Assembly: GCF_000429165.1 (NCBI RefSeq)
Contig: NZ_AUBI01000004.1
Location: forward strand, 62,001-126,000
DNA: 64,000 bases
Reading direction: 5' to 3'
Origin: Acetobacter nitrogenifigens DSM 23921 = NBRC 105050
GTDB taxonomy: Bacteria > Pseudomonadota > Alphaproteobacteria > Acetobacterales > Acetobacteraceae
Below the pieces are notes generated by a model. It saw only the letters and a program-made list of their open reading frames with translations. It searched no databases and was not told the DNA's origin. Position 1 is the stretch's first letter; each line of letters starts with the position of its first letter. A program made the translations under genes and the position numbers. Of the stretch, positions 1-64,000 are shown one piece after another.

Positions 1-635
1 AACGCCTCCATCGACGCGCTCAATCTGTAAAGGATCACCGAGCGCCGCACGTCGGTGACGTTCGTTCCGTCGAGACCAAGTATCTCCAGCAACGCATCCG
101 GCGTCGCAGGGGCTTCGGGCGCAGGAGCCCGCCTCGGGGAAGCCATGATGCGCGGCAATTCCACCGTGTCGTCCTGCACGTCCTTGCCAGCGGCGCGCCT
201 GGCCGCGCGCGGCGGCGGCATGGCGGCGGCAGTGGCCGTAGCGCTCGCCCGCAACCCCTTGATGGCGTCGGCGACGAAACCGGGCAACGGCATGATTCTG
301 AAGGAGCTTTCGTCTTCCTGCAGATCGACGACCAGCTCATAGCCGCCAGCCTTGATTCGATCCCCACGACCCAACCTGCGCGGCGCAGCGCCGACGGGGG
401 AGGAACCGCCCCCCTGATCGAACGAGACACCGTTGCGGCTCATATCCGACAGCGACCAGCCGTCCTCGTCCTGCTGGAACAGGCAATGCCGCCGGGAAAG
501 CTGACGATGAGGGTCAGCCAACACCCAATCGTTCGTCGCGTCGCGACCGATAGAGAAATATCCGCTGGAAACACAGCGGGTTTCAAGTTGCACCCCTTTA
601 GGAGCGCTGGTCATGGACAGGACAAGCATCGTCAT
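1..635 (-). CDS. FHA-domain protein, 3' end cut by window edge
   Basis: Reading leftward from an ATG at 635, about 211 residues are visible before the window ends, so the C-terminus is missing. The N-terminal 95 or so residues form a forkhead-associated (FHA) phosphothreonine-binding domain. It shows the expected order: a GRD in SIGRDATNDWVLADP, then the SRRHC motif, then SDMSRNGVSF. After it comes a Pro/Ala/Arg-rich linker, then the start of another segment (DALLEILGLDGTNV). The start codon overlaps the TGA of the upstream kinase gene (ATGA), so the two are probably translationally coupled. A likely role is to bind substrates phosphorylated by that kinase in the T6SS threonine-phosphorylation pathway. 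This is inferred from context; the domain itself is clear. Confidence 0.8.
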   Translation of the reverse strand, partial: MTMLVLSMTSAPKGVQLETRCVSSGYFSIGRDATNDWVLADPHRQLSRRHCLFQQDEDGWSLSDMSRNGVSFDQGGGSSPVGAAPRRLGRGDRIKAGGYELVVDLQEDESSFRIMPLPGFVADAIKGLRASATATAAAMPPPRAARRAAGKDVQDDTVELPRIMASPRRAPAPEAPATPDALLEILGLDGTNVTDVRRSVILYRLSASMEA

Positions 636-2235
636 GACGCCACCCTCCGACCGCCGGTCGGCGCTTGTCCGATCGTCCGACGCACATCGGCCGGTCCTTT
701 CCCGATCAGACGTAGAAACTCGTCTCGTTCATTTTGATGACGGATAAACCCGGCGCACTCGCTGACCAGCGTCAACGGCGAGTTGCTTCGTGCAGCCATG
801 CGCGCGACGACGGTGGGACCGATGGGGCCGAGCACGTAGGTCAAACAGCGGGCAGTCCACTCGCAGCACCGTTGCCACCCGGCCTCATCTAAGCTCTCCA
901 CTGGCGCCGGTGACTCGGAGACCTGCTCGACGACAGGCGCAGCAACGACGGGCGTCTCAGCAACCGTCTCATAGGCGTAATCCACAATACCGTCGGTCGC
1001 ATGGATGGCCTGATCCTGCGCCCCGGACGTGTGCGCCTCCGGCGCATGCGCCGAGGCCTCTGCATCAGCCCCCACGCAGACCAGTCGGATACGCCCTCCT
1101 CGCTCTCGAACATTGTCTCAGGCGGCCCGGATTCCTGAGCCGCATCGTAGCTCGGCGTTTCGCCAGGCTGGACTGCCTCGTGATGCGTGTAATGCTGGTA
1201 TTCCTCTGGCGCGCTGGCGACCGGCCTATAACCGCCGGACGCATACGCGCCAGAGGCTCCTCCAGAGGTTCCCAACGTCGGGTCAAGAGGTGGCGCGACG
1301 ATTGTTTCGTCCGAGTCATGCCCCAGACCGGACGTATGCCCGGCAACGACGCTTTTCAGCGTCTGGGCCAGGGGCGGCGGGCTTGGAGACCGAATGTTGC
1401 TCGCATCATGCAGAGCCTGCGAGAAAGCGTCGGCGTCCGCAAAGCGGTCTTCCGGCCGCTTGGCTAACGCACGGTCAATCGCCTCGCTCAAGCCTTGCGG
1501 CAAATCGTCCCGCAGGGTGGACAACGGCACGTGCGGCTTGTTGATGATGCTCAGGATCGTGTCGGTGTAATTCGAGCCCGTGAATGGCCTCTGCCCGGCG
1601 AGCAGTTCGTAGACGACGCACCCCAGGGAAAAAAGATCCGAACGCCCGTCAAGCGCGGAGCCCATGCACTGCTCCGGCGACATGTAGCTCGGCGTGCCGA
1701 TCAACAACGGCGTCAGCGTCATCTCCGCGCTGGTCAGGCGGGAAATTCCGAAATCGGTGATTTTCAGCTTCGATTGCGGCGTCAGCAGAATGTTCGCAGG
1801 CTTGATATCGCGATGAACAATGCCGCGCTCATGCGCATATTGCAGCGCGTCGAGCACCTGCAGCGCTATCGGCATCACCTCTTCGACAGGGCGTTGCGAA
1901 CCGCGGGGAATGGCCTGCTGCAGACCAACCCCGTTGACATACTCCATGACGAGATAAGGATTGTTCTCGTGAAGCGAGAAGTCGTAGAGGCCGACGATGT
2001 TCGCGTGAACGCATCGCCCGGCGATCTTCGCTTCATTACGAAAGCGCTTGAAATAGCTTTCACGTTCTGCGCTGTCGAGGAGATCGGCGCGTATCAGCTT
2101 GATCGCGACCGGACGGTCGATTTCTTCGTCATGCCCCTTGTAGACGACGCCCATGGCGCCGCGACCCAGCATGGACTGTAGCCGGAAACGCCCGATGCGT
2201 TCCGGCATGTGCGTCGTCGTCGCGGCGGCAGTCAT
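632..2235 (-). CDS. ppkA: PpkA-type Ser/Thr protein kinase with an apparent frameshift
   Basis: A Hanks-type kinase domain covers roughly residues 14-275. It has the glycine loop LGRGAMGVVYKG, catalytic loop HRDIKPANILL, DFG in ITDFGISRL and the SYMSPEQ activation segment. In the starting frame the ORF stops at 889, and its last 60 residues become Arg-rich nonsense. In the -1 frame the sequence continues sensibly to a stop at 632. That part includes a helical tail (LTYVLGPIGPTVVARMAA, then NERDEFLRLIG) of a kind I associate with the C-terminus of such kinases. The switch falls at a run of five G on the coding strand (C5 at 1069-1073). One extra G, or a -1 slip, would join the parts into about 534 residues. 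No transmembrane segment is seen; the adjacent HAMP sensor may supply membrane input. It could be a real mutation, a homopolymer error or recoding. Confidence 0.75.
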
Positions 2236-3089
2236 GATTCGAGCAGAGCCATGGCGCTCTCCATGCTGCGCCGTAAACGATTGAACGACGCAGTCAGAAT
2301 GCTCAACTCGCCCGTCTTCGGAACATCAAATTCCACGACGCCCGCGCGACCGAGAGAGACGCTTTCAGCAATGGCCGAAACCCGCGCGATCGGGCGGAGC
2401 ACAAGCACCTCCAAAACGACGTTCGCGGCGGCCCACAGAGCGAGAATGATGCAGGCGACAGCGCCGAAAGTCCAATAGAAAGCAGATGACGTTGGCGGGA
2501 GCGACACGGTGGCGATCGTGGCGCCGACGATTTCGCCGGTCTGCCGATTGAACCCCCTGGCCCCGCCAAAAGCATCGCGCACGCCAGCCGGAGCGGCGTC
2601 CAGGGAGGAATAACACGTCGCACATACGCCTGGACGCATCCTCAAAGGCGTAACGAGAGCAATGCTTCCGTCCGGAGTGACCTCTGTGAATTGCTGGCCG
2701 TCACGCGGGCCGCGCAATTCGGAGATCGCATCACGCTCCCACTCGTCAGGGGTGTCGTCCGCGTTGGTCGGGTCAAGCACGACCCGGCGGAGACGCACGC
2801 CGGGCGCCAGTTTTTCAAGGAGTTTTGCGTTCGCCTCAACAGCGTAAAACGACGCCGCTGGCGGAAGAAAGAGCGCCCCGCCCCGATCCGCGCCACTCAG
2901 AAGCGGCGCGACTTCCTTATCCGTATATTGGGCGATCGCGTCAGCCTGCGCCGTCAATATACGCGCTTCACGCGTGGCCTCCGTGATGCGGTCTCCGCTC
3001 AGGCTGTACCCGAGGACGAACCACAAGAGAACCAGTCCTGCCGCCGCAACGGCGGCGAATGCGATGTTAACCTTGAGACGCAGGGTCAT
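2232..3089 (-). CDS. Membrane sensor: DUF3365 (Tll0287-like) periplasmic domain plus HAMP
   Basis: This 285-residue protein has an N-terminal membrane segment (about 8-28), a periplasmic region of about 170 residues, a second membrane segment (about 203-227) and a cytoplasmic HAMP domain beginning at LRPIARVSAIAESVS. It then ends without an enzymatic output domain. The periplasmic part resembles DUF3365/Tll0287-like sensors, which usually carry a haem-binding CxxCH. Here the motif reads CATCY, so both cysteines remain but the haem-ligand histidine is tyrosine. Its TGA overlaps the ATG of the kinase gene (ATGA), which suggests it signals to that kinase across the membrane. Domain assignment is from recognition of sequence pattern; the partner is inferred. 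Confidence 0.7.
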   Translation of the reverse strand: MTLRLKVNIAFAAVAAAGLVLLWFVLGYSLSGDRITEATREARILTAQADAIAQYTDKEVAPLLSGADRGGALFLPPAASFYAVEANAKLLEKLAPGVRLRRVVLDPTNADDTPDEWERDAISELRGPRDGQQFTEVTPDGSIALVTPLRMRPGVCATCYSSLDAAPAGVRDAFGGARGFNRQTGEIVGATIATVSLPPTSSAFYWTFGAVACIILALWAAANVVLEVLVLRPIARVSAIAESVSLGRAGVVEFDVPKTGELSILTASFNRLRRSMESAMALLES

Positions 3090-3093
3090 TATG

Positions 3094-4278
3094 TCACTCG
3101 CCCATCAGTTGCTGGGACTCTTCGGGCGAGAGCTTGCCTGTCACAGGGTGCCCGAGCACGGCTTGCAGCCGCTTGATCGCAGCGTGCGTCGCAGCGCTGT
3201 CGTAACCGGTCACCTGACCGGAATAGAAGCCTTTGGCGAGCAGCGCCAATTGCGCATTACGCACAGCCGGATCCGTTTTCGGCGCGACACGCTTTGGCGG
3301 CGGAGCTGCTGGCGCGGCGGCGACGGAAGGTGCGCTTGCTGCAGAATTCTCTGATGCAGACGACGGCTTTTCTTCTGTAGCCACGGGGGCAGCGGCAGGC
3401 GGTGGCGCCACAACCGCGGGCTTCGGCTCGCTCGCGGCAGCGACGGGCGTCGGAATTGCGGGGGGCGGAGCTGCGGGCGCCGGCGTGACGACAGGCGTTG
3501 CCGGCTTAACGGGAGCCGGGGTGGCGCCTGACGGCGCGACCTGCGGAGATGTCGCGGCGCTCTGCGGAGTAATCGTTGCGGCGGCAGGCGCGCCAGCAAG
3601 AGCCCCACCTGTCGTGGGGCCGCCAGACGCAGGGGCTGCGGCGACCGGAAGGAAAACACCCGGGAAGAAAGCGTCGGAGCCCCGCAGCGCCGTGGTGATC
3701 AGGGTATCTATGACGCTGGCGCCGTTGGCGTCTTCGTCAACGCCTCCCAGCTTCCGCCCCCCGATCGCAGGATCAGAGCGCCACTGGGCGACGGCATTGC
3801 CCAGCGGGGGGTCAGCCGACAGGGGATGCAGGTCCAGAATGACGCCGCCGTTCGGCTGGACGATTCTAGAAAACGCCGTAGCGCTCATTGCGCCGCGCGA
3901 CAGGTCTTCCGTCGCGATCGGCGTTCCACTCGGGAGCAGGAACAGGCGACCGCCGCGGACGGCCCCGTATCCACAAACCACCAGCAGTTGCGGCGTGCGG
4001 CTCGCATCGAGAGACGCGGCCATCATCGCTGCGCGGACCCCGTTCGCATCGGGCGATTCAAGAAGGCGACTCGGCACCCCGGCAGCCTTTAAGCTTGCCT
4101 GCAGCAATGGCATTTTCGCAGCGCAGCCGCTGAGCTTCGGCAGGGTTTCAACAGTAGGCAGGTCGATCAGAGTGGCGGAGACGGGCTCGGCGTAAGCGGA
4201 ACCTCCCAAAGCCGCACCCAGCAGAAGCGCTACAAACGACGCCCGGCGAGGAAGGCGCGAAAGGGGACGAAACATCAT
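3094..4278 (-). CDS. Periplasmic peptidoglycan-binding protein with degenerate caspase-like domain
   Basis: The protein is about 394 residues from the ATG at 4278. A GTG 12 codons upstream is possible, but GGAGG lies 11 bases before this ATG. A signal peptide ends at GGSAYA. Residues about 25-200 look like a worn caspase/C14 fold. LLVVCGYGAVRGGRLFLLPSG resembles the His-Gly strand and LLP turn, and GGVILDLHPL sits where the catalytic Asp-x-Cys strand would be, but neither the His nor the Cys is in place. A Pro/Ala-rich linker of about 130 residues follows. The last 50 residues are a PG_binding_1 domain (LLAKGFYSGQVTGYDSAATH). It probably anchors to the cell wall near the T6SS. The caspase link is an inference; the signal peptide and PG-binding domain are well supported. 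Confidence 0.65.
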   Translation of the reverse strand: MMFRPLSRLPRRASFVALLLGAALGGSAYAEPVSATLIDLPTVETLPKLSGCAAKMPLLQASLKAAGVPSRLLESPDANGVRAAMMAASLDASRTPQLLVVCGYGAVRGGRLFLLPSGTPIATEDLSRGAMSATAFSRIVQPNGGVILDLHPLSADPPLGNAVAQWRSDPAIGGRKLGGVDEDANGASVIDTLITTALRGSDAFFPGVFLPVAAAPASGGPTTGGALAGAPAAATITPQSAATSPQVAPSGATPAPVKPATPVVTPAPAAPPPAIPTPVAAASEPKPAVVAPPPAAAPVATEEKPSSASENSAASAPSVAAAPAAPPPKRVAPKTDPAVRNAQLALLAKGFYSGQVTGYDSAATHAAIKRLQAVLGHPVTGKLSPEESQQLMGE

Positions 4279-4422
4279 GAGTCGAAAAGCCTCCGTCAAA
4301 CCTGTGCGAACCACGCGATAAATAAATCGAAGCCCACGTCCGCCGGAGACAAAAATCGTCCAGCTCCTGAGTATAGGTTTTCAGTATCACGCAAACAACC
4401 GTTCACTCGTGGATGAAACGCC

Positions 4423-6117
4423 TCATTCACACCCCGCCCCTCTCGATCCATCGCCCGAACCGAACATCAATCGCAGCGCCGCCGCAATTGAAGTGCTGCT
4501 GTCCAGTCCGGCGAGCCACACCTGCCGCCCGGACACGCCGCCCAGCAACGTCGGCGGCGTCCGTCCAGGCGTCAGTATAGTCAGCGGCAGTGTCGGGCAT
4601 ACGGAGTGAAAGCGCTCCGCAAGAAAAAAATAATCATCCAGCTCTATCAGGTCGGTGCAAAGAAACACGGCGTGATAGTTATCGGGATCCCCCTCGATAA
4701 CCCTCAGCGCCTCCCGCGGGTGCGACAGGCCGAGAGGTTCGTAGCCCAGCGCAGCAACGACATCCTCGATTTTTTCGCGCACCGCACGCTCGGCGACGAC
4801 GAGAACCGGCTCCCCCTCCCCCTTCGGCAGGAAGACGGTCCGGGCGGCCTCGTCATGCGTCAGAAACCAGACCTCGAACACGCTTCCACCGCCCGGAGCA
4901 TCCAGCACGCGCAAGGCTCCGCCATGCTCCGAGACGATGTCCGCCACGGTGGAGAGGCCGAGTCCCGTGCCTGCGGGGCGCGTTGTATAAAACGGTCGGA
5001 AAATTTCGAGACGGGCGACCGCGTCTATCCCGATCCCTGAATCCCGAACTTCCAACACGACATATTCGCGCGGAGCCAAGGCCCCTATCTGCATGGCGAG
5101 CGAAGGGTCGCCGCTGCGCGTCTCCAGCGTCAACACGACTTCGCCCTCGTTCGCAATCGCCTGCGCAGCGTTTCGGATGAGATTGAAGAGGACCTGCTGA
5201 ATCTCCTCGACCCGCCCTATCGTTTCCGCTCCGTCGCTGCGTTCGCGAAGTTCCAGGCGGATGCGGGTTGGAATTGACGGCCGCACGAGAAGAATCGTCT
5301 CCTCGCACAGCGCCCCGAGTTGAACCACTTTCTCGACGAAATCCCGCCGACCAAAACCGAGAAGATTCTCAATCAACTCGCCAGCCCGCTCGCCAGCGTT
5401 CTTGATCGACACCACAGCGTTGTAGACTGCCGTGTTCCCCCGCGACGCCTCCAGCGCCGTTTCCGTGTGCCCCAACATCGCCGCAAGCACGTTGTTCAGG
5501 TTATGCGCCATGCCAGCCGCCGTGGCGCCGGCAATTTCAAGACGTTGCGACTGCCGCAGGCGGCGCTTCACCTCGCCCCGCTCCTCCGAAAGCCGGTTGC
5601 GCTCCAAAGCAAGTCCGATCAGTTCGGCGATCTGCCGCGCTTCGGTCGGCGCATGCGGACCGCCTGGCCCGAAACGATCCCGCCACGGCCGCGACGACCG
5701 GCACAACAACAAGAGACCTGCTACGTCGTGTCGACCGCGAACCGGAACCAGATGCACATAAAGAAGCCCCAGCCGCGCCAGCCGGCGCTCTCCTTCGCCC
5801 TTAGCCTCCGGATCCAGAACCAGCGCACGCTCCACAACCGCGTCCTTCGCGCGTTCCATCGCGAACGCACGCAGAGCCTCTCCAAGATCAGCAGGAGCCG
5901 GCGTTTCCAGCGCCAGCCACGCTTTTCGTATCGGACGCCCGGGAGAGGCCAGAGCTACGCTTCGTGCGGAGCAACACGCCCCGAGCACGCGAAGCGCATC
6001 GTCAATGGCGTCGGCGAGTTCGGCTGAATGCGCAGCCGCCAGACTGGCCGCCACACTCTGATAAGCGCCACGACCACCCTTGGCCGCAATCATTCCTGAA
6101 GGAATCCGGGTCGACAT
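4423..6117 (-). CDS. Soluble sensor histidine kinase with GAF-like and degenerate receiver domains
   Basis: This kinase of about 564 residues starts at the ATG at 6117 (a TTG two codons upstream is possible). No membrane segment or signal peptide is seen. Residues about 20-180 look like a GAF-type sensory region. The phosphoacceptor helix has GMAHNLNNVLAAMLG with the His near residue 205. The ATPase domain shows N-box LFNLIRNAAQAI, G1 DSGIGI and G2 GTGLGLS. The last 120 residues resemble a receiver, but the N-terminal acidic pair is replaced (LVVAERAVRE), so Mg2+ binding is doubtful. No response regulator is encoded next to it. It lies between T6SS membrane-complex genes and the kinase/FHA set, so a role in T6SS control is likely but inferred. 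Confidence 0.75.
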   Translation of the reverse strand: MSTRIPSGMIAAKGGRGAYQSVAASLAAAHSAELADAIDDALRVLGACCSARSVALASPGRPIRKAWLALETPAPADLGEALRAFAMERAKDAVVERALVLDPEAKGEGERRLARLGLLYVHLVPVRGRHDVAGLLLLCRSSRPWRDRFGPGGPHAPTEARQIAELIGLALERNRLSEERGEVKRRLRQSQRLEIAGATAAGMAHNLNNVLAAMLGHTETALEASRGNTAVYNAVVSIKNAGERAGELIENLLGFGRRDFVEKVVQLGALCEETILLVRPSIPTRIRLELRERSDGAETIGRVEEIQQVLFNLIRNAAQAIANEGEVVLTLETRSGDPSLAMQIGALAPREYVVLEVRDSGIGIDAVARLEIFRPFYTTRPAGTGLGLSTVADIVSEHGGALRVLDAPGGGSVFEVWFLTHDEAARTVFLPKGEGEPVLVVAERAVREKIEDVVAALGYEPLGLSHPREALRVIEGDPDNYHAVFLCTDLIELDDYFFLAERFHSVCPTLPLTILTPGRTPPTLLGGVSGRQVWLAGLDSSTSIAAALRLMFGSGDGSRGAGCE

Positions 6118-6285
6118 TCTCAATTCATGGCACGGGCTTCACAGCCCGCCCATCCGCTTGTACGTCCAATATTCAGATATAACGAAAAATTCTTGAACCT
6201 GAGCACTCATTACCGGCCAATTGACCGCAATATTTCGTTGTGTCATCTCTCCCGAGTATTCATCGTCCTTGAGGCCAATACAATC
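6118..6285. promoter_or_regulatory. Divergent intergenic region between histidine kinase and lipoprotein genes
   Basis: This 168-bp gap separates two genes pointing away from each other and must hold promoters for both. It is AT-richer than its neighbours (for example the stretch 6170-6245). I could not pick convincing -35/-10 pairs. GAGG at 6272-6275 is a plausible ribosome binding site for the rightward lipoprotein gene. Confidence 0.4.
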
Positions 6286-6906
6286 ATGACAACGTCCAGT
6301 CGTTCTAAACATTTGGTCCATAACGGCTGCTGGTCCGGAGCGCTGCTTCTGGCCCTGTCTCTCTCCGGATGCGCGGATGACGCGAGCAAGTCGGCCCCCC
6401 CGGAGAAAACTCCGCAGACGTGGCGCGTCGCCGTTACCGGTGCCAGCGACGCCGACGCGGCGGCCATTGCCGGTCCTCTGAGCGCGGCGCTGGTCTCCAG
6501 CGGCGTCGCCGCCTCCGTTGTAACGGACGCCTCGCCTGTCGATCACGTGCTCGAAGCCGAAGTGCAAAGCGTGCATCGTTCGCAGATTTCGACCCGCTTT
6601 CGTAACGGCAAGCGTCATTGGGCGCCGGGACCGGCGACCGCAGTCATCGCGCACGAAACAGTAAGGAACGGGCACGCAACGGATCTCTCGATCGAAAAAT
6701 CCTTCGACGTTTCCGTCTCCGCCGCGCCACCGAAAACGAAGCCCAAGAACGCGTCGGACACCGATCAGACGACCGACCCCTCGGTTTTCGATCTTTTCGC
6801 GCAACGGACTGTCGAACACCTTCAGGGTGCCCCTGCCGTCGCGGCCGCTCCTGCGGCTCCAGGCGAGACCGCCTCTGGAAACGCCCCTGCGTCCGGCGCG
6901 CAGTAA
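6286..6906 (+). CDS. Lipoprotein of unknown function inside the T6SS locus
   Basis: About 206 residues. The longer ORF starts at 6127, but the ATG at 6286 directly precedes a classic lipoprotein signal peptide ending in the lipobox LSLSGC, so this start is preferred. The mature part has about 100 residues of alternating hydrophobic pattern (WRVAVTGASDADAAAIAGPL, then DHVLEAEVQSVH). It ends in an Ala/Pro-rich tail. It is the only rightward gene in the left part of the locus and sits between tagF and the histidine kinase. I do not recognise the family. It could stand in for the missing outer-membrane lipoprotein TssJ, but it shows no TssJ signature I can recognise and is not next to tssK. Confidence 0.6.
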   Translation: MTTSSRSKHLVHNGCWSGALLLALSLSGCADDASKSAPPEKTPQTWRVAVTGASDADAAAIAGPLSAALVSSGVAASVVTDASPVDHVLEAEVQSVHRSQISTRFRNGKRHWAPGPATAVIAHETVRNGHATDLSIEKSFDVSVSAAPPKTKPKNASDTDQTTDPSVFDLFAQRTVEHLQGAPAVAAAPAAPGETASGNAPASGAQ

Positions 6907-6940
6907 TACGACCGCCAACGCCTGAAGCTCACGACTGCCT

Positions 6941-7498
6941 TCACGATCCCCGCCCTCTGTCGGGGGTCGTGAGCAACCAGTCGAACGCCTGATCGACCGG
7001 AAGCGCGCAACGCAGCGTGACCTGCGGTCCAGAATGCGTCTCCAGCCACCAGATATCTCTCTCAGGCGGCGCCGACGGCCAGGGATAGCCGCATAGCCGG
7101 GTTATCTCCTGATCGACGACATCGGGATCTTTCCCTGAGGCGATCGCATCCCTCACGACATCGCTGAATGGCGCCAGCGCGCGATACAGAACGTCTCGCG
7201 GATCGTGAACGATCGCCAGCACGAACGGGAAACAACGACCGACCTTGTCGACGCTGGGCGCCCATACGCCAGTTACAGCGCAATTCGGACTCAGCCGCCC
7301 AGACGTGATTGTAAAATGCCAAAATGGCGCGGCATGCCAGACTTCTTCGAACGCGTCCCCCAGCCGCTCACGAGATCCGGCAATCTGGTGGGTAATCCAG
7401 TCATGCAGCCGGTCGTTCATGTCGTCCGGCAGGCCGCCCCGCAAAAAATCGCCTCTGGAGGGCAGCTTTCCGTAATATCCGACATAAGGCGCAATCAT
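6941..7498 (-). CDS. tagF: T6SS-associated protein TagF
   Basis: About 185 residues from the ATG at 7498, which overlaps the TAA of tssM by one base (TAATG). The reading frame stays open further upstream inside tssM, but homology begins at this ATG. The N-terminus VGYYGKLPSRGDFLRGGLP is the TagF (DUF2094/BMA_A0400-like) signature, and the length is usual for a stand-alone TagF. In Pseudomonas and Agrobacterium TagF represses T6SS activity post-translationally and is counteracted by the PpkA phosphorylation pathway. Having tagF, ppkA and two FHA proteins in one locus fits that switch. No PppA phosphatase is fused or visible in the window. Confidence 0.88.
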   Translation of the reverse strand: MIAPYVGYYGKLPSRGDFLRGGLPDDMNDRLHDWITHQIAGSRERLGDAFEEVWHAAPFWHFTITSGRLSPNCAVTGVWAPSVDKVGRCFPFVLAIVHDPRDVLYRALAPFSDVVRDAIASGKDPDVVDQEITRLCGYPWPSAPPERDIWWLETHSGPQVTLRCALPVDQAFDWLLTTPDRGRGS

Positions 7499-10400
7499 TA
7501 CGGAACCGCCGGGCAGGAGAATCCGCGCAGAAGATCGAAAACGAAGGCCCCATCCGACGGAACGGTAACGTGCACTTCCTCGCCGTCCGGGAACAGGAAC
7601 ACTCGCTGACCGCCTTCGGCGGGTTGCTGAAAGCCCTGCTGCAAAAGACGGAACGGCGCCCACGGGCCTTGCGCCTGCGCCAAAGTCTGCGCGCCGTCCT
7701 TTCGCGTGCGCGTGATGGTCGCAGGCGAGAGACCGTCGGAGCCAGGCCACGTCAGATGCACCGTAGAGTCAGGATGTACCGTCGCGGCGCCGAGCGAGAG
7801 AGAAAATTCGGGCGAACTTTTCAGACTTATCGGGAACGATACGAACGGCGCGCCTCCCGCCGGGAAAAACGCCTTGCGGATCGCGGTGGCACGCTGGAAA
7901 GCGGCCAGTTGCTGCGCCGTGAACGGCGGCGTGACGCCGCCTGTCGGATGGAGCCGCCAAGTGGGGCCACTCTGGTCCGTGTAAGGAGCGACAGACGTCT
8001 GAAAATATTGGTCGAGCAGACCGCCCGGCGCGAATACCCGCACGAAACCATCCAGCGGCGCGTCCGTCGTAGCTTCCACGTCGAACGGAAAGTGGTTTTT
8101 AACCAGCGCGGTGCATGCCTTTCCCGGACCCTCGGCGCCGTTAAATGCCCCGGACGCCGATTGCCGCGCCGCCTGACCAAGCGCCGAGCCGCCGGATTCG
8201 GCGATCTGCTGCAACCATGTCGCGACCGGTTCGGGCTGGCGCGACGCCTCTGTACGCAGCCGCTGCGCAGGGTCCAAAGACGCGCCCGCCGTCATCGGCA
8301 GGGCGCCGGGCGAAGCGACGCCCCGCGACAATTCATCGCTGAGCTGCCCGATAAGTCTGAGAAGCGTTTCGATCGCCGGGGCTCCCGAGCCCTCAGGATG
8401 AATCAGCGAAAAAAGCGGCTTGTTGCTGTCATTCCATGACGCGGCGACAACATCCATCGGATCAAGCGGAGCCTGCTGGACCGCCGCCGCAGCGCCCTGC
8501 TCCTTGCTTTGGGGCGGCTTGGGCATCGGCACGGTCTGCGCGTCAGCAATGGACGCCACCATATCGCGCAAAGGCGATTGCGGCGAGGACAGCATATACA
8601 GGCTGCTTTCCACCTGCGAGCGATCCCCGGTCAGCCGCAGCGAAAGATCGTTCAGGACGCGATCCCAATGCTTGCGGGCGTCGTCGACCCAGAGCTGCGC
8701 GACCTCGGATTCAAGCCCACCGACCGCCGAGCCGTTGACTGTCACGTCCGGATCGCGGCCGATCACCCACGATTCATCCGCCACAGCGCGGGCCGCTGAC
8801 GGCAAGTCCTTTCTGACCGCGACCGCGAAGCCCTGACCGGTATAGAAAGCGGGCACGCCGTCCGTCATAGGCGCGCCGCTACGCCGGGAGAAAACAGTAT
8901 CAGCCACAGCGCCCAGCACGCCTGCGGGCGACCACGTATGAATATCGGCAGGCAACGCACTCGCGCGGAGACGTCCGTAGATTCTTTCTGCAGGCGTCAC
9001 GTGACCGAAGGCGATGCGCGCCTGACGAATAAGATCCCCGTCAAGATGCGCTTCCGCTGGCGGCGGAAGCGCCAGAAGCGCATCCAGATGATGGTCCAGC
9101 CGCTCACGTAGCGCGACATTGAGGGAGCCCGGGAACAGTCCACCCCACGCCTGACGGAACCAGTCCTCGACGATGCCCGGCTCGCGCGGACCAAGGCCAC
9201 CGAGCAGCAGATAAACACGCGTCGCTTCGTAAAGCACGCCAGGGTCGTGCATGTGCTGGCGCATCTCATGCTCGACCCGCCAGACCAGTCGCGGATAGAA
9301 CTGTCGCCGCAAGGCGTTCTCGTACGCCGACCTGCCCGCGTCGTCGATCGCGCCGCGCGGCGCCAGATGAAAAAATCGGGCCAGACGATCCGGTTGCGGC
9401 TGCTGCGCCGCTGAGATTTTATCGAGTACGTCGCAGACCTGCACCAGATCCGCGTCGCTATCCACCGCCTTGCCCGCGAGCGGCGTCACCGCGTCACGGT
9501 AAGCCGCAAATATCTCAAGGCGCTGCTGCACCATGGCGCGCGCCTCCATCTCGGCGCGCCAGATCAGCACAAGACCGACGACCGTGCAGAAGACAAGCGC
9601 CGCCAGAGCCGACGAACGCACCATCCGCCTGAGCCTGTAGCGATCCGGCGCCTGCGAGACGAGCAGCGCCTCACCGAGCACCACTTCGCGAATAAGCCGG
9701 GTGAGGAAGTAGGCTCTGCCCCGGTTACCTTCGGGCGCACCCACACGTTTCTGGTCGATCCCAAACGACTTGACGAGCGCGCCTGCAAGCCGGTCGAGCG
9801 GAGCGCCGACCTGCGTCGCTGACGTGAAATAGACGCCGCGCACCAAAGGGGCCTGATCGACGCGACTGCCGCTGAAACCGATCTGCAGAAACGACGACAG
9901 CGGCTCGAGAAGGCTTGCGACTTGTAGCGGAAAGCCGCTGATCAACGCGCGCCTGTCGGCGCCGCGCTCGGCTTGCAGACGCTCGATCAAACGCGCCTCC
10001 AGCCTTCCGAGCAACAATCGAAATTCCTCGAGAAACGCGTCCTGCCCCTGCTCCAGCCGGAAGGTCATGCCCCAGACCTGCTCGCGGGATTGACTGTCGA
10101 GATCATCGAAAAACGCGTCGAAGCCCGCGAGGCGATCCGCCTTGTTAAACATGAGATAGACCGGTATCCGCATGCCGAGCCGTTCGGTCACCTCGTTGAT
10201 TCGAAGCCGAATCTGGCGCGCATGGGCCTCAAGCGTCTCAGGCGTCGCCTCGATGATCTCGACCAGCGAAATCATCACCAGCAATCCGTTGACCGGCTGA
10301 CGCGGACGCGCCTTGCGCAAGGCGTCCAGAAAGCCGAGCCACCCCGCGCGATCAACGGTGCGATCAGAATCCTGCGTGGTGTAACGGCCCGCGGTGTCGA

Positions 10401-10923
10401 TCAGCACCGCCTCCTCGGCGAACCACCAGTCGCACAGACGCGTGCCGCCAACGCCACGAAGCGCCTCGTCTCCATCCTTCTCAAGCGGGAAATGCAGGCC
10501 GGAATGACGCAACGATGTGGTTTTGCCGGACCCCGGCGGCCCAATCAGGATATACCATGGCAGCTCGTAGAGACGACGCACGCCGCGCCGACGCAAAGCG
10601 ACAATCGCCTCCTGCAATTTCTTCCGCAGAGCCCGGACTTCATCGTTCGCCGCCTGCTCGTCCTGCTGCCCTTCCTTCTTGTCGATCAGGGCGTCCCGGA
10701 CCTTGCTTTCTTCTGTACGGCGGCGGCGATGGAGCACATACGTAACCGCTGCAACGATCAGACAAGCGGCCGCGACGGCTATCGCACGACGCAAAATCGG
10801 CGCGAAAAAAGGCACAAACGGCAGATAAAACCACAGCATCGTGCCGATCATGACGGCTATGCCGAAAGCGGTGGACCAGCGGTTGCGAAACAGCATCCGC
10901 AGCAACGACAAAACCTGACTCAT
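7498..10923 (-). CDS. tssM: T6SS inner-membrane protein TssM (IcmF)
   Basis: A 1,141-residue protein of normal TssM length. Two hydrophobic segments lie near residues 17-62, and a third follows at about 440-465 (LAALVFCTVVGLVLIW). Between them is a cytoplasmic NTPase-like domain with Walker A GPPGSGKTTSLRHSG at about 128-140. The Walker A is intact, which is not true of all TssM proteins. The rest is the large periplasmic domain that spans towards the outer membrane and normally contacts TssJ. Its ATG overlaps the TGA of tssL (ATGA), as expected for the TssL-TssM pair that builds the membrane complex. Confidence 0.95.
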   Translation of the reverse strand: MSQVLSLLRMLFRNRWSTAFGIAVMIGTMLWFYLPFVPFFAPILRRAIAVAAACLIVAAVTYVLHRRRRTEESKVRDALIDKKEGQQDEQAANDEVRALRKKLQEAIVALRRRGVRRLYELPWYILIGPPGSGKTTSLRHSGLHFPLEKDGDEALRGVGGTRLCDWWFAEEAVLIDTAGRYTTQDSDRTVDRAGWLGFLDALRKARPRQPVNGLLVMISLVEIIEATPETLEAHARQIRLRINEVTERLGMRIPVYLMFNKADRLAGFDAFFDDLDSQSREQVWGMTFRLEQGQDAFLEEFRLLLGRLEARLIERLQAERGADRRALISGFPLQVASLLEPLSSFLQIGFSGSRVDQAPLVRGVYFTSATQVGAPLDRLAGALVKSFGIDQKRVGAPEGNRGRAYFLTRLIREVVLGEALLVSQAPDRYRLRRMVRSSALAALVFCTVVGLVLIWRAEMEARAMVQQRLEIFAAYRDAVTPLAGKAVDSDADLVQVCDVLDKISAAQQPQPDRLARFFHLAPRGAIDDAGRSAYENALRRQFYPRLVWRVEHEMRQHMHDPGVLYEATRVYLLLGGLGPREPGIVEDWFRQAWGGLFPGSLNVALRERLDHHLDALLALPPPAEAHLDGDLIRQARIAFGHVTPAERIYGRLRASALPADIHTWSPAGVLGAVADTVFSRRSGAPMTDGVPAFYTGQGFAVAVRKDLPSAARAVADESWVIGRDPDVTVNGSAVGGLESEVAQLWVDDARKHWDRVLNDLSLRLTGDRSQVESSLYMLSSPQSPLRDMVASIADAQTVPMPKPPQSKEQGAAAAVQQAPLDPMDVVAASWNDSNKPLFSLIHPEGSGAPAIETLLRLIGQLSDELSRGVASPGALPMTAGASLDPAQRLRTEASRQPEPVATWLQQIAESGGSALGQAARQSASGAFNGAEGPGKACTALVKNHFPFDVEATTDAPLDGFVRVFAPGGLLDQYFQTSVAPYTDQSGPTWRLHPTGGVTPPFTAQQLAAFQRATAIRKAFFPAGGAPFVSFPISLKSSPEFSLSLGAATVHPDSTVHLTWPGSDGLSPATITRTRKDGAQTLAQAQGPWAPFRLLQQGFQQPAEGGQRVFLFPDGEEVHVTVPSDGAFVFDLLRGFSCPAVP

Positions 10924-12257
10924 TGACCGGAAGTTCCGTCCACCGTGATCTCGACGCGACGGTTCGCCCGCCGTCCCTGTTCGTTGCTGTTGTCGCCTAT
11001 CGGAGACTGATCGCCCATACCAATCGCCGTAACGCGATCTCCGCCGATATACGGCGAGAGAATTTCCGCCGCAGCCCGCGCGCGCGCCAGAGCGAGGTCG
11101 TAGTTGGAAGGGAATACAAGCGAATGGATCGGCTGCGTGTCGGTATAGCCCTCGACCCGCGTCTTGCCCTCGTTATGCCCAATCGCGTCGCCGATGCGCC
11201 GAAGGACAGCGACATATTGCGGCAGCACCGTCGCCTGCCCAGACGCGAACATGCCCTGACTCTGCAGGCGAACAATCGGAACCGACTCCGTTCCCTCGAC
11301 CGACAGATGCCCCTGCTGGATATCGCCCTGCAGAGCCGCGATAAGGCGGGAACGCAGACCCGGACGCTGAGGCGTCGGCGGAGGCGGAGTCTCCGGCCCG
11401 GCGCGGGTGATCGTCGCCATCGTCGCGGGCGGCAGATGGGCGGCAGCCGAAAGCAGGTCGTCAGAAGAACTGCCTATTCCGAAAGACGCGAAGGCGTAGA
11501 CGACGCTGAGCAACCCGACGCCCACAATCCCGGCCAGCCATAGCGGCGTCTCGAACCGTGGCGCGCGGAACGGGCGGGCGAGCCCCATCCAGTGCGGCGA
11601 CAGGTCCCGAGGCGCCGAGCCCTTCAGGCGCATGATCGTCGCGTAGGTTTCCTCCCGCGCCTGATCCAGTTCGGCGGGACCACGCGGCGAAAGACGGTAC
11701 TGACCCTGCATGCCCAGCGACATGCAGAGATACATCAGCTCCAGCAGTGGCAGAAACGCGTTGGGACTACCCAGAAGCTTGCGCAATATCTGAAAGAAGC
11801 GCTCGCCGCCTTTGACGTCACGATGGAACGCCGAGGTGAGCGACAGGTCAGCCCACGGCCCACGGCTGCCCCATGGCGTGCATTGCACGACATCGTCCAG
11901 ACTGGCGCACAGCACGTAATGAGCGATCCGGATCATATCCGGATCGATTCGCTCCTCACGCAGCGCGGCTTCGTAGCTGCGGATTTCACCAACCGTCCGC
12001 TCCCGCAAAGCGCCGGGATCAGGGACAGTCAGCGTATTGCGCAACCGGGCGATCAATGACAGCAACGGGCCGGCGTAGGCTATGATCGGAGATTCTCCGG
12101 TGCCTGCGAGAGACGCGAAATCGGCCTCCGCCGTCGACGAAGCCGTTTGCGCGGGCGTGTTGGCGCGTTGCGCCAGAGCCGATAGGGCTGAGCGGGGCAT
12201 AATGACCGTACGGTCGTCGTCCTCAGGCTCGGCGAAGGGATTTGCGTATTCACTCAT
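10920..12257 (-). CDS. tssL: T6SS inner-membrane protein TssL (DotU) with OmpA-like C-terminus
   Basis: A 445-residue extended TssL. After a disordered N-terminus, residues about 55-225 form the cytoplasmic DotU hook (IAHYVLCASLDDVVQCTPWG). One membrane helix lies at about 239-259. The periplasmic C-terminus is an OmpA-type peptidoglycan-binding domain with VEGYTDTQP and SNYDLALARARAAAEIL, close to the NxxLSxxRAxxV consensus. This tethers the T6SS membrane complex to the cell wall. It overlaps tssK and tssM by 4 bp each, indicating one transcript. Confidence 0.95.
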   Translation of the reverse strand: MSEYANPFAEPEDDDRTVIMPRSALSALAQRANTPAQTASSTAEADFASLAGTGESPIIAYAGPLLSLIARLRNTLTVPDPGALRERTVGEIRSYEAALREERIDPDMIRIAHYVLCASLDDVVQCTPWGSRGPWADLSLTSAFHRDVKGGERFFQILRKLLGSPNAFLPLLELMYLCMSLGMQGQYRLSPRGPAELDQAREETYATIMRLKGSAPRDLSPHWMGLARPFRAPRFETPLWLAGIVGVGLLSVVYAFASFGIGSSSDDLLSAAAHLPPATMATITRAGPETPPPPTPQRPGLRSRLIAALQGDIQQGHLSVEGTESVPIVRLQSQGMFASGQATVLPQYVAVLRRIGDAIGHNEGKTRVEGYTDTQPIHSLVFPSNYDLALARARAAAEILSPYIGGDRVTAIGMGDQSPIGDNSNEQGRRANRRVEITVDGTSGQ

Positions 12258-13579
12258 GCGCGGATGGCCCAGAGTTCAAGCATCAGATTCGGGAAGTCAT
12301 TGGAAACATGAATGGCGAAGCCGCCCGAGTGCTTCATCGCTTCCCAATGCGGCGAATGGCGCTCAAGCTCGAAATACTGGGCGCCTGGAATATAAGGCAT
12401 CTGCCGCGGCGCCACCGGCAGCAGACGCAACTCGATGCCCGGCAACGCGACGTTGACCAGTTCGCGGATATGCTCGACGGCTCCGATCTTCGCGGTTTTC
12501 GGGAAATCCCGACGAAGCGTCTCGCTCGGCACATCGGCGCGCGCCACCAGCACGATGGAGCCACCGACGAGAATGGTGCGGTCGGTGATCGTCCCGACCC
12601 GAACGCCATGCCGGTGCTCCCGCAGAGGAATTTGCACCGCCGTCTGTTCCAGCACGCTCGACAGCGACCGGCGGATGGCGGCGGTCACAGGGGCGAAGCT
12701 GCGCTGCAGGTCGTCGTGGCGATATGTCTCGAAACTTTCCGGGCGACGCGACGACTCGGTGAACGTCGCCAGTTCCCCGGCCATTTCAAGGAACTTCCGA
12801 TACAGCTCTTCGGGATGAATGCGCCCGGTATCCGCCAGATGCGACAGCAACGACTGCCAGCCGTTGATACGTTGCAGCAACATGAAGTCAGTGACCTCGC
12901 TGTTGCTTTTCGCGCCTATCGCCGTCAGACGCGCGGCGATCGCTTCGCGCCGTTGATGCAGCACCCCCACGAGCTCGACGAGCAGGTTCGCGAGCACTGA
13001 CGACACGTGGCAGGAGATGACAGGCGGAATCCAGTTCGGGTCCAGAATGACACGCCGGTCGGCCGTAACCTCGACGATGCGCGCGACGGGCAGGCAGAGA
13101 AACCCGGCCCGATCGTCCGTATCAAGCATCAGACGCGGTGCCAGACGTCCGATCTGGATCGTCGCCTGCGCCGTCGCCCCGGAATGGGTGTCGTCGATAT
13201 CCATTTCCCGCGCCTGAAACCGTACGGGCCGACCTGCGTCCCCAAACTCCGCCCGGCCGGGCCCTGCGATAGGAACCGCGAGATGCACCAGCACGTCCCG
13301 CGCTGAATCGGGCGCGAGGAGAGGCTGCGGCAATTCGGACTCGTCCGGCGCGAAGAACTGGGTGCCGTCCTCGAAAAGTCCTGCCGCAGAGGCGAGGCCG
13401 AAACGGCCGGATGAGAGCAGGTCCCGCGCGACGACGAGTTCAGTGAACCCCCACGAGTAGGGCCGCAGCATCGTCAGGCCCCGGCCGAGAGCCTGGCTGC
13501 TCCAGCGGTCCTGCTGCTGAAAATGCTGCGCGCGGAGGAACATGCCCTCCTGCCACACAACGCGATTGGCCCAACTCAC
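12254..13579 (-). CDS. tssK: T6SS baseplate protein TssK
   Basis: A 441-residue protein with the family's N-terminal signature VVWQEGMFLRAQHFQQQDRW and the usual length. TssK is a trimeric cytoplasmic adaptor linking the TssEFG baseplate to the TssLM membrane complex. The ATG overlaps the tagH stop, and its own stop overlaps the tssL start, so translation is probably coupled through tagH-tssK-tssL-tssM-tagF. Confidence 0.95.
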   Translation of the reverse strand: MSWANRVVWQEGMFLRAQHFQQQDRWSSQALGRGLTMLRPYSWGFTELVVARDLLSSGRFGLASAAGLFEDGTQFFAPDESELPQPLLAPDSARDVLVHLAVPIAGPGRAEFGDAGRPVRFQAREMDIDDTHSGATAQATIQIGRLAPRLMLDTDDRAGFLCLPVARIVEVTADRRVILDPNWIPPVISCHVSSVLANLLVELVGVLHQRREAIAARLTAIGAKSNSEVTDFMLLQRINGWQSLLSHLADTGRIHPEELYRKFLEMAGELATFTESSRRPESFETYRHDDLQRSFAPVTAAIRRSLSSVLEQTAVQIPLREHRHGVRVGTITDRTILVGGSIVLVARADVPSETLRRDFPKTAKIGAVEHIRELVNVALPGIELRLLPVAPRQMPYIPGAQYFELERHSPHWEAMKHSGGFAIHVSNDFPNLMLELWAIRA

Positions 13580-15099
13580 GATCTTTTATCCTTCGCGTCT
13601 CGTAGAACACGCTGGTCGGAGGCTCCAATGTCGCGCAAGGCCGCCTCATAAGCCCTGCCGAAAGCCCGCCCGAACACCCCGTCCATATTTTCCTCGAGTG
13701 AACGCGCGACCTCCCCATGGGATTGCACGTAGGCGTTCCAGGCTTTCGCCCGCCGAAGAAGCGACAACGGCTTGCCGGGTTCGTAGGCCAGACGCCCGAG
13801 CACGGCTTCGGGTCCGTTGCTGCGCAGCAACTCCTCGGCTGCGGCCTCCATCGCTCGCGTCACGGCGATTTCGTGCTTGCGAATGTCGTCCATCGTGTCG
13901 GCGATCGCGCCTGACGGGCTGACGCCGGTGCGGCGACCGACCCCAAGCAGCGCTGCAATCGCGTCGTCGTCGTCGATTGCGAATTTGAGCGGGTTGTTAC
14001 CGTGCGGCTGGATCATGGTCCGGTCTATGCGAAATTCGCCCTTGATCTCGGCGCGCGCGATCATCGCCCGCCGAAGACCAGTCACCATCGCGCGAAACGC
14101 GCGCCCCATTTCCTCCATCAGCTGCGCCGGCTGTTCGACCGACGCGCCGTCAATTCCGGCCCCACGAAAGAAAGCGGCGACCACACTCTCGTCTTCGCCA
14201 GATTGCGGCGAAGACGCATACCCCGTTTGCGGCTGCGGCGCATGGAGTGACGGCGGATGCGAGACCGGTCCCTGTTGCGGGAGCGGCGCCTCGAACGGCG
14301 ACGTCGCCGACGGAGCGGCCATCGGGACGGGCCCGGACGGCAAGGTAGGGTCGAGTGTCGGATGCGGCGACTGCGCCCCGGGCGTCGCCGGAGTGGGTGA
14401 TTGCCGCTCTATTGCCGGAGGCTCTTCGCTCAGCGGGACTTCCCAGTCATCGGGCAACAGCAGCGAGGTCGGCCTCGGTGGTGTAAACGAGGCCTCCAGA
14501 TCCGATACGGCGTCGCTGGGAGTGAGAGAATCGCCCTTCCTCCGGGGCGCTGGCGACGTTGCAATCTCACCCAAAGCAATATCGAAAGGATTGACGATCG
14601 ACAGCGTTCGCGGCTTGTCCGATCGGATGCCTGAACCTGTCAGGTCAAAGAAAGCGCCCGGCCCGGTTTCCTGCTCGAATACACTTTCGAACGTGGTTTC
14701 GCGGTTGTGAGTCATCGGCTTCGGCGGGTAGCGCCCGCCCGCGGCCCTGCCCCCGAGCGTCGCCTCGTCACCCGAAGTATTCGTCGCCTCGACCAGCTTC
14801 GCGTCGATTTCGTAACTGCCAAAACCTATACGGTCTCCGTCACGAAGTTCGCACGGCACACCCGGCGGCAACAACCGGCCATTGACCGTCATGCCGTTGC
14901 TGCTGAGATCGGTCACCATCCAGCGCGCTTGCTGACGCACGATCTCGCAGTGGCGTTTGGAAAGCAGGCGTTGAGGGTCCACCAGCACCCAGTCGCAGCC
15001 GGCGCCGCGCCCGAGCGTGACCCTGTCGCCCTGAACGTTGAAATCCTGAAGGCTCACACCGGTCGGGACGCGATGCACCGCGAGAATCAGGCTTTTCAT
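13576..15099 (-). CDS. tagH: T6SS-associated FHA-domain protein TagH
   Basis: About 507 residues from the ATG at 15099. An ORF start 33 codons upstream exists, but GGAGGAG sits just before this ATG and the FHA fold starts here. Residues 1-100 are an FHA domain (VTLGRGAGCDWVLVDP, LLSKRHCEI, DLSSNGMTVNG). A Pro/Ser/Thr-rich linker of about 200 residues follows. The C-terminal 190 residues match the TagH tail (FFRGAGIDGA, then KGEFRIDRTMI and NNPLKF). In characterised systems, FHA proteins of this locus are targets of PpkA and trigger assembly. It lies between vgrG and tssK. Confidence 0.92.
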   Translation of the reverse strand: MKSLILAVHRVPTGVSLQDFNVQGDRVTLGRGAGCDWVLVDPQRLLSKRHCEIVRQQARWMVTDLSSNGMTVNGRLLPPGVPCELRDGDRIGFGSYEIDAKLVEATNTSGDEATLGGRAAGGRYPPKPMTHNRETTFESVFEQETGPGAFFDLTGSGIRSDKPRTLSIVNPFDIALGEIATSPAPRRKGDSLTPSDAVSDLEASFTPPRPTSLLLPDDWEVPLSEEPPAIERQSPTPATPGAQSPHPTLDPTLPSGPVPMAAPSATSPFEAPLPQQGPVSHPPSLHAPQPQTGYASSPQSGEDESVVAAFFRGAGIDGASVEQPAQLMEEMGRAFRAMVTGLRRAMIARAEIKGEFRIDRTMIQPHGNNPLKFAIDDDDAIAALLGVGRRTGVSPSGAIADTMDDIRKHEIAVTRAMEAAAEELLRSNGPEAVLGRLAYEPGKPLSLLRRAKAWNAYVQSHGEVARSLEENMDGVFGRAFGRAYEAALRDIGASDQRVLRDAKDKRS

Positions 15100-15267
15100 G
15101 TGCGATCTCCTCCCATTGCTCCGTGTGAAGAACGAATCGCCTGATACACGTCGCTTGCCGTCAGCCGGGCCGTCCCCTCTCCTGAAACGCCCGAACACTG
15201 AGGTTGGCGCTTCAGAACGTCAGGAACGCTCGCCACACCATGCGGCGATTTAAGAACACTCACCCGA
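15100..15267. other. Intergenic region between vgrG and tagH
   Basis: 168 bp downstream of vgrG and upstream of tagH. The end next to tagH carries the strong GGAGGAG ribosome binding site (about 15105-15111 on the minus strand). I see no clear terminator hairpin with a T run, so read-through from vgrG into tagH is plausible. A separate tagH promoter cannot be excluded. Confidence 0.35.
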
Positions 15268-17076
15268 TTACGGCTGAATCAACACCATACCACCTGAAAT
15301 CGTCACAGTCGCCGTTCCGTTTATCGTGATTTCGGGCGCTTCGACGGTGATGCCCGCCGGCGTCATGGTAATGATCGACTCTCCGCATTGCAGCTTAATG
15401 CTGGTTTCGGCCTGCATGAGAATGCTGCCCATCTCCGCCGTAGTGCTGATATTACCGGTTCGGCTGGTGAGCGAATCGTCATCATGCACGACGGTATCGC
15501 GTTCACCTCCTATGCTGTCGCTCTGGTTGCGCTCGACCTCCATAAGGTGGTCCTTCTGCGCGTGCATGAAGAACACTTCCTGCCCAAGGCGATCGTCGAA
15601 CGAAAGTTCGTTGTAGTCCTGCGTGCCGCCGCCGTGCGTCGAGCGGCTGCGAAAACCCATCTTCGTCTTTTCGGACGGGATATCGAAAACGGGCGGGTTT
15701 TGCTCGTGATAGAAACACCCCATGACGACGGGGTTGTCGCAGTCGCCGCTCATGAACGAGATGCCGACCTCGGTGCCCACGCGCGGAAGATGTTGCCATC
15801 CCCACTTGTTGCCGGACCAGGGGTGCAGTACGCGCGCCCAGATCGCCATACTCGCCACCGTCTCTTTACGGTGATCGAACAGCGGCCGCACCTTGATGCG
15901 CCCGAGACGATCGGCGTGAATCTCTTCCCCGCCGTCACCCAGCACGATCGCCGAGTAGATGCCCGTCATCACCGGCCGGTGACAGACCAGCGGCTCACGC
16001 CAGGGCGTCTTGACCAGAAACGCGGAAAACTGCGCGACGTAATCCGCGGGGGAAGTCCCGCCCACCCACGTGTCGTCCTGCGCGCTGTGGAAGACTTCCT
16101 CCACGACATATTCGTTATCCGCGCCGTTATCCGTCGGATCGCTCAGCAGCATAAAGCGGAAACCGGGGCAGAGATTCGGGTCGTAACCACGGCCGCCGCA
16201 CAATGTCGAACGAACGTCGGACGCCTCCGTCGCGAACCGCGCGCGATCGCCCGCAATACTGTGCTCTGTGGTCATCGACGGCCAGCGGTAAACGTCGCGT
16301 TTGCCGGAATCGGGACCAGCCAACTGCGCCACGCCACGTCCGGAAACCGGCGTCGTCGGCTGCGTCGGGTCGTAATCCTGCGTCTTAACGACGCCAAAGC
16401 CGGTAGCGGCGCTGGTGCGCCAGTCGTTAAAAATATCGACGTTGTCGCCAAGCTCGATCACACGATGGTCCGGCTGCTCCATCTTCTGGAACCCCTGATT
16501 GGAATCCGTCACAATCAGGGTGTGCTGGTCCTTCGTATGCTCGAAATAATAAAAAAGACCGCTTTCCTGCATGATACGATGACAGAAAGTCAGGTCGTCT
16601 TCATTGAATTGCGTAGTGTATTCACGGGGCGTCTGCGCGCCAGTCACCTGGAACTTGACCTTGGTGACGCCATGGTCACTGAAAACCTGACGCAGGATCT
16701 GAACCGCCGTCTTTTTCTGGAAGATACGGCAGTCGACGCTCTGGCTCAGGAACCAGAGCGACGGCACGGCCTCGATACGGTAGTGCCAGCGCCCGCGCTG
16801 CTCGATGCCGAGCGCCACAAACTGCCTGACGACGCCATGAAAAAACCGGTCGATCCCTTCCTTGCGGCGAACGGTGATCGATACCGGCTGCCCCAGAAAC
16901 GTATCAGCGTCGAGACCCTGCTCGGTGCAGACCGCCTCGATCGACATGACGTAAGGAGCAGAAAGGCGCTCGTGTGCGCGCAGGCCGACAGCGTGAAGCG
17001 TTCCTTCCTCAAACGGTTGAGTGTCGTCGCCCATGGGCGACTTCATCAACAGAAGACTAGGGAACCCTCCCCCCAT
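15268..17076 (-). CDS. vgrG: T6SS spike protein VgrG (TssI)
   Basis: A 602-residue VgrG whose start has GAGG seven bases upstream. The gp27-like N-terminal region contains the usual motifs (QFNEDDLTFCHRIMQESGLF, HTLIVTDSN). The gp5/OB region follows (GRIKVRPLFDH, WARVLHPWSGNKWG, GTEVGISFMSGDCDNPVVMG). The C-terminus is the short repetitive beta-needle ending GGMVLIQP. No effector domain extends beyond the needle, and no cargo, PAAR or adaptor gene follows. It is therefore a plain structural spike as far as this window shows. It sits between hcp and tagH. Confidence 0.96.
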   Translation of the reverse strand: MGGGFPSLLLMKSPMGDDTQPFEEGTLHAVGLRAHERLSAPYVMSIEAVCTEQGLDADTFLGQPVSITVRRKEGIDRFFHGVVRQFVALGIEQRGRWHYRIEAVPSLWFLSQSVDCRIFQKKTAVQILRQVFSDHGVTKVKFQVTGAQTPREYTTQFNEDDLTFCHRIMQESGLFYYFEHTKDQHTLIVTDSNQGFQKMEQPDHRVIELGDNVDIFNDWRTSAATGFGVVKTQDYDPTQPTTPVSGRGVAQLAGPDSGKRDVYRWPSMTTEHSIAGDRARFATEASDVRSTLCGGRGYDPNLCPGFRFMLLSDPTDNGADNEYVVEEVFHSAQDDTWVGGTSPADYVAQFSAFLVKTPWREPLVCHRPVMTGIYSAIVLGDGGEEIHADRLGRIKVRPLFDHRKETVASMAIWARVLHPWSGNKWGWQHLPRVGTEVGISFMSGDCDNPVVMGCFYHEQNPPVFDIPSEKTKMGFRSRSTHGGGTQDYNELSFDDRLGQEVFFMHAQKDHLMEVERNQSDSIGGERDTVVHDDDSLTSRTGNISTTAEMGSILMQAETSIKLQCGESIITMTPAGITVEAPEITINGTATVTISGGMVLIQP

Positions 17077-17161
17077 ACCTATACCTCACAAGAACAAGAA
17101 CAGACGAGCCAACCACCGGCGCAAGGCGTAGCCTGCGACCGGGGTCAGCTCAATAGCAACC

Positions 17162-17641
17162 TCAGGCGACGTTGGACGTGGTGAGGTCGAAGATAACGGT
17201 CTGGCTGGACGTGCTGCCGTCCTTGAGTTCCGGCGCGTCCATCACGCTGATCTTGGAGAAGTTGAACGACAGGGTTTCCGTCGGGCGGTCCTGATTGTGA
17301 CCGGAGTTCACCAGACTGGAAATGATCACCTCTTCCAGGGTGATCGTGCGAAAAATCGTCTCGCCCGAGTGATCCGTGCGCGTGAAGTCGATCTGCACTT
17401 CGGCGGCGGGCATGCCCTTGAAAGCGGCGACCGTCAGCGGGTGGCTGGCGTTATCAATGTACTTGGTGACCGTCAGTTCGCTGACATACGCGGACGACGA
17501 TTCACGGTTGCTGCCGACGCCGACGGCGCTGCGGATGCTACGCGAGGTGCTCCACTGCGAGTCCAGGACCTCGATCCAGTCTGTGTGGGCCTGCTCCGTG
17601 ACGTTACCGGTAGCGCTGGGGAATTTCATGTAAATAGCCAT
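17162..17641 (-). CDS. hcp: T6SS tube protein Hcp (TssD)
   Basis: A 159-residue Hcp, the normal size, beginning MAIYMKFPSATGNVTEQAH. It keeps the family pattern of a beta-barrel with SELTVTKYIDNASHPL and GETIFRTITLEEVIISS. Hexameric rings stack to form the inner tube that is expelled with VgrG at its tip. AGGAG lies 11 bases before the start. The gap of 232 bp to clpV upstream is the largest in the leftward arm and suggests hcp has its own promoter, as is common for this abundant protein. Confidence 0.96.
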   Translation of the reverse strand: MAIYMKFPSATGNVTEQAHTDWIEVLDSQWSTSRSIRSAVGVGSNRESSSAYVSELTVTKYIDNASHPLTVAAFKGMPAAEVQIDFTRTDHSGETIFRTITLEEVIISSLVNSGHNQDRPTETLSFNFSKISVMDAPELKDGSTSSQTVIFDLTTSNVA

Positions 17642-17873
17642 GGTTTTCTATGCTCCTGACAATCTTTGTCTCACCGCTCGGTGGCCACATCTGGTGGGCC
17701 CTTACACTTAGCAACACGAACGCCGCCCCGTCGCCCGAATTCACGTTACCAATGTAAAATTCGTTCCAAAAAAATCAAAGTCTGAGAAGAGAACCGAAAA
17801 AGCAGCCCTCGACAAGGCGACAATCTTTCATTTCGCGCAACTGCGAAAGCAAGAATATCGCCACTACTTTCGC
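17642..17873 (-). promoter_or_regulatory. hcp upstream region with a weak sigma-54-like element
   Basis: This 232-bp gap lies between the clpV stop and the hcp start and is AT-rich near 17745-17790. On the minus strand TGGAACGAATTTTACA (17753-17768) partly matches the -24/-12 sigma-54 pattern TGGCACG-N4-TTGC. The key GC at -12 is AC instead, so it is at best a weak candidate. It would give a leader of about 100 bases. Confidence 0.25.
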
Positions 17874-20525
17874 TTACGCTGGAACGACGTCCTTCAACAC
17901 GGCGACATATTCTCCGTCCCGCCAGTCCAGCGTCGCATGAGACGCAGAGTCATTGCGCGCGCGAACGAGCAGCAACCGGGACAGCGTCGGCAAAATGCGC
18001 CCGGCTATCGTCTGCTCGATCGCACGCGCGCCGCTGGCCGAAACACCAGATTGACGCAGCAATTCTTCGCGCACCGCCTCCGAAATCGACAGCGCCACTC
18101 CGTGAACCTGCGCCACGCGACGCACGACCTTGTCGAGTTGCAACGTCACGATTTTCGCCAGCGTATCGGGACCGAGCGGCAGATACGGAACCATCGTCAC
18201 GCGCCCGAGGAACGCCGCCTTGAAGTGCTTGAGCATTTCTTCGCGCAGCGCCTCCGCGAGCCCTGCTGCGTCCGGCGCAGTGTCCGGGTCCGAGAATAAC
18301 GTGTCTATAAGGCCCGTTCCGGCGTTCGTCGTCATGATGATGATGGTGTTGCGGAAATCGATGTCCCGCCCCTCCCCGTCCTTCATCGCGCCTTTGTCGA
18401 ACACCTGGAAAAACACGTCCTGTACGCCGGGATGCGCTTTTTCCAGCTCATCGAGCAGCAGCACCGAATGCGGGCGCCGCCGCACGGCCTCCGTCAACAC
18501 GCCACCCTCGCCATACCCGACATAGCCGGGTGGGCTGCCCATCAGCAGGCTGACCTTATGTTCTTCCTTGAACTCGGTCATGTTGATCGTCGTCAGGCTT
18601 TGCGAGCCGCCATACAACAGATCCGCAAGCGCCGTCGCCGTTTCCGTTTTGCCGACGCCGGACGTCCCAACCATCAGGAACACGCCGACTGGCTTGCGTG
18701 GATCGGTCAGGCCGGCGCGCGAGACGCGGATCGCCTCGGCGACCGCGTGCAACGCGTGATCCTGCCCGACAACACGCTCCTGCAACCGCGCTTCCAGATG
18801 CAGAATCGCCTCGACCTCATCCGAGCGCATCCGGCCGGCGGGAATCCCCGTCCAGTTCTCAACGATTTCGGCGACAGCCTGCGCGTCGACCATGGGAAAC
18901 ACCATCGGGTGCTCGCCCTGAATGGCGCGCAACTCCTCCGCAGCACGAAGAGCGTCCTCGCGCATCTCTTCGGCGCTCGCGCCATCAACGCCGGTTTCGG
19001 CTTTTTCACGCGCCTCGGCGAGCTTGAGCGCAAGCTCGCGCTCTTTTTCCCAACGCGCTTCCGTCTGAGCCAGATCGTCGTTCAGCTGCGCCTCTTCACC
19101 AGCCAAAGCCTCCAGCCGGGCCGAGTGCGGACTTCCCGACAAACCCTCACGCTCCAGCATCCGTCGCTCGGCCTCGATCGCAGCAAGACGACGCCTGCGT
19201 CCCTCGATCAGGGCCGGGGTCGTGCTCTGGCTCATCGCCACACGCGCGCAGGCGGTGTCAATCAGGCTGACAGCCTTGTCCGGCAGCTGGCGATCCGGGA
19301 TATAACGGGCGGACAGCGACACCGCTGCAGCGGTCGCCTCATCCAGAATACGAACCTTGTGGTGCTTCTCCAGCACCGGCACGAGACCACGCAACATGTC
19401 GGTCGCGACCGGGACGCTGGGTTCCTCGACCTTCACGACCTGGAAACGCCGCACCAAAGCGGCATCTTTCTCTATATACTTCTTGTATTCGGCCCAGGTG
19501 GTCGCCGCGATCACCCGCAACTCCCCGCGCGCCAGCGGCGGTTTGAGCAAATTGGCCGCATCGCCCTGACCCGCCTGACCACCAGCGCCGATCAGCGTAT
19601 GCGCTTCATCAATGAACAGGATGATTGGCGTCGCGCTTCCCTGCACTTCGTCTATGACGGCGCGCAGGCGGTTCTCGAACTCGCCCTTGACGCCCGCGCC
19701 CGCCTGCAAAAGCCCCAGGTCGAGCGTGCGGACCGAAACATCGGCGAGCGCCTCAGGAATGTCGCCCTCAGCGATTCGCAGCGCCAGCCCCTCGACCACT
19801 GCGGTCTTGCCGACCCCGGCCTCGCCGGTGAGAATCGGATTGTTCTGCCTGCGGCGGGTCAGAATATCGACGACCTGTCGGATTTCCGCGTCGCGCCCCA
19901 GAATCGGGTCAATCCGCCCGGCCCGGGCGCGCGCCACGAGGTCGGTCGTAAATTTGTCCAGAGACGGCGTCGCCGACGCGCGGCCAGGCTGTCCCGCAGC
20001 ATCACCGCCTTCAGGCGCGTCGCCGTCCAGCGCATAAGAAGTCCGTTCAACCCCACCTTCGGTCAGGCGCGCGAAATCACGCTTCACCACATCGGGCAGC
20101 AGCGCGCGCAGATCGGGACAGGCTGCATGCAGACGTCGGGCAATGGATTCATCGGAGAGGCAGGCGCAGAGAAGATGTCCTGATCGCAGTGCGGCCATTC
20201 CCATGTCGATCGACGCAACCAGCCAGGCGTCCTTGACCACAGCCACAAGATCGGGAGACAGCGCCGGACCGCGACCATTGCCGGTCGATAGCCGGTCCAA
20301 CGCGTGATTAAGACCCGCTGCGAGGCGACCCGGATCGATATCCGAGCGCGTGACGATCAGATCGAGGTCCGAGCCTTCGCTGCGAAGGAGCTGAAGCAGC
20401 CAGTGTTCGATCTCGACGTTGTAGTGGCTGCGGGACATCGCTGCCCCGGCCGCCGCTTCCAGTGTTCGATGGCAGAGCTCGTCGAATCGGCCGATCAACT
20501 TCTGCAAATCGATCGCTACCGTCAC
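17874..20525 (-). CDS. clpV: T6SS AAA+ ATPase ClpV (TssH)
   Basis: An 883-residue ClpB-like ATPase, typical for ClpV. It has the N-domain (residues about 1-150, with HWLLQLL), then AAA1 with Walker A GEAGVGKTAVVEGLA and Walker B IILFIDEAHTLIGAGG. A coiled middle domain follows, then AAA2 with Walker A GTSGVGKTETATALADLL and Walker B SVLLLDELEKAHP. ClpV disassembles contracted TssBC sheaths so they can be reused. The start is a GTG at 20525. It is the first gene of the leftward arm, divergent from tssA. Confidence 0.96.
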   Translation of the reverse strand: MTVAIDLQKLIGRFDELCHRTLEAAAGAAMSRSHYNVEIEHWLLQLLRSEGSDLDLIVTRSDIDPGRLAAGLNHALDRLSTGNGRGPALSPDLVAVVKDAWLVASIDMGMAALRSGHLLCACLSDESIARRLHAACPDLRALLPDVVKRDFARLTEGGVERTSYALDGDAPEGGDAAGQPGRASATPSLDKFTTDLVARARAGRIDPILGRDAEIRQVVDILTRRRQNNPILTGEAGVGKTAVVEGLALRIAEGDIPEALADVSVRTLDLGLLQAGAGVKGEFENRLRAVIDEVQGSATPIILFIDEAHTLIGAGGQAGQGDAANLLKPPLARGELRVIAATTWAEYKKYIEKDAALVRRFQVVKVEEPSVPVATDMLRGLVPVLEKHHKVRILDEATAAAVSLSARYIPDRQLPDKAVSLIDTACARVAMSQSTTPALIEGRRRRLAAIEAERRMLEREGLSGSPHSARLEALAGEEAQLNDDLAQTEARWEKERELALKLAEAREKAETGVDGASAEEMREDALRAAEELRAIQGEHPMVFPMVDAQAVAEIVENWTGIPAGRMRSDEVEAILHLEARLQERVVGQDHALHAVAEAIRVSRAGLTDPRKPVGVFLMVGTSGVGKTETATALADLLYGGSQSLTTINMTEFKEEHKVSLLMGSPPGYVGYGEGGVLTEAVRRRPHSVLLLDELEKAHPGVQDVFFQVFDKGAMKDGEGRDIDFRNTIIIMTTNAGTGLIDTLFSDPDTAPDAAGLAEALREEMLKHFKAAFLGRVTMVPYLPLGPDTLAKIVTLQLDKVVRRVAQVHGVALSISEAVREELLRQSGVSASGARAIEQTIAGRILPTLSRLLLVRARNDSASHATLDWRDGEYVAVLKDVVPA

Positions 20526-20797
20526 GCAAACCCCCGCACTTTTCGTTCCAGCGACAAGACGCCGCCTATCCTACAATCGATCTTTCCAACTAATCCCGCA
20601 GCGCGTCCACCGGCTAAAGGTTTCATTTGTAGCTTTTTATGCTCGCCTTTCTTGTTGCCGCGCAGCCGCCCAATGCTCATAGTCCTGAAACGGGCAGGTT
20701 AACGGCCTGCCGTGACGACGCATTTCCGGAATGGCGCTGCGCCGTCCCGCGATACGCGCATCGGCGGCTTATTGCGTGAAAGGCACGACCCATCGGC
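20526..20797. promoter_or_regulatory. Divergent region between clpV and tssA
   Basis: This 272-bp gap feeds both T6SS arms, so it should contain two divergent promoters. I looked for a sigma-54 TGGC-N8-TTGC pattern on both strands and did not find one. An imperfect inverted repeat around 20690-20714 (GGGCAGG ... CCTGCC) could be an operator or mRNA structure. Nothing else stands out. Confidence 0.45.
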
Positions 20798-21928
20798 ATG
20801 CTCGACTCCAGTCACGAACAGCTTCTGGAGAGGATAGCCGCCCCGCTCAGCGACGAAGCGCCCTGCGGGGTGGATTTGCGCGAAAACATCGCTCCCACGT
20901 CTCTGTATTCACGCTTGCGGGACGCCCGCTCCGAAGCTCGGGAACAGGAACGGAGCCTCGACGACGATCCTGCCTTGGCCGCGGCCGCCGGTCCCGCGTG
21001 GGCGACGGTGACGGAACTCGCAGAAGAAGCGCTGACCGGGATGACCAAGGACCTTGAGGTAGCCTGCTGGCTGACCGAGGCCCTTACCCGCCAGTCCGGG
21101 CTTTTCGGACTCGCGCTCGGTGCGCGCATCATGACTGCACTGGCCGCCTCATTCTGGGACGCCGGGCTCTATCCGCACCTTGAAGCGGACGACCCGGAGG
21201 CGCGAACCTTCGCCGTCACAGGGCTGAGCGGCGGAGAAAAAGACGGTTCGTTGATCCAGCCTTTGCGCAAGACCGAACTGTTCCTGCTTCCGGACGGCAC
21301 GCCGGTCACGCTTTGGCAATACGAGCGGGCGCGGGAAATTTCGGCGCTTCCAGCCAACACTAAACCCTCTGCGAAAGCAGCCGCCCTGCCGACCTTCGCT
21401 GTGATGGACGCCGCAGCCAAGACTTCGGGGCGGGCGCAGCTCGCCACTGTCGGTCGTGAGGCCGCGTTCGCGCGCACCGCCTGGCACGATTTCCGCACGA
21501 CGCTGGAGACGATCCACGAAACGACCGACACGCTTCCCGAAACGCCGTCGATGACCCGCGTAACCCGCATCCTCGACGACCTGGCCCAGGTTGCGGCACG
21601 ATACGTGCCGTCGAACGAACTCGCGCCGGAAACTGTCGAGGCGGAGGAGGAATCCGAATTGTCGATCGACGACGCGGAGGCCGTCGAGACGGCGGGCGGT
21701 CAGGCGGCGCCGAAACAGCTGACCCGGGAAGACCTCCTTGACGAGGCGCTGAAGATTGCCGCCCTCTTCCGGGAACGGGAGCCGAATTCACCATTCAGCT
21801 ACACGCTTGAGGACGCCGTGCGCAGGGCGCGCATGACACTGCCTGAGCTGTTGCTCGAAATCGTCGCCGACGGCGCGTCGCGCGCCGACATCATGACGCG
21901 GTTGGGCATCCAGACCCCCGACGCCTGA
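20798..21928 (+). CDS. tssA: T6SS cap/baseplate protein TssA (ImpA family)
   Basis: A 376-residue TssA with the ImpA_N domain at the N-terminus (residues about 5-130: DEAPCGVDLREN, DLEVACWLTEALTRQSGLFG, FWDAGLYPHL). The C-terminal third ends in a helical region (ALKIAALFRERE, SYTLEDAVRRARMTLPELL), which resembles the TssA1/C-terminal ring type rather than the long TssA2 form. TssA helps start baseplate and sheath assembly. It opens the rightward arm, followed after 58 bp by tssB. Confidence 0.92.
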   Translation: MLDSSHEQLLERIAAPLSDEAPCGVDLRENIAPTSLYSRLRDARSEAREQERSLDDDPALAAAAGPAWATVTELAEEALTGMTKDLEVACWLTEALTRQSGLFGLALGARIMTALAASFWDAGLYPHLEADDPEARTFAVTGLSGGEKDGSLIQPLRKTELFLLPDGTPVTLWQYERAREISALPANTKPSAKAAALPTFAVMDAAAKTSGRAQLATVGREAAFARTAWHDFRTTLETIHETTDTLPETPSMTRVTRILDDLAQVAARYVPSNELAPETVEAEEESELSIDDAEAVETAGGQAAPKQLTREDLLDEALKIAALFREREPNSPFSYTLEDAVRRARMTLPELLLEIVADGASRADIMTRLGIQTPDA

Positions 21929-21986
21929 GTTTTAATCACGCAAGCGGTCGGACGAACGATCGCCGCAAAAGAAATGGAGCAGTCGA

Positions 21987-22493
21987 GTGAGCGGAAGTAT
22001 TCACGATAAATTGGCCCGTGTCCGTCGTCCTCGCGTCCACATCACCTATCAGGTGGAGACCGAGGGAGCCGAGGTGATCCGGGAGCTGCCTTTCGTCGTC
22101 GGCGTGGTCGGCGATTTCTCGGGTGATCCGACCAAGCCGCTGCGTCCCTTCGCCGAGCGGCGCTTCACCCAGATCGACCGCGACAATTTCGACGAAGTCA
22201 TGCAGCGCATGGCGCCGGGCCTGAAGCTGAAAGTCGCCAATACGCTCGCAGGCGGCGACAAGGAAATGGCCGTCGATCTGGCGTTCAATAGCATCGAGGA
22301 TTTTGAGCCAGGCCGAATCGTTGATCAGGTTCCCGCGCTGAAGGCCCTACTGGAGACGCGCAACAGGCTTCGCGACCTGATGAGCAAGGCTGATCGCTCC
22401 GAAGAGCTGGAACTGCTCCTTGAGCGCATCCTGAAGGACCAGAACGAACTCGAGGCCCTCAGCGCCGAACTTTCGAAAAAGAAGGAGGATTGA
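21987..22493 (+). CDS. tssB: T6SS sheath small subunit TssB (VipA)
   Basis: A 168-residue TssB starting at a GTG. GGAG lies seven bases upstream, and the only nearby upstream ATG (21974) is out of frame. Typical motifs are [30 protein letters not shown] and [15 protein letters not shown]. It interlocks with TssC to form the contractile sheath. It is followed three bases later by tssC. Confidence 0.96.
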
Positions 22494-22496
22494 TCA

Positions 22497-23990
22497 ATGT
22501 CCGAGACCAATGCCTCTCAGCAATCCGCCCCCGCCCAGACCACGGAATCCTCGACCAGCATTCTCTCGCAGGTCGTCGCAGCCACCCGCCAGACCGAGCC
22601 CGACCGCGCAGCGGAACTCGTGCGCACGCTGGTCGAGGAAGCTGGCAAGGGCGTCGTGTCCTTCGATCGCAACCTGACGCGCACCATCGAACGCGCCGTG
22701 ACGGCGCTCGACGAAGCGATGTCGACGCAGCTCAACGCGATCATGCACGATCCGCGCTTCCTCAAGCTTGAGGGCAGCTGGCGCGGCCTGCAGTATCTGG
22801 TCAAGAACAGCGAAACCAGCAACAACCTGAAAATCCGTGTGGTGAACGCGACGAAGCGGGAACTTCATCGCGACCTGACCCGTGTGGTCGAGTTCGACCA
22901 GTCCCTGCTGTTCCGCAAGATTTACGAGAACGAGTTCGGCACGCCGGGCGGCGAGCCCTACGGCGCCCTGATCGGCGACTACGAGTGGTCCAACACCCCG
23001 GAAGATATCGAGACGCTGCGTGAGGTGAGCCACGTCGCCGCCGCCGCGTTCGCGCCGTTCATCTCCGCGGCGGGCGCCGGCATGTTCGGCTTCAACGACT
23101 GGACGGAACTCTCCCGTCCGCGCGATCTCGCCAAGGTATTCGACACGGTCGAATACCTGAAATGGCGCGGCTTCCGCGATAGCGAAGACAGCCGTTTCGT
23201 CTCTCTGGTAATGCCGCGCGTGCTCAGCCGCCTGCCTTATGGAGAGGGCGTGAAGGCCGTCGACGAGTTCGCCTACGAGGAAGCGCCGCGTGCGCCCGAC
23301 GGCAAGCCTCTGGCGCTGCCTCATAACGAATATTGCTGGATGAATGCAGCCTATGTGATGGGCACGCGCCTGACGGAAGCATTCGCCCGCACCGGTTTCT
23401 GCACGACCATTCGCGGCAAGGAAAATGGCGGTCTGGTCGACGATCTTCCGCAGCATATCTTCCAGTCGGATGACGGCGACATGGACGCCAAGTGCCCGAC
23501 GGAAATCGGCATCACCGACCGACGCGAAAACGAGTTGTCCAACCTCGGCTTCCTGCCGCTGTGCCATTACAAGAACGAAGACTACGCTGTGTTCTTCGGC
23601 GCGCAGACCACGCAGCGACCCAAGACCTACGACCTTCCCGCAGCGACCGCGAACGCGGCGATCTCCGCGCGTCTCCCCTACCTCATGGCCACCAGCCGTT
23701 TCGCGCATTATCTGAAGGTGATGGCGCGCGACAAGATCGGATCCTTCATGGAAGTGGAGGATTGCGAAGCGTGGCTGAACAAGTGGATTCAGCGGTACGT
23801 CAACGCCTCTGACGCGGTCGGACCGGAGGCGAAGGCGAAGTTCCCGCTGCGTGAAGGACGCGTGGCCGTTCAGGAAATTCCCGGACGTCCCGGCGCCTAC
23901 AACGCCGTTGCGTATCTGCGCCCCTGGCTGCAGCTTGAGGAACTGACCACCAGCATGCGTCTCGTCGCCCGTATCCCCGAGCGGACCTGA
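22497..23990 (+). CDS. tssC: T6SS sheath large subunit TssC (VipB)
   Basis: A 497-residue TssC of standard length and pattern. It has the RFLKLEGSWRGLQYLVKNSE segment, VEFDQSLLFRKIYENEFGTP, EPYGALIGDYEW and the late KDKIGSFMEVEDCEAWLN region. It forms the outer layer of the sheath with TssB, and its C-terminal region is the usual ClpV/baseplate-facing part. A second TssC-like gene follows ten bases later, so this locus encodes two large-subunit homologues. Confidence 0.96.
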   Translation: MSETNASQQSAPAQTTESSTSILSQVVAATRQTEPDRAAELVRTLVEEAGKGVVSFDRNLTRTIERAVTALDEAMSTQLNAIMHDPRFLKLEGSWRGLQYLVKNSETSNNLKIRVVNATKRELHRDLTRVVEFDQSLLFRKIYENEFGTPGGEPYGALIGDYEWSNTPEDIETLREVSHVAAAAFAPFISAAGAGMFGFNDWTELSRPRDLAKVFDTVEYLKWRGFRDSEDSRFVSLVMPRVLSRLPYGEGVKAVDEFAYEEAPRAPDGKPLALPHNEYCWMNAAYVMGTRLTEAFARTGFCTTIRGKENGGLVDDLPQHIFQSDDGDMDAKCPTEIGITDRRENELSNLGFLPLCHYKNEDYAVFFGAQTTQRPKTYDLPAATANAAISARLPYLMATSRFAHYLKVMARDKIGSFMEVEDCEAWLNKWIQRYVNASDAVGPEAKAKFPLREGRVAVQEIPGRPGAYNAVAYLRPWLQLEELTTSMRLVARIPERT

Positions 23991-24000
23991 CACAGGCTGA

Positions 24001-25623
24001 ATGAGCGCGCCCGCCCTCACTGAACCTCCCCGGGCGGGGGCCGCGGCCGGCTCTTCGGAGCCGAGCGCGGCCCCCGCGCTTCGGGAAGCGCTTCTTGGCG
24101 GGGCGCATACGCGGCGGGATTTCGACTTTTCCGCGTTCGAAGATTTCCTGCGCGACGATACCCAGGCGCTGGCCCTATGGTTCGGCGGCGCGTTGCCTCC
24201 CGCAGCGACGCTGCTGGGCATGGGTCGCGACCAGATCAAGACGCTGCTCCGGGGCCGCATCGATCGCGACGTCGCCGCCATCGACGCAGCTCTCCGCCGC
24301 CAGACGGACGCCATTCTGCATCACCCGACATTTCAACGACTGGAAGGTTCGTGGCGCGGGCTCCTTTGGCTGGTGTCCGCCATAGAGCCGCAGGCGCGCG
24401 TCATCGCGCGCGTTTTCCCCGCCCGACGACGCGAAATCTCCCGTGATCTGGAAAGAGCGCTCGAATTCGATCAGTCCTCGCTGTTCAAGCTGATCTATGA
24501 AAGCGAATTCGGACATCCGGGCGGTCAGCCTTATGGTCTGATCGTTTTCGATTACGAACTGGCCCACCGGGCCGGGCCTCGCGGCCTTGCAGGCGAGGCG
24601 CCCACCGACGACGTCATGATGCTCAAGCGCCTTGCCGCGATCGCCGCAGCCGCGTTCGTCCCAATGGTGGCCGCCGCATCCCCGCGTCTGTTCGACGTCG
24701 ATCAGTTCTCCGAGCTGGCCCTCGCGCGGGAAATTGCGGTCGTCGTCTCGAACGAAGAGCACCGGCGCTGGAACTCCGTCACGCAGTCGGAAGATTCCCG
24801 CTTCATCTGCGTCACCATGCCACGCATCCTCGCCCGCGCGCCGTGGACGCGCGCGACCACTCGTGGGCGACATGTCGAGTACGCCCCGACGGAGCGTGAG
24901 CGTAGCTGGTTCTCCGCCGGTTACGCGTTGGCCCGTAACGTTGTCCGCGCCCAGACTGAGTTCCGATGGCCCGCTGACATTCGCGGCGTAACGCCGGGCG
25001 CGAGTAGTGGCGGCGTGGTGCTCGACGCCCCGCGCGATCCATTCGTATTTGGAGCGACGACGCAGCTTCCACGCGCCTCGACCGAAATATCCTTCACCGA
25101 CCAGCAGGAGCGCGCGCTGGCGTTGTCGGGCTTCATGGCCCTCAACACGCTTCCGTACGGCGAAGCCGCTTTTGCGTCGGTTTCCAGCTTGCAATACACG
25201 CCTCCCGGCTCCGGCGTCCCCACGCCAACGGCCGCCAACCGGCGTCTTTCGGCGGAAATCAATGCGCTGCTGTGCGTCTGTCGCTTCGCGCACCACATCA
25301 AGATGCTCGGCCGAGACATGGTCGGACGTTACGCCTCGTCCGACGAAATCAAGCGGGAACTTCAAAAATGGCTGGGCCATTACTGTAACATGAGCACAAT
25401 GGCTTCCCGTGAAAGCCGCGCGCGCTTTCCCCTTCTGTCAAGCGCGGTGGAAGTTTCCGAAACAACAGGCCGCCCTGGCGAATATCACTGCGTCATTCAC
25501 CTGCAGCCGCATTACCAACTTGACGATGTCTCCACGACGTTTCGTCTGGTGACCAATCTGGCTCCCGATGGCGGGACGCCTGGCGGCGTCGCCCTCACCA
25601 CCAAAAAGGACAAACCCGCATGA
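24001..25623 (+). CDS. Second TssC-like sheath protein (TssC paralogue)
   Basis: A 540-residue TssC homologue clearly distinct from its neighbour. It keeps the core pattern (FQRLEGSWRGLLWLVSAIEP, LEFDQSSLFKLIYESEFGHP, QPYGLIVFDYE). The N-terminus is different, and the C-terminus carries an extra lysine-rich tail. Agrobacterium also encodes two TssC homologues (TssC40 and TssC41) in one operon. Whether this copy enters the sheath, caps it or acts at the baseplate is not visible. It overlaps tagJ by four bases (ATGA), so it is co-translated with it. Confidence 0.85.
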   Translation: MSAPALTEPPRAGAAAGSSEPSAAPALREALLGGAHTRRDFDFSAFEDFLRDDTQALALWFGGALPPAATLLGMGRDQIKTLLRGRIDRDVAAIDAALRRQTDAILHHPTFQRLEGSWRGLLWLVSAIEPQARVIARVFPARRREISRDLERALEFDQSSLFKLIYESEFGHPGGQPYGLIVFDYELAHRAGPRGLAGEAPTDDVMMLKRLAAIAAAAFVPMVAAASPRLFDVDQFSELALAREIAVVVSNEEHRRWNSVTQSEDSRFICVTMPRILARAPWTRATTRGRHVEYAPTERERSWFSAGYALARNVVRAQTEFRWPADIRGVTPGASSGGVVLDAPRDPFVFGATTQLPRASTEISFTDQQERALALSGFMALNTLPYGEAAFASVSSLQYTPPGSGVPTPTAANRRLSAEINALLCVCRFAHHIKMLGRDMVGRYASSDEIKRELQKWLGHYCNMSTMASRESRARFPLLSSAVEVSETTGRPGEYHCVIHLQPHYQLDDVSTTFRLVTNLAPDGGTPGGVALTTKKDKPA

Positions 25624-26423
25624 CCACGGAAACTGCCGACGCCCTGTTTCAGCGCGGAGATCTGTCCGGCGCCATGTCCGCCGCAGTCGCCGCCGTCAAG
25701 GCCAACCCGGCCGCAGCCGCGCCGCGTCTCCTGCTCGCCGAACTCGCCCTGTTCAGCGGCGATCTGCAGCGCGCGGAGACCATGCTGACGGCAATCGAAT
25801 CTATCGAACCGAAAGCTGCTCTTATCGCTGCTGAGTTTCGACAGTTGCTCCGCGCCGAGACCCAGCGTCGCGCCGTCTTCGCCGATGGCGCGCTGCCGGA
25901 GTTTCTGCATGAGCCGACAGCGGTTCAGCAGGAGTCGTTGCGCGCGCTGACGGCGCTGCGATCCGGCGATGACGCCAGCGCACAAGCCGCCGCTCAAGCC
26001 GCCGAAAGCGCACGCCCCCATCCGACGGGCGAACGCATCGCTGGCGCCGACACGACCACATTCGACGATTTCCGCGACGCTGACGACATCATCGGTGGAA
26101 CGACGGAACTGCTGACCTCGACCGGAAAATATTTCTGGATTCCAAACGAATCTCTGATCAGCCTGCATTTTCACGACCCCGTCCGCCCGCGCGACCTCTA
26201 CTGGCGCCGCTGCACCGCGATGGTGCGCAACGGCCCCGAAGGCGACGTCTACATTCCCGCGACCTACCCGCTGACCACGTCGTCTGATGACGACGCCCTG
26301 CGTCTCGGCCGCTCGACCGAATGGACCGAAGACGAGCCCGTGCGCGGCGTTGGCCGCCGCATGTTCCTTGTCGGAGACGAGCCTCTCGACGTCATGGAAC
26401 TGGGAACGCTCGAGTTCTCATGA
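25620..26423 (+). CDS. tagJ: T6SS accessory protein TagJ (ImpE/SciE family)
   Basis: A 267-residue ImpE-family protein. The N-terminal half is TPR-like (DALFQRGDLSGAMSAAVAAV, RLLLAELALFSGDL). The C-terminal half is the SciE/ImpE fold (TTTFDDFRDADDIIGG, GKYFWIPNESLISLHF, VYIPATYPLT). TagJ binds the TssB N-terminus in HsiE1-type systems and modulates sheath recycling. It sits between the second tssC and tssE with 4-bp overlaps on both sides. Confidence 0.88.
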   Translation: MTTETADALFQRGDLSGAMSAAVAAVKANPAAAAPRLLLAELALFSGDLQRAETMLTAIESIEPKAALIAAEFRQLLRAETQRRAVFADGALPEFLHEPTAVQQESLRALTALRSGDDASAQAAAQAAESARPHPTGERIAGADTTTFDDFRDADDIIGGTTELLTSTGKYFWIPNESLISLHFHDPVRPRDLYWRRCTAMVRNGPEGDVYIPATYPLTTSSDDDALRLGRSTEWTEDEPVRGVGRRMFLVGDEPLDVMELGTLEFS

Positions 26424-26920
26424 GATCGCCGCGTCCCAAAGCGTCACGCGTCACGTTATCGGTGCTCGACCGCCTGATGGACGAGCATCCGGAACGAGAG
26501 ACCGAGCGTCCGCTGGGGACGGGGGAAAGCCTTGCAGCGCTCCAACGCTCTGTGCAGCGAGACCTGGAGCTTCTGCTCAACGCCCGACGCCCGTGGGCGC
26601 TTCCGCCGAAAACGGGTTTCAGCCTCGCCGTTTCTCCAATGGGTTACGGGATGATCGACGTCACGGCGAACGTCATGTCCAATCAGGAGGAACGCGAGGC
26701 CGTACGCCGCGAAATCGAGGCGACCATACGCCGCTTCGAGCCCCGGCTGATCAACGTCCGGGTGTCGCTGCTACCGGATAATGCGCCACTGAGCGCGGTG
26801 ATACCCTTGATGGTGGAAGCCTACCTGCTTGTGGACCCGGAACCTGAATACGTGCGTTATGATACGGCGATCTCACCCTCACGCGAGAACGTGACGCTGA
26901 CCCCGCAACGCGAAGTCTGA
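26420..26920 (+). CDS. tssE: T6SS baseplate protein TssE (gp25-like)
   Basis: About 166 residues from the ATG at 26420, which overlaps the tagJ stop (ATGA). An ORF start 33 codons earlier lies inside tagJ and adds only Arg-rich sequence, so it is rejected. The gp25-like domain shows LQRSVQRDLELLLNARRPW, MIDVTANVMSNQEEREAVRR and IRRFEPRLINVRVSLL. TssE is the phage T4 gp25 counterpart that joins the baseplate wedge to the first sheath ring. tssF follows after three bases. Confidence 0.94.
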   Translation: MRSPRPKASRVTLSVLDRLMDEHPERETERPLGTGESLAALQRSVQRDLELLLNARRPWALPPKTGFSLAVSPMGYGMIDVTANVMSNQEEREAVRREIEATIRRFEPRLINVRVSLLPDNAPLSAVIPLMVEAYLLVDPEPEYVRYDTAISPSRENVTLTPQREV

Positions 26921-26923
26921 TCG

Positions 26924-28741
26924 ATGCCGAACGACCTAACCAGCGCCTATCAGCGCGAACTCGAAGCGATCCGCGACCTCGCCGCACAGTTCGCCGACGA
27001 CCATCCGAAGATCGCACAACGGCTGCGACTGACGCGCGACACCGTCGACGACCCCCACGTGGAGCGGTTGCTGGAGGGCGTGGCGTTTCTCTCCGCCAGA
27101 ACGCAGCAGCGTCTGGACGACGATTACCCGGAACTGACCGACGCACTGCTGAACATTCTATACCCGCATTATCTCGCGCCGGTCCCGTCGTCGTCGGTGG
27201 CGCAGTTCTTCTGCATGCCGGATGCGAAAACGCCCCTGCCAGTAGCCTCCGGTTCCGAATTGCAGACCGGCGCCCTCGACGACGTGCGCTGTCGCTTCCG
27301 CACGACCATGCCAATCGAGGTCTGGCCAATACGCGCCCATGACGCACGCTTGATGGGCACGCCGATCGACGCGCCGACGCATCCGGCCTCCCATCTGGCG
27401 ACGAGTTGCCTGCGGGTGACGCTCTCCCTGACGGACCCGCAGGCGCGGTTCGACGAAATCGCACCGTCTCGTCTGAGATTTTTTATCCACGGCTCCCCTG
27501 CGCAAGCCATACAGCTTTACGAACTGCTGTGCCAGCACACCATCGGCGTGGCGCTCGCGGACGGTCCAAACGACGTCCGACCCACCCTGCTCACGCCGTC
27601 GCAATTACAACCCGCAGGTTTTTCGCCGGAAGAGGCGTTGCTGCCATGGCCTGAACGCTCGTTCGTAGGCTTCCGGCTTCTGACGGAATATTTCGCACTG
27701 CCCGAAAAATTCCTGTTCATCGACATAGACGGCCTCGACGCCCGCACGGTGGTCTCCGACAAGAACAAGATCGATCTTTTCATTTATTTCGACCGATCAT
27801 TTCCGGAGTTGCAACGCAACCTCCGCCCGGACGCGCTCAAGCTGGGCTGTGCGCCGATCGTCAATCTTTTTCCGGGCCAATGCGAACCGCTTCGTCTGAC
27901 GCACACCCAGACCGACTATCCCATCGACGCCGACCTCGCTCACCCGGAAGCTTACGAGATCTGGCAAGTCCAAAGCGTGCGCGAGATCGAGCCTGACGGA
28001 TCGACGCGCCCCTGGCGCCCACTTTATCAGGAACTCGCGCACGACGCAGGCGATTCCGCGGGCGTCTACACGCTGATCCGTCGTGCGTCGGAATTCGTCG
28101 CGCAGGGCACAGAAACACGACTGGCGCCGATAGACTTGCAACTCGACGCGCCGGAAAACGCGGACCGCCTCCTGTCTATAGACGCGCTGCTGACCAACGG
28201 CGCGCTCCCCTCGCGCCTGCCATTCGGCGGCTCCAGCCAATCGCTGCAACCGACAGAAGGGCTTGGCAGTGTTACGGCCATCGACTGCCTGCTCCCACCG
28301 ACCCAAAGCTGGCGGGCGGATTTGCGCCTGCGCAACAACTGGCGCCTGATCTCGCATCTGACGCTCGGGCGACTCTCTCTGGTCGGCGGCCCTCAGGCGG
28401 CGGCCTCCCTCCGCGAAATTCTCAGCCTGTACGACATGCGCCGAAGCGAACAGACCGCCGTCGCGATCTCCAGCCTCGTCTCAGTTGACGCGCGAGATGC
28501 GATCGCCCGCCCGCCCGGCGGAAAACTCGGCAGCTTCTGCCGCGGACTCGACGTTACGCTCACCTTCGAAGCATCTCGCTGGGCCGAAGACGGGCTGTTC
28601 CTGCTGGCGAGCGTGATCGAGCGGTTTCTGGCGCTCCATGTAACCGTCAACACCTTCGTACGCACCACCGTGCGGCTCACCGGGCGTCCCGACCCGGTCG
28701 CACGCTTCCCTGCCCGGGCCGGATACAGGACCCTGCTGTGA
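26924..28741 (+). CDS. tssF: T6SS baseplate protein TssF (VasA)
   Basis: A 605-residue TssF of usual length. The N-terminus YQRELEAIRDLAAQFADDHP and the segment DDDYPELTDALLNILYPHYL are diagnostic. TssF pairs with TssG in the baseplate wedge. Its TGA overlaps the GTG start of tssG (GTGA). Confidence 0.95.
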   Translation: MPNDLTSAYQRELEAIRDLAAQFADDHPKIAQRLRLTRDTVDDPHVERLLEGVAFLSARTQQRLDDDYPELTDALLNILYPHYLAPVPSSSVAQFFCMPDAKTPLPVASGSELQTGALDDVRCRFRTTMPIEVWPIRAHDARLMGTPIDAPTHPASHLATSCLRVTLSLTDPQARFDEIAPSRLRFFIHGSPAQAIQLYELLCQHTIGVALADGPNDVRPTLLTPSQLQPAGFSPEEALLPWPERSFVGFRLLTEYFALPEKFLFIDIDGLDARTVVSDKNKIDLFIYFDRSFPELQRNLRPDALKLGCAPIVNLFPGQCEPLRLTHTQTDYPIDADLAHPEAYEIWQVQSVREIEPDGSTRPWRPLYQELAHDAGDSAGVYTLIRRASEFVAQGTETRLAPIDLQLDAPENADRLLSIDALLTNGALPSRLPFGGSSQSLQPTEGLGSVTAIDCLLPPTQSWRADLRLRNNWRLISHLTLGRLSLVGGPQAAASLREILSLYDMRRSEQTAVAISSLVSVDARDAIARPPGGKLGSFCRGLDVTLTFEASRWAEDGLFLLASVIERFLALHVTVNTFVRTTVRLTGRPDPVARFPARAGYRTLL

Positions 28742-29856
28742 ACGACGGAACGCCCGACATCGCTCGCGCTTCGGCTGATACGGTCCCGACACCCACCGTC
28801 ACGCCCGGCGCCAAGCGTCGCGACGACCAAACGTCGGCCGGCGTCCGAACCCTCGCCGACTCGCTGCTTGCTCAGGTTGTCGAAGAACCCACGCGCTTTT
28901 CCTTTGACGCCGCCGTAGAAATCGTCCGGCGGACGCACGCCTCTCGCGACGTCTCCGACGCCGTCCAGTTCAAGACTCCCCCCGGCCTCGCCACGCCCGC
29001 CAGCGACGTTCTCTCCGTCAAGGCCCGCGGGGATGGACGACACGACGTCACGACCGCGTTCTCCGGCCTTACCGGCCATGGCGGAACGATGCCCCGTCCC
29101 TACACGGCGCTGGTCGACGAGGAACATCGCAAACGGTCTCCTGCGTTGTCGGCGTTCATGGAGGTTCTGGCGCAGCGCGGCATGGCCCAGTTCGCCGAAG
29201 CTGGCGCCAAATATCATCCACACCGACAGCACGAAGATCCCCGGCTCCGCCCGGAAAAAGCCGCTTTCGCGAGAGCTCTGTTCGCGCTGACAGGATACGA
29301 ATCCGACCACGATCGCCAAAGGCTTGCGATCTCGCCTTTGCAATTGCTGTATTTTTCGGGAACGTTCGCGTCATGGCCGCGATCCAGCGAACGTTTGGCG
29401 TCTCTTCTGCGAGAATGGCTGGCGACCAACGTCCAGATAGAGCAATTCTCCGGCGTCTGGCGCACGCTCGACCCGGATCAGCAGAGCGCCCTTCCCGCTC
29501 CCGGGCGAGACGGGCAGTTCTCGCAACTGGGCGTCGACGCAGCCATAGGACAACAGACCTGGGACGTTAACACGCGCATTAACATCGTGATCGGTCCGCT
29601 GTCATACACGGACTTCGAATCTCTGTTGCCTGACAGAAAAAGATTGCAGGAAGCGCTCGGCGTCGTCACCGCGTATCTGGACGATCAGGCAGAAGCTGCA
29701 GTGACTCTCTCGGTTAAGAGTGATGAGGTGCCCGACGCGCGCATCGGTGAGGCGCGTCTGGGCTGGACAAGTTGGCTCGGCATATCCAGCGGTCGAGAGA
29801 ACGACGTCTTTGACGTCGTCTTCGACTCGACAGCGCTCGCCGCCGCTCAGGCCTGA
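28738..29856 (+). CDS. tssG: T6SS baseplate protein TssG (VasB)
   Basis: A 372-residue TssG starting at a GTG that overlaps the tssF stop by four bases. After about 45 disordered residues it shows PTRFSFDAAVEIVRR, FMEVLAQRGMAQFAEAGAKY and the late INIVIGPLSYTDFESLLP segment. It is the last T6SS gene on this side; nothing encoding an effector or immunity protein follows. No clear terminator is seen directly after the stop. Confidence 0.93.
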   Translation: MNDGTPDIARASADTVPTPTVTPGAKRRDDQTSAGVRTLADSLLAQVVEEPTRFSFDAAVEIVRRTHASRDVSDAVQFKTPPGLATPASDVLSVKARGDGRHDVTTAFSGLTGHGGTMPRPYTALVDEEHRKRSPALSAFMEVLAQRGMAQFAEAGAKYHPHRQHEDPRLRPEKAAFARALFALTGYESDHDRQRLAISPLQLLYFSGTFASWPRSSERLASLLREWLATNVQIEQFSGVWRTLDPDQQSALPAPGRDGQFSQLGVDAAIGQQTWDVNTRINIVIGPLSYTDFESLLPDRKRLQEALGVVTAYLDDQAEAAVTLSVKSDEVPDARIGEARLGWTSWLGISSGRENDVFDVVFDSTALAAAQA

Positions 29857-30150
29857 AAAATTTCGTCGGTTTAAAGGCCCTCGCCATGCGCGCCGAAATC
29901 ACTGCGGCCAAACCACACCAATACTTACGAAGCACCGTGTTGCGGAGGAGAGACTTTACCTGTCCGCACGCACAGATCTCTGAAGTGACGCTCCGTACGT
30001 CGATCTTTATCTGATGAGATAGCGTCATCATAACGCAAGTCCGCAGCCAAATAGAGTCGTCATCGACCGACACGAATTCTGAAGCGGGCGTAAAAATACA
30101 CTCGCAAGATATAATTTAAGCGATATTCACACCGTTCACGAGAGCATCAT

Positions 30151-30241
30151 CCGATCAGACGGAATTGGCTGATCGGATAAAGATGCCTGGCCAAAACCAC
30201 AAACCAGAACCTTGTCCGTGTACCATTGTGAACAGATAAGG
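30151..30241 (+). repeat. Two-hairpin dispersed repeat, copy A
   Basis: A 91-bp element made of two stem-loops. The first has perfect 8-bp arms CCGATCAG (30151-30158) and CTGATCGG (30169-30176). The second pairs CCTTGTCCG (30210-30218) with CAGATAAGG (30233-30241), with G-T type mismatches. A clearly related element lies at 42015-42104 in the opposite orientation. The layout resembles REP/MITE-type dispersed repeats. Confidence 0.7.
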
Positions 30242-30391
30242 CTTTAATCACCGCATGAACCGCAACACACAACCTCCAGAAACCACCACCCCTGAGCGCC
30301 CGAAAAAACAATAACAAATTCCAGGAGAAAATCTAAAGGCGCGAAGTAGAACGCCTTCCCGCACAGCGAAATCGTCCATTGTCCGGGCAAG

Positions 30392-30424
30392 AAAAAACCG
30401 GCCAGCCTTGCGGCTGACCGGTTT
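30392..30424 (-). terminator. Rho-independent terminator of TonB receptor gene 1
   Basis: Read leftward, AAACCGGTCAGCC and GGCTGGCCGGTTT pair with one mismatch across a short GCAA loop. A run of six T follows (30392-30397). It lies about 30 bp after the stop at 30452. The same hairpin recurs after receptor gene 2. Confidence 0.85.
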
Positions 30425-30451
30425 CAAATCTGCGGCAGGAACGATGGCGCT

Positions 30452-33085
30452 TCAGAAGGACGCGTTCACGCGGCCATAGTAGTAGCCGCCCGTCATCGGG
30501 ATCTGCATCGAGAACTGATCGTAAGGCATGGCGCCTAGATAGTTGACGATCTGCGACACGCGGCGCGGACGAACGTTGAAAATGTTGTTCACGCCGACGG
30601 CCAAGTGCCAGTTCTTGTTGAAGCGGTAGCCAACTTCGATATCGGTCAGCCAGTGCGGAGAGTTTTCGAACTTCTGGAACTGATCGACGGAATACTGCAG
30701 GGCGGTCGGCGCCCAGTCCTCGTAAGTCATCTGGTTTGTGGTCTGACCGTAACGGGTCTGACGAACGTTCACATCCCAGTTTCCAACGGTGTAGAACGCA
30801 TTCAGGATGATCTTGCTGCGCGGATAAGCCGTGGTGATGTAGCCGATGTTCTGCGCGTTCAGAAGCTGTGAACCCGTCGAGCCGATGCCGTTGTGGTGCA
30901 GGCGCGTGCGGTTGAGATCAAGCGCCATGCTCAGCATCAGGTTGCCGTGCTTTTGCATATGGAACGTGTAGTCGGCCTTGATGTCGAGGCCCTGCGTGCG
31001 CGTGCTCGCGCCGTTCGCAAGATAGTACGCGCTGACGCTGTTTGCATTGTAGGAGTTGCCGGGCAGCGAGAAGCCCATCGACTCGATCGCGTCGATAGCG
31101 GTCTGGCCGTTGACAGTTCCGCCCTGAACGATGCGATCACGCATGTTGATCTGATAGACGTCGGCCTCGACATGCAGGCCGTCGATCGGCTCTACGACAA
31201 TGCCACCGCTCTCGCTGATCGAACGCTCCGGCTTCAGGCCCGGTGAGCCAAGCGCCTTGGCTGATGCGGAGCTTGCGGCCAGCAGGCCCGAAGCGCCTGT
31301 AGGCGAGACGTTCATGGCGCTGAAATGCTCTTCGGCCAGCGTCGGGGCGCGGAAACCGGTGCTGATCGTCGCGCGGACGCCGATGCGTTTGGTGAAGTCG
31401 TAACGCGTCGAGATCTTGCCGTTCTCGGTGTCGCCGACGTCGGTGTAGTGCTCGAAGCGGCCTGCGAAATCCATTTCCCACTTCTTGGTGAAATGGAAGT
31501 CGCCGTCCATGTACCACGCCCAGACGTCACGATACCATTTGCCGGAATTCTGCGGCGCAAGACCGGCGTAACCCTGCGTGCCGCCCAGAACGTAAGAAAC
31601 AGGATTTCCCGCCCATATCTGGTAGGCGTCCATCCGCTGCTCCATGCCGAAGGCGAGCGTCATGGGTACGACATGACCGATGTTGAAGCGGCGACGGAAA
31701 TCGAGGTTGTTCGTCCACTGCGTCATGGCGTAGCTCTCAGCCCGCGCATCGGTCGGGCTGTAACCACATCCGGCGCTCGAGTAGTACGCGCTGGACGCGT
31801 CGGTCGAACAGGTCGACTGCAACATACCCGTGTTGACTGTGTTCTTGTTGCCGACCTTGTCGTAATCCGAACCATAGGTCGAGGACACATCCCACTCAAA
31901 GCCAAGGAAATTGTCGCCCTTCGCACCAACGGTGGCCGAGTAGTCGTTCTCCTCAATCGTCTCCAGCGGCGAGAAGCCGTAGGGGAAAATTGATTCCGCG
32001 ACACCGCCGCCGACATTCGGAACGCGGTAGTTTTCATACGCTTCCGAATGTCGATGAGCGTAGGTGATGTTGCCGTAGAACTCGACGTCGTCGTTCAGCG
32101 GCTTGCCCCAGTCCAGACCGAAGTTCTCGCGCGTCTCTTCCGGCGTGCTCATGATGTGGTTGGAATTGCTGGGAATCGACTGACCAGTATAGCTGGCGGC
32201 GTCCGCATAGGATGGCTGGTTGCCAGTCAGACGATGATCATGCGCGCCGCTCGCCAGGAAATGGTCCGTGTGCGACACCTGCCCGAACAGATGGATATAG
32301 CCGTCCTTGCCGAGCTTCATGCCGCCGTCGAGGTTGAGCTGATACTGCCAGCCCGACCCGGCATAAGCGTTGGCGCCGGTCTGGGCGCTCATGTTGATGC
32401 CGTGATCGGTCTTCTTGGTGATGATGTTGACCACACCCGCGATGGCGTCCGAGCCATACATCGCCGCAGCGCCGTCTTCCAGCACTTCGATATGATCAAT
32501 CATGTTGGCCGGGATCATGCTGAGATCGACGCCGGTCGTGCCGAAGTTCGGTCCAGAATCCGCAGTGAAGTTGCCCGTCGTGTGACGGCGTTTGCCATCA
32601 AACAGAACCAGAACTTCGTTTGCGCTGAGGCCACGCATGTTGATCGCCGACACCAGCGCCGCAGCGTCCGCGCCCATCGTCGGAACGTTGATCTGGGGAT
32701 AGGTGCGCACCAGCGCATCCCCGAGATTGATCATACCCGAACGCTGCAGAACAGCGGAAGTCAGGACGGTGACAGGGCTCACGCTCTGGCGGGCATGGCG
32801 GTTGGCGCTGTGCGTGCCGGTCACGATGACAGCTTCGTTGGCGTCATTCGTGAAATGCGCGCGCTTCACCGGAGCTGCAGCCGGGGCTACGCCACTCGCC
32901 GGGGCGGTCGTGCTCGCCGCTGTCGTCGAAGCGGCCTTCGCCTTGGCGCCGTGCGCAGACGTCTTGCTGTGGGTTTTCGCGTGGGTCGTCGAAGCAGGAC
33001 GCGTGTCGGCGACGGCCGCCATGCTGCTCCCGAGCATGGGCACTGCAAGGATAGTGGCGGCGAAAAGTCTGCGTCGAGAGGTCAT
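30452..33085 (-). CDS. TonB-dependent outer-membrane receptor, copy 1
   Basis: An 877-residue receptor. The ATG at 33085 is chosen over an in-frame start 58 codons upstream because a signal peptide (RRRLFAATILAVPMLGSS, ending AVADT) begins there. A Thr/Ala/His/Lys-rich segment of about 60 residues follows, then a possible TonB box EAVIVTGT. The plug domain spans about 95-210 (SVSPVTVLTSAVLQRSG, MIPANMIDHIEVLEDG, GSDAIAGVVNIITKK). The 22-strand barrel region ends in RVNASF with a terminal Phe. It imports an unknown ligand, possibly a siderophore, oligosaccharide or peptide, using TonB energy. It is a tandem duplicate of the next gene, and each copy has its own terminator and promoter region. 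Confidence 0.92.
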   Translation of the reverse strand: MTSRRRLFAATILAVPMLGSSMAAVADTRPASTTHAKTHSKTSAHGAKAKAASTTAASTTAPASGVAPAAAPVKRAHFTNDANEAVIVTGTHSANRHARQSVSPVTVLTSAVLQRSGMINLGDALVRTYPQINVPTMGADAAALVSAINMRGLSANEVLVLFDGKRRHTTGNFTADSGPNFGTTGVDLSMIPANMIDHIEVLEDGAAAMYGSDAIAGVVNIITKKTDHGINMSAQTGANAYAGSGWQYQLNLDGGMKLGKDGYIHLFGQVSHTDHFLASGAHDHRLTGNQPSYADAASYTGQSIPSNSNHIMSTPEETRENFGLDWGKPLNDDVEFYGNITYAHRHSEAYENYRVPNVGGGVAESIFPYGFSPLETIEENDYSATVGAKGDNFLGFEWDVSSTYGSDYDKVGNKNTVNTGMLQSTCSTDASSAYYSSAGCGYSPTDARAESYAMTQWTNNLDFRRRFNIGHVVPMTLAFGMEQRMDAYQIWAGNPVSYVLGGTQGYAGLAPQNSGKWYRDVWAWYMDGDFHFTKKWEMDFAGRFEHYTDVGDTENGKISTRYDFTKRIGVRATISTGFRAPTLAEEHFSAMNVSPTGASGLLAASSASAKALGSPGLKPERSISESGGIVVEPIDGLHVEADVYQINMRDRIVQGGTVNGQTAIDAIESMGFSLPGNSYNANSVSAYYLANGASTRTQGLDIKADYTFHMQKHGNLMLSMALDLNRTRLHHNGIGSTGSQLLNAQNIGYITTAYPRSKIILNAFYTVGNWDVNVRQTRYGQTTNQMTYEDWAPTALQYSVDQFQKFENSPHWLTDIEVGYRFNKNWHLAVGVNNIFNVRPRRVSQIVNYLGAMPYDQFSMQIPMTGGYYYGRVNASF

Positions 33086-33169
33086 TTTCGGCGGAGGCTC
33101 CAGTATCGCGCAGCTTGGCGCTGCGTCGTGATGCCTCAGGCTTACGTTAAAGAGAGCATCAAGCAAAAG

Positions 33170-33224
33170 AGAATATATCGATACCGTGTCATTCTGAACT
33201 CGAACTGTTGCCACCAAGCAACAG
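33170..33224 (-). promoter_or_regulatory. Putative promoter and operator dyad of TonB receptor gene 1
   Basis: On the minus strand a possible -35 TTCAGA (33193-33198) lies 17 bp before a -10 TATTCT (33170-33175). Just upstream is the dyad CTGTTG-N8-CAACAG (33205-33224). The same arrangement occurs 2,900 bp away for copy 2, with identical dyad arms but a different 8-bp spacer. Confidence 0.45.
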
Positions 33225-33291
33225 AATCTTCGCATCACCGAAACAGACGATGTAGGCAATCAGGAAAACAACACCATTGCTTTTCACAAAG

Positions 33292-33323
33292 AGAAACCGG
33301 CCAGCCTTGCGGCTGACCGGTTT
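33292..33323 (-). terminator. Terminator of TonB receptor gene 2
   Basis: This is the same hairpin as at 30395-30424 (AAACCGGTCAGCC with GGCTGGCCGGTTT, read leftward). It is followed by a shorter T tract interrupted by a C. It lies about 28 bp after the stop of receptor gene 2 and belongs to the duplicated unit. Confidence 0.75.
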
Positions 33324-33350
33324 CAAACCTGCGGCAGGAACGATGGCGCT

Positions 33351-35984
33351 TCAGAAGGAAGCGTTCACGCGACCATAATAGTAGCCGCCCGTCATCGGGA
33401 TCTGCATGGACGCCGTGTCATAGGCACGCGAACCGAGGTAGTTGACGATCTGCGACACGCGGCGCGGACGAACGTTGAAGATGTTGTTCACGCCGACGGC
33501 CAGATGCCAGTTCTTGTTGAAGCGGTAGCCAACTTCAATATCCGTCAGCCAGTGCGGGGAGTTTTCGAACTTCTGGAACTGATCGACGCTGTACTGGAGC
33601 GTCTTCGGATAGGCCCAGTCCTGATAGGTCAGCATGTTCGTCGTCTGACCGTAACGGGTCTGGCGCACGTTCACATCCCAGTTTCCAACGGTGTAAAACG
33701 CATTCAGGATGATCTTGCTGCGCGGATAAGCCGTGGTGATGTAGCCGATGTTCTGTGCGTTCAGAAGCTGCTTGCCGGTGGAGCCGATGCCGTTGTGATG
33801 CAGGCGCGTGCGGTTGAGATCAAGCGCCATACTCAGCATCAGGTTGCCATGCTTTTGCATATGGAACGTGTAGTCGGCCTTGATGTCCAGACCCTGCGTG
33901 CGGGTGCTGGCGCCGTTCGCAAGATAATACGCGCTGACGCCGCTGGCGCTGTAGCTGTTTCCAGGCAGGGAAAATCCCATGTCCTGAATCGCGTCGATGG
34001 CGGTCTGGCCGTTGACGGTTCCGCCCTGAACGATGCGGTCACGAATGTTGATCTGATAGACGTCGGCTTCGACATGCAGGCCATTGATCGGCTCCAGCAC
34101 GATGCCGCCGCTCTCACTGGTGGAGCGCTCAGGCTTCAGGCCCGGCGAACCCAGCGTTCTTGCAGCGCTGGAATTGGCGGCCAGAAGGCCGGAGGCGCCT
34201 GTGGGCGACACGTTCATGGCGCTGAAATGCTCTTCGGCCAGGGTCGGGGCGCGGAAGCCGGTGCTGATCGTCGCACGGACGCCGATGCGCTTGGTGAAGT
34301 CGTAACGCGTCGAGATCTTGCCGTTCTCGGTGTCGCCGACGTCGGTGTAGTGTTCGAAGCGGCCCGCGAAATCCATCTCCCACTTCTTGGTGAAGTGGAA
34401 GTCGCCGTCCATGTACCACGCCCAGATGTCGCGATACCACTTACCAGCGTTCTGCGGCGCAAGGCCTGCATAACCCTGCGTGCCGCCAAGCACGTAAGAG
34501 TACGGGTTACCTGCCCAGATCTGGTAGGATTCCATGCGCTGCTCCATGCCGAAAGCGAGCGTCATGGGCACGACATGGCCGATGTTGAAGTGGCGGCGGA
34601 AATCGAGGTTGTTTGTCCACTGCGCCATGGAGTAGCTCTCAGCCCGCGCGGTGGTGGGGCTGGTGCCGCAACCAACACTGGAATAGTACGAACTCGACGC
34701 GTCGGTCGAACAGGTCGAGGCCAGAACGCCGGTATTGATCGTGTTCTTGTTGCCGACCTTGTCGTAATCGGCGCCGTACGTCGAAGAAACGTCCCATTCG
34801 AAGCCAAGGAAATTGTCGCCCTTGGCCCCGACCGTCGCGGCGTAGTCGTTCTCCTCGATCGTCTCCAGAGGCGAGAAGCCGTATGGATAGACTGACTCGG
34901 CGACGCCGCCGCCCACGTTCGGCACGCGATAGTTCTCATACGCTTCCGAGTGGCGGTGAGCGTAGGTGATGCTGCCGTAGAATTCGACGTCGTCGTTCAG
35001 CGGCTTGCCCCAGTCCAGACCGAAATTCTCACGCGTTTCTTCCGGCGTGCTGCTGATGTGGTTGGAATCGCTTGGGATCGACTGGCCCGTATAGCTCGAC
35101 GCGCCTGCGTAGGAGGGCTGGTTGATCAGGCGATGATCATGCACGCCATTCACATAGAAATGGTCCGAATGCGACATCTGCCCGAACAGGTGGATATAGC
35201 CGTCCTTGCCCAACTTCATGCCGCCGTCGAGGTTGAGCTGATACTGCCAGCCCGACCCTGCGTAGGCGTTCGCGCCGGTCTGCGCGCTCATGTTGATGCC
35301 GTGATCGGTCTTCTTGGTGATGATGTTGATCACGCCCGCGATCGCGTCGGAGCCGTACATCGCCGCCGCGCCGTCTTCCAGCACTTCGATGTGGTCGATC
35401 ATGTTGGCGGGGATCATGCTGAGATCGACGCCGGTGGCGCCGAAGTTCGGCCCAGAATCGGCTGTGATATTAGCGGTTGTGTGGCGGCGTTTACCGTCGA
35501 GCAACACCAGCACCTGATTGGAGCTGAGGCCGCGCATGTGAATGGACGACACCAGAGCCGCGGCATCGCTGCCCATGGGCTGCACGTTGATCTGAGGATA
35601 AGTGCGCGTCAGGGCGTCACCAAGATTGATCTGACCAGAGCGCTGCAGAACAGCGGAAGTCAGGACGGTGACAGGGCTCACGCTCTGACGCGCGTGTCGG
35701 TTGGCGCTGTGCGTGCCGGTGACGATGACGGCTTCGTTGGCGTCATTCGTGAAATGCGCCCGTTTCGCCGGAGCCGCAGCCGGCGTTACGCCATGCGTCT
35801 GAGCCGTCGTACTCGCCGCTGTCGTCGAAGCGGCCTTCGCCCTGGCGCCGTGCGCAGACGTCTTGCTGTGGGTTTTCGCGTGGGTCGTCGAGACGGGACG
35901 TGTGTCGGCGACGGCCGCCGCACTGCTTCCCAGCATCGGCACGGCCAGAATAGTGGCTGCGAAAAGTCTGCGTCGAGAGGTCAT
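33351..35984 (-). CDS. TonB-dependent outer-membrane receptor, copy 2
   Basis: 877 residues, exactly the length of copy 1 and nearly identical through the signal peptide, plug and most of the barrel. Differences cluster in short patches. Examples are the linker (AQTHGVTP versus APASGVAP), the plug (IHMRGLSSNQVLVLLDG), a loop HFYVNGVHDHRLINQ versus HFLASGAHDHRLTGNQ, and the loop near the C-terminus (YLGSRAYDTASMQ versus YLGAMPYDQFSMQ). Two one-residue indels cancel in length. The pattern suggests a recent duplication with change in surface or ligand-facing loops. Ligand unknown. Confidence 0.92.
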   Translation of the reverse strand: MTSRRRLFAATILAVPMLGSSAAAVADTRPVSTTHAKTHSKTSAHGARAKAASTTAASTTAQTHGVTPAAAPAKRAHFTNDANEAVIVTGTHSANRHARQSVSPVTVLTSAVLQRSGQINLGDALTRTYPQINVQPMGSDAAALVSSIHMRGLSSNQVLVLLDGKRRHTTANITADSGPNFGATGVDLSMIPANMIDHIEVLEDGAAAMYGSDAIAGVINIITKKTDHGINMSAQTGANAYAGSGWQYQLNLDGGMKLGKDGYIHLFGQMSHSDHFYVNGVHDHRLINQPSYAGASSYTGQSIPSDSNHISSTPEETRENFGLDWGKPLNDDVEFYGSITYAHRHSEAYENYRVPNVGGGVAESVYPYGFSPLETIEENDYAATVGAKGDNFLGFEWDVSSTYGADYDKVGNKNTINTGVLASTCSTDASSSYYSSVGCGTSPTTARAESYSMAQWTNNLDFRRHFNIGHVVPMTLAFGMEQRMESYQIWAGNPYSYVLGGTQGYAGLAPQNAGKWYRDIWAWYMDGDFHFTKKWEMDFAGRFEHYTDVGDTENGKISTRYDFTKRIGVRATISTGFRAPTLAEEHFSAMNVSPTGASGLLAANSSAARTLGSPGLKPERSTSESGGIVLEPINGLHVEADVYQINIRDRIVQGGTVNGQTAIDAIQDMGFSLPGNSYSASGVSAYYLANGASTRTQGLDIKADYTFHMQKHGNLMLSMALDLNRTRLHHNGIGSTGKQLLNAQNIGYITTAYPRSKIILNAFYTVGNWDVNVRQTRYGQTTNMLTYQDWAYPKTLQYSVDQFQKFENSPHWLTDIEVGYRFNKNWHLAVGVNNIFNVRPRRVSQIVNYLGSRAYDTASMQIPMTGGYYYGRVNASF

Positions 35985-36338
35985 GTTCGGCGAAGGCTCC
36001 AGTATCGCGCGGCTTAGGCGCTGCGTCGTTATGATTGAGGCTTACGGTACACAGCGCACCCGACAAAAGAGAAGATATCGATATCGTGTCATTCTGAACT
36101 CGAACTGTTGCTTACAAACAACAGAATCGTCCACCGCCCATCACTGACATTGATCGGCGTTTATTTCTATATAGAAATATTTGCAGATCACAAGTTAATA
36201 TTCCGATATCGTAATGTTAACTTGTGGTCCGCAAGAAGTAATATTATAAAATACTACAAACTGCAAGTTTATCCCTTACGGAAATGGCAAACGTCAGATC
36301 GACAAAATCACCAGACCACAGACGAAACGCCGCCGCAC
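35985..36338. promoter_or_regulatory. Gene-free AT-rich region upstream of TonB receptor gene 2, with palindromes
   Basis: 354 bp between the receptor start and the stop of the POT transporter. It holds the receptor promoter candidate: -35 TTCAGA 36093-36098, -10 TCTTCT 36070-36075, and dyad CTGTTG-N8-CAACAG 36105-36124. Beyond the duplicated part lie an 18-bp perfect palindrome (36162-36179) and a 54-bp near-palindrome (36181-36234). No gene is supported. Confidence 0.5.
36162..36234. repeat. Adjacent palindromes
   Basis: TATTTCTATATAGAAATA at 36162-36179 is a perfect palindrome. Immediately next, 36181-36234 is a 54-bp palindrome centred on CGATATCG (36204-36211). Its perfect inner arms are CACAAGTTAA and TTAACTTGTG, and I count four imperfect pairs overall. 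It could be an operator for a dimeric regulator, a replication/recombination site or a transcript hairpin. Confidence 0.7.
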
Positions 36339-37811
36339 TCAGCGGCGCATGTAACTGCCTTGCATCCGCCTGAGCACAGGTTGAAGGACTAGAACAATGC
36401 AGAATCCGGCGATTGCCAGCAGGGCGAAATCACGGAACAACCGTTCGAACACGCCCCTTACGGCCTCCGGCGACGCGGCCGCGGCCAGATCGTGCAACGC
36501 GAACGCATTGGACAGCACGCCGCCCGCGTACATCGCCGTTCCGAGCGTAATGTAAAACAACGCCGTCGCTACTCCGTTGAAACGCAGGGGCACATATTCA
36601 GAGACGACAGCAAGCCCAAGACTGTTCATCAGCAGACCTGCGACCGAGATCAACGCGTAACCGGCAGTCAACCCCCAGGGAGACAGCATCCCCCCGTCCT
36701 GACGTCGAATCAGCAGCCAGAGCAGCCCGAACGACAGGATAATGAACGCAGAGCCGATCAGATATTTCGTATGAAGCGGCGGCTCCCGCCCAACCTTGCC
36801 AAGCCGCCGGTAGAGACGTGCAAACAGCGGCGCCAACGCCATAGTCAGCCCGGCGTTCACCGCCACGAACTGCGCGCCCGACAAATGCGCGATCGTAACG
36901 CCTCCGACCCGGAAATCACTCCCGACGTCATGCAGCGCGAAGAGAATGAAGGTCGACGTCGTCTGTTGGTCGAACAGGGCGTAGAACATGGCCTGCGCGA
37001 TCAGCAACAGCGCAATCAAAACGCCCCGCCGCTCCCGCGCGCCACAACGCGTCCAGATGGCCACCCAGAACGCCGGAACCGCACACGCCGTGACTTGAAA
37101 GACATACCGCCCCAGTCGCGGGTCATTCAGCACCCCAAATACGCACAACACGGCGCCCGCGACGACGGCCAGTCCCGCAACGCCCCTCCAGCGCTGACCA
37201 TTCTCAGGCGCACGGTCAGCCACGCTTCGGGAAGCGGAGGCCCCCAGCACGATCATTCCGACGATCACGCATAACGCGCACAAACCGAAGGCTGGCGCCC
37301 AGCCCATCGTGCGCGCCAGCCACGGCGCGACAAGAAACGCCAGAGCGGCGCCCAGATTGACCGCCAGAGCATACAGCGTGAAGAGGCCATCCGCGCGTTC
37401 GCCGGGCTGCTTCAGATCGCGAACCAGCGTCGCCACATTGGGCCGGGTCAGTCCGTTCGCCATCGCCGCAGCCGCGAGGACGCCAAGAAAACGACAGACG
37501 TCAGTCGCCACGCAAGCCGCTGCCAGCGCACAACCCTGCAGAGCCGCGCCGACCATCGCCGCGGCACGCGCGCCAAACAGCTGCCCCCCAATCGCGCCAC
37601 CCAGCAGCGTGCTGGCGTAAGCAACCCCGCTGAAGCTCGCCGCGATCAGATTGGCGTCGCTCTCCGGCATGTTCAGCGAGCGCGTCAGATACAGCAGCAG
37701 CAGGCCCTGCAAACCATAAAAGCCGAAGCGTTCGGTGGCTTCGAACGTCAGAACGGGAAACAGCGCGCGCCATGGACGTCCAGAGACCGGAAGCGCCGCG
37801 CCGGACGTCAT
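36339..37811 (-). CDS. POT/PTR2-family proton-coupled transporter
   Basis: About 490 residues from the ATG at 37811, which has GGAG six bases upstream; a longer in-frame start adds a Cys/Gly-rich stretch without support. The POT signature is present near the N-terminus (FEATERFGFYGLQGLLLLYL, matching ExxERFxYYG). About 12-14 hydrophobic segments are evident. A second family feature, DQQTTSTFILF, lies mid-protein. Such transporters import di- and tripeptides or related compounds with protons across the inner membrane. Being next to two TonB receptors hints at a shared uptake route, but they appear to be separate transcripts. Confidence 0.85.
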   Translation of the reverse strand: MTSGAALPVSGRPWRALFPVLTFEATERFGFYGLQGLLLLYLTRSLNMPESDANLIAASFSGVAYASTLLGGAIGGQLFGARAAAMVGAALQGCALAAACVATDVCRFLGVLAAAAMANGLTRPNVATLVRDLKQPGERADGLFTLYALAVNLGAALAFLVAPWLARTMGWAPAFGLCALCVIVGMIVLGASASRSVADRAPENGQRWRGVAGLAVVAGAVLCVFGVLNDPRLGRYVFQVTACAVPAFWVAIWTRCGARERRGVLIALLLIAQAMFYALFDQQTTSTFILFALHDVGSDFRVGGVTIAHLSGAQFVAVNAGLTMALAPLFARLYRRLGKVGREPPLHTKYLIGSAFIILSFGLLWLLIRRQDGGMLSPWGLTAGYALISVAGLLMNSLGLAVVSEYVPLRFNGVATALFYITLGTAMYAGGVLSNAFALHDLAAAASPEAVRGVFERLFRDFALLAIAGFCIVLVLQPVLRRMQGSYMRR

Positions 37812-37905
37812 CGCCGTCTCCGACGGGCCGCAGCCGCAACCCGCCCCGCCAGTTGCGGGCGTGCGCAAGCCGTCCGTTCGAGAGACGTGCCGATTTCGAA
37901 TTTTG

Positions 37906-37927
37906 CAAAAAAACGCCGCCAAGGCGT
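37906..37927 (-). terminator. Possible terminator downstream of the PII gene
   Basis: Read leftward, ACGCC and GGCGT form a short stem (37913-37927), followed by a run of seven T. It lies about 150 bp after the PII stop codon. The stem is short, so this is moderate evidence. Confidence 0.5.
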
Positions 37928-38077
37928 CTGCGGAACCGCGCAGGGACCCTTTTTCATCGTCTTGATCAGAAACGCCCCGTCGTCACGAATTCATACGAAT
38001 GGGAAGGAGCAACGACTGCGCGCCGCCGAACCGGCCATCAGGGGCCGCATTCGTAGCCCGCAGCAGAGAGTGGAGTG

Positions 38078-39868
<1,791 letters not shown>

Positions 39869-40188
39869 CGCGCGGTTATTATATTTTTCAATATGAGGAT
39901 GATATTTACTGAAATTTCCCACCATAAGGAATTTTCAGTAAATTATACAAAAATGCTACACACATTGCTGCCGCCGTATAGAAGAACGCCACATTCAGAC
40001 GTTCTCAAATAGTTTCCAGAGAATCCATCATTTTCATAAAACGGATACACCTTGAAACACCCTAAAATATCGCAACCAGGAAACGAAATCGACGTCATAA
40101 ACATTGATATCAAAATACATTTTTACATTTAGAAAATTTTATCACGCACATCCACCTCGACGGGAAACAAGAGCATTATTGAGAAATT
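39869..40188. other. AT-rich gene-free stretch
   Basis: 320 bp, far more AT-rich than its surroundings, with no credible ORF. The only structure I see is the strong hairpin at 39905-39942. The base composition and the phage-like gene beside it suggest foreign or degenerate DNA. Confidence 0.55.
39905..39942 (+). terminator. Strong hairpin after the hydroxylase gene
   Basis: TTTACTGAAATTTCC (39905-39919) pairs with GGAATTTTCAGTAAA (39928-39942) across an 8-base loop, with one mismatch. It starts 37 bp after the hydroxylase stop. There is no clean T run, so it may be a weak or two-way terminator, or an operator. Confidence 0.5.
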
Positions 40189-40755
40189 TTAATCTTTTGC
40201 TGATATAGCCAGAAGATTGGCGTTACTCCACAGCGAGACGCCATCCTCAGGATCACTCGTCGGCAAAGCGCGCATAAGTTGCGAGAGCAAACTACTCAGT
40301 TGCGACATGCTCATCGTCGCAGCCGTAGACGCAGCGGCCAAAACGCCATCGAGAATAGACACCGTTTGCCCGGCGATGATAGCCCCTCCGTCGGACGCCT
40401 GTCCCAATGTTTCTCCCGCCGGGCATATGCCGCGCGCATGAATCAGCAAAGACAGCGACGCCGACGGAACGAGAAATGTCGTTCCCGTCGGCACATGGCG
40501 CGGTGGTGTTTCCCAGACGGCAACAGGCGACGATGACGCAAGAGCGTCAGGGTACAACGCAAGGCCCGTTACAACGCCCCAATCCGCTTCAGCGACCCCG
40601 AAACTGTACGAAAGGGACGTCGCAACGCTTCGCGAACCGTCACCCAAAGCGCCAAAGGTCACCGGACGCCGGGCATATCCCGCGCCGCTCGCCTCAAGGC
40701 CTGTCTTCGGCGGCCCGCTCACGATCAATCCCAGATAACCAACAAAAAAATCCAC
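40189..40755 (-). CDS. Small phage-tail-like protein of unknown function
   Basis: About 188 residues from a GTG at 40755, chosen because GAGGAGAGG lies just upstream; a TTG 12 codons earlier is the alternative. The segment SGAGYARRPVTFG, then EADWGVVTGLALYPDA, and a late LSLLIHARG resemble small structural proteins found beside phage tail-fibre genes. These typically read GYxRxxVTF and WGxVTHxGLFDA. No other phage gene is nearby, so it is an orphan. The C-terminus is Ser/Met-rich and helical. The phage link is a pattern judgement only. Confidence 0.5.
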   Translation of the reverse strand: MDFFVGYLGLIVSGPPKTGLEASGAGYARRPVTFGALGDGSRSVATSLSYSFGVAEADWGVVTGLALYPDALASSSPVAVWETPPRHVPTGTTFLVPSASLSLLIHARGICPAGETLGQASDGGAIIAGQTVSILDGVLAAASTAATMSMSQLSSLLSQLMRALPTSDPEDGVSLWSNANLLAISAKD

Positions 40756-40859
40756 GCCACCCTCTCCTCGCACCAATAAATGATCGACCAAACGAGGGAA
40801 TTATGGACGTCTCCAGAGCAATGTCCGGAACAGGGAACCTGCCGAAAGGTTTGCTCAGT

Positions 40860-41771
40860 TCACCGACTCACACGTCCAATGCGACCAGCCGCCCACCGGC
40901 GCGCGTCAAAGGCGAGGCGCGTGGGCAAGCGACTGACCCTTTTGGCGTCGATCAGGGTGACCGGCCCCGCCGACGACAGCGTGTGCAGCCCATCCACCCA
41001 CGGCGCGAACGCATCCGGCATTATCAAATGTCCCGTCACGGACGCCGAAAAAAGCTCAGGCGACAGTTCGTCGATAGCGAGCAGTGACACGGCGCCGCCA
41101 TATGTTCGCGTGCAGTCCTGCGTCGGCAGCACGATGCCCTGTGGCGTGACCAATGGCGTGCCTCCGGGACGCGCCGACATCAGGTCGCGACGCAATGGAT
41201 TTCTGGGATGAAGCCGCCACGGTCCAGAAAAGCTTTCGGCATACGCAGCGCATAGCAAAGACTGTTTTTCAACCGACGAACCGGGCGGAGAGAAGAACAT
41301 CCACCAGAGTCCGCCATGCCAGACCGGGGACGCGTCGATCGCAGCCACAGGAAACGACCAGTCGGGGACAACCTCCCATTTGTCCGGAAACCGAGCCGCG
41401 CGATACAGGCGCAACGCGCCAGAGCGATAGGCTTCCGGCAGCATCCAGATCTCGCCGTCGGCTTCGAAAACGACTGGATAAGACAGATGCCACGGTTCGT
41501 TGAGCACGCTCTGACGGTCGAGAAGGCGAAAATCGACGTCAAACCGCAGGCAGTCGATACGCCCGCGCTTGTCACGATAATCCAGCGCCTCGGCAAAAAC
41601 ATGGAGCACGCCGTCACGCCAGTAACCAAAAGGGTCCGCGAGAAAGCGAAATGACCGCGTTTCGTTGAGCCAGGTGATTTTCCGGCCAGCCAGTGATCCT
41701 GCCGCAACCAGATCGGTCATCGGTGCATGAACAACCGCACAACGCCAAAGATCGGTTCGCATGAAAGGCAT
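40860..41771 (-). CDS. Beta-propeller protein resembling the GINT1 N-terminal domain
   Basis: About 303 residues from the ATG at 41771 (GGAG nine bases upstream). In-frame starts up to 57 codons further upstream exist but add low-quality sequence. Repeated blades carry FLADPFGYWRDGVLHVFAEA, LSYPVVFEADGEIWMLPEA and IDASPVWHGGLWWMFF. This is the five-blade propeller pattern I associate with the N-terminal domain of glucosamine inositolphosphorylceramide transferase-like and GH43-like proteins. In bacteria such domains often occur in polysaccharide or lipid glycosylation clusters, but no partner glycosyltransferase is present here. Function unassigned. Confidence 0.6.
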   Translation of the reverse strand: MPFMRTDLWRCAVVHAPMTDLVAAGSLAGRKITWLNETRSFRFLADPFGYWRDGVLHVFAEALDYRDKRGRIDCLRFDVDFRLLDRQSVLNEPWHLSYPVVFEADGEIWMLPEAYRSGALRLYRAARFPDKWEVVPDWSFPVAAIDASPVWHGGLWWMFFSPPGSSVEKQSLLCAAYAESFSGPWRLHPRNPLRRDLMSARPGGTPLVTPQGIVLPTQDCTRTYGGAVSLLAIDELSPELFSASVTGHLIMPDAFAPWVDGLHTLSSAGPVTLIDAKRVSRLPTRLAFDARRWAAGRIGRVSR

Positions 41772-42112
41772 AGCTGATTGCTCCAACGAAGACATGCGCC
41801 CGCATAAGGCCGCCCCCGGGCGCATCGCCGCTGAACATTCGATCAGCAGACGCGCCCCAGGGTCGTTATTTACCGCGCGACGCCCCCTGTCCAAACGCTT
41901 TCGTCCAAAACGGGATACGCCGCACAACCCGTGCCCATGCACACAGACATAGGCACAAGAGCTGACTTTTTCCCGCGCAGCGTCGGAACAATCCGCTCAA
42001 TGATCAGGCCGGGGCCTTATCCGGTTACACAGGTTCACGGATAAGGCTTCGACTTGCTGTTTTGACGAACATCTTGAGCCGATCAGCCCATTCCGTCTGA
42101 CCGGATAAGGTT
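41772..42112. other. Gene-free stretch between lolD and the propeller gene
   Basis: 341 bp. The left part is the upstream region of the propeller gene and could also encode an N-terminal extension of it. The right part, 42015-42110, is the second copy of the two-hairpin repeat, ending directly after the lolD stop. No other gene is supported. Confidence 0.5.
42015..42104 (-). repeat. Two-hairpin dispersed repeat, copy B
   Basis: This is the inverted relative of 30151-30241. One stem has perfect 9-bp arms CCTTATCCG (42015-42023) and CGGATAAGG (42038-42046). The other pairs CCGATCAG (42079-42086) with CTGACCGG (42097-42104), with one mismatch. Order and spacing match copy A when read on the minus strand. 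It begins within 10 bp of the lolD stop, so it may also terminate that transcript. Confidence 0.7.
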
Positions 42113-42808
42113 CTAAAGCGCGACCAGAGCCCCGTCACGCAACGTCACGACGCGATCCATCCGTGCGGCCAGAGCGTCATTATGCGTTGCGATCAGCGCG
42201 CCAAGCCCGGACCGTCGAACGGCGCCCAGCAACTCCTCGAACACCACATCCGCCGTGCGCACATCGAGATTTCCCGTCGGTTCGTCCGCCAGAAGCAACG
42301 AGGGCTCATTGGCCAGAGAGCGGGCGATCGCCACTCTCTGCTGCTCGCCGCCGGACAATTTACCCGGAAGGTGATCCAGACGATGCGCCAGCCCGAATGA
42401 GCCCAGCAACGCGTCGGCGCGCAGGCGCGCCGCGCCGCGCGCACGCCAGGCGATCATCTGCGGCAACATCACGTTCTCACGCGCCGTAAATTCGCCGAGC
42501 AAATGATGAAACTGATAGACGAAGCCCACTTCGTGCGAACGGATGACCGTTCTCTCTCCATCCGAAAGGCGCGTGGCGTCCCGCCCCCCTATCTCGACCG
42601 ATCCCCCGTCGGGTGAATCGAGCAGGCCCGCGACATGCAGCAACGTCGACTTGCCCGTGCCGGACGGCGCGACCAGCGCCACGATCTCGCCCGCATGCAA
42701 AGTGAAGTCCACGCCACGGAGAACGCTCAGACGCTCCCCGTCGCCACTGACATAGGATCGCTGCACGCCCTGAAGGCGCAGCACAACATCACCGGGAGAC
42801 TTAGCCAT
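42113..42808 (-). CDS. lolD: Lipoprotein-releasing ABC transporter ATPase LolD
   Basis: About 231 residues from the ATG at 42808, which overlaps the end of lolC by 8 bp. It has Walker [11 protein letters not shown], signature [15 protein letters not shown], Walker [13 protein letters not shown] and the switch histidine in IATHND. The Walker A reads APSG where many LolD have GSSG. With LolC it extracts lipoproteins from the inner membrane towards the outer membrane. It is the last gene of the long leftward series. Confidence 0.92.
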
Positions 42809-44048
42809 GACGCAGCGCCTCCACCGGGTCGGTTTTAGCCGCACGCCATGACGGATACAGCGTGGCCAGCAACGACAGCGCGAGAGCCATCACGATCACT
42901 TCGATCACCTGCCCCCAGACCAGCTTCGCCGGAAGGTGCTCCAGATAATAAACTTCCGGATTAAACAGGTTGGTTCCGGTAATACGCTGCATAACCTGCC
43001 GGATACGCTCGATATTTTCGCAGAACACGACGCCGAGCAGCGTTCCGAACGCCGTTCCCGTCACGCCGACCGAGGCGCCGCACATCAGAAAGATGCGCAT
43101 GATCGCCCCGCGCGTCGCGCCCATCGTGCGCAGGACCGCGATGTCCACCGTCTTGTCCTTGACCATCATGATCAGTGAAGAAATCACATTGAACGCCGCG
43201 ACCAGGATAATCAGCGTCAGAATCAGGAACATCACGTTCTGTTCGACCTGCACGGCGCCGAAGAACGCATTGTTGCTATTGGTCCAGTCCATCACGCGGA
43301 TGCGCGGATCTGCCAAAGCCTGCTGTATCGCACGCGTCACCGGACGCACGTTGTCGGCGTCCTGCACCATCACCTGAATCTGGGTGACAGCCTTCGGTTT
43401 TTGGAAATAGATCTGCGCCGCTGACATCGGCATGAACACGTAACCGGCGTTATAATCGTTCACGCCCGCGTCAAAGATCGCGACGACATGATAGGCCCGC
43501 ACACGCGGCACAGTGCCGAACGCCGTCGCAGCGCCATTGGGCGACACCAGCGTCAGCTGCGATCCGACCCCGAGTCCCGCACGTTCGGCCAGCGTCTCGC
43601 CCACCGCTATCGCGTCGTCACCTTCGAATTGATCAAGAGATCCGGCGATAATGTTTGAACTGATCGCCTTGAGGTCGTTCAGCCCCTGCTTCGTCATGCC
43701 ATGTACGACGCCGCCGGAGCTATATGGACCGGCACTCAGCAGCACTTGCCCTTCCAACAAAGGCGTCGCCTGGGTCACACCCGGAACCTTGCGGACTTCG
43801 GCTGCGATGTCATCGTAATCGGTGATCGAGCGCGTCACGCCATACAGGCTGAGATCGCCATTCAGGCCGAGAATTCGGCCCATCAGATCGGCGCGGAATC
43901 CGTTCATCACCGCCATGACGATGATCAGCGTCGCCACGCCAAGCCCAATGCCGACCAGCGAGAAGATCGCGATCACCGACACAAAGCGCTCACCCTTGCG
44001 GGCGCGCAGATATCGTCCGGCGACCGCGCGCTCGAAGGGCCCGAACAT
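42801..44048 (-). CDS. lolC: Lipoprotein-releasing ABC transporter permease LolC/LolE
   Basis: A 415-residue permease of normal length. The N-terminus [20 protein letters not shown] and [24 protein letters not shown] form the first membrane segment. A periplasmic region of about 220 residues follows, then three C-terminal membrane segments ([32 protein letters not shown]). Only one LolC/E-type permease lies in this locus, so it may work as a homodimer. Its ATG overlaps the proS stop (TGATG). Confidence 0.92.
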
Positions 44049-45364
44049 CAGCGCCCGAGAACTTTCGCCAGCGCCTCTTCGGCTGGCAGTTCAAAACGCT
44101 CACCGGTGGCCCGGCGCTTCAATTCAACCGTGCCGGTCTTGGCGCCGCGGGGGCCGACGATCATCTGCCACGGATGCCCCATCAGATCGGCGTCGGCGAA
44201 CTTCGCGCCCGCACGATCCGTCCGGTCGTCATACAGGAACTGCTCGTCGCCCGCGTCATACAGGCGCTCACACAGAGCGTCGCATTCCGCGTCCCCAACT
44301 TTCAGGTTCAGGATCGCAGCGCGGAACGGCGCCACGCTCTCGGGCCACACGATACCGCCGTCGTCGTGGCTCGCCTCGATGATCGCGCCGACCAGACGCG
44401 ACACGCCGATGCCGTATGAACCCATTTCCGGGTACAGCAACGCGCCGTCGGGACCAGTGACCGAAATATCCATGGACTTGGTATATTTCGTCCCGAAGTA
44501 GAAAATATGGCCAACTTCGATTCCACGGCCTTCACGACGCTTTTCTTCCGGCACGGCGGCCCATGCGGTCTCGTCGTGCTTCTCGTCAGTCGCGGCGTAA
44601 TACGATGTCAGGGTGTTGAAGAAGCCGGCCAGAGACGCGCTGTCGTCAACGTCGATCGGGTCGCTCAGCCAGTCCTTGCTCTCCAGCGCGCCGTCGTAGA
44701 ACACGCCGCTCTCGCCCGTCGGCGCGAGGATGAGGAATTCGTGACTCAGATCGCCGCCGATCGGTCCCGTGTCCGCCACCATCGGCACCGCGCGCACGCC
44801 CAGACGCTGGAACGTGCGCAGATAAGCCAGCATCATCCGGCGATACGTGTCCACGGCCGCGTCATACGACGCGTCGAAGCTGTAGGCGTCCTTCATCAGG
44901 AACTCGCGCCCGCGCATCACGCCGAAGCGCGGGCGGACCTCGTCACGGAACTTCCACTGGATGTGATAGAGCATCTGCGGCAGTTCGCGGTACGACTTCA
45001 CCGACTGCCCCAGCAGGTCCGTGATCATCTCCTCATTCGTCGGTCCGTAAAGCAGATCGCGCTCATGACGATCCTGAATCCGCAGCATTTCGGGGCCGTA
45101 GGCGTCGTAACGGCCGGAACGCTTCCACAACTCGGCGGATTGCAACGTCGGCATCAGCACTTCCTGCGCGCCGATCCGGTCCTGTTCTTCCCGCACGATC
45201 TGACTGATGTTGCGCAGCACGCGCAGGCCGGCGGGCAACCAGGCGTATATGCCCGAAGCCGTCTGACGAATCAGACCCGCCCGCAGCATCAGCCGGTGCG
45301 ACGGGATCTGCGCGTCGGACGGCGTTTCCTTGAGTGTGGGAAGAAAGCTGCGTGACAGGCGCAT
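44048..45364 (-). CDS. proS: Prolyl-tRNA synthetase, short alphaproteobacterial form
   Basis: A 438-residue class II synthetase that begins [20 protein letters not shown]. It has motif 2 ([20 protein letters not shown]) and motif 3 ([17 protein letters not shown]), plus the C-terminal anticodon-binding domain. It lacks the roughly 180-residue editing insertion of the E. coli enzyme, which is normal in alphaproteobacteria. It charges tRNA-Pro in the cytoplasm. Confidence 0.95.
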
Positions 45365-45692
45365 TGGGGCTTTTCTCGATGATGGAAGGGCGGAACCGAA
45401 AGCCGGTGGAACAGAACCGACGCGGGTGCGTCAAACCGGCTCGTTGTCAGTCTGACCGACGCCTATCTCCTACTCGTGCAGGGGATGCAAGCAATCCGGG
45501 CAACGGGATTCAGGATGACGGAGCGTCGGCAACGTTTTTGTGAACGCGCGAACGCTTGCCCATACCTAAATTGCCGGATATATATACCTAACAAGAATAA
45601 GAAAAATAACTAAAGCTGAAGAATGAGCGGCGGCCGGGGCGACCCGACCGCCGCTTTTTCTATGCGGGGCGGGTAGCCGGAGCCAAGGGTCT
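45365..45692. other. Gap between proS and rnj with a rightward promoter-terminator pair
   Basis: 328 bp. It should contain the proS promoter or leader on the minus strand. On the plus strand there is a possible small-RNA unit at about 45556-45659. No protein gene is supported; a 17-codon ORF runs through the hairpin without a ribosome binding site. Confidence 0.5.
45556..45659 (+). ncRNA. Candidate small RNA between proS and rnj
   Basis: A -35-like TTGCCC (45556-45561), a 17-bp spacer and a -10-like TATATA (45579-45584) would start a transcript near 45591. It would end at a GC-rich stem (45626-45655, 13 pairs with one mismatch) followed by TTTTT. The T run is on the plus strand while both flanking genes run leftward, so the unit does not serve them in that direction. 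The RNA would be about 70 bases. Prediction only. Confidence 0.35.
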
Positions 45693-47339
45693 TCAGACCC
45701 TCAGCACATGGACGTCGACCAGCGGACGCTTCTGAATCTTGCGCCCGAGCGCACGGCGCAGCGCGGTCTTCGCAGCCTCCCGGAAGGAGTTGTCGTCCAT
45801 CCGAAGTTCGTCCGGAATTTCGTCGATGGCGCTTGCAAACTCTTCCTTGACGCGAACGCTCTCCGGTTCGTCGGCGTCGAGCAGTCCGGGCGCGCTGACC
45901 TTCGGCTCGCCGATCACGTAGCCTTCGTCGTCAACCGCGAAGCTGCCCAGAACGATGCCGTTGAAGAGCATCTTGCGACGCGCGGAAAGCACATCGCCAT
46001 CCATCGCCAGCAGGCGATTGCCGTCCACCGCCAGACGACCGGTCGGCGCCGTGTCCACGACCTCGACCTTGCCGGGCGACAGATTCAGGATATCGCCGTC
46101 CTCAAGCAGGATCGCCGAAATGCCTTTTTCTTGTGCAAGTGCCGCATGAGCGGTCAGATGACGCCATTCACCATGCGTCGGCACGGCGTATTGCGGACGG
46201 ATCAGATCGTACATCGTCCGCACATCGTCGCCAGTCGCATGACCCGAGCAGTGCACCATCGCGTCGCGATCAGTCAGGACCGTCACGCCACGGCGGGTCA
46301 GGTTGTCCTGCACCTGCATGATGGCGCGCTCGTTGCCCGGGATCATGCGGCTGGAATAGACGACCGTATCGCCCTCGCCGAGCGAGACGTTCGGATGCAC
46401 GTCCGAAGCGATTCGCGACAGCGCCGAGCGCGGCTCGCCCTGGCTGCCCGTGATGATCATGACCACGTTGTCGTCGGCGAGGTCATTGACCTCCTGCTCC
46501 GAGAAGAACGGCAGCACGCCCGAGAGGTAGCCGCACTCACGCGCCGCAACGTCGAGATTGCGCAGCGACCGCCCGACCAGCACGACGTTGCGGCCCGCAG
46601 CCTGCGCCGCCATGGCGATGGTCTCGACACGCGCGACGTTGGAGGCGAAGCACGTCACCGCGACGCGGCCCTTGAGCGACTGGATCAGCGCCGTCATGCC
46701 TTCACGCACTTCGGCTTCCGAGCGCGACGCGCCGTCCGTCATCACATTGGTGCTGTCGCAGACCAGCGCGAGGACGCCTTCGTCGCCAATTTCCTTCAGA
46801 CGCTTCAGATCCGTCGGCGGCCCCACCAGCGGCGTCGGATCAATCTTCCAGTCGCCGGTGTGAACGATCAGGCCATGCGGTGTGCGCAGCGCCAGCGCCT
46901 GCGCTTCCGGCACCGAGTGGGCGACCGGAACGAACTCAATGTCGAACGGCCCGACATTGAAGCGGCCTGCGCATTTGATCGTGTGGATTTTCACCTGCTG
47001 CAGCAGGCGCGCCTCACCGAGCTTGCGACGAAGCACGGCGGTCGCGAACGGCGTCGCATAGATCGGGCACCCGAGACGCGTCCACAGATGCGCGACCGCG
47101 CCGAGATGGTCTTCATGCGCGTGGGTGATCACCAGACCGACGAGCTTGTCCCGGCGCTCCATGATGTAGGTCGGGTCGGGCGTGAGAATTTCTGCTTCCG
47201 GCGTGTCGTTGCCGGAGAAGCCAATGCCGCAGTCAACCGCAAGCCACTTGTCGCCCAACCTGTACAGGTTGAGATTCATGCCGATCTCACCCGTTCCGCC
47301 GAGAGGCAGAAAGGCCAGACCGTCCTTATTTTCGTTCAT
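45693..47339 (-). CDS. rnj: Ribonuclease J
   Basis: A 548-residue metallo-beta-lactamase/beta-CASP RNase. The N-terminus LPLGGTGEIGMNLNLYRLG leads to the zinc motif THAHEDHLGAV, then VPVAHSVPEA, HTGDWKID, the beta-CASP segment and HCSGHATGDD. The C-terminal domain ends RPLVDVHVLRV. RNase J has 5' exonuclease and endonuclease activity in RNA decay and rRNA maturation. The start is nine bases after the coaX stop. Confidence 0.95.
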   Translation of the reverse strand: MNENKDGLAFLPLGGTGEIGMNLNLYRLGDKWLAVDCGIGFSGNDTPEAEILTPDPTYIMERRDKLVGLVITHAHEDHLGAVAHLWTRLGCPIYATPFATAVLRRKLGEARLLQQVKIHTIKCAGRFNVGPFDIEFVPVAHSVPEAQALALRTPHGLIVHTGDWKIDPTPLVGPPTDLKRLKEIGDEGVLALVCDSTNVMTDGASRSEAEVREGMTALIQSLKGRVAVTCFASNVARVETIAMAAQAAGRNVVLVGRSLRNLDVAARECGYLSGVLPFFSEQEVNDLADDNVVMIITGSQGEPRSALSRIASDVHPNVSLGEGDTVVYSSRMIPGNERAIMQVQDNLTRRGVTVLTDRDAMVHCSGHATGDDVRTMYDLIRPQYAVPTHGEWRHLTAHAALAQEKGISAILLEDGDILNLSPGKVEVVDTAPTGRLAVDGNRLLAMDGDVLSARRKMLFNGIVLGSFAVDDEGYVIGEPKVSAPGLLDADEPESVRVKEEFASAIDEIPDELRMDDNSFREAAKTALRRALGRKIQKRPLVDVHVLRV

Positions 47340-47348
47340 TTTTAGATA

Positions 47349-48161
47349 TTATCCTTCCGTAATCAAATCTTTGTCGTTTGTAAGATGTGGCGCGGGATTC
47401 CTCCCGGCCAGAAACCGAAGACCGTTAATGGTGAGTTCAGGATCGATGTGTTCAAACACACTCGTTCCCTCCGAGAAGAGCGGAGCCAGACCGCCGGTCG
47501 CGAGCACCTTCATCGGCGCCCCGAATTCCTGCCTGATCCTCTCGACGATCCCCTCGACCAGCCCGATATACCCCCAGAAAACGCCCGACCGCATGGCCGA
47601 GTTCGTATCACGTCCTATGACAAGCCCGCCCGCCGGACGCCCGACGCCGATGCGCGGCAGACGGGCCGCCGCCTTGTGCAGCGCTTCGACCGACAGATTA
47701 ATCCCCGGCGCGATCACCCCGCCGCAATACGCCCCGTCCACATCCACCACGTCGAATGTCGTCGCCGTGCCGAAATCGATGACGATCAACGGACCGCCGT
47801 AAATCCTGTGCGCCGCCAATCCGTTGAGGAGTCGGTCGACGCCGACTTCCCCCGGATTATCGAGCGCAATACGAAACCCCCAATCCAGACGAGAAGACGC
47901 GATCAGCGGCTCGGTCTGGAAATACTGCCTGCACAACAGACGCAGGTGATAGAGCGCCGCCGGAACGACGGTGCCAATCACCGCCTGACTGACGTCATGT
48001 ACTGACAGTCCGGCGGCCTGCAGCAGGGTCATCAGCCAAACGGCGTATTCGTCCGACGTGCGTTGCGGCTGCATCGAAATGCGCCAGCTTCCGCGCCATG
48101 TGGCGCTGTCATGCACCGCGAAGACGACGTTGGTGTTGCCAGCGTCAACGACCAGAAGCAT
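47349..48161 (-). CDS. coaX: Type III pantothenate kinase
   Basis: A 270-residue CoaX that begins [18 protein letters not shown], with the acidic/GNT ATP-binding motif. [17 protein letters not shown] and [14 protein letters not shown] are typical of the family. It phosphorylates pantothenate, the first step of coenzyme A synthesis, and needs a monovalent cation. It overlaps the end of birA by 17 bp. Confidence 0.95.
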
Positions 48162-48966
48162 TTTGCGCTTCCATTTTTATTAACGCCGCATCGCCGTACA
48201 AAATTTCGCCGGTGACTATGCGCTTCAACTCCGGACCACAGCGCAGAAGAAGCTCTCCGCCTTCGTCGATCCCCTCGAATTCGCCTTCAACATAGGTTTT
48301 TCCCCCGCTGACCACAAGGGGCGCGCCCCGAGGCGGCCCTCGCTCCAGCCAGGCCTGCCTGATCGGGGCGAAACCGTCGCGTTCCCACACCGCGCGCCAA
48401 CGCGTCAGGGCAGACAGCACCCGTCGCGCCACGGTCGTCGCCTCCGCCGCAGGATCGTATTGCGCGAGGCACGCCAGCGTGCGGCCTTCCACCTCCGGCG
48501 CGCGCCGGATATTGGCGCCGAAACCGATCACGACCCATCCGCCTTCGCCGCCGCTGGCTTCGACCAGAATGCCTGCCAGCTTGTGTCCATCCAGCAGGAT
48601 GTCGTTCGGCCATTTGACGCGCAGACGCGGCGTCAGCACGCCATCGGCCAGCGCGTCGTAATACGCCAGCGCGCTGATGAACGACCATGGCGCGCTGACC
48701 GAAGGGTCATTCTTTTCAGGCCTCATCAACACGGAGAGCGCAAGGCTGTCGCCGGGATCGGCCCACGCGCGCCCCCGCGTGCCACGGCCTTTGGTCTGGC
48801 GGCGCGCCAGTAGCGCGAGCCCCTCCGCCTCTCCGAGATCCGCGCGCTCTATGCAGACGTCGGACGTCGAGGACAACTCGTCATGCAACTCGAGCCGCCA
48901 ACCGGAGACGTCCTCCCGGACGAACTCAGCCGACAAGAGCTTTCGCCGCTGCTCCGGCCGCTTCAC
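48145..48966 (-). CDS. birA: Biotin-protein ligase, class I (no DNA-binding domain)
   Basis: A 273-residue BirA catalytic protein with biotin-adenylate loop [30 protein letters not shown] and the C-terminal SH3-like domain. There is no helix-turn-helix, so it only biotinylates carriers and is not a repressor. The ATG overlaps the nuoN end by 41 bp; an in-frame TTG ten codons later is an alternative. It follows the complex I genes directly. Confidence 0.9.
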
Positions 48967-50350
48967 TCACCGGACCGAGCGCCAGAAGGAAAAGCACCGT
49001 CGCGAGCCCCATGGCGGCGGACACGAACGCGATGGACGGCGCAGGCTTGTCGAACGGCGCAGCCGATGCATCAAAATAGACCACCTTCACCACGCGCAGG
49101 TAATAGAAAGCGCCGATCACCGCAGACAGCGCGCCGACAGCGACCAGCCCGTAAAGGCCCGCGTTCCAGGCTGCGCCAAACACCATGAACTTGCCGAAGA
49201 ACCCGGCCAGCGGCGGCACGCCGATCATGCTGAACATGCAGATCGCCATCACCATGGCCATCGCCGGGTTGGTACGGCCGAGCCCGGCAAGATCGGCGAT
49301 CGTCGTCACCTCACGCCCACGACGGCGCATGGCCGAGATGACGCCGAACACGCCGACATTCATCACCAGATACGTCGTCAGATAGACCAGCGTCCCGCGC
49401 GTCCCCACCGGGGTCGCCGCCGCAAGGCCCATCATCGCGTATCCCATATGACCGATCGACGAATACGCCATCAGACGCTTGATATCGCGCTGCGGGATCG
49501 CCGCCAGCGCGCCAAACAGCATCGATAGCGCCGAAATCGCCTCGATCAGAAGCTGCCAGCGCGGCGACATCGCGCCAAACGGCCCCATCATCACCCGCAG
49601 GATCAGTGCGAACGCGGCGAATTTCGGCGCGCCCGCCATGAACGCCGTCACAGGAGTCGGCGAACCCTGATAGACGTCGGGCGTCCACATATGGAACGGC
49701 ACGGCCGACAGTTTGAACGCCAGACCGACGACGATGAACACGACGCCGATGACCAGCCCCACCGGCAGGGCGCCAGCGCCGTTAATTTCAACGGCGATCG
49801 GCGCAAACTCCATCGTCCCCGCGAAGCCGTAGGCGAGCGACGCGCCGTACAGCAGAAGCCCGGACGCCAGAGACCCGAGGATGAAGTATTTCAGCCCGGC
49901 CTCCGCCGCCTCTACCCGATCCCGTTCAATGGCGCAGAGGATGTAGATCGACAGCGAAGACAGTTCGAGCCCGACGAACAGCGTCATCAGGTTCGCCGAC
50001 GACGCCATGATCATCGCGCCAAGCGTGGAAAACAGCATCAGGATCGGCGTTTCGAACGGCAGGGCGTTCTTGCCGTCAGAATACCCGATCGACAACGTGA
50101 TCGAGGCGACGCCGCCCGCAATCACCAGCAGCTTGATGAAGCGCGCAAAGGCGTCCACGACGAAAACATCGCCGTAGCCGACGCCGCTGGAAGACGTCGC
50201 CACCAGAAACCCGGAGACGATCATCGCCGCAACGCTCAACGTGGCGCTGGGGAGGAACGCCTCATCCTTGCGCATCAGGACGCCCGCGGCGAGGATCACG
50301 AGACCACTGACCGCCAGCACGATCTCCGGCAGGGCAAGTGTCCAGTTCAT
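48926..50350 (-). CDS. nuoN: NADH-quinone oxidoreductase subunit N
   Basis: A 474-residue antiporter-like membrane subunit. It begins MNWTLALPEIVLAVSGLVIL and has 14 hydrophobic segments. Conserved charged sites include GLELSSLSIYILCA (Glu), GLAFKLSAVPFHMWTPDVY (Lys) and KRLMAYSSIGHMGY. GGAG sits eight bases before the ATG. It forms one of the proton channels of complex I. It is normally preceded by nuoM, which is missing here. Confidence 0.95.
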   Translation of the reverse strand: MNWTLALPEIVLAVSGLVILAAGVLMRKDEAFLPSATLSVAAMIVSGFLVATSSSGVGYGDVFVVDAFARFIKLLVIAGGVASITLSIGYSDGKNALPFETPILMLFSTLGAMIMASSANLMTLFVGLELSSLSIYILCAIERDRVEAAEAGLKYFILGSLASGLLLYGASLAYGFAGTMEFAPIAVEINGAGALPVGLVIGVVFIVVGLAFKLSAVPFHMWTPDVYQGSPTPVTAFMAGAPKFAAFALILRVMMGPFGAMSPRWQLLIEAISALSMLFGALAAIPQRDIKRLMAYSSIGHMGYAMMGLAAATPVGTRGTLVYLTTYLVMNVGVFGVISAMRRRGREVTTIADLAGLGRTNPAMAMVMAICMFSMIGVPPLAGFFGKFMVFGAAWNAGLYGLVAVGALSAVIGAFYYLRVVKVVYFDASAAPFDKPAPSIAFVSAAMGLATVLFLLALGPVSEAAGAAAKALVG

Positions 50351-50502
50351 CGTCTCAACTCCATCGAACGGACGTGCGGGAGAGGCGCGCGCCCCATCCC
50401 CTCACGCGCCGGAAAAGCACGCAAAAAACACCCGACGGGACGACCGCCGCTCTCGTCGCCCGGCTTACGGCGCGACAGGGCCACAGGCATCGCGTCCGTC
50501 AC
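50347..50502 (-). CDS. 51-codon ORF in the place of nuoM
   Basis: The nuoL-nuoN gap is spanned by one open frame. It starts with a GTG overlapping the nuoL TGA (GTGA) and ends with a TGA overlapping the nuoN ATG (ATGA). The product, starting MTDAMPVALSRRKPGDE, is Arg-rich and shows no NuoM-like hydrophobic helices. It may be the leftover start of a deleted nuoM joined to the sequence before nuoN, or a chance ORF. Translation is unproven. Confidence 0.25.
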   Translation of the reverse strand: MTDAMPVALSRRKPGDESGGRPVGCFLRAFPAREGMGRAPLPHVRSMELRR

Positions 50503-52439
50503 TGGAAGAACACCACCGTCGTTACGAGCGCCACCAGACCAATCAGCATCGACAGCGCGTAGATCGCGATGGAGCCTGTCTGCGAACGCGTCGCCAGCAC
50601 CGCACCGCCCAGCGTCAGGCGCGCCAGCCCGACCGGCGCTTTCTCGATTACGCCCTCGTCGTTGCGACGCAGCAGGCGGGCGATCGCACGATACGGCCCC
50701 ACGAAGATGCGGTCATACAGCTCGTCGAAATACCACTTGTTCAACAGGAACAGGTACAGCGGTCGGAACGACGAGGCCACAGACGCAGGCAGTTCAGGTT
50801 TGACGATGTAGAAAACATAGGCCGCAGCGATGCCCAGAAGACCAGCGACGCTCGGCAGCAGTGCGATGAACGTGGGGACCTCTTCGATCATGCTCATGAT
50901 CGTGTTGCCCGGAGCGTTGACGATCGCCCCGGCCCAGAACATCGCCTGCTTCGAACCGACATAAAGCGGCGCCAGCACCGCGCCAGCCGCGAGCGCGCCA
51001 ATGGATAGCAGCACGAGCGGCGCGACCATGACCGGCGGGCTTTCATGCGCGCCGTCATGCAGATGCTGGTCGCGTGGTTTCCCGTGGAACACCAGGAAAA
51101 GCAGCCGCCAGCTATAGAACGCCGTGATGAAGGCCGTGACCGTACCCAGAACCCAGCCATACATGCCGACGCTGCTGCCCGACGCCCAGGCCGCGTTCAG
51201 GATCGCGTCCTTGGACCAGTAGCCCGCAAAGGGAAACACGCCGGCGAGTGCGAGGCTACCGATCCACATCACCACATAGGTGACGGGAATTTTCCGCCAC
51301 AGGCCACCCATGCGGAACATGTCCTGCTCGTCGTGAACGGCGTGAATGACCGAACCAGCGCCAAGGAACAGCAGCGCCTTGAAGAAGGCGTGCGTCGTCA
51401 GGTGAAACACACCCGCCTGATACGCGCCGACGCCGATGGCTACGAACATGTAGCCAAGCTGCGAACATGTCGAATAGGCGATGGTTCGCTTGATGTCCGG
51501 CTGCACCATGCCGACCGTCGCGGCGAAGAAACACGTCGTCCCGCCGATCAGGACAATGAACTCCCGCGTGTACGGCGTGAACTCGATCAGCGGCGACATG
51601 CGCGCCATCAGGAACACGCCCGCCGTGACCATGGTGGCCGCGTGAATGAGCGCGGAAACCGGCGTCGGACCTTCCATCGCATCCGGCAGCCATGTGTGCA
51701 GGAACAACTGCGCCGACTTGCCCATCGCGCCGACGAACAGCAGCGTCGCAATCACCTCAAGCAGCGAATGCGGACTGCCGAACAGCATGTAGGCATTGCG
51801 CGCCTGATCCGGGACCAGCGAGAAGATGTTGTCGTACTGAACGGTCCCGAAGGTGACGAACAGCAGACCGATGCCGACGATGAAGAACAGGTCAGCGATG
51901 CGATTCACCACGAAGGCTTTTATCGCTGCAGCATTCGCGCTCGGCTTCTGGAACCAGTACCCAATCAGCAGGTAGCTCGCGAGGCCGACGCCTTCCCAGC
52001 CAAAGAAGAGCTGGATCAGGTCATTGGACGACACCAGCATGAGCATGGCGAACGTGAACAGCGACAGATACGCGAAGAAACGATAGCGCGGCATCGAGTC
52101 ATGAGACATGTACCCGACGCTGTAGATGTGGACGAGCAGGGAGACCGTCAGCACCATCGCCGTCATCGTCGCCGACAGCGTATCGAAACGCAGCGCCCAC
52201 GCGGCATGGAACGACCCGGCGTCGACCCAGTGCGCCAGCAGCGCGACGCCCGGCATCGCGCCGGACGTCATGCCGCCGATCAGCGCGCCATAGCTGCACA
52301 GCGCCGCCACGACCATGAACAGGATCGAGACGAACTGCGCCACGCCGTCGCCAAGACGCCGTCCGAAGAGCCCGGAGATCGCGGCGCCGCCCAGCGGGGC
52401 AAGCACAGCAATCGCGAAAAGGATCAATGCCGCCTGCAT
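50499..52439 (-). CDS. nuoL: NADH-quinone oxidoreductase subunit L
   Basis: A 646-residue NuoL of full length. Motifs are DLIQLFFGWEGVGLASYLLIG, GKSAQLFLHTWLPDAMEGPT and the following SALIHAATMVTAGVFL. The C-terminal lateral helix region and final membrane segment are present. It is the distal proton-pumping subunit. In assembled complex I it contacts NuoM, whose gene is absent between this gene and nuoN. Confidence 0.96.
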   Translation of the reverse strand: MQAALILFAIAVLAPLGGAAISGLFGRRLGDGVAQFVSILFMVVAALCSYGALIGGMTSGAMPGVALLAHWVDAGSFHAAWALRFDTLSATMTAMVLTVSLLVHIYSVGYMSHDSMPRYRFFAYLSLFTFAMLMLVSSNDLIQLFFGWEGVGLASYLLIGYWFQKPSANAAAIKAFVVNRIADLFFIVGIGLLFVTFGTVQYDNIFSLVPDQARNAYMLFGSPHSLLEVIATLLFVGAMGKSAQLFLHTWLPDAMEGPTPVSALIHAATMVTAGVFLMARMSPLIEFTPYTREFIVLIGGTTCFFAATVGMVQPDIKRTIAYSTCSQLGYMFVAIGVGAYQAGVFHLTTHAFFKALLFLGAGSVIHAVHDEQDMFRMGGLWRKIPVTYVVMWIGSLALAGVFPFAGYWSKDAILNAAWASGSSVGMYGWVLGTVTAFITAFYSWRLLFLVFHGKPRDQHLHDGAHESPPVMVAPLVLLSIGALAAGAVLAPLYVGSKQAMFWAGAIVNAPGNTIMSMIEEVPTFIALLPSVAGLLGIAAAYVFYIVKPELPASVASSFRPLYLFLLNKWYFDELYDRIFVGPYRAIARLLRRNDEGVIEKAPVGLARLTLGGAVLATRSQTGSIAIYALSMLIGLVALVTTVVFFQ

Positions 52440-52445
52440 CGCCGG

Positions 52446-52769
52446 TCAGCCCTTCATCAACGCCACGTCCTCGACCTGGATCGAGCCGCGGTTGCGGAAA
52501 TAGACGGTGAGGATGGCAAGGCCGATGGCCGCCTCCGCCGCAGCGATGGTCAGCACAAAGACCGTCAGCACCTGCCCGGACAGATCGCCCAACGCCGCAG
52601 AAAATGCGACGAGGTTGATGTTCGCAGCCAGCAGGATCAGTTCCATCGACATCATGATGATGATGATGTTCTTCCGGTTCAGGAAAATTCCGAACACGCC
52701 GAGAACCAGGAGCGCCGCTCCGACCGTAAGAAAAGGCCCCAGACCGATCTGAGCGAAAGCGTCGTTCAT
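52446..52769 (-). CDS. nuoK: NADH-quinone oxidoreductase subunit K
   Basis: A 107-residue three-helix membrane protein. It carries the conserved glutamates in [17 protein letters not shown] and [19 protein letters not shown]. It links proton movement between the quinone module and the antiporter subunits. Its ATG overlaps the nuoJ stop by four bases. Confidence 0.95.
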
Positions 52770-53509
52770 GGCGCGTCTCCGTCGACCTTGCGGACCTCTT
52801 CGCGGGGAGGTTCCGGCGCGGCGGGCACGCCGTAGGAACCCGGAACCGCCGTGTCGTAATACCCCTTCGCCGGACGCAGGAACCCGCCATTGGCGTCGAT
52901 CCCGAAGCCCAGCGGCAGGGTCAGCATCTCCAGCGTGTCCGCGCGCATGCGCTCGTGCTGCTTGCCGATCACCTGACGGCGACCCGTCGGCTTTTCACGC
53001 AGCGTCAGCGTGATCGCGCCGATCATCGCGACCAGCAGCACGAGGCCGCAGGCCTGAAACAGCAGAATGTAATGAGTGTAGAGCAGCGTCCCGAGCGCCG
53101 CCGTGTTGGTCATCGGACCACCCGGCTGGCCAAGGCCGCCCGTAATCGGCTCCGGCATGACCGGCGAACTGGCCCAGTGCGCCGCCGCCATCGCCAACTC
53201 GGCGAACAGGACGCCGCCAACGGCTGCGCCCAGCGGCGCGTAGCGCTGCAGCCCCTCGCGCATTCTCGCAAAGTCGATGTCGAGCATCATGACGACGAAC
53301 AGGAACAGAACCGCGACCGCGCCGACATAGACGATGACCAGAATCATCGCCAGGAACTCGGCCCCCGCCAGCAGGAACAGCCCCGCCGCATTGAAGAAGC
53401 CGAGGATGAGGAACAGCACGGAATGGACCGGGTTCTTCGCGAAGATCACCATCGCGGACGATGCGATCAGCACCGCAGCGAAGACGTAGAAGACAAGCTG
53501 GATCATCAT
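52766..53509 (-). CDS. nuoJ: NADH-quinone oxidoreductase subunit J
   Basis: A 247-residue membrane subunit. It shows the pi-bulge helix region [20 protein letters not shown] and five hydrophobic segments, then a soluble C-terminal tail of about 80 residues rich in Pro and charged residues. That tail makes it longer than E. coli NuoJ but is common in alphaproteobacteria. Confidence 0.94.
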
Positions 53510-53533
53510 GTCGGACTCTCCACCAGCCGGGGT

Positions 53534-54022
53534 TCAGCGATACGGCGCATCGAGTTCGAGCCTCCGCGCCAGAACGCTCTCCCATCTGTCGCCGTTGGCG
53601 AGCAGCTTGTTCTTGTCGTACATCAGTTCTTCACGGGTCTCGGTCGCGAACTCGTAGTTCGGGCCCTCGACGATCGCGTCCACCGGGCAGGCTTCCTCGC
53701 ACAGACCACAATAGATGCACTTCGTCATGTCGATGTCGTAGCGCGTCGTCCGGCGCGAACCGTCGTCGCGCGCTTCAGACTCGATCGTAATCGCCTCCGC
53801 CGGACACGCAGCTTCGCACAGCTTGCACGCGATGCAGCGTTCCTCGCCGTTCGGATAGCGACGCAACGCATGCTCGCCCCGGAAGCGCGGCGACAGCGGC
53901 CCCTTTTCATAGGGGTAGTTGATCGTGGCCTTCGGCTTGAACATCGTCTTGAACGTCGCGGTCATGCCGGCGACGATCTCGGTCAGCAGAAACGCCTTGA
54001 GGCTGCGGTCGAGGCCGGCCAT
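53534..54022 (-). CDS. nuoI: NADH-quinone oxidoreductase subunit I
   Basis: About 162 residues from the ATG at 54022, one base overlapping the nuoH stop. A longer ORF starting at 54085 lies inside nuoH and is rejected. Two ferredoxin-type [4Fe-4S] motifs are intact: [12 protein letters not shown] and [12 protein letters not shown]. It carries clusters N6a and N6b towards the quinone site. Confidence 0.96.
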
Positions 54023-55044
54023 CAGCTTACTCCCTGAGGCAGATTGCCCGTTGCGAGCAGGAACCCGGCGGTGGCGATCATCCACAGCAGCGAGAACGGC
54101 AGGAACACCTTCCAGCCCAGCCGCATGAGTTGATCGTAACGATAGCGGGGGAACGTCGCGCGCACCCAGATGAACACGAAGAGGCAGAACAGGATCTTGG
54201 CGATCAGCCAGATCGGACCCGGAATCCAGGTCAGCGGCGCGATCCCCAGCGGCGGCAGCCAGCCACCGAGGAAGAGAATGCTCACCATCCCCGACATCAG
54301 GATCATGTTCGCGTATTCGCCGAGAAAGAACAGGCCGAAGGACAGCGACGAGTATTCGACGAAGAACCCGGCCACCAGTTCGGACTCGCCTTCCGGAAGA
54401 TCGAACGGCGCGCGGTTAGTCTCGGCGAGGGCCGAGATGAAAAAGATGATGAACATCGGGAACATCGGCACGCAGAACCATACGTGTCGTTGCGCCAGGA
54501 TGATGTCGTTCAGGTTCAGACTACCCACGGCCAGAAGCACCGACACGATCACCAGACCGATCGACACCTCATACGAAACCATCTGCGCCGCAGAGCGAAG
54601 TCCACCGAGGAATGCGTATTTCGAGTTCGACGCCCAGCCCGCGATCAGGATGCCGTAAACGCCCAGCGACGAAATCGCGAGCAGATACAGGATGCCGACA
54701 TTGATGTTGGCGACCGCCAGACCATCTCCCGTCGGGATTACCGCCCATGCCAGCATAGCGAGGGAGAACGTCAGGAACGGGGCCAGAAGGAACAGGAAAC
54801 GGTTCGCCCCGCTTGGGATGATCGTCTCCTTGGTCATCATCTTGATGGCGTCGGCGAAGGCCTGCAACACGCCGAAAAGACCGTTCACGTTCGGTCCGCG
54901 CCGCATCTGCATCGCGGCCATGACCTTGCGCTCCATGAGCGTCAGATAGGCGACGGCGATCAGAAGCGGCACCAGAATCGCCAGAGCCTCGAGCACCAGC
55001 AGGATGACGTGGCCGGTCGTCGTATGGAAAAAGAACTGTTCCAC
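54022..55044 (-). CDS. nuoH: NADH-quinone oxidoreductase subunit H
   Basis: About 340 residues from a GTG at 55044, four bases after the nuoG stop, with GGAG seven bases upstream; a start 12 codons earlier would overlap nuoG. Eight membrane segments are evident. Conserved sites include [20 protein letters not shown] and [20 protein letters not shown]. It forms the quinone-binding chamber at the membrane. Confidence 0.95.
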
Positions 55045-55048
55045 GTCG

Positions 55049-57088
55049 CTACTCCGCCGCCACAGCCGCGTGCGGAGCATGAACGCTGGCGCATTCCTGC
55101 ATCGTCGCGCTCGCCCGGCAAATCGGGTTCGTCAGGTAATAGCTGGCGCCGGAAGACGCGAACGGCTTCGAAAGCACGCTATCGGATAGCGCTTCCGCCG
55201 CCGAACGGCGCGCGGTCACATGCCGCGCCCCGACCTGAAGCCGCTCGCGCAGCGCCTCGATCGTGTCGTAGGGCAGCGTATGCCCCAGCACGTCGGACAC
55301 CGCGCGCAGGATGCGCCAGTCCTCGCGCGCCTCGCCCGGCGGGAACACGGCCTGAAACCCGCGCTGCACGCGGCCTTCCGTGTTCACCCAGGTTCCCTGC
55401 TTTTCGGTGTACGCAGCCCCCGGAAGGATCACATCCGCGCGGGCTGCGCCCGCGTCGCCATGATGCCCCTGATAGATCACGAAGGTGTCCGGCCCGATCC
55501 CGTGCACCGGAAATTCATCCGCGCCGAGCAGCCACAGCACGTCGACACCGCCGCTGAGCATGCCGCGCACGCTGCGTCCGCCCTCGGCCGGAAGGAAGTC
55601 GAGATCCAGAGCCGCCACACGTGAAGCAGCCGTGTGCAGGACGTTCAGGCCGGACCACTCATCCGTCACCGCGCCCACAGTTTCCGCCAGTAGCGCGCAG
55701 GCCTCGAGCACCACCGGGCTGTCGTCACGCGTCAGCGCGCCCTGCCCGACGATGATCATCGGGCGCTTCGCCGCCTTCAGCTTTTCGAGGAACGGGTTTC
55801 CGTCCGCCATCAGATCGGCCAGCGCCGAAGCGCCCGCACCCAGGGATTCGTATGCCCATGTCGGGTCGGAGCCCATGTCGCCGATCACGCCAATCGGAAG
55901 ACCGCCACGGCCCGCTTCGAGATATCTTTTACGGATGCGCGCGTTCAGGACCGGCGCATCGTGACGAGGGTTCGCCCCGATCACCAGCAACGCGTCGGCC
56001 TCATCGATTCCGGCGATACCAGATGAGAATGTGTAGTTCGCGCGGTCGGACACGTCGTAATGCGCGCCGTCCTGACGGCAATCGAGATTGGGCGACCCCA
56101 TAGAGATCATGAGGTCGCGCAACGCCATCATGCTCTCGGCGTCGCACAGATCGCCGACAATGGCGCCGATGCGCGAACCGGGAACGCCCTCGAGGCGACG
56201 GGCGATGGCGACGAACGCGTCCTGCCACGATACGGCCTGAAGCTTGCCGTGGACCTTCAACCAGGGGCGATCCAGACGGCGACGCAGCAGACCATCTATG
56301 GCGAAGCGGCCTTTATCGGACAGCCATTCCTCGTTCACCTCGTCGTTGACGCGCGGAACGATGCGCTTCACCTCGCCGCCACGCGCCTGAATCTGGATGT
56401 TGGTCCCGAGCGCGTCCATCACGTCGATGGCGTCGGTCTTCTTCAACTCCCACGGGCGTTGCTGGAACGCGCCGGGCTTGGAGGTCAGGGCGCCGACCGG
56501 GCAGATGTCGATCAGGTTGCCAGAAAGCTCCGACGTCAGAGCCTTCTCGACATAGGTCGTGATCTCCATGTTCTCGCCACGCGACACGGCGCCAAGCTCC
56601 GGGGTTCCGGCCACTTCGGCGCAGAACCGGACGCAGCGCGTGCACTGGATGCAGCGCGTCATGACGGTCTTGACCAGCGGCCCGAGATTCTTGTCCGTCA
56701 CGGCCCTCTTCGGCTCGTCATACCGCGACACGCCGCTGCCGTAACCGTAAGCCTGATCCTGCAGATCACACTCGCCGCCCTGATCGCAGATCGGGCAGTC
56801 CAGAGGATGGTTGATCAGCAGGAACTCCATGACGGAGCGCCGCGCCTTGCGGACGACTTCGGTGTCCGTCTTGATTTCCATGCCTTCCGCAACGGGAAAA
56901 CCGCACGACGCCACCGGCTTGGGCGCGCGCACGACCTCGACAAGACACATGCGGCAGTTGCCCGCGACCGACAGTCGTTCGTGATAGCAGAAGCGCGGAA
57001 TTTCCTTCCCCGCGGCCTCGCAGGCCTGCAGCGCGGATGAGCCCGCAGGCACATCGACCGGCGTTCCGTCGACGATAACCCTCACCAT
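55049..57088 (-). CDS. nuoG: NADH-quinone oxidoreductase subunit G
   Basis: A 679-residue iron-sulphur subunit. [2Fe-2S] ligands lie in [17 protein letters not shown], and the His-Cys cluster in [16 protein letters not shown]. The [4Fe-4S] site is [11 protein letters not shown], with a later CP in [10 protein letters not shown]. The molybdopterin-like C-terminal domain follows without known catalytic function. It carries electrons from NuoEF to NuoI. Confidence 0.96.
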
Positions 57089-57093
57089 TCGCC

Positions 57094-58428
57094 TTACTCC
57101 GCCGCGAGGGTCGCGAGGGTCGCGGGCGACGGCGCATCAATCCGTCCCGCGCCGCCATGCAGCCGCTTGTAGTTGTGAATCCGCTCTTCCATCAGCGGCC
57201 GGAAATGCCGGATCAACCCCTGAATCGGCCACGCGGCCGCATCGCCCAGCGCGCAGATCGTGTGTCCCTCGACCTGACGCGTAACCTGCTCCAGCATGTC
57301 GATTTCTTCGATCTCCGCGCGGCCTTCGACCATGCGGTTCATCACGCGCATCATCCAGCCGGTGCCTTCGCGGCACGGCGTGCACTGGCCGCAACTTTCA
57401 TGCTTGAAGAACTGCGAGAAGCGCGCGATCGCCTTGATGATGTCCGTGGACTTGTCCATCACGATCATGCACGCGGTACCGAGGCCAGAGCGTTCGGCGC
57501 GCAGGCTGTCGAAATCCATCAGCACTGTCTCGCAGACCGATTTCGGCAGCAGCGGCACCGAACATCCGCCCGGAATGACGGCCAGCAGGTTGTCCCACCC
57601 GCCGCGAACGCCGCCGCCATGCTTCTCGATGATCTCGCGCAGCGGAACGCCCAGTTCCTCTTCGAACACACAGGGCGTGTTCACGTGGCCGGAAATCGCC
57701 ATCAGTTTGGTGCCGCAATTGTTCGGGCGTCCCAGTCCTGCGAACCATGCAGCCCCGCGCCGCAGGATGGTGGACGCGACCGAGATGCTCTCGACATTGT
57801 TCACTGTGGTCGGGCAGCCGTACAGACCTGCTCCCGCCGGGAACGGCGGCTTCATGCGCGGCTGGCCCTTCTTGCCTTCAAGGCTCTCCAGCAGCGCCGT
57901 CTCTTCGCCGCAGATATAAGCGCCCGCGCCTCGATGGATGTAGAAGTCGAAATCCCAGCCGGACCCGGCGGCGTTCGGGCCGAGCAGCCCCGCATCATAC
58001 GCCTCGTCGATCGCGATCTGGAGATGCCTGGCTTCGTTGAAGAATTCGCCACGGATATAGATATACGCCGCGTGCGCTCCCATCGCGAACGACGCGAGCA
58101 GGGCGCTCTCGATCAACTTATGCGGTTCATGCCGCAGAATTTCGCGATCCTTGCAGGTGCCGGGCTCGGACTCGTCACCGTTGATGACGAGGTAACGCGG
58201 CACAGGCCCGTCGCCCTTCGGCATGAACGACCATTTGAGGCCCGTCGGGAACCCCGCGCCGCCCCGGCCGCGCAGGTTCGACGCCTTCATCTCGTTGACG
58301 ATGGCGTCGCGGCCACGGGCGATCAGCTCCGCCGTGTCGCTCCAGTCTCCGCGTGCGCGCGCGCCAGCCAACCGCCAGTCGTTCTGGCCGTAGAGGTTGG
58401 TGAAGATCCGATCCTTGTCGCTGAGCAT
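57094..58428 (-). CDS. nuoF: NADH-quinone oxidoreductase subunit F
   Basis: A 444-residue subunit holding FMN and the NADH site. It has the NADH/FMN loop [18 protein letters not shown], the segment [18 protein letters not shown] and the N3 [4Fe-4S] ligands [16 protein letters not shown]. It is the electron entry point of complex I. Confidence 0.96.
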
Positions 58429-58440
58429 CGTGTCTTCTCC

Positions 58441-59070
58441 CTATCCCTGACCCGAGTCGCCGACGTCGAGCAGCACCTTGCGGCCGCCTTCAGGCGCGGA
58501 GTTAAAGCGATCGATCGTAGGCCCATAGGCCGGGCGCTCGCCCTTACGGAGCGCCTCGATCAACTGCTCCGTACGGGGGCCGTCGAGATCCTCATAATAA
58601 TCGTCGTCGACCTGAAGAATCGGCGCGTTCGCGCAGGCGCCAAGGCATTCGACTTCCGTCAGCGTGAACATCCCGTCTTCGCTGGTTTCGCCGAAATGCT
58701 GGATGCCGGTGGCCTTCTTGCAGGCGGCGACCACATCATCCGATCCGCGCAGCCAGCAGGACGTCGTCGTGCACGCCTGCAGGTGGTAACGGCCGATCGG
58801 CTTCGTGTTAAACATCAGATAAAAGGTCGCGACTTCGTAGACGCGGATCGGCGCGACCTCCAGACGGGCGGCGATCACGTCCATGGCCGCGACCGGAACC
58901 CAGGCGCTGCCTGTCAGACGACCCATCTGCCGCTGGGCGACGTAGAGCAGCGGAATCACACCGCTGGCCTTACGCTCCGGCGGATACTTCGCCAGAATCG
59001 TCGCGATTTCCGCTTCGCTGGCCTCGTCGAACGCGAAATGGGCCGGCTGTTCCGGCGTCTGAGCGCTCAT
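58441..59070 (-). CDS. nuoE: NADH-quinone oxidoreductase subunit E
   Basis: A 209-residue thioredoxin-like [2Fe-2S] protein with ligands in [14 protein letters not shown] and [13 protein letters not shown]. It pairs with NuoF in the NADH dehydrogenase module. Its start overlaps the nuoD stop by four bases. Confidence 0.96.
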
Positions 59071-60344
59071 CGATCCACCTCACCGAACACGAGATCGAGC
59101 GAACCGATGATGGCCACCGTATCGGCCAGCATGGAACGCCGTGACAATTCATCTATCGCCTGCAGATGGGAGAACCCGGTCGGACGGATCTTGCAGCGGT
59201 ATGGGCGGTTGCTGCCGTCCGCCACCAGATACACGCCGAACTCGCCCTTCGGCGTTTCGACCGCCGTGTAAGTAGCGCCGGGGGGAACATGGTACCCTTC
59301 CGTGAAGAGCTTGAAGTGATGGATCAGCGCTTCCATCGACTGCTTCATCTCGGCGCGCTTCGGCGGGGAGAATTTCGGATCCTGCACCTTGATGGGGCCG
59401 GGTTTGATCTGCGCCAGCCCCTGCTCGATGATCTTCACGCTCTCACGCATCTCGGCCACGCGGACCAGATACCGATCGTAGCAGTCGCCGTGACGCGCCA
59501 CAGGAATCTCGAACGAGACCTTGTCGTAATTGTCGTAGGGCTGCGAACGGCGCAGATCCCACGGCACGCCGGACCCGCGTAGACACGGGCCGCTGAAGCC
59601 CCAGGCCAGCGCCTGCTCCGTCGTAAACACGCCGATGCCGACGGTACGCTGCTTCCAGATGCGGTTTTCCGTCAGCAGGCTTTCAAGATCATCAATCCAC
59701 GCCGGGAATTCCCTGGCCCAGTTGGCGATACGCTCCTCCAGACCGGCCGGGAGGTCTCGAGCGACGCCGCCGGGGCGGAAGTAATTGGCGTGGAACCGGG
59801 CGCCGGAGGCAGCTTCGTGAAACTCCAGAAGCTTCTCGCGCTCCTCATACCCCCACAGGGCAGGCGTCACCGCGCCGCAGTCCAGCCCCATCGCGGTCAG
59901 GTTGAGAATGTGGTTCAGGATGCGCGTAATTTCCGCGAAGATCACACGAATCCACTTGGCGCGATCTGGCGCCTCGATCCCCAACAGCTTCTCGGTGGCC
60001 AGCGCGAACGCATGCTCCTCGCACATCGGGGAGACGTAGTCGAGGCGATCGAAATACGGCAGCGCCTTCTGATACGTCTTGTATTCGATCAGCTTTTCCG
60101 TGCCGCGGTGCAGCAGGCCAATATGCGGCACAGCGCGGGCGACGACCTCGCCCTCCATCTCCAGCACCAGACGCAAAACGCCGTGCGCAGACGGGTGCTG
60201 CGGTCCGAAATTCAGCGCGTGGCTGTCGATCTCGACCGTGCGCCGTTCAGCCTGCTCGACTGCCTGTTCGGGAAGGAGAGACTCCGGCACGGCCGCTTCG
60301 CCAAGGGCGTGGTCCAACGCTGCCTGCTCGATCGCATTCGTCAT
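59067..60344 (-). CDS. nuoD: NADH-quinone oxidoreductase subunit D
   Basis: A 425-residue 49-kDa-type subunit with the N-terminal motif [19 protein letters not shown] carrying the quinone-site His, and a hydrogenase-like fold through to FGEVDR. About 40 extra residues precede the conserved start. It builds the quinone cavity with NuoB. nuoC and nuoD are separate genes here, not fused as in E. coli. Confidence 0.96.
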
Positions 60345-60354
60345 GACGGCCCCG

Positions 60355-61014
60355 TCAGCTCAGCTTTTTCATGATCTGGCGCAGCTCATGCGCCTTTTCG
60401 TCGCCGGGGAGCGTCAGGACGCCCTCCCACGGCGATACGAAATCGAAGTCGCGGAAATCCTGCGTCAACGACACCGGCTCCCGCACCACCTGCCGCCGCT
60501 CGGGATCGTACCGAACCTCGGTGTAGCCCGTCAGCGGGAAATCCTTGCGCAGCGGATGCCCCTCGAACCCGATATCGGTGAGGATGCGGCGCAGATCCGG
60601 CTGGCCAGAAAACAGCACGCCGAACAGGTCGTAGCACTCGCGCTCCCACCACGTCGCACAGGGCCACAGGCCGTGCACGGAGGGAACGGGCGTCAGTTCG
60701 TCGGTTGTTACGATCACGCGCGCGCGCTGGTTCAGGCTGACCGACAGCAGATTATACACGACGTCGAACCGGTTCTTGCGCGCCGGAAAATCGACGCCGC
60801 ACAGATCCATCATCTGCTCGAACCGGAACTGCGGATCGTCGCGCAGCAGCGTCATCAGCGGGATCAGGACATCCCTGTCGGCGCGCACGACCAGTTCGCC
60901 ACGTTCGACAGCGGCGGACGAAACGCCCGGAAAGGACGAGGACAGGGTGAAAGCCAGCGCTCCGAGCCTGTCGGCGGACGCGGCTCCGGCGAGACGTGCA
61001 GTTTCCTCAGCCAC
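60355..61014 (-). CDS. nuoC: NADH-quinone oxidoreductase subunit C
   Basis: A 219-residue 30-kDa-type subunit. It shows [20 protein letters not shown], the family signature [20 protein letters not shown] and [19 protein letters not shown]. It overlaps the end of nuoB by eight bases. It is part of the peripheral arm connecting module. Confidence 0.95.
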
Positions 61015-61585
61015 GCAGAATGGTCCCCGTGCGACGGATTTTTTTCTGGAGAAGCATGATGCCGTAAATCAGCGCCTCGGCGGTCGGCGGGCAGCCCGGG
61101 ACATAGACATCCACCGGCACGACACGGTCACAGCCACGCACGACGGAATAGGAGTAATGGTAGTATCCGCCGCCATTGGCGCAGGAACCCATCGAGATCA
61201 CCCAGCGCGGTTCAGCCATCTGGTCGTACACCCGGCGCAGCGCCGGGGCCATCTTGTTCGTCAGCGTGCCTGCGACGATCATCACGTCGGATTGACGCGG
61301 CGAACCGCGGGGAATCACCCCCATACGATCGAGATCGTAACGCGGCATATAGGCGTGAATCATCTCGACCGCACAACAGGCGAGACCGAACGACATCGGC
61401 CAGAGACTGCCGGTGCGGCCCCAGTTGACCAGCTTGTCGAGATTCGCGACGACGAACCCCTTCTCGCTGATCTCCCCGGTGACGCCACGCACGATGGCGT
61501 CCTGCTCCGGACCGGGGGGAACCATATCGCGATTCCAGACGATCGTCTCCGATCCGCCGACCGCCTTACCGTCGTTCATGCTCAT
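61007..61585 (-). CDS. nuoB: NADH-quinone oxidoreductase subunit B
   Basis: A 192-residue subunit carrying the N2 [4Fe-4S] cluster. Adjacent cysteines lie in [20 protein letters not shown], with further ligands in [18 protein letters not shown] and [15 protein letters not shown]2 passes electrons to ubiquinone. Confidence 0.96.
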
Positions 61586-61633
61586 CTCGCGCCTCCGCCT
61601 TGTCTCGACGTCAAAATAATCGACAGCAGCCCG

Positions 61634-61999
61634 TCAATCCCAGTCGAGCGCGCCCTTGCGCCATTCGTAAAGAAAACCAATCCCGAGAACGCCGAGGAAC
61701 GCGAGCATCGAGAAGAACCCGAACGCCCCGATACGAGACAAACTGATCGCCCACGGGAACAGGAACGCGACCTCAAGGTCGAAAATGATGAAGAGGATTG
61801 AGACCAGATAAAATCGCACGTCGAAGCGGCGGCGGACGTTGTCGAAGGCGGCGAAACCGCACTCGTAGGCCGACAGTTTCTCGGCGTACGGCTTCTGGTG
61901 CCCCGCAAGCAGCGACCCGCCCAGCATGCCGCCCGAGATGACGACCGCCAGAACGCCGAAAATGAGAACGGGCAGGTAATCGTTTATCACCGAATGCAA
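61634..61999 (-). CDS. nuoA: NADH-quinone oxidoreductase subunit A
   Basis: A 121-residue subunit with three membrane segments and the conserved loop KLSAYECGFAAFDNVRRRFD, followed by FYLVSILFIIFDLEVAFLFP. The start is a TTG at 61999: GGAGG lies six bases before it, whereas the in-frame GTG at 61990 is 15 bases from the same site. A weak start codon at the head of a long operon is worth noting. Confidence 0.93.
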   Translation of the reverse strand: MHSVINDYLPVLIFGVLAVVISGGMLGGSLLAGHQKPYAEKLSAYECGFAAFDNVRRRFDVRFYLVSILFIIFDLEVAFLFPWAISLSRIGAFGFFSMLAFLGVLGIGFLYEWRKGALDWD

Positions 62000-62337
62000 A
62001 ACCGCCCTCCGCTACCAGCAACTCAGCCGACCACGCGCCGCTTGCGCGACACGCCGGTCCGTGAGGCCCAACCTATGCCCGCAGTCCCGGTGTGGCCAGA
62101 CCTGCCCAAGCCAAGCGTGAGGCACTTTCCCGTGAAGGCGCTGCGACGACGTACGACAACGCCGTTCTCCGCCACCCGGTTCTACTGTTCGCTGCTGCGG
62201 AAAAGACACAAAATGACATGCATCAAGCGCTGTATCGCGCCGACGCGCGCCAGACATGCAAAATCAGATTGTTAGGGATTACGCGCCGTGTTCGATTCCT
62301 CATCCGGTGAGACCGGTTATGAATCATCACGGCGCCA
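62000..62337 (-). promoter_or_regulatory. Leader and promoter region of the nuo operon
   Basis: 338 bp between the tRNA gene and nuoA. It must hold the nuo promoter unless the operon starts with the tRNA. I see a small hairpin (CCGGT and ACCGG type) around 62300-62318. I could not identify a convincing -35/-10 pair. No gene is supported. Confidence 0.4.
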
Positions 62338-62412
62338 TGGTGGGCGATGACGGGATCGAACCGCCGACCCTCTCGGTGTAAACGAGACGCTCTACCGCTG
62401 AGCTAATCGCCC
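62338..62412 (-). tRNA. tRNA-Val (anticodon TAC)
   Basis: The minus strand gives a full cloverleaf. The acceptor arm GGGCGAT (5') pairs with ATCGCCC, with discriminator A at 62341. The D-arm is GCTC...GAGC, the anticodon stem CTCG/CGAG has loop TTTACAC (anticodon TAC), and the T-arm has TTCGATC. CCA is encoded at 62340-62338. It decodes GUA/GUN valine codons. Confidence 0.95.
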
Positions 62413-62425
62413 TCAGGGAGGCCAG

Positions 62426-62454
62426 TGCATAAACAAAATACTGCAATCGATCAA
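62426..62454 (-). promoter_or_regulatory. Putative tRNA-Val promoter
   Basis: On the minus strand TTGATC (62449-62454) and TATGCA (62426-62431) are 17 bp apart, and the tRNA starts 14 bp further on. The spacing is right, but the -10 is a poor match. Confidence 0.35.
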
Positions 62455-62490
62455 TCGCAGTACGCCTCGGCCTTCAGGACCTCGGCGTTT

Positions 62491-62537
62491 GCGGCCCGGT
62501 CAACCGGGCCGCGTGCGCGCCTTTGCGGAGCGCGCAC
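62491..62537 (-). terminator. Two hairpins downstream of hup
   Basis: Two perfect stems stand side by side. GCGGCCCGG/CCGGGCCGC (62491-62512) has a 4-base loop, and GTGCGCGC/GCGCGCAC (62513-62537) has a 9-base loop. They follow the HU gene by about 25 bp. Neither has a T run, so they may stabilise the mRNA end or act as a weak terminator. Confidence 0.45.
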
Positions 62538-62560
62538 AACGCTTCAGACGTCAGTCAGCC

Positions 62561-62845
62561 TTAGCTGACGGCGTCCTTCAGGGTCTTGCCCGGCTTGAAG
62601 CGAACGGAGGTGGACTCCGGAATGTCGATCTCTTCGCCGGTGCGGGGGTTGCGGCCCTTGGTGGCCTTGCGGTGCGCCGTGACAAACGAACCGAACCCGA
62701 CGAGACGGACTTCCTGATTCTTCTTCAGGGCGTTCTCGATAGCGGTGAAGACTGCGTCGACCACTTCGCCAGCTTTCGCCTTGGGCAGGTCGACATCGTC
62801 AGCAACGAGGGCCACGAGTTCCTGCTTGTTGAGCGGCTTGTCCAT
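62561..62845 (-). CDS. hup: DNA-binding protein HU
   Basis: A 94-residue HU with the standard pattern LNKQELVALVADD, VRLVGFGSFVTAHRKA and the DNA-contacting arm GRNPRTGEEIDIPES, ending FKPGKTLKDAV. It bends and compacts DNA as a dimer. It lies after lon, the usual order in proteobacteria, and is separated from it by a terminator. Confidence 0.96.
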   Translation of the reverse strand: MDKPLNKQELVALVADDVDLPKAKAGEVVDAVFTAIENALKKNQEVRLVGFGSFVTAHRKATKGRNPRTGEEIDIPESTSVRFKPGKTLKDAVS

Positions 62846-62963
62846 TAATACGCCTTTCTTTGTTCCGGCTCGCCTGCCGCACCAGGCGGCGAGCGAGCGT
62901 TCCGGCGGGCACTATGAAGCCGTTTTTTCTTACGTCAACACTAACGAAGCGCCGAAACACGCC

Positions 62964-63000
62964 AAAAAAAACAACGGCGGGGGTTGCGTCCCCCGCCGTT
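62964..63000 (-). terminator. Rho-independent terminator of lon
   Basis: Read leftward, AACGGCGGGGG and CCCCCGCCGTT form a perfect 11-bp stem (62973-63000) with a 6-base loop. A T-rich tract follows at 62964-62971. It lies about 30 bp after the lon stop codon. Confidence 0.92.
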
Positions 63001-63031
63001 TTCATCAGTGCGACCCCGTTGTCGGCCTTCC

Positions 63032-64000
63032 TCAGTGAGGAAGCGGCGTTCCCGCTGCTGGCGTCGGAAGAGCCGCAAGAGGTTCCGCCGGTTCCTCCCA
63101 TTCGATGGGCTGCGGAGCGCGCACAAGCGCGCGGCCGATAACTTCATCGACGTGCGAAACAGGGATGATTTCGAGACTCTTCCGCACAGTATCAGGGATC
63201 TCCGCGAGATCCTTTTCATTGTCCTTCGGAATAAAGACCGTCTTTATGCCCGCGCGCACCGCCGCAAGCAGCTTCTCCTTGAGGCCTCCGATCGGCAGAA
63301 CGCGCCCGCGCAGCGTGATCTCGCCCGTCATCGCCACGTCCCGACGCACCGGGATGCCGGTCAGGATGCTGACCAGCGACGTGGCCATGGCGATGCCCGC
63401 CGACGGACCGTCCTTCGGGGTAGCGCCTTCGGGCACATGGACGTGAATATCGCGCCGCTCGAACAAAGTCGGCTTCACGCCGAAATTCGTAGAACGGCTG
63501 CGCACGTAGGACAGCGCCGCCGCGACGCTTTCCTGCATCACGTCGCCAAGCTTGCCTGTCTGCTTGATCGCGCCCTTGCCGGGCACGACCACGCTCTCGA
63601 TGGTCAGGATCTCTCCCCCCACCTCGGTCCAGGCCAGGCCAGTCACGACGCCGACCATGTCCTCGGTCTCGGTCTCGCCATGCGAGAAACGCTTCACGCC
63701 CGCATACTTGCCCAGATTCTTGACGGTCACTGCTATCTTCTTCGCCTTGCCTGTCACGATCTCCTTGACGACCTTACGGGCGACGTTGGCGATCTCCCGC
63801 TCAAGATTACGAACGCCGGCTTCGCGCGTGTAGGAGCGGATCAACTCCAGCAGCGCGTCGTCGGAGATCGACCATTCCTCGGGCTTGAGGTTGTGAGCCT
63901 CACCCTGTTTGGCGATCAGATGACGCCGGGCGATCGCGACCTTCTCGTCCTCGGTGTAACCCGACAACCGAATGATCTCCATGCGGTCGAGCAGCGGCTG
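63032..64000 (-). CDS. lon: ATP-dependent protease Lon, C-terminal part (5' end beyond window)
   Basis: The frame is open to the right window edge, so the N-terminal domain and Walker motifs lie outside. About 322 residues remain: the end of the AAA+ module (LLDRMEIIRLSGYTEDEK, EAGVRNLEREIANVARK) and the protease domain. Its catalytic Ser lies in PKDGPSAGIAMA and its Lys in GGLKEKLLAAVRAG. Lon degrades damaged and regulatory proteins. Its own terminator precedes hup. Confidence 0.96.
   Translation of the reverse strand, partial: QPLLDRMEIIRLSGYTEDEKVAIARRHLIAKQGEAHNLKPEEWSISDDALLELIRSYTREAGVRNLEREIANVARKVVKEIVTGKAKKIAVTVKNLGKYAGVKRFSHGETETEDMVGVVTGLAWTEVGGEILTIESVVVPGKGAIKQTGKLGDVMQESVAAALSYVRSRSTNFGVKPTLFERRDIHVHVPEGATPKDGPSAGIAMATSLVSILTGIPVRRDVAMTGEITLRGRVLPIGGLKEKLLAAVRAGIKTVFIPKDNEKDLAEIPDTVRKSLEIIPVSHVDEVIGRALVRAPQPIEWEEPAEPLAALPTPAAGTPLPH

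Follow-up and report, generated by a model that had tools for sequence, protein, structure and literature searches.

Acetobacter nitrogenifigens DSM 23921 very probably has an ordinary, complete 14-subunit complex I whose NuoM gene has been relocated to a second chromosomal locus. The window, the whole analysed stretch of 64,000 nucleotides (contig NZ_AUBI01000004.1, positions 62,001 to 126,000), carries an operon lacking only nuoM, for which a sequence-only reading had offered three explanations: nuoM lies elsewhere, the enzyme is altered or dead, or the assembly dropped a segment. That reading was partly supported, the first explanation being right.

All nuo genes of the window lie on the minus strand, with nuoA to nuoK in order upstream of nuoL: nuoA (61634..61999, Pfam PF00507), nuoB (61007..61585), nuoC (60355..61014, a gene separate from nuoD), nuoD (59067..60344), nuoE (58441..59070), nuoF (57094..58428), nuoG (55049..57088), nuoH (54022..55080), nuoI (53534..54085), nuoJ (52766..53509) and nuoK (52446..52769). 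Genes nuoB to nuoK were assigned by profile matches; the ORF starts of nuoH and nuoI are mechanical, and these two ORFs overlap nuoG and nuoH, respectively. NuoL (50499..52439) has 646 aa and scored 772.1 bits with TIGR01974 (cut-off 407.5), and NuoN (48926..50350), encoded directly 3' of nuoL, has 474 aa and scored 461.1 bits with TIGR01770 (cut-off 332.6). Both proteins are full length, and the gene order nuoA to nuoL followed by nuoN was confirmed as first described, as was the absence of nuoM between nuoL and nuoN. The junction of 148 bp between them (50351..50498), where relatives have nuoM, held no recognisable nuoM remnant: 91 NuoM queries gave short, chance-like matches, with a best E of 0.019 among the matches listed. 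The next gene after nuoN, also on the minus strand, is birA (48145..48966, biotin/lipoate ligase family), which adjoins nuoN in several relatives too, such as genomes G033 and G023. One tRNA was the RNA family found near the nuo operon.

A genome search located nuoM on a different contig of this genome (G000:C2:133809-135326), in agreement with the suggestion that it lies elsewhere. The gene has no internal stop and encodes a full-length NuoM of 505 aa, which at G000:C2:133824-135263 matched positions 1-484 of the 486 of TIGR01972 (NDH_I_M) with 550.6 bits, compared with a cut-off of 263.8. With the narrower NCBIfam equivalog model NF004499 it fell 2 bits below the cut-off (583 vs 585). The alignment with its best solved relative, 8qby_M, covered residues 4-486. 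This nuoM stands between mlaC/GST and ung, with a terminator-like hairpin 3' of it, and not between nuoL and nuoN, a position that is usual but not defining for the identity of NuoM. A consensus scan, which says little for Acetobacter, found no sigma-70-like site around nuoM that could serve as its own promoter. All 14 complex I subunit genes are present in this genome, 13 of them in the usual order, and only three Proton_antipo_M genes were found in it.

The same arrangement was found across the genus. Among the matches listed, all 36 other Acetobacter genomes had nuoM separated from nuoN: in 30 the two genes lay on different contigs, and in the remaining 6 they shared a contig at a distance of 0.87-1.99 Mb. 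The nuoL-nuoN junction spanned 46-87 bp in the 17 further Acetobacter genomes measured, and 13-34 bp in six displaced genera besides Acetobacter; some of these genomes, for example G032, G012 and G013, are assembled into few contigs. The proposal that an assembly error lost a 1.5-kb segment between nuoL and nuoN, which had nothing in its favour beyond the absent gene, was thereby excluded and has practically no chance of being correct. Neither nuoL nor nuoN was beside nuoM in any of 40 named Acetobacter records with flanks of up to 10 kb, although some of these flanks end at contig ends and a number of the records belong to genomes already counted among the 36.

Ten further genera had nuoM without adjoining nuoL or nuoN, usually by mutL; nuoN was located in six displaced genera, and in genera g84 and g97 the absence of nuoL and nuoN was judged from 1.5-kb flanks of nuoM only. 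Displaced-type NuoM was found in at least 40 genomes of the sampled family, which we take to be Acetobacteraceae from the membership of Acetobacter; all those listed except G192, G202, G242, G313 and G342 were inspected. All 30 loci from other Acetobacteraceae genera kept nuoL-nuoM-nuoN intact, and the three genes were also together in the sampled alphaproteobacteria outside the displaced clade (24 genomes among the matches listed, 19 of which gave loci). Loss of complex I was considered for genome G124, taken as A. malorum DsW_057, and rejected. This genome has nuoM by mutL, no NuoL or NuoN match among the matches listed, only a weak Complex1_49kDa match and no birA match. Biotin ligase is essential, so the missing birA points to a gap in the G124 assembly, which was not counted as a loss.

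Complex I subunits assemble through protein contacts and not through gene order. NuoM would thus be made at the second locus and then take its usual place between NuoL and NuoN, and the complex with a separately encoded NuoM is expected to assemble and pump. In proteomics of A. pasteurianus, and so not of A. nitrogenifigens itself, the NuoM protein was measured and its level falls and rises with those of NuoB-I and NuoN in the data given (PMC10742644). An incomplete complex, with an enzyme that either functions in the absence of NuoM or is dead and a separate NuoM that has another role, would fit the distance of nuoM from the operon, the divergence of NuoM and the replacement of a channel histidine by tyrosine. 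This is nevertheless very improbable, as the protein tracks the other subunits in A. pasteurianus, the four key residues are all kept, dN/dS is low in the close pairs tried for NuoL, NuoM and NuoN, and with three Proton_antipo_M genes in the genome no second antiporter-type complex was seen that NuoM could serve. Since NuoL, NuoM and NuoN are also intact, the dead enzyme of the sequence-only reading is unlikely, whereas the altered one survives in mild form because NuoM is unusually diverged.

The pumping residues of E. coli NuoM are E144, K234, K265 and E407 (PMC9271201). The corresponding residues E144, K223, K254 and E396, matched to the E. coli numbers by motif and a constant offset, were kept in 24 of 24 displaced NuoM proteins and in 37 of 37 of a wider set. 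Displaced NuoM was changed at 15 positions that hardly vary elsewhere, including the channel histidine, which is H248 in E. coli (PMC13324432). At the own position 237 (248 by offset), tyrosine was present in 37/37 displaced NuoM and histidine in 46/47 operon NuoM. The NuoN channel is described as including Y231 (PMC13324432), so that a tyrosine in NuoM need not abolish function. Among the close pairs compared for NuoL, NuoM and NuoN, dN/dS ranged from 0.02 to 0.05; seven close NuoM pairs, including two of g124 orphans, gave 0.03-0.04. The value was 0.13 in the more distant pair of the window's genome and A. musti. Displaced NuoM has diverged further than NuoL and NuoN, and its stem is 3.3-7.7 times the NuoL or NuoN stem after scaling on the NuoL+N topology.

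The gene would have been displaced from the operon a single time, in the ancestor shared by an Acetobacteraceae clade including Acetobacter. Most inspected clade members hold nuoM beside mutL, and a second move, to the mlaC side, would have occurred in a part of Acetobacter that includes the genome of the window. For its origin we tentatively prefer an old, diverged nuoM duplicate that replaced the operon copy. Displaced NuoM forms one clade with a long stem, and genus g124 (genomes of 2.69-2.74 Mb, single contigs) has an orphan second nuoM besides a full nuoL-nuoM-nuoN operon elsewhere in the genome. The orphan joins the displaced clade with a support of 100 in a quick tree, and together with the long stem this suggests that a diverged duplicate may have taken over. 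With somewhat less than an even chance, the orphan paralogue is older than the displaced clade, existed alongside the operon copy, as it still does in g124, and then replaced that copy. After such a takeover, complex I throughout the clade could have an altered channel in its central pump (including the change from His to Tyr), with this subunit encoded, and possibly also regulated, apart from its partners, a consequence about which we are equally cautious.

It is also possible, though we would not expect it, that the operon nuoM simply moved once without a duplicate, the long stem reflecting relaxed or changed selection. The single displaced clade, the junctions of only 13-34 bp in the six other genera and the position of L095 and L097 as nearest operon relatives in the NuoM and NuoL+N trees alike are in its favour. 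It is opposed by the orphan, which joins the displaced clade while the examined g124 operon keeps its own nuoM, and duplication within g124 was rejected (p 7e-6, for a group named after seeing the tree). The orphan may instead have reached g124 by horizontal transfer, with an early representative of the displaced clade as donor, which would make it uninformative on the exit of nuoM; we consider this rather unlikely. In the NuoM tree, as in the NuoL+N tree, the g124 operon genes lie outside the group made up of the displaced clade and L095/L097, and for NuoM a clade uniting the displaced proteins with the orphan and the g124 operon copy was rejected (p 0.008; here, as in all three NuoM clade tests, the clade was named after seeing the tree, which weakens the p-value). 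In the free rpoB tree the neighbour of the displaced clade was G103/G109 (support 96) rather than g124. The modest support for the orphan's position, the g124 operon NuoM elsewhere and rpoB make transfer into g124 or long-branch pull possible. However, the rpoB data did not reject a tree constrained to join g124 with the displaced clade (p 0.56), the likelihood of which was slightly higher, and the orphan branches below displaced NuoM, with a support of 87 in the quick tree and 0.935 in the FastTree tree. Transfer and a simple move are compatible with each other, and both concern origin only.

A single origin of all orphan nuoM genes in the family was rejected, the g28 and g36 orphans lying elsewhere (p 0.0002, again for a clade named afterwards). 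Apart from the NuoL+N topology behind the stem comparison, the trees were made with FastTree or a quick method, quick trees with long rows being less sure. The trees exclude the partial loci L070 and L081, and they represent NuoL mostly by its C-terminal part since most loci had short flanks.

The preferred takeover may be a natural case in which one subunit of an obligate multi-subunit pump was ousted by its duplicate, and the living genus g124, which still has both copies, allows the replacement of complex I subunits to be tested. One survey of complex I judged completeness by gene clustering and intergenic distance (PMC12361115), and such cluster-based surveys would score bacteria of the displaced clade as having a partial complex I. 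No account of the history of displaced nuoM was found in the open-licence PMC papers searched. A rearranged nuo operon has reportedly been treated by Oppermann (2022), in E. coli judging by the title.

A second complex I was found in nine Acetobacter genomes among the matches listed, and none was found in the window's genome. It keeps nuoL, nuoM and nuoN together in the four loci inspected and is presumably the same type as the one known from Asaia and G. diazotrophicus (PMC4596401). G. diazotrophicus has two nuo operons (PMC4596401), and therefore the nuoA-N gene set in which its nuoM is listed (PMC9368920) may be the second one. In A. pasteurianus SKU1108, complex I is annotated with nuoM apart from the operon, and in strain 386B it is given as APA386B_556-567 plus APA386B_2247 (PMC3751514), the last of which would be nuoM. 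The passages concerned present nuoM of both strains as locus tags, without comment on extent or history. A. pasteurianus has nuoM by mutL (L128), whereas the window's genome has it by mlaC. Compared with the bacterial complex I encoded by a nuoA-N operon, the system described here has the same 14 subunit genes, 13 of them in the usual order, but differs in that nuoM lies outside the operon and its product has diverged more strongly than NuoL and NuoN.

The operon occupies the minus strand of the window between about 62.0 and 48.9 kb, with the gene order nuoA, B, C, D, E, F, G, H, I, J, K, L and N, and is followed directly by birA in its reading direction. The end of nuoL and the start of nuoN were separated by 148 bp, and the junction searched contained neither nuoM nor a recognisable remnant of it. 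This bears out the sequence-only reading, which had described a complex I operon lacking nuoM with 148 bp between the two genes and had suggested that nuoM might lie elsewhere. A nuoM gene was indeed present on another contig. Only three genes with a Proton_antipo_M domain were found in the genome, namely nuoL, nuoN and this third gene, whose 505-aa product was identified as NuoM (550.6 bits against a cut-off of 263.8, with sufficient coverage) and fell 2 bits short of a narrower equivalog model. Its best solved relative was complex I subunit M (8qby_M), with residues 4-486 aligned. Upstream of the gene were mlaA, mlaC and a gene for a glutathione S-transferase, and ung followed it. A strong terminator-like hairpin was observed between nuoM and ung (positions 10880-10904 of L037, the fetched locus). 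A weak second match to Complex1_49kDa was also seen in this genome (G000:C1:321008-321472, within a 728-aa frame), and such weak matches occurred in four of the six other genomes of that search.

Comparison with the operons of relatives showed that in Acetobacter and ten further genera nuoM stands without nuoL or nuoN beside it in the loci inspected, and that the other relatives sampled mostly have nuoL-nuoM-nuoN. Among named genomes, 40 matches were at least 67% identical to NuoM of the window's genome and all were from Acetobacter, with A. sacchari and Acetobacter sp. DsW_063 at the top (99%; records of the genome itself were possibly absent from the scan). Below them were one uncultured Acetobacteraceae bacterium (63%) and five bacteria of other groups (42-48%). 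No nuoL or nuoN was found in the fetched flanks of the 40 Acetobacter records, some of which end at a contig edge, and all five records from other groups had nuoL-nuoM-nuoN. Among the matches listed, nuoM was apart from nuoN in 36/36 other genomes of the genus. The two genes were on different contigs in 30 of these; in the other six they shared a contig and were 0.87-1.99 Mb apart. In G010, one of the 36, nuoN is a fragment. These genomes overlap with the 40 records, and the counts are not independent. Among the matches listed for 299 genomes of the family, 40 had a NuoM sharing 59% identity or more with that of the window's genome (8 Acetobacter, 32 in the ten further genera), and the next identity was 56%. 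Neither nuoL nor nuoN was beside nuoM in the 35 of these inspected, with flanks of mostly 1.5 kb. Loci from the family's other genera had the order nuoL-nuoM-nuoN in 30/30 cases, and those from other families of the class in 18/19, the 19th showing nuoL-nuoM with nuoN absent from its short flank. Part of Acetobacter also carries a second complex I (among the matches listed, G003, G007, G008, G014, G017, G024, G026, G027 and G034), with nuoL, nuoM and nuoN adjacent in the four loci inspected.

Two addresses of displaced nuoM were identified. The commoner was ileS-mutL-nuoM with parE nearby, found in 28 of the 40 named Acetobacter records. In the other displaced genera, mutL adjoined nuoM in most inspected loci, and no parE was seen near nuoM in genus g66 and genome G157. 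The order mlaA-mlaC-nuoM was found in 11 of the 40 records, and one further record was cut upstream. This address occurred in the subgroup of the window (A. sacchari, A. musti, A. conturbans, A. estunensis, A. oeni, A. sicerae, A. fallax and one MAG) and in a second group (Acetobacter sp. AN02 and one MAG). Because mutL is common to several genera, the mutL address was taken as older and the mlaC address as the result of a subsequent move. In the NuoM tree, where support was weak, the two groups with the mlaC address did not join, and therefore the move to mlaC may have occurred repeatedly. In another genome, G124, nuoM at the mutL locus was intact, NuoL, NuoN and birA gave no match and the NuoD match was weak, most likely reflecting an assembly gap.

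The displaced set formed a single clade in both the NuoL+N tree and the NuoM tree. On fixed topologies, and after scaling against the remainder of the family, the displaced NuoM stem was 3.3-4.0 times as long as the NuoL stem and 4.6-7.7 times as long as the NuoN stem, and inside the clade the NuoM rate was 1.3-1.5 times faster. Of 162 NuoM positions near-invariant in 38 others, 15 were fixed for another residue in 22 or more of the 24 displaced rows; the same count gave 2/154 for NuoL (C-terminal part) and 4/111 for NuoN. Eleven of the 15 changes were still found in at least 34 rows of a wider set of 37. The histidine equivalent by offset to E. coli H248 was Tyr in 37/37 displaced NuoM and His in 46/47 operon NuoM; the exception was L095 (G083), which in the tree was also the closest of the operon relatives. 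H248 of E. coli NuoM is listed in a putative proton input channel, and Y231 in the NuoN channel (PMC13324432).

Two NuoM were encoded in each of three genomes of g124, a genus of the same family. The lone nuoM had no nuoL or nuoN in the 20-kb stretches of all three, and in G171 the other copy lay inside an intact nuoL-nuoM-nuoN operon. In the NuoM tree it was the lone copy, rather than the one in the operon, that joined displaced NuoM (support 100), and the displaced set was separate from the lone copy with support of 87 in one tree and 0.935 in another. Duplication of nuoM inside g124 was rejected (p = 7e-6, the group being named after the tree was seen). The lone NuoM carried 10 of the 15 displaced-type changes, Tyr among them, and was strongly constrained (dN/dS 0.03). 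The data fit an old nuoM duplicate that took over from the operon copy in the displaced clade, with both copies coexisting in g124. However, counter to a simple takeover, joining of the g124 operon NuoM to the displaced and orphan group was rejected (p = 0.008, this group too being named after the tree was seen). It is also possible that g124 acquired its orphan by transfer. The NuoL+N tree placed g124 outside the displaced clade with weak support, and in the rpoB tree G103 and G109 adjoined that clade (support 96); constraining g124 to join it was not rejected for rpoB (p = 0.56).

Residues E144, K223, K254 and E396 were retained in 24/24 displaced NuoM and in 37/37 of the wider set; through motif and offset they were equated with the E. 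coli NuoM pumping residues E144, K234, K265 and E407 (PMC9271201), respectively. NuoM dN/dS was 0.03-0.04 in seven close pairs, two of them g124 orphans, compared to 0.03 in one NuoL pair and 0.02-0.05 in three NuoN pairs; the more distant pair of the window's genome and A. musti gave 0.13 for NuoM. In four proteomic comparisons of A. pasteurianus, ratios were 0.62, 0.33, 2.16 and 1.78 for NuoM and 0.93, 0.31, 2.22 and 2.12 for NuoN, respectively, and NuoM was protein number 1610, far from NuoB-N at 3342-3354 (PMC10742644). Complex I with a displaced NuoM is thus putatively assembled and working. A second nuoM of separate origin was also found outside the operon in two genera of the family, g36 and g28 (L105 8054-9571, and L278-L281), where the operon copy was retained; in 4/4 rows of this NuoM, Asn replaced the central pumping lysine and Tyr replaced the channel histidine. 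The operon NuoM of L097 (G113) had Asn in place of the central lysine, and Leu where the offset gives E. coli K312, and from its sequence is a possible candidate for a non-pumping NuoM inside an intact nuoL-nuoM-nuoN operon.

Earlier papers touch on this arrangement. One genome paper lists nuoM of A. pasteurianus separately from the operon (PMC5158111), and another genome paper gives an extra complex I locus tag, which we infer to be nuoM (PMC3751514). A study of Asaia compared the nuo operons of the group by nuoHIJKLN, with nuoM omitted (PMC4596401), and a G. diazotrophicus paper places nuoM inside a nuoA-N set, perhaps that of the second operon of that species (PMC9368920). A phylogeny of Acetobacteraceae treats complex I, with a count of zero for the term nuoM (PMC10715153). 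No description of a clade-wide nuoM move or of a second copy was found in the open-licence PMC papers searched. The nuoM split is therefore known in passing; what appears to be new among open-licence PMC papers is how far it extends, the second move and the possible takeover.
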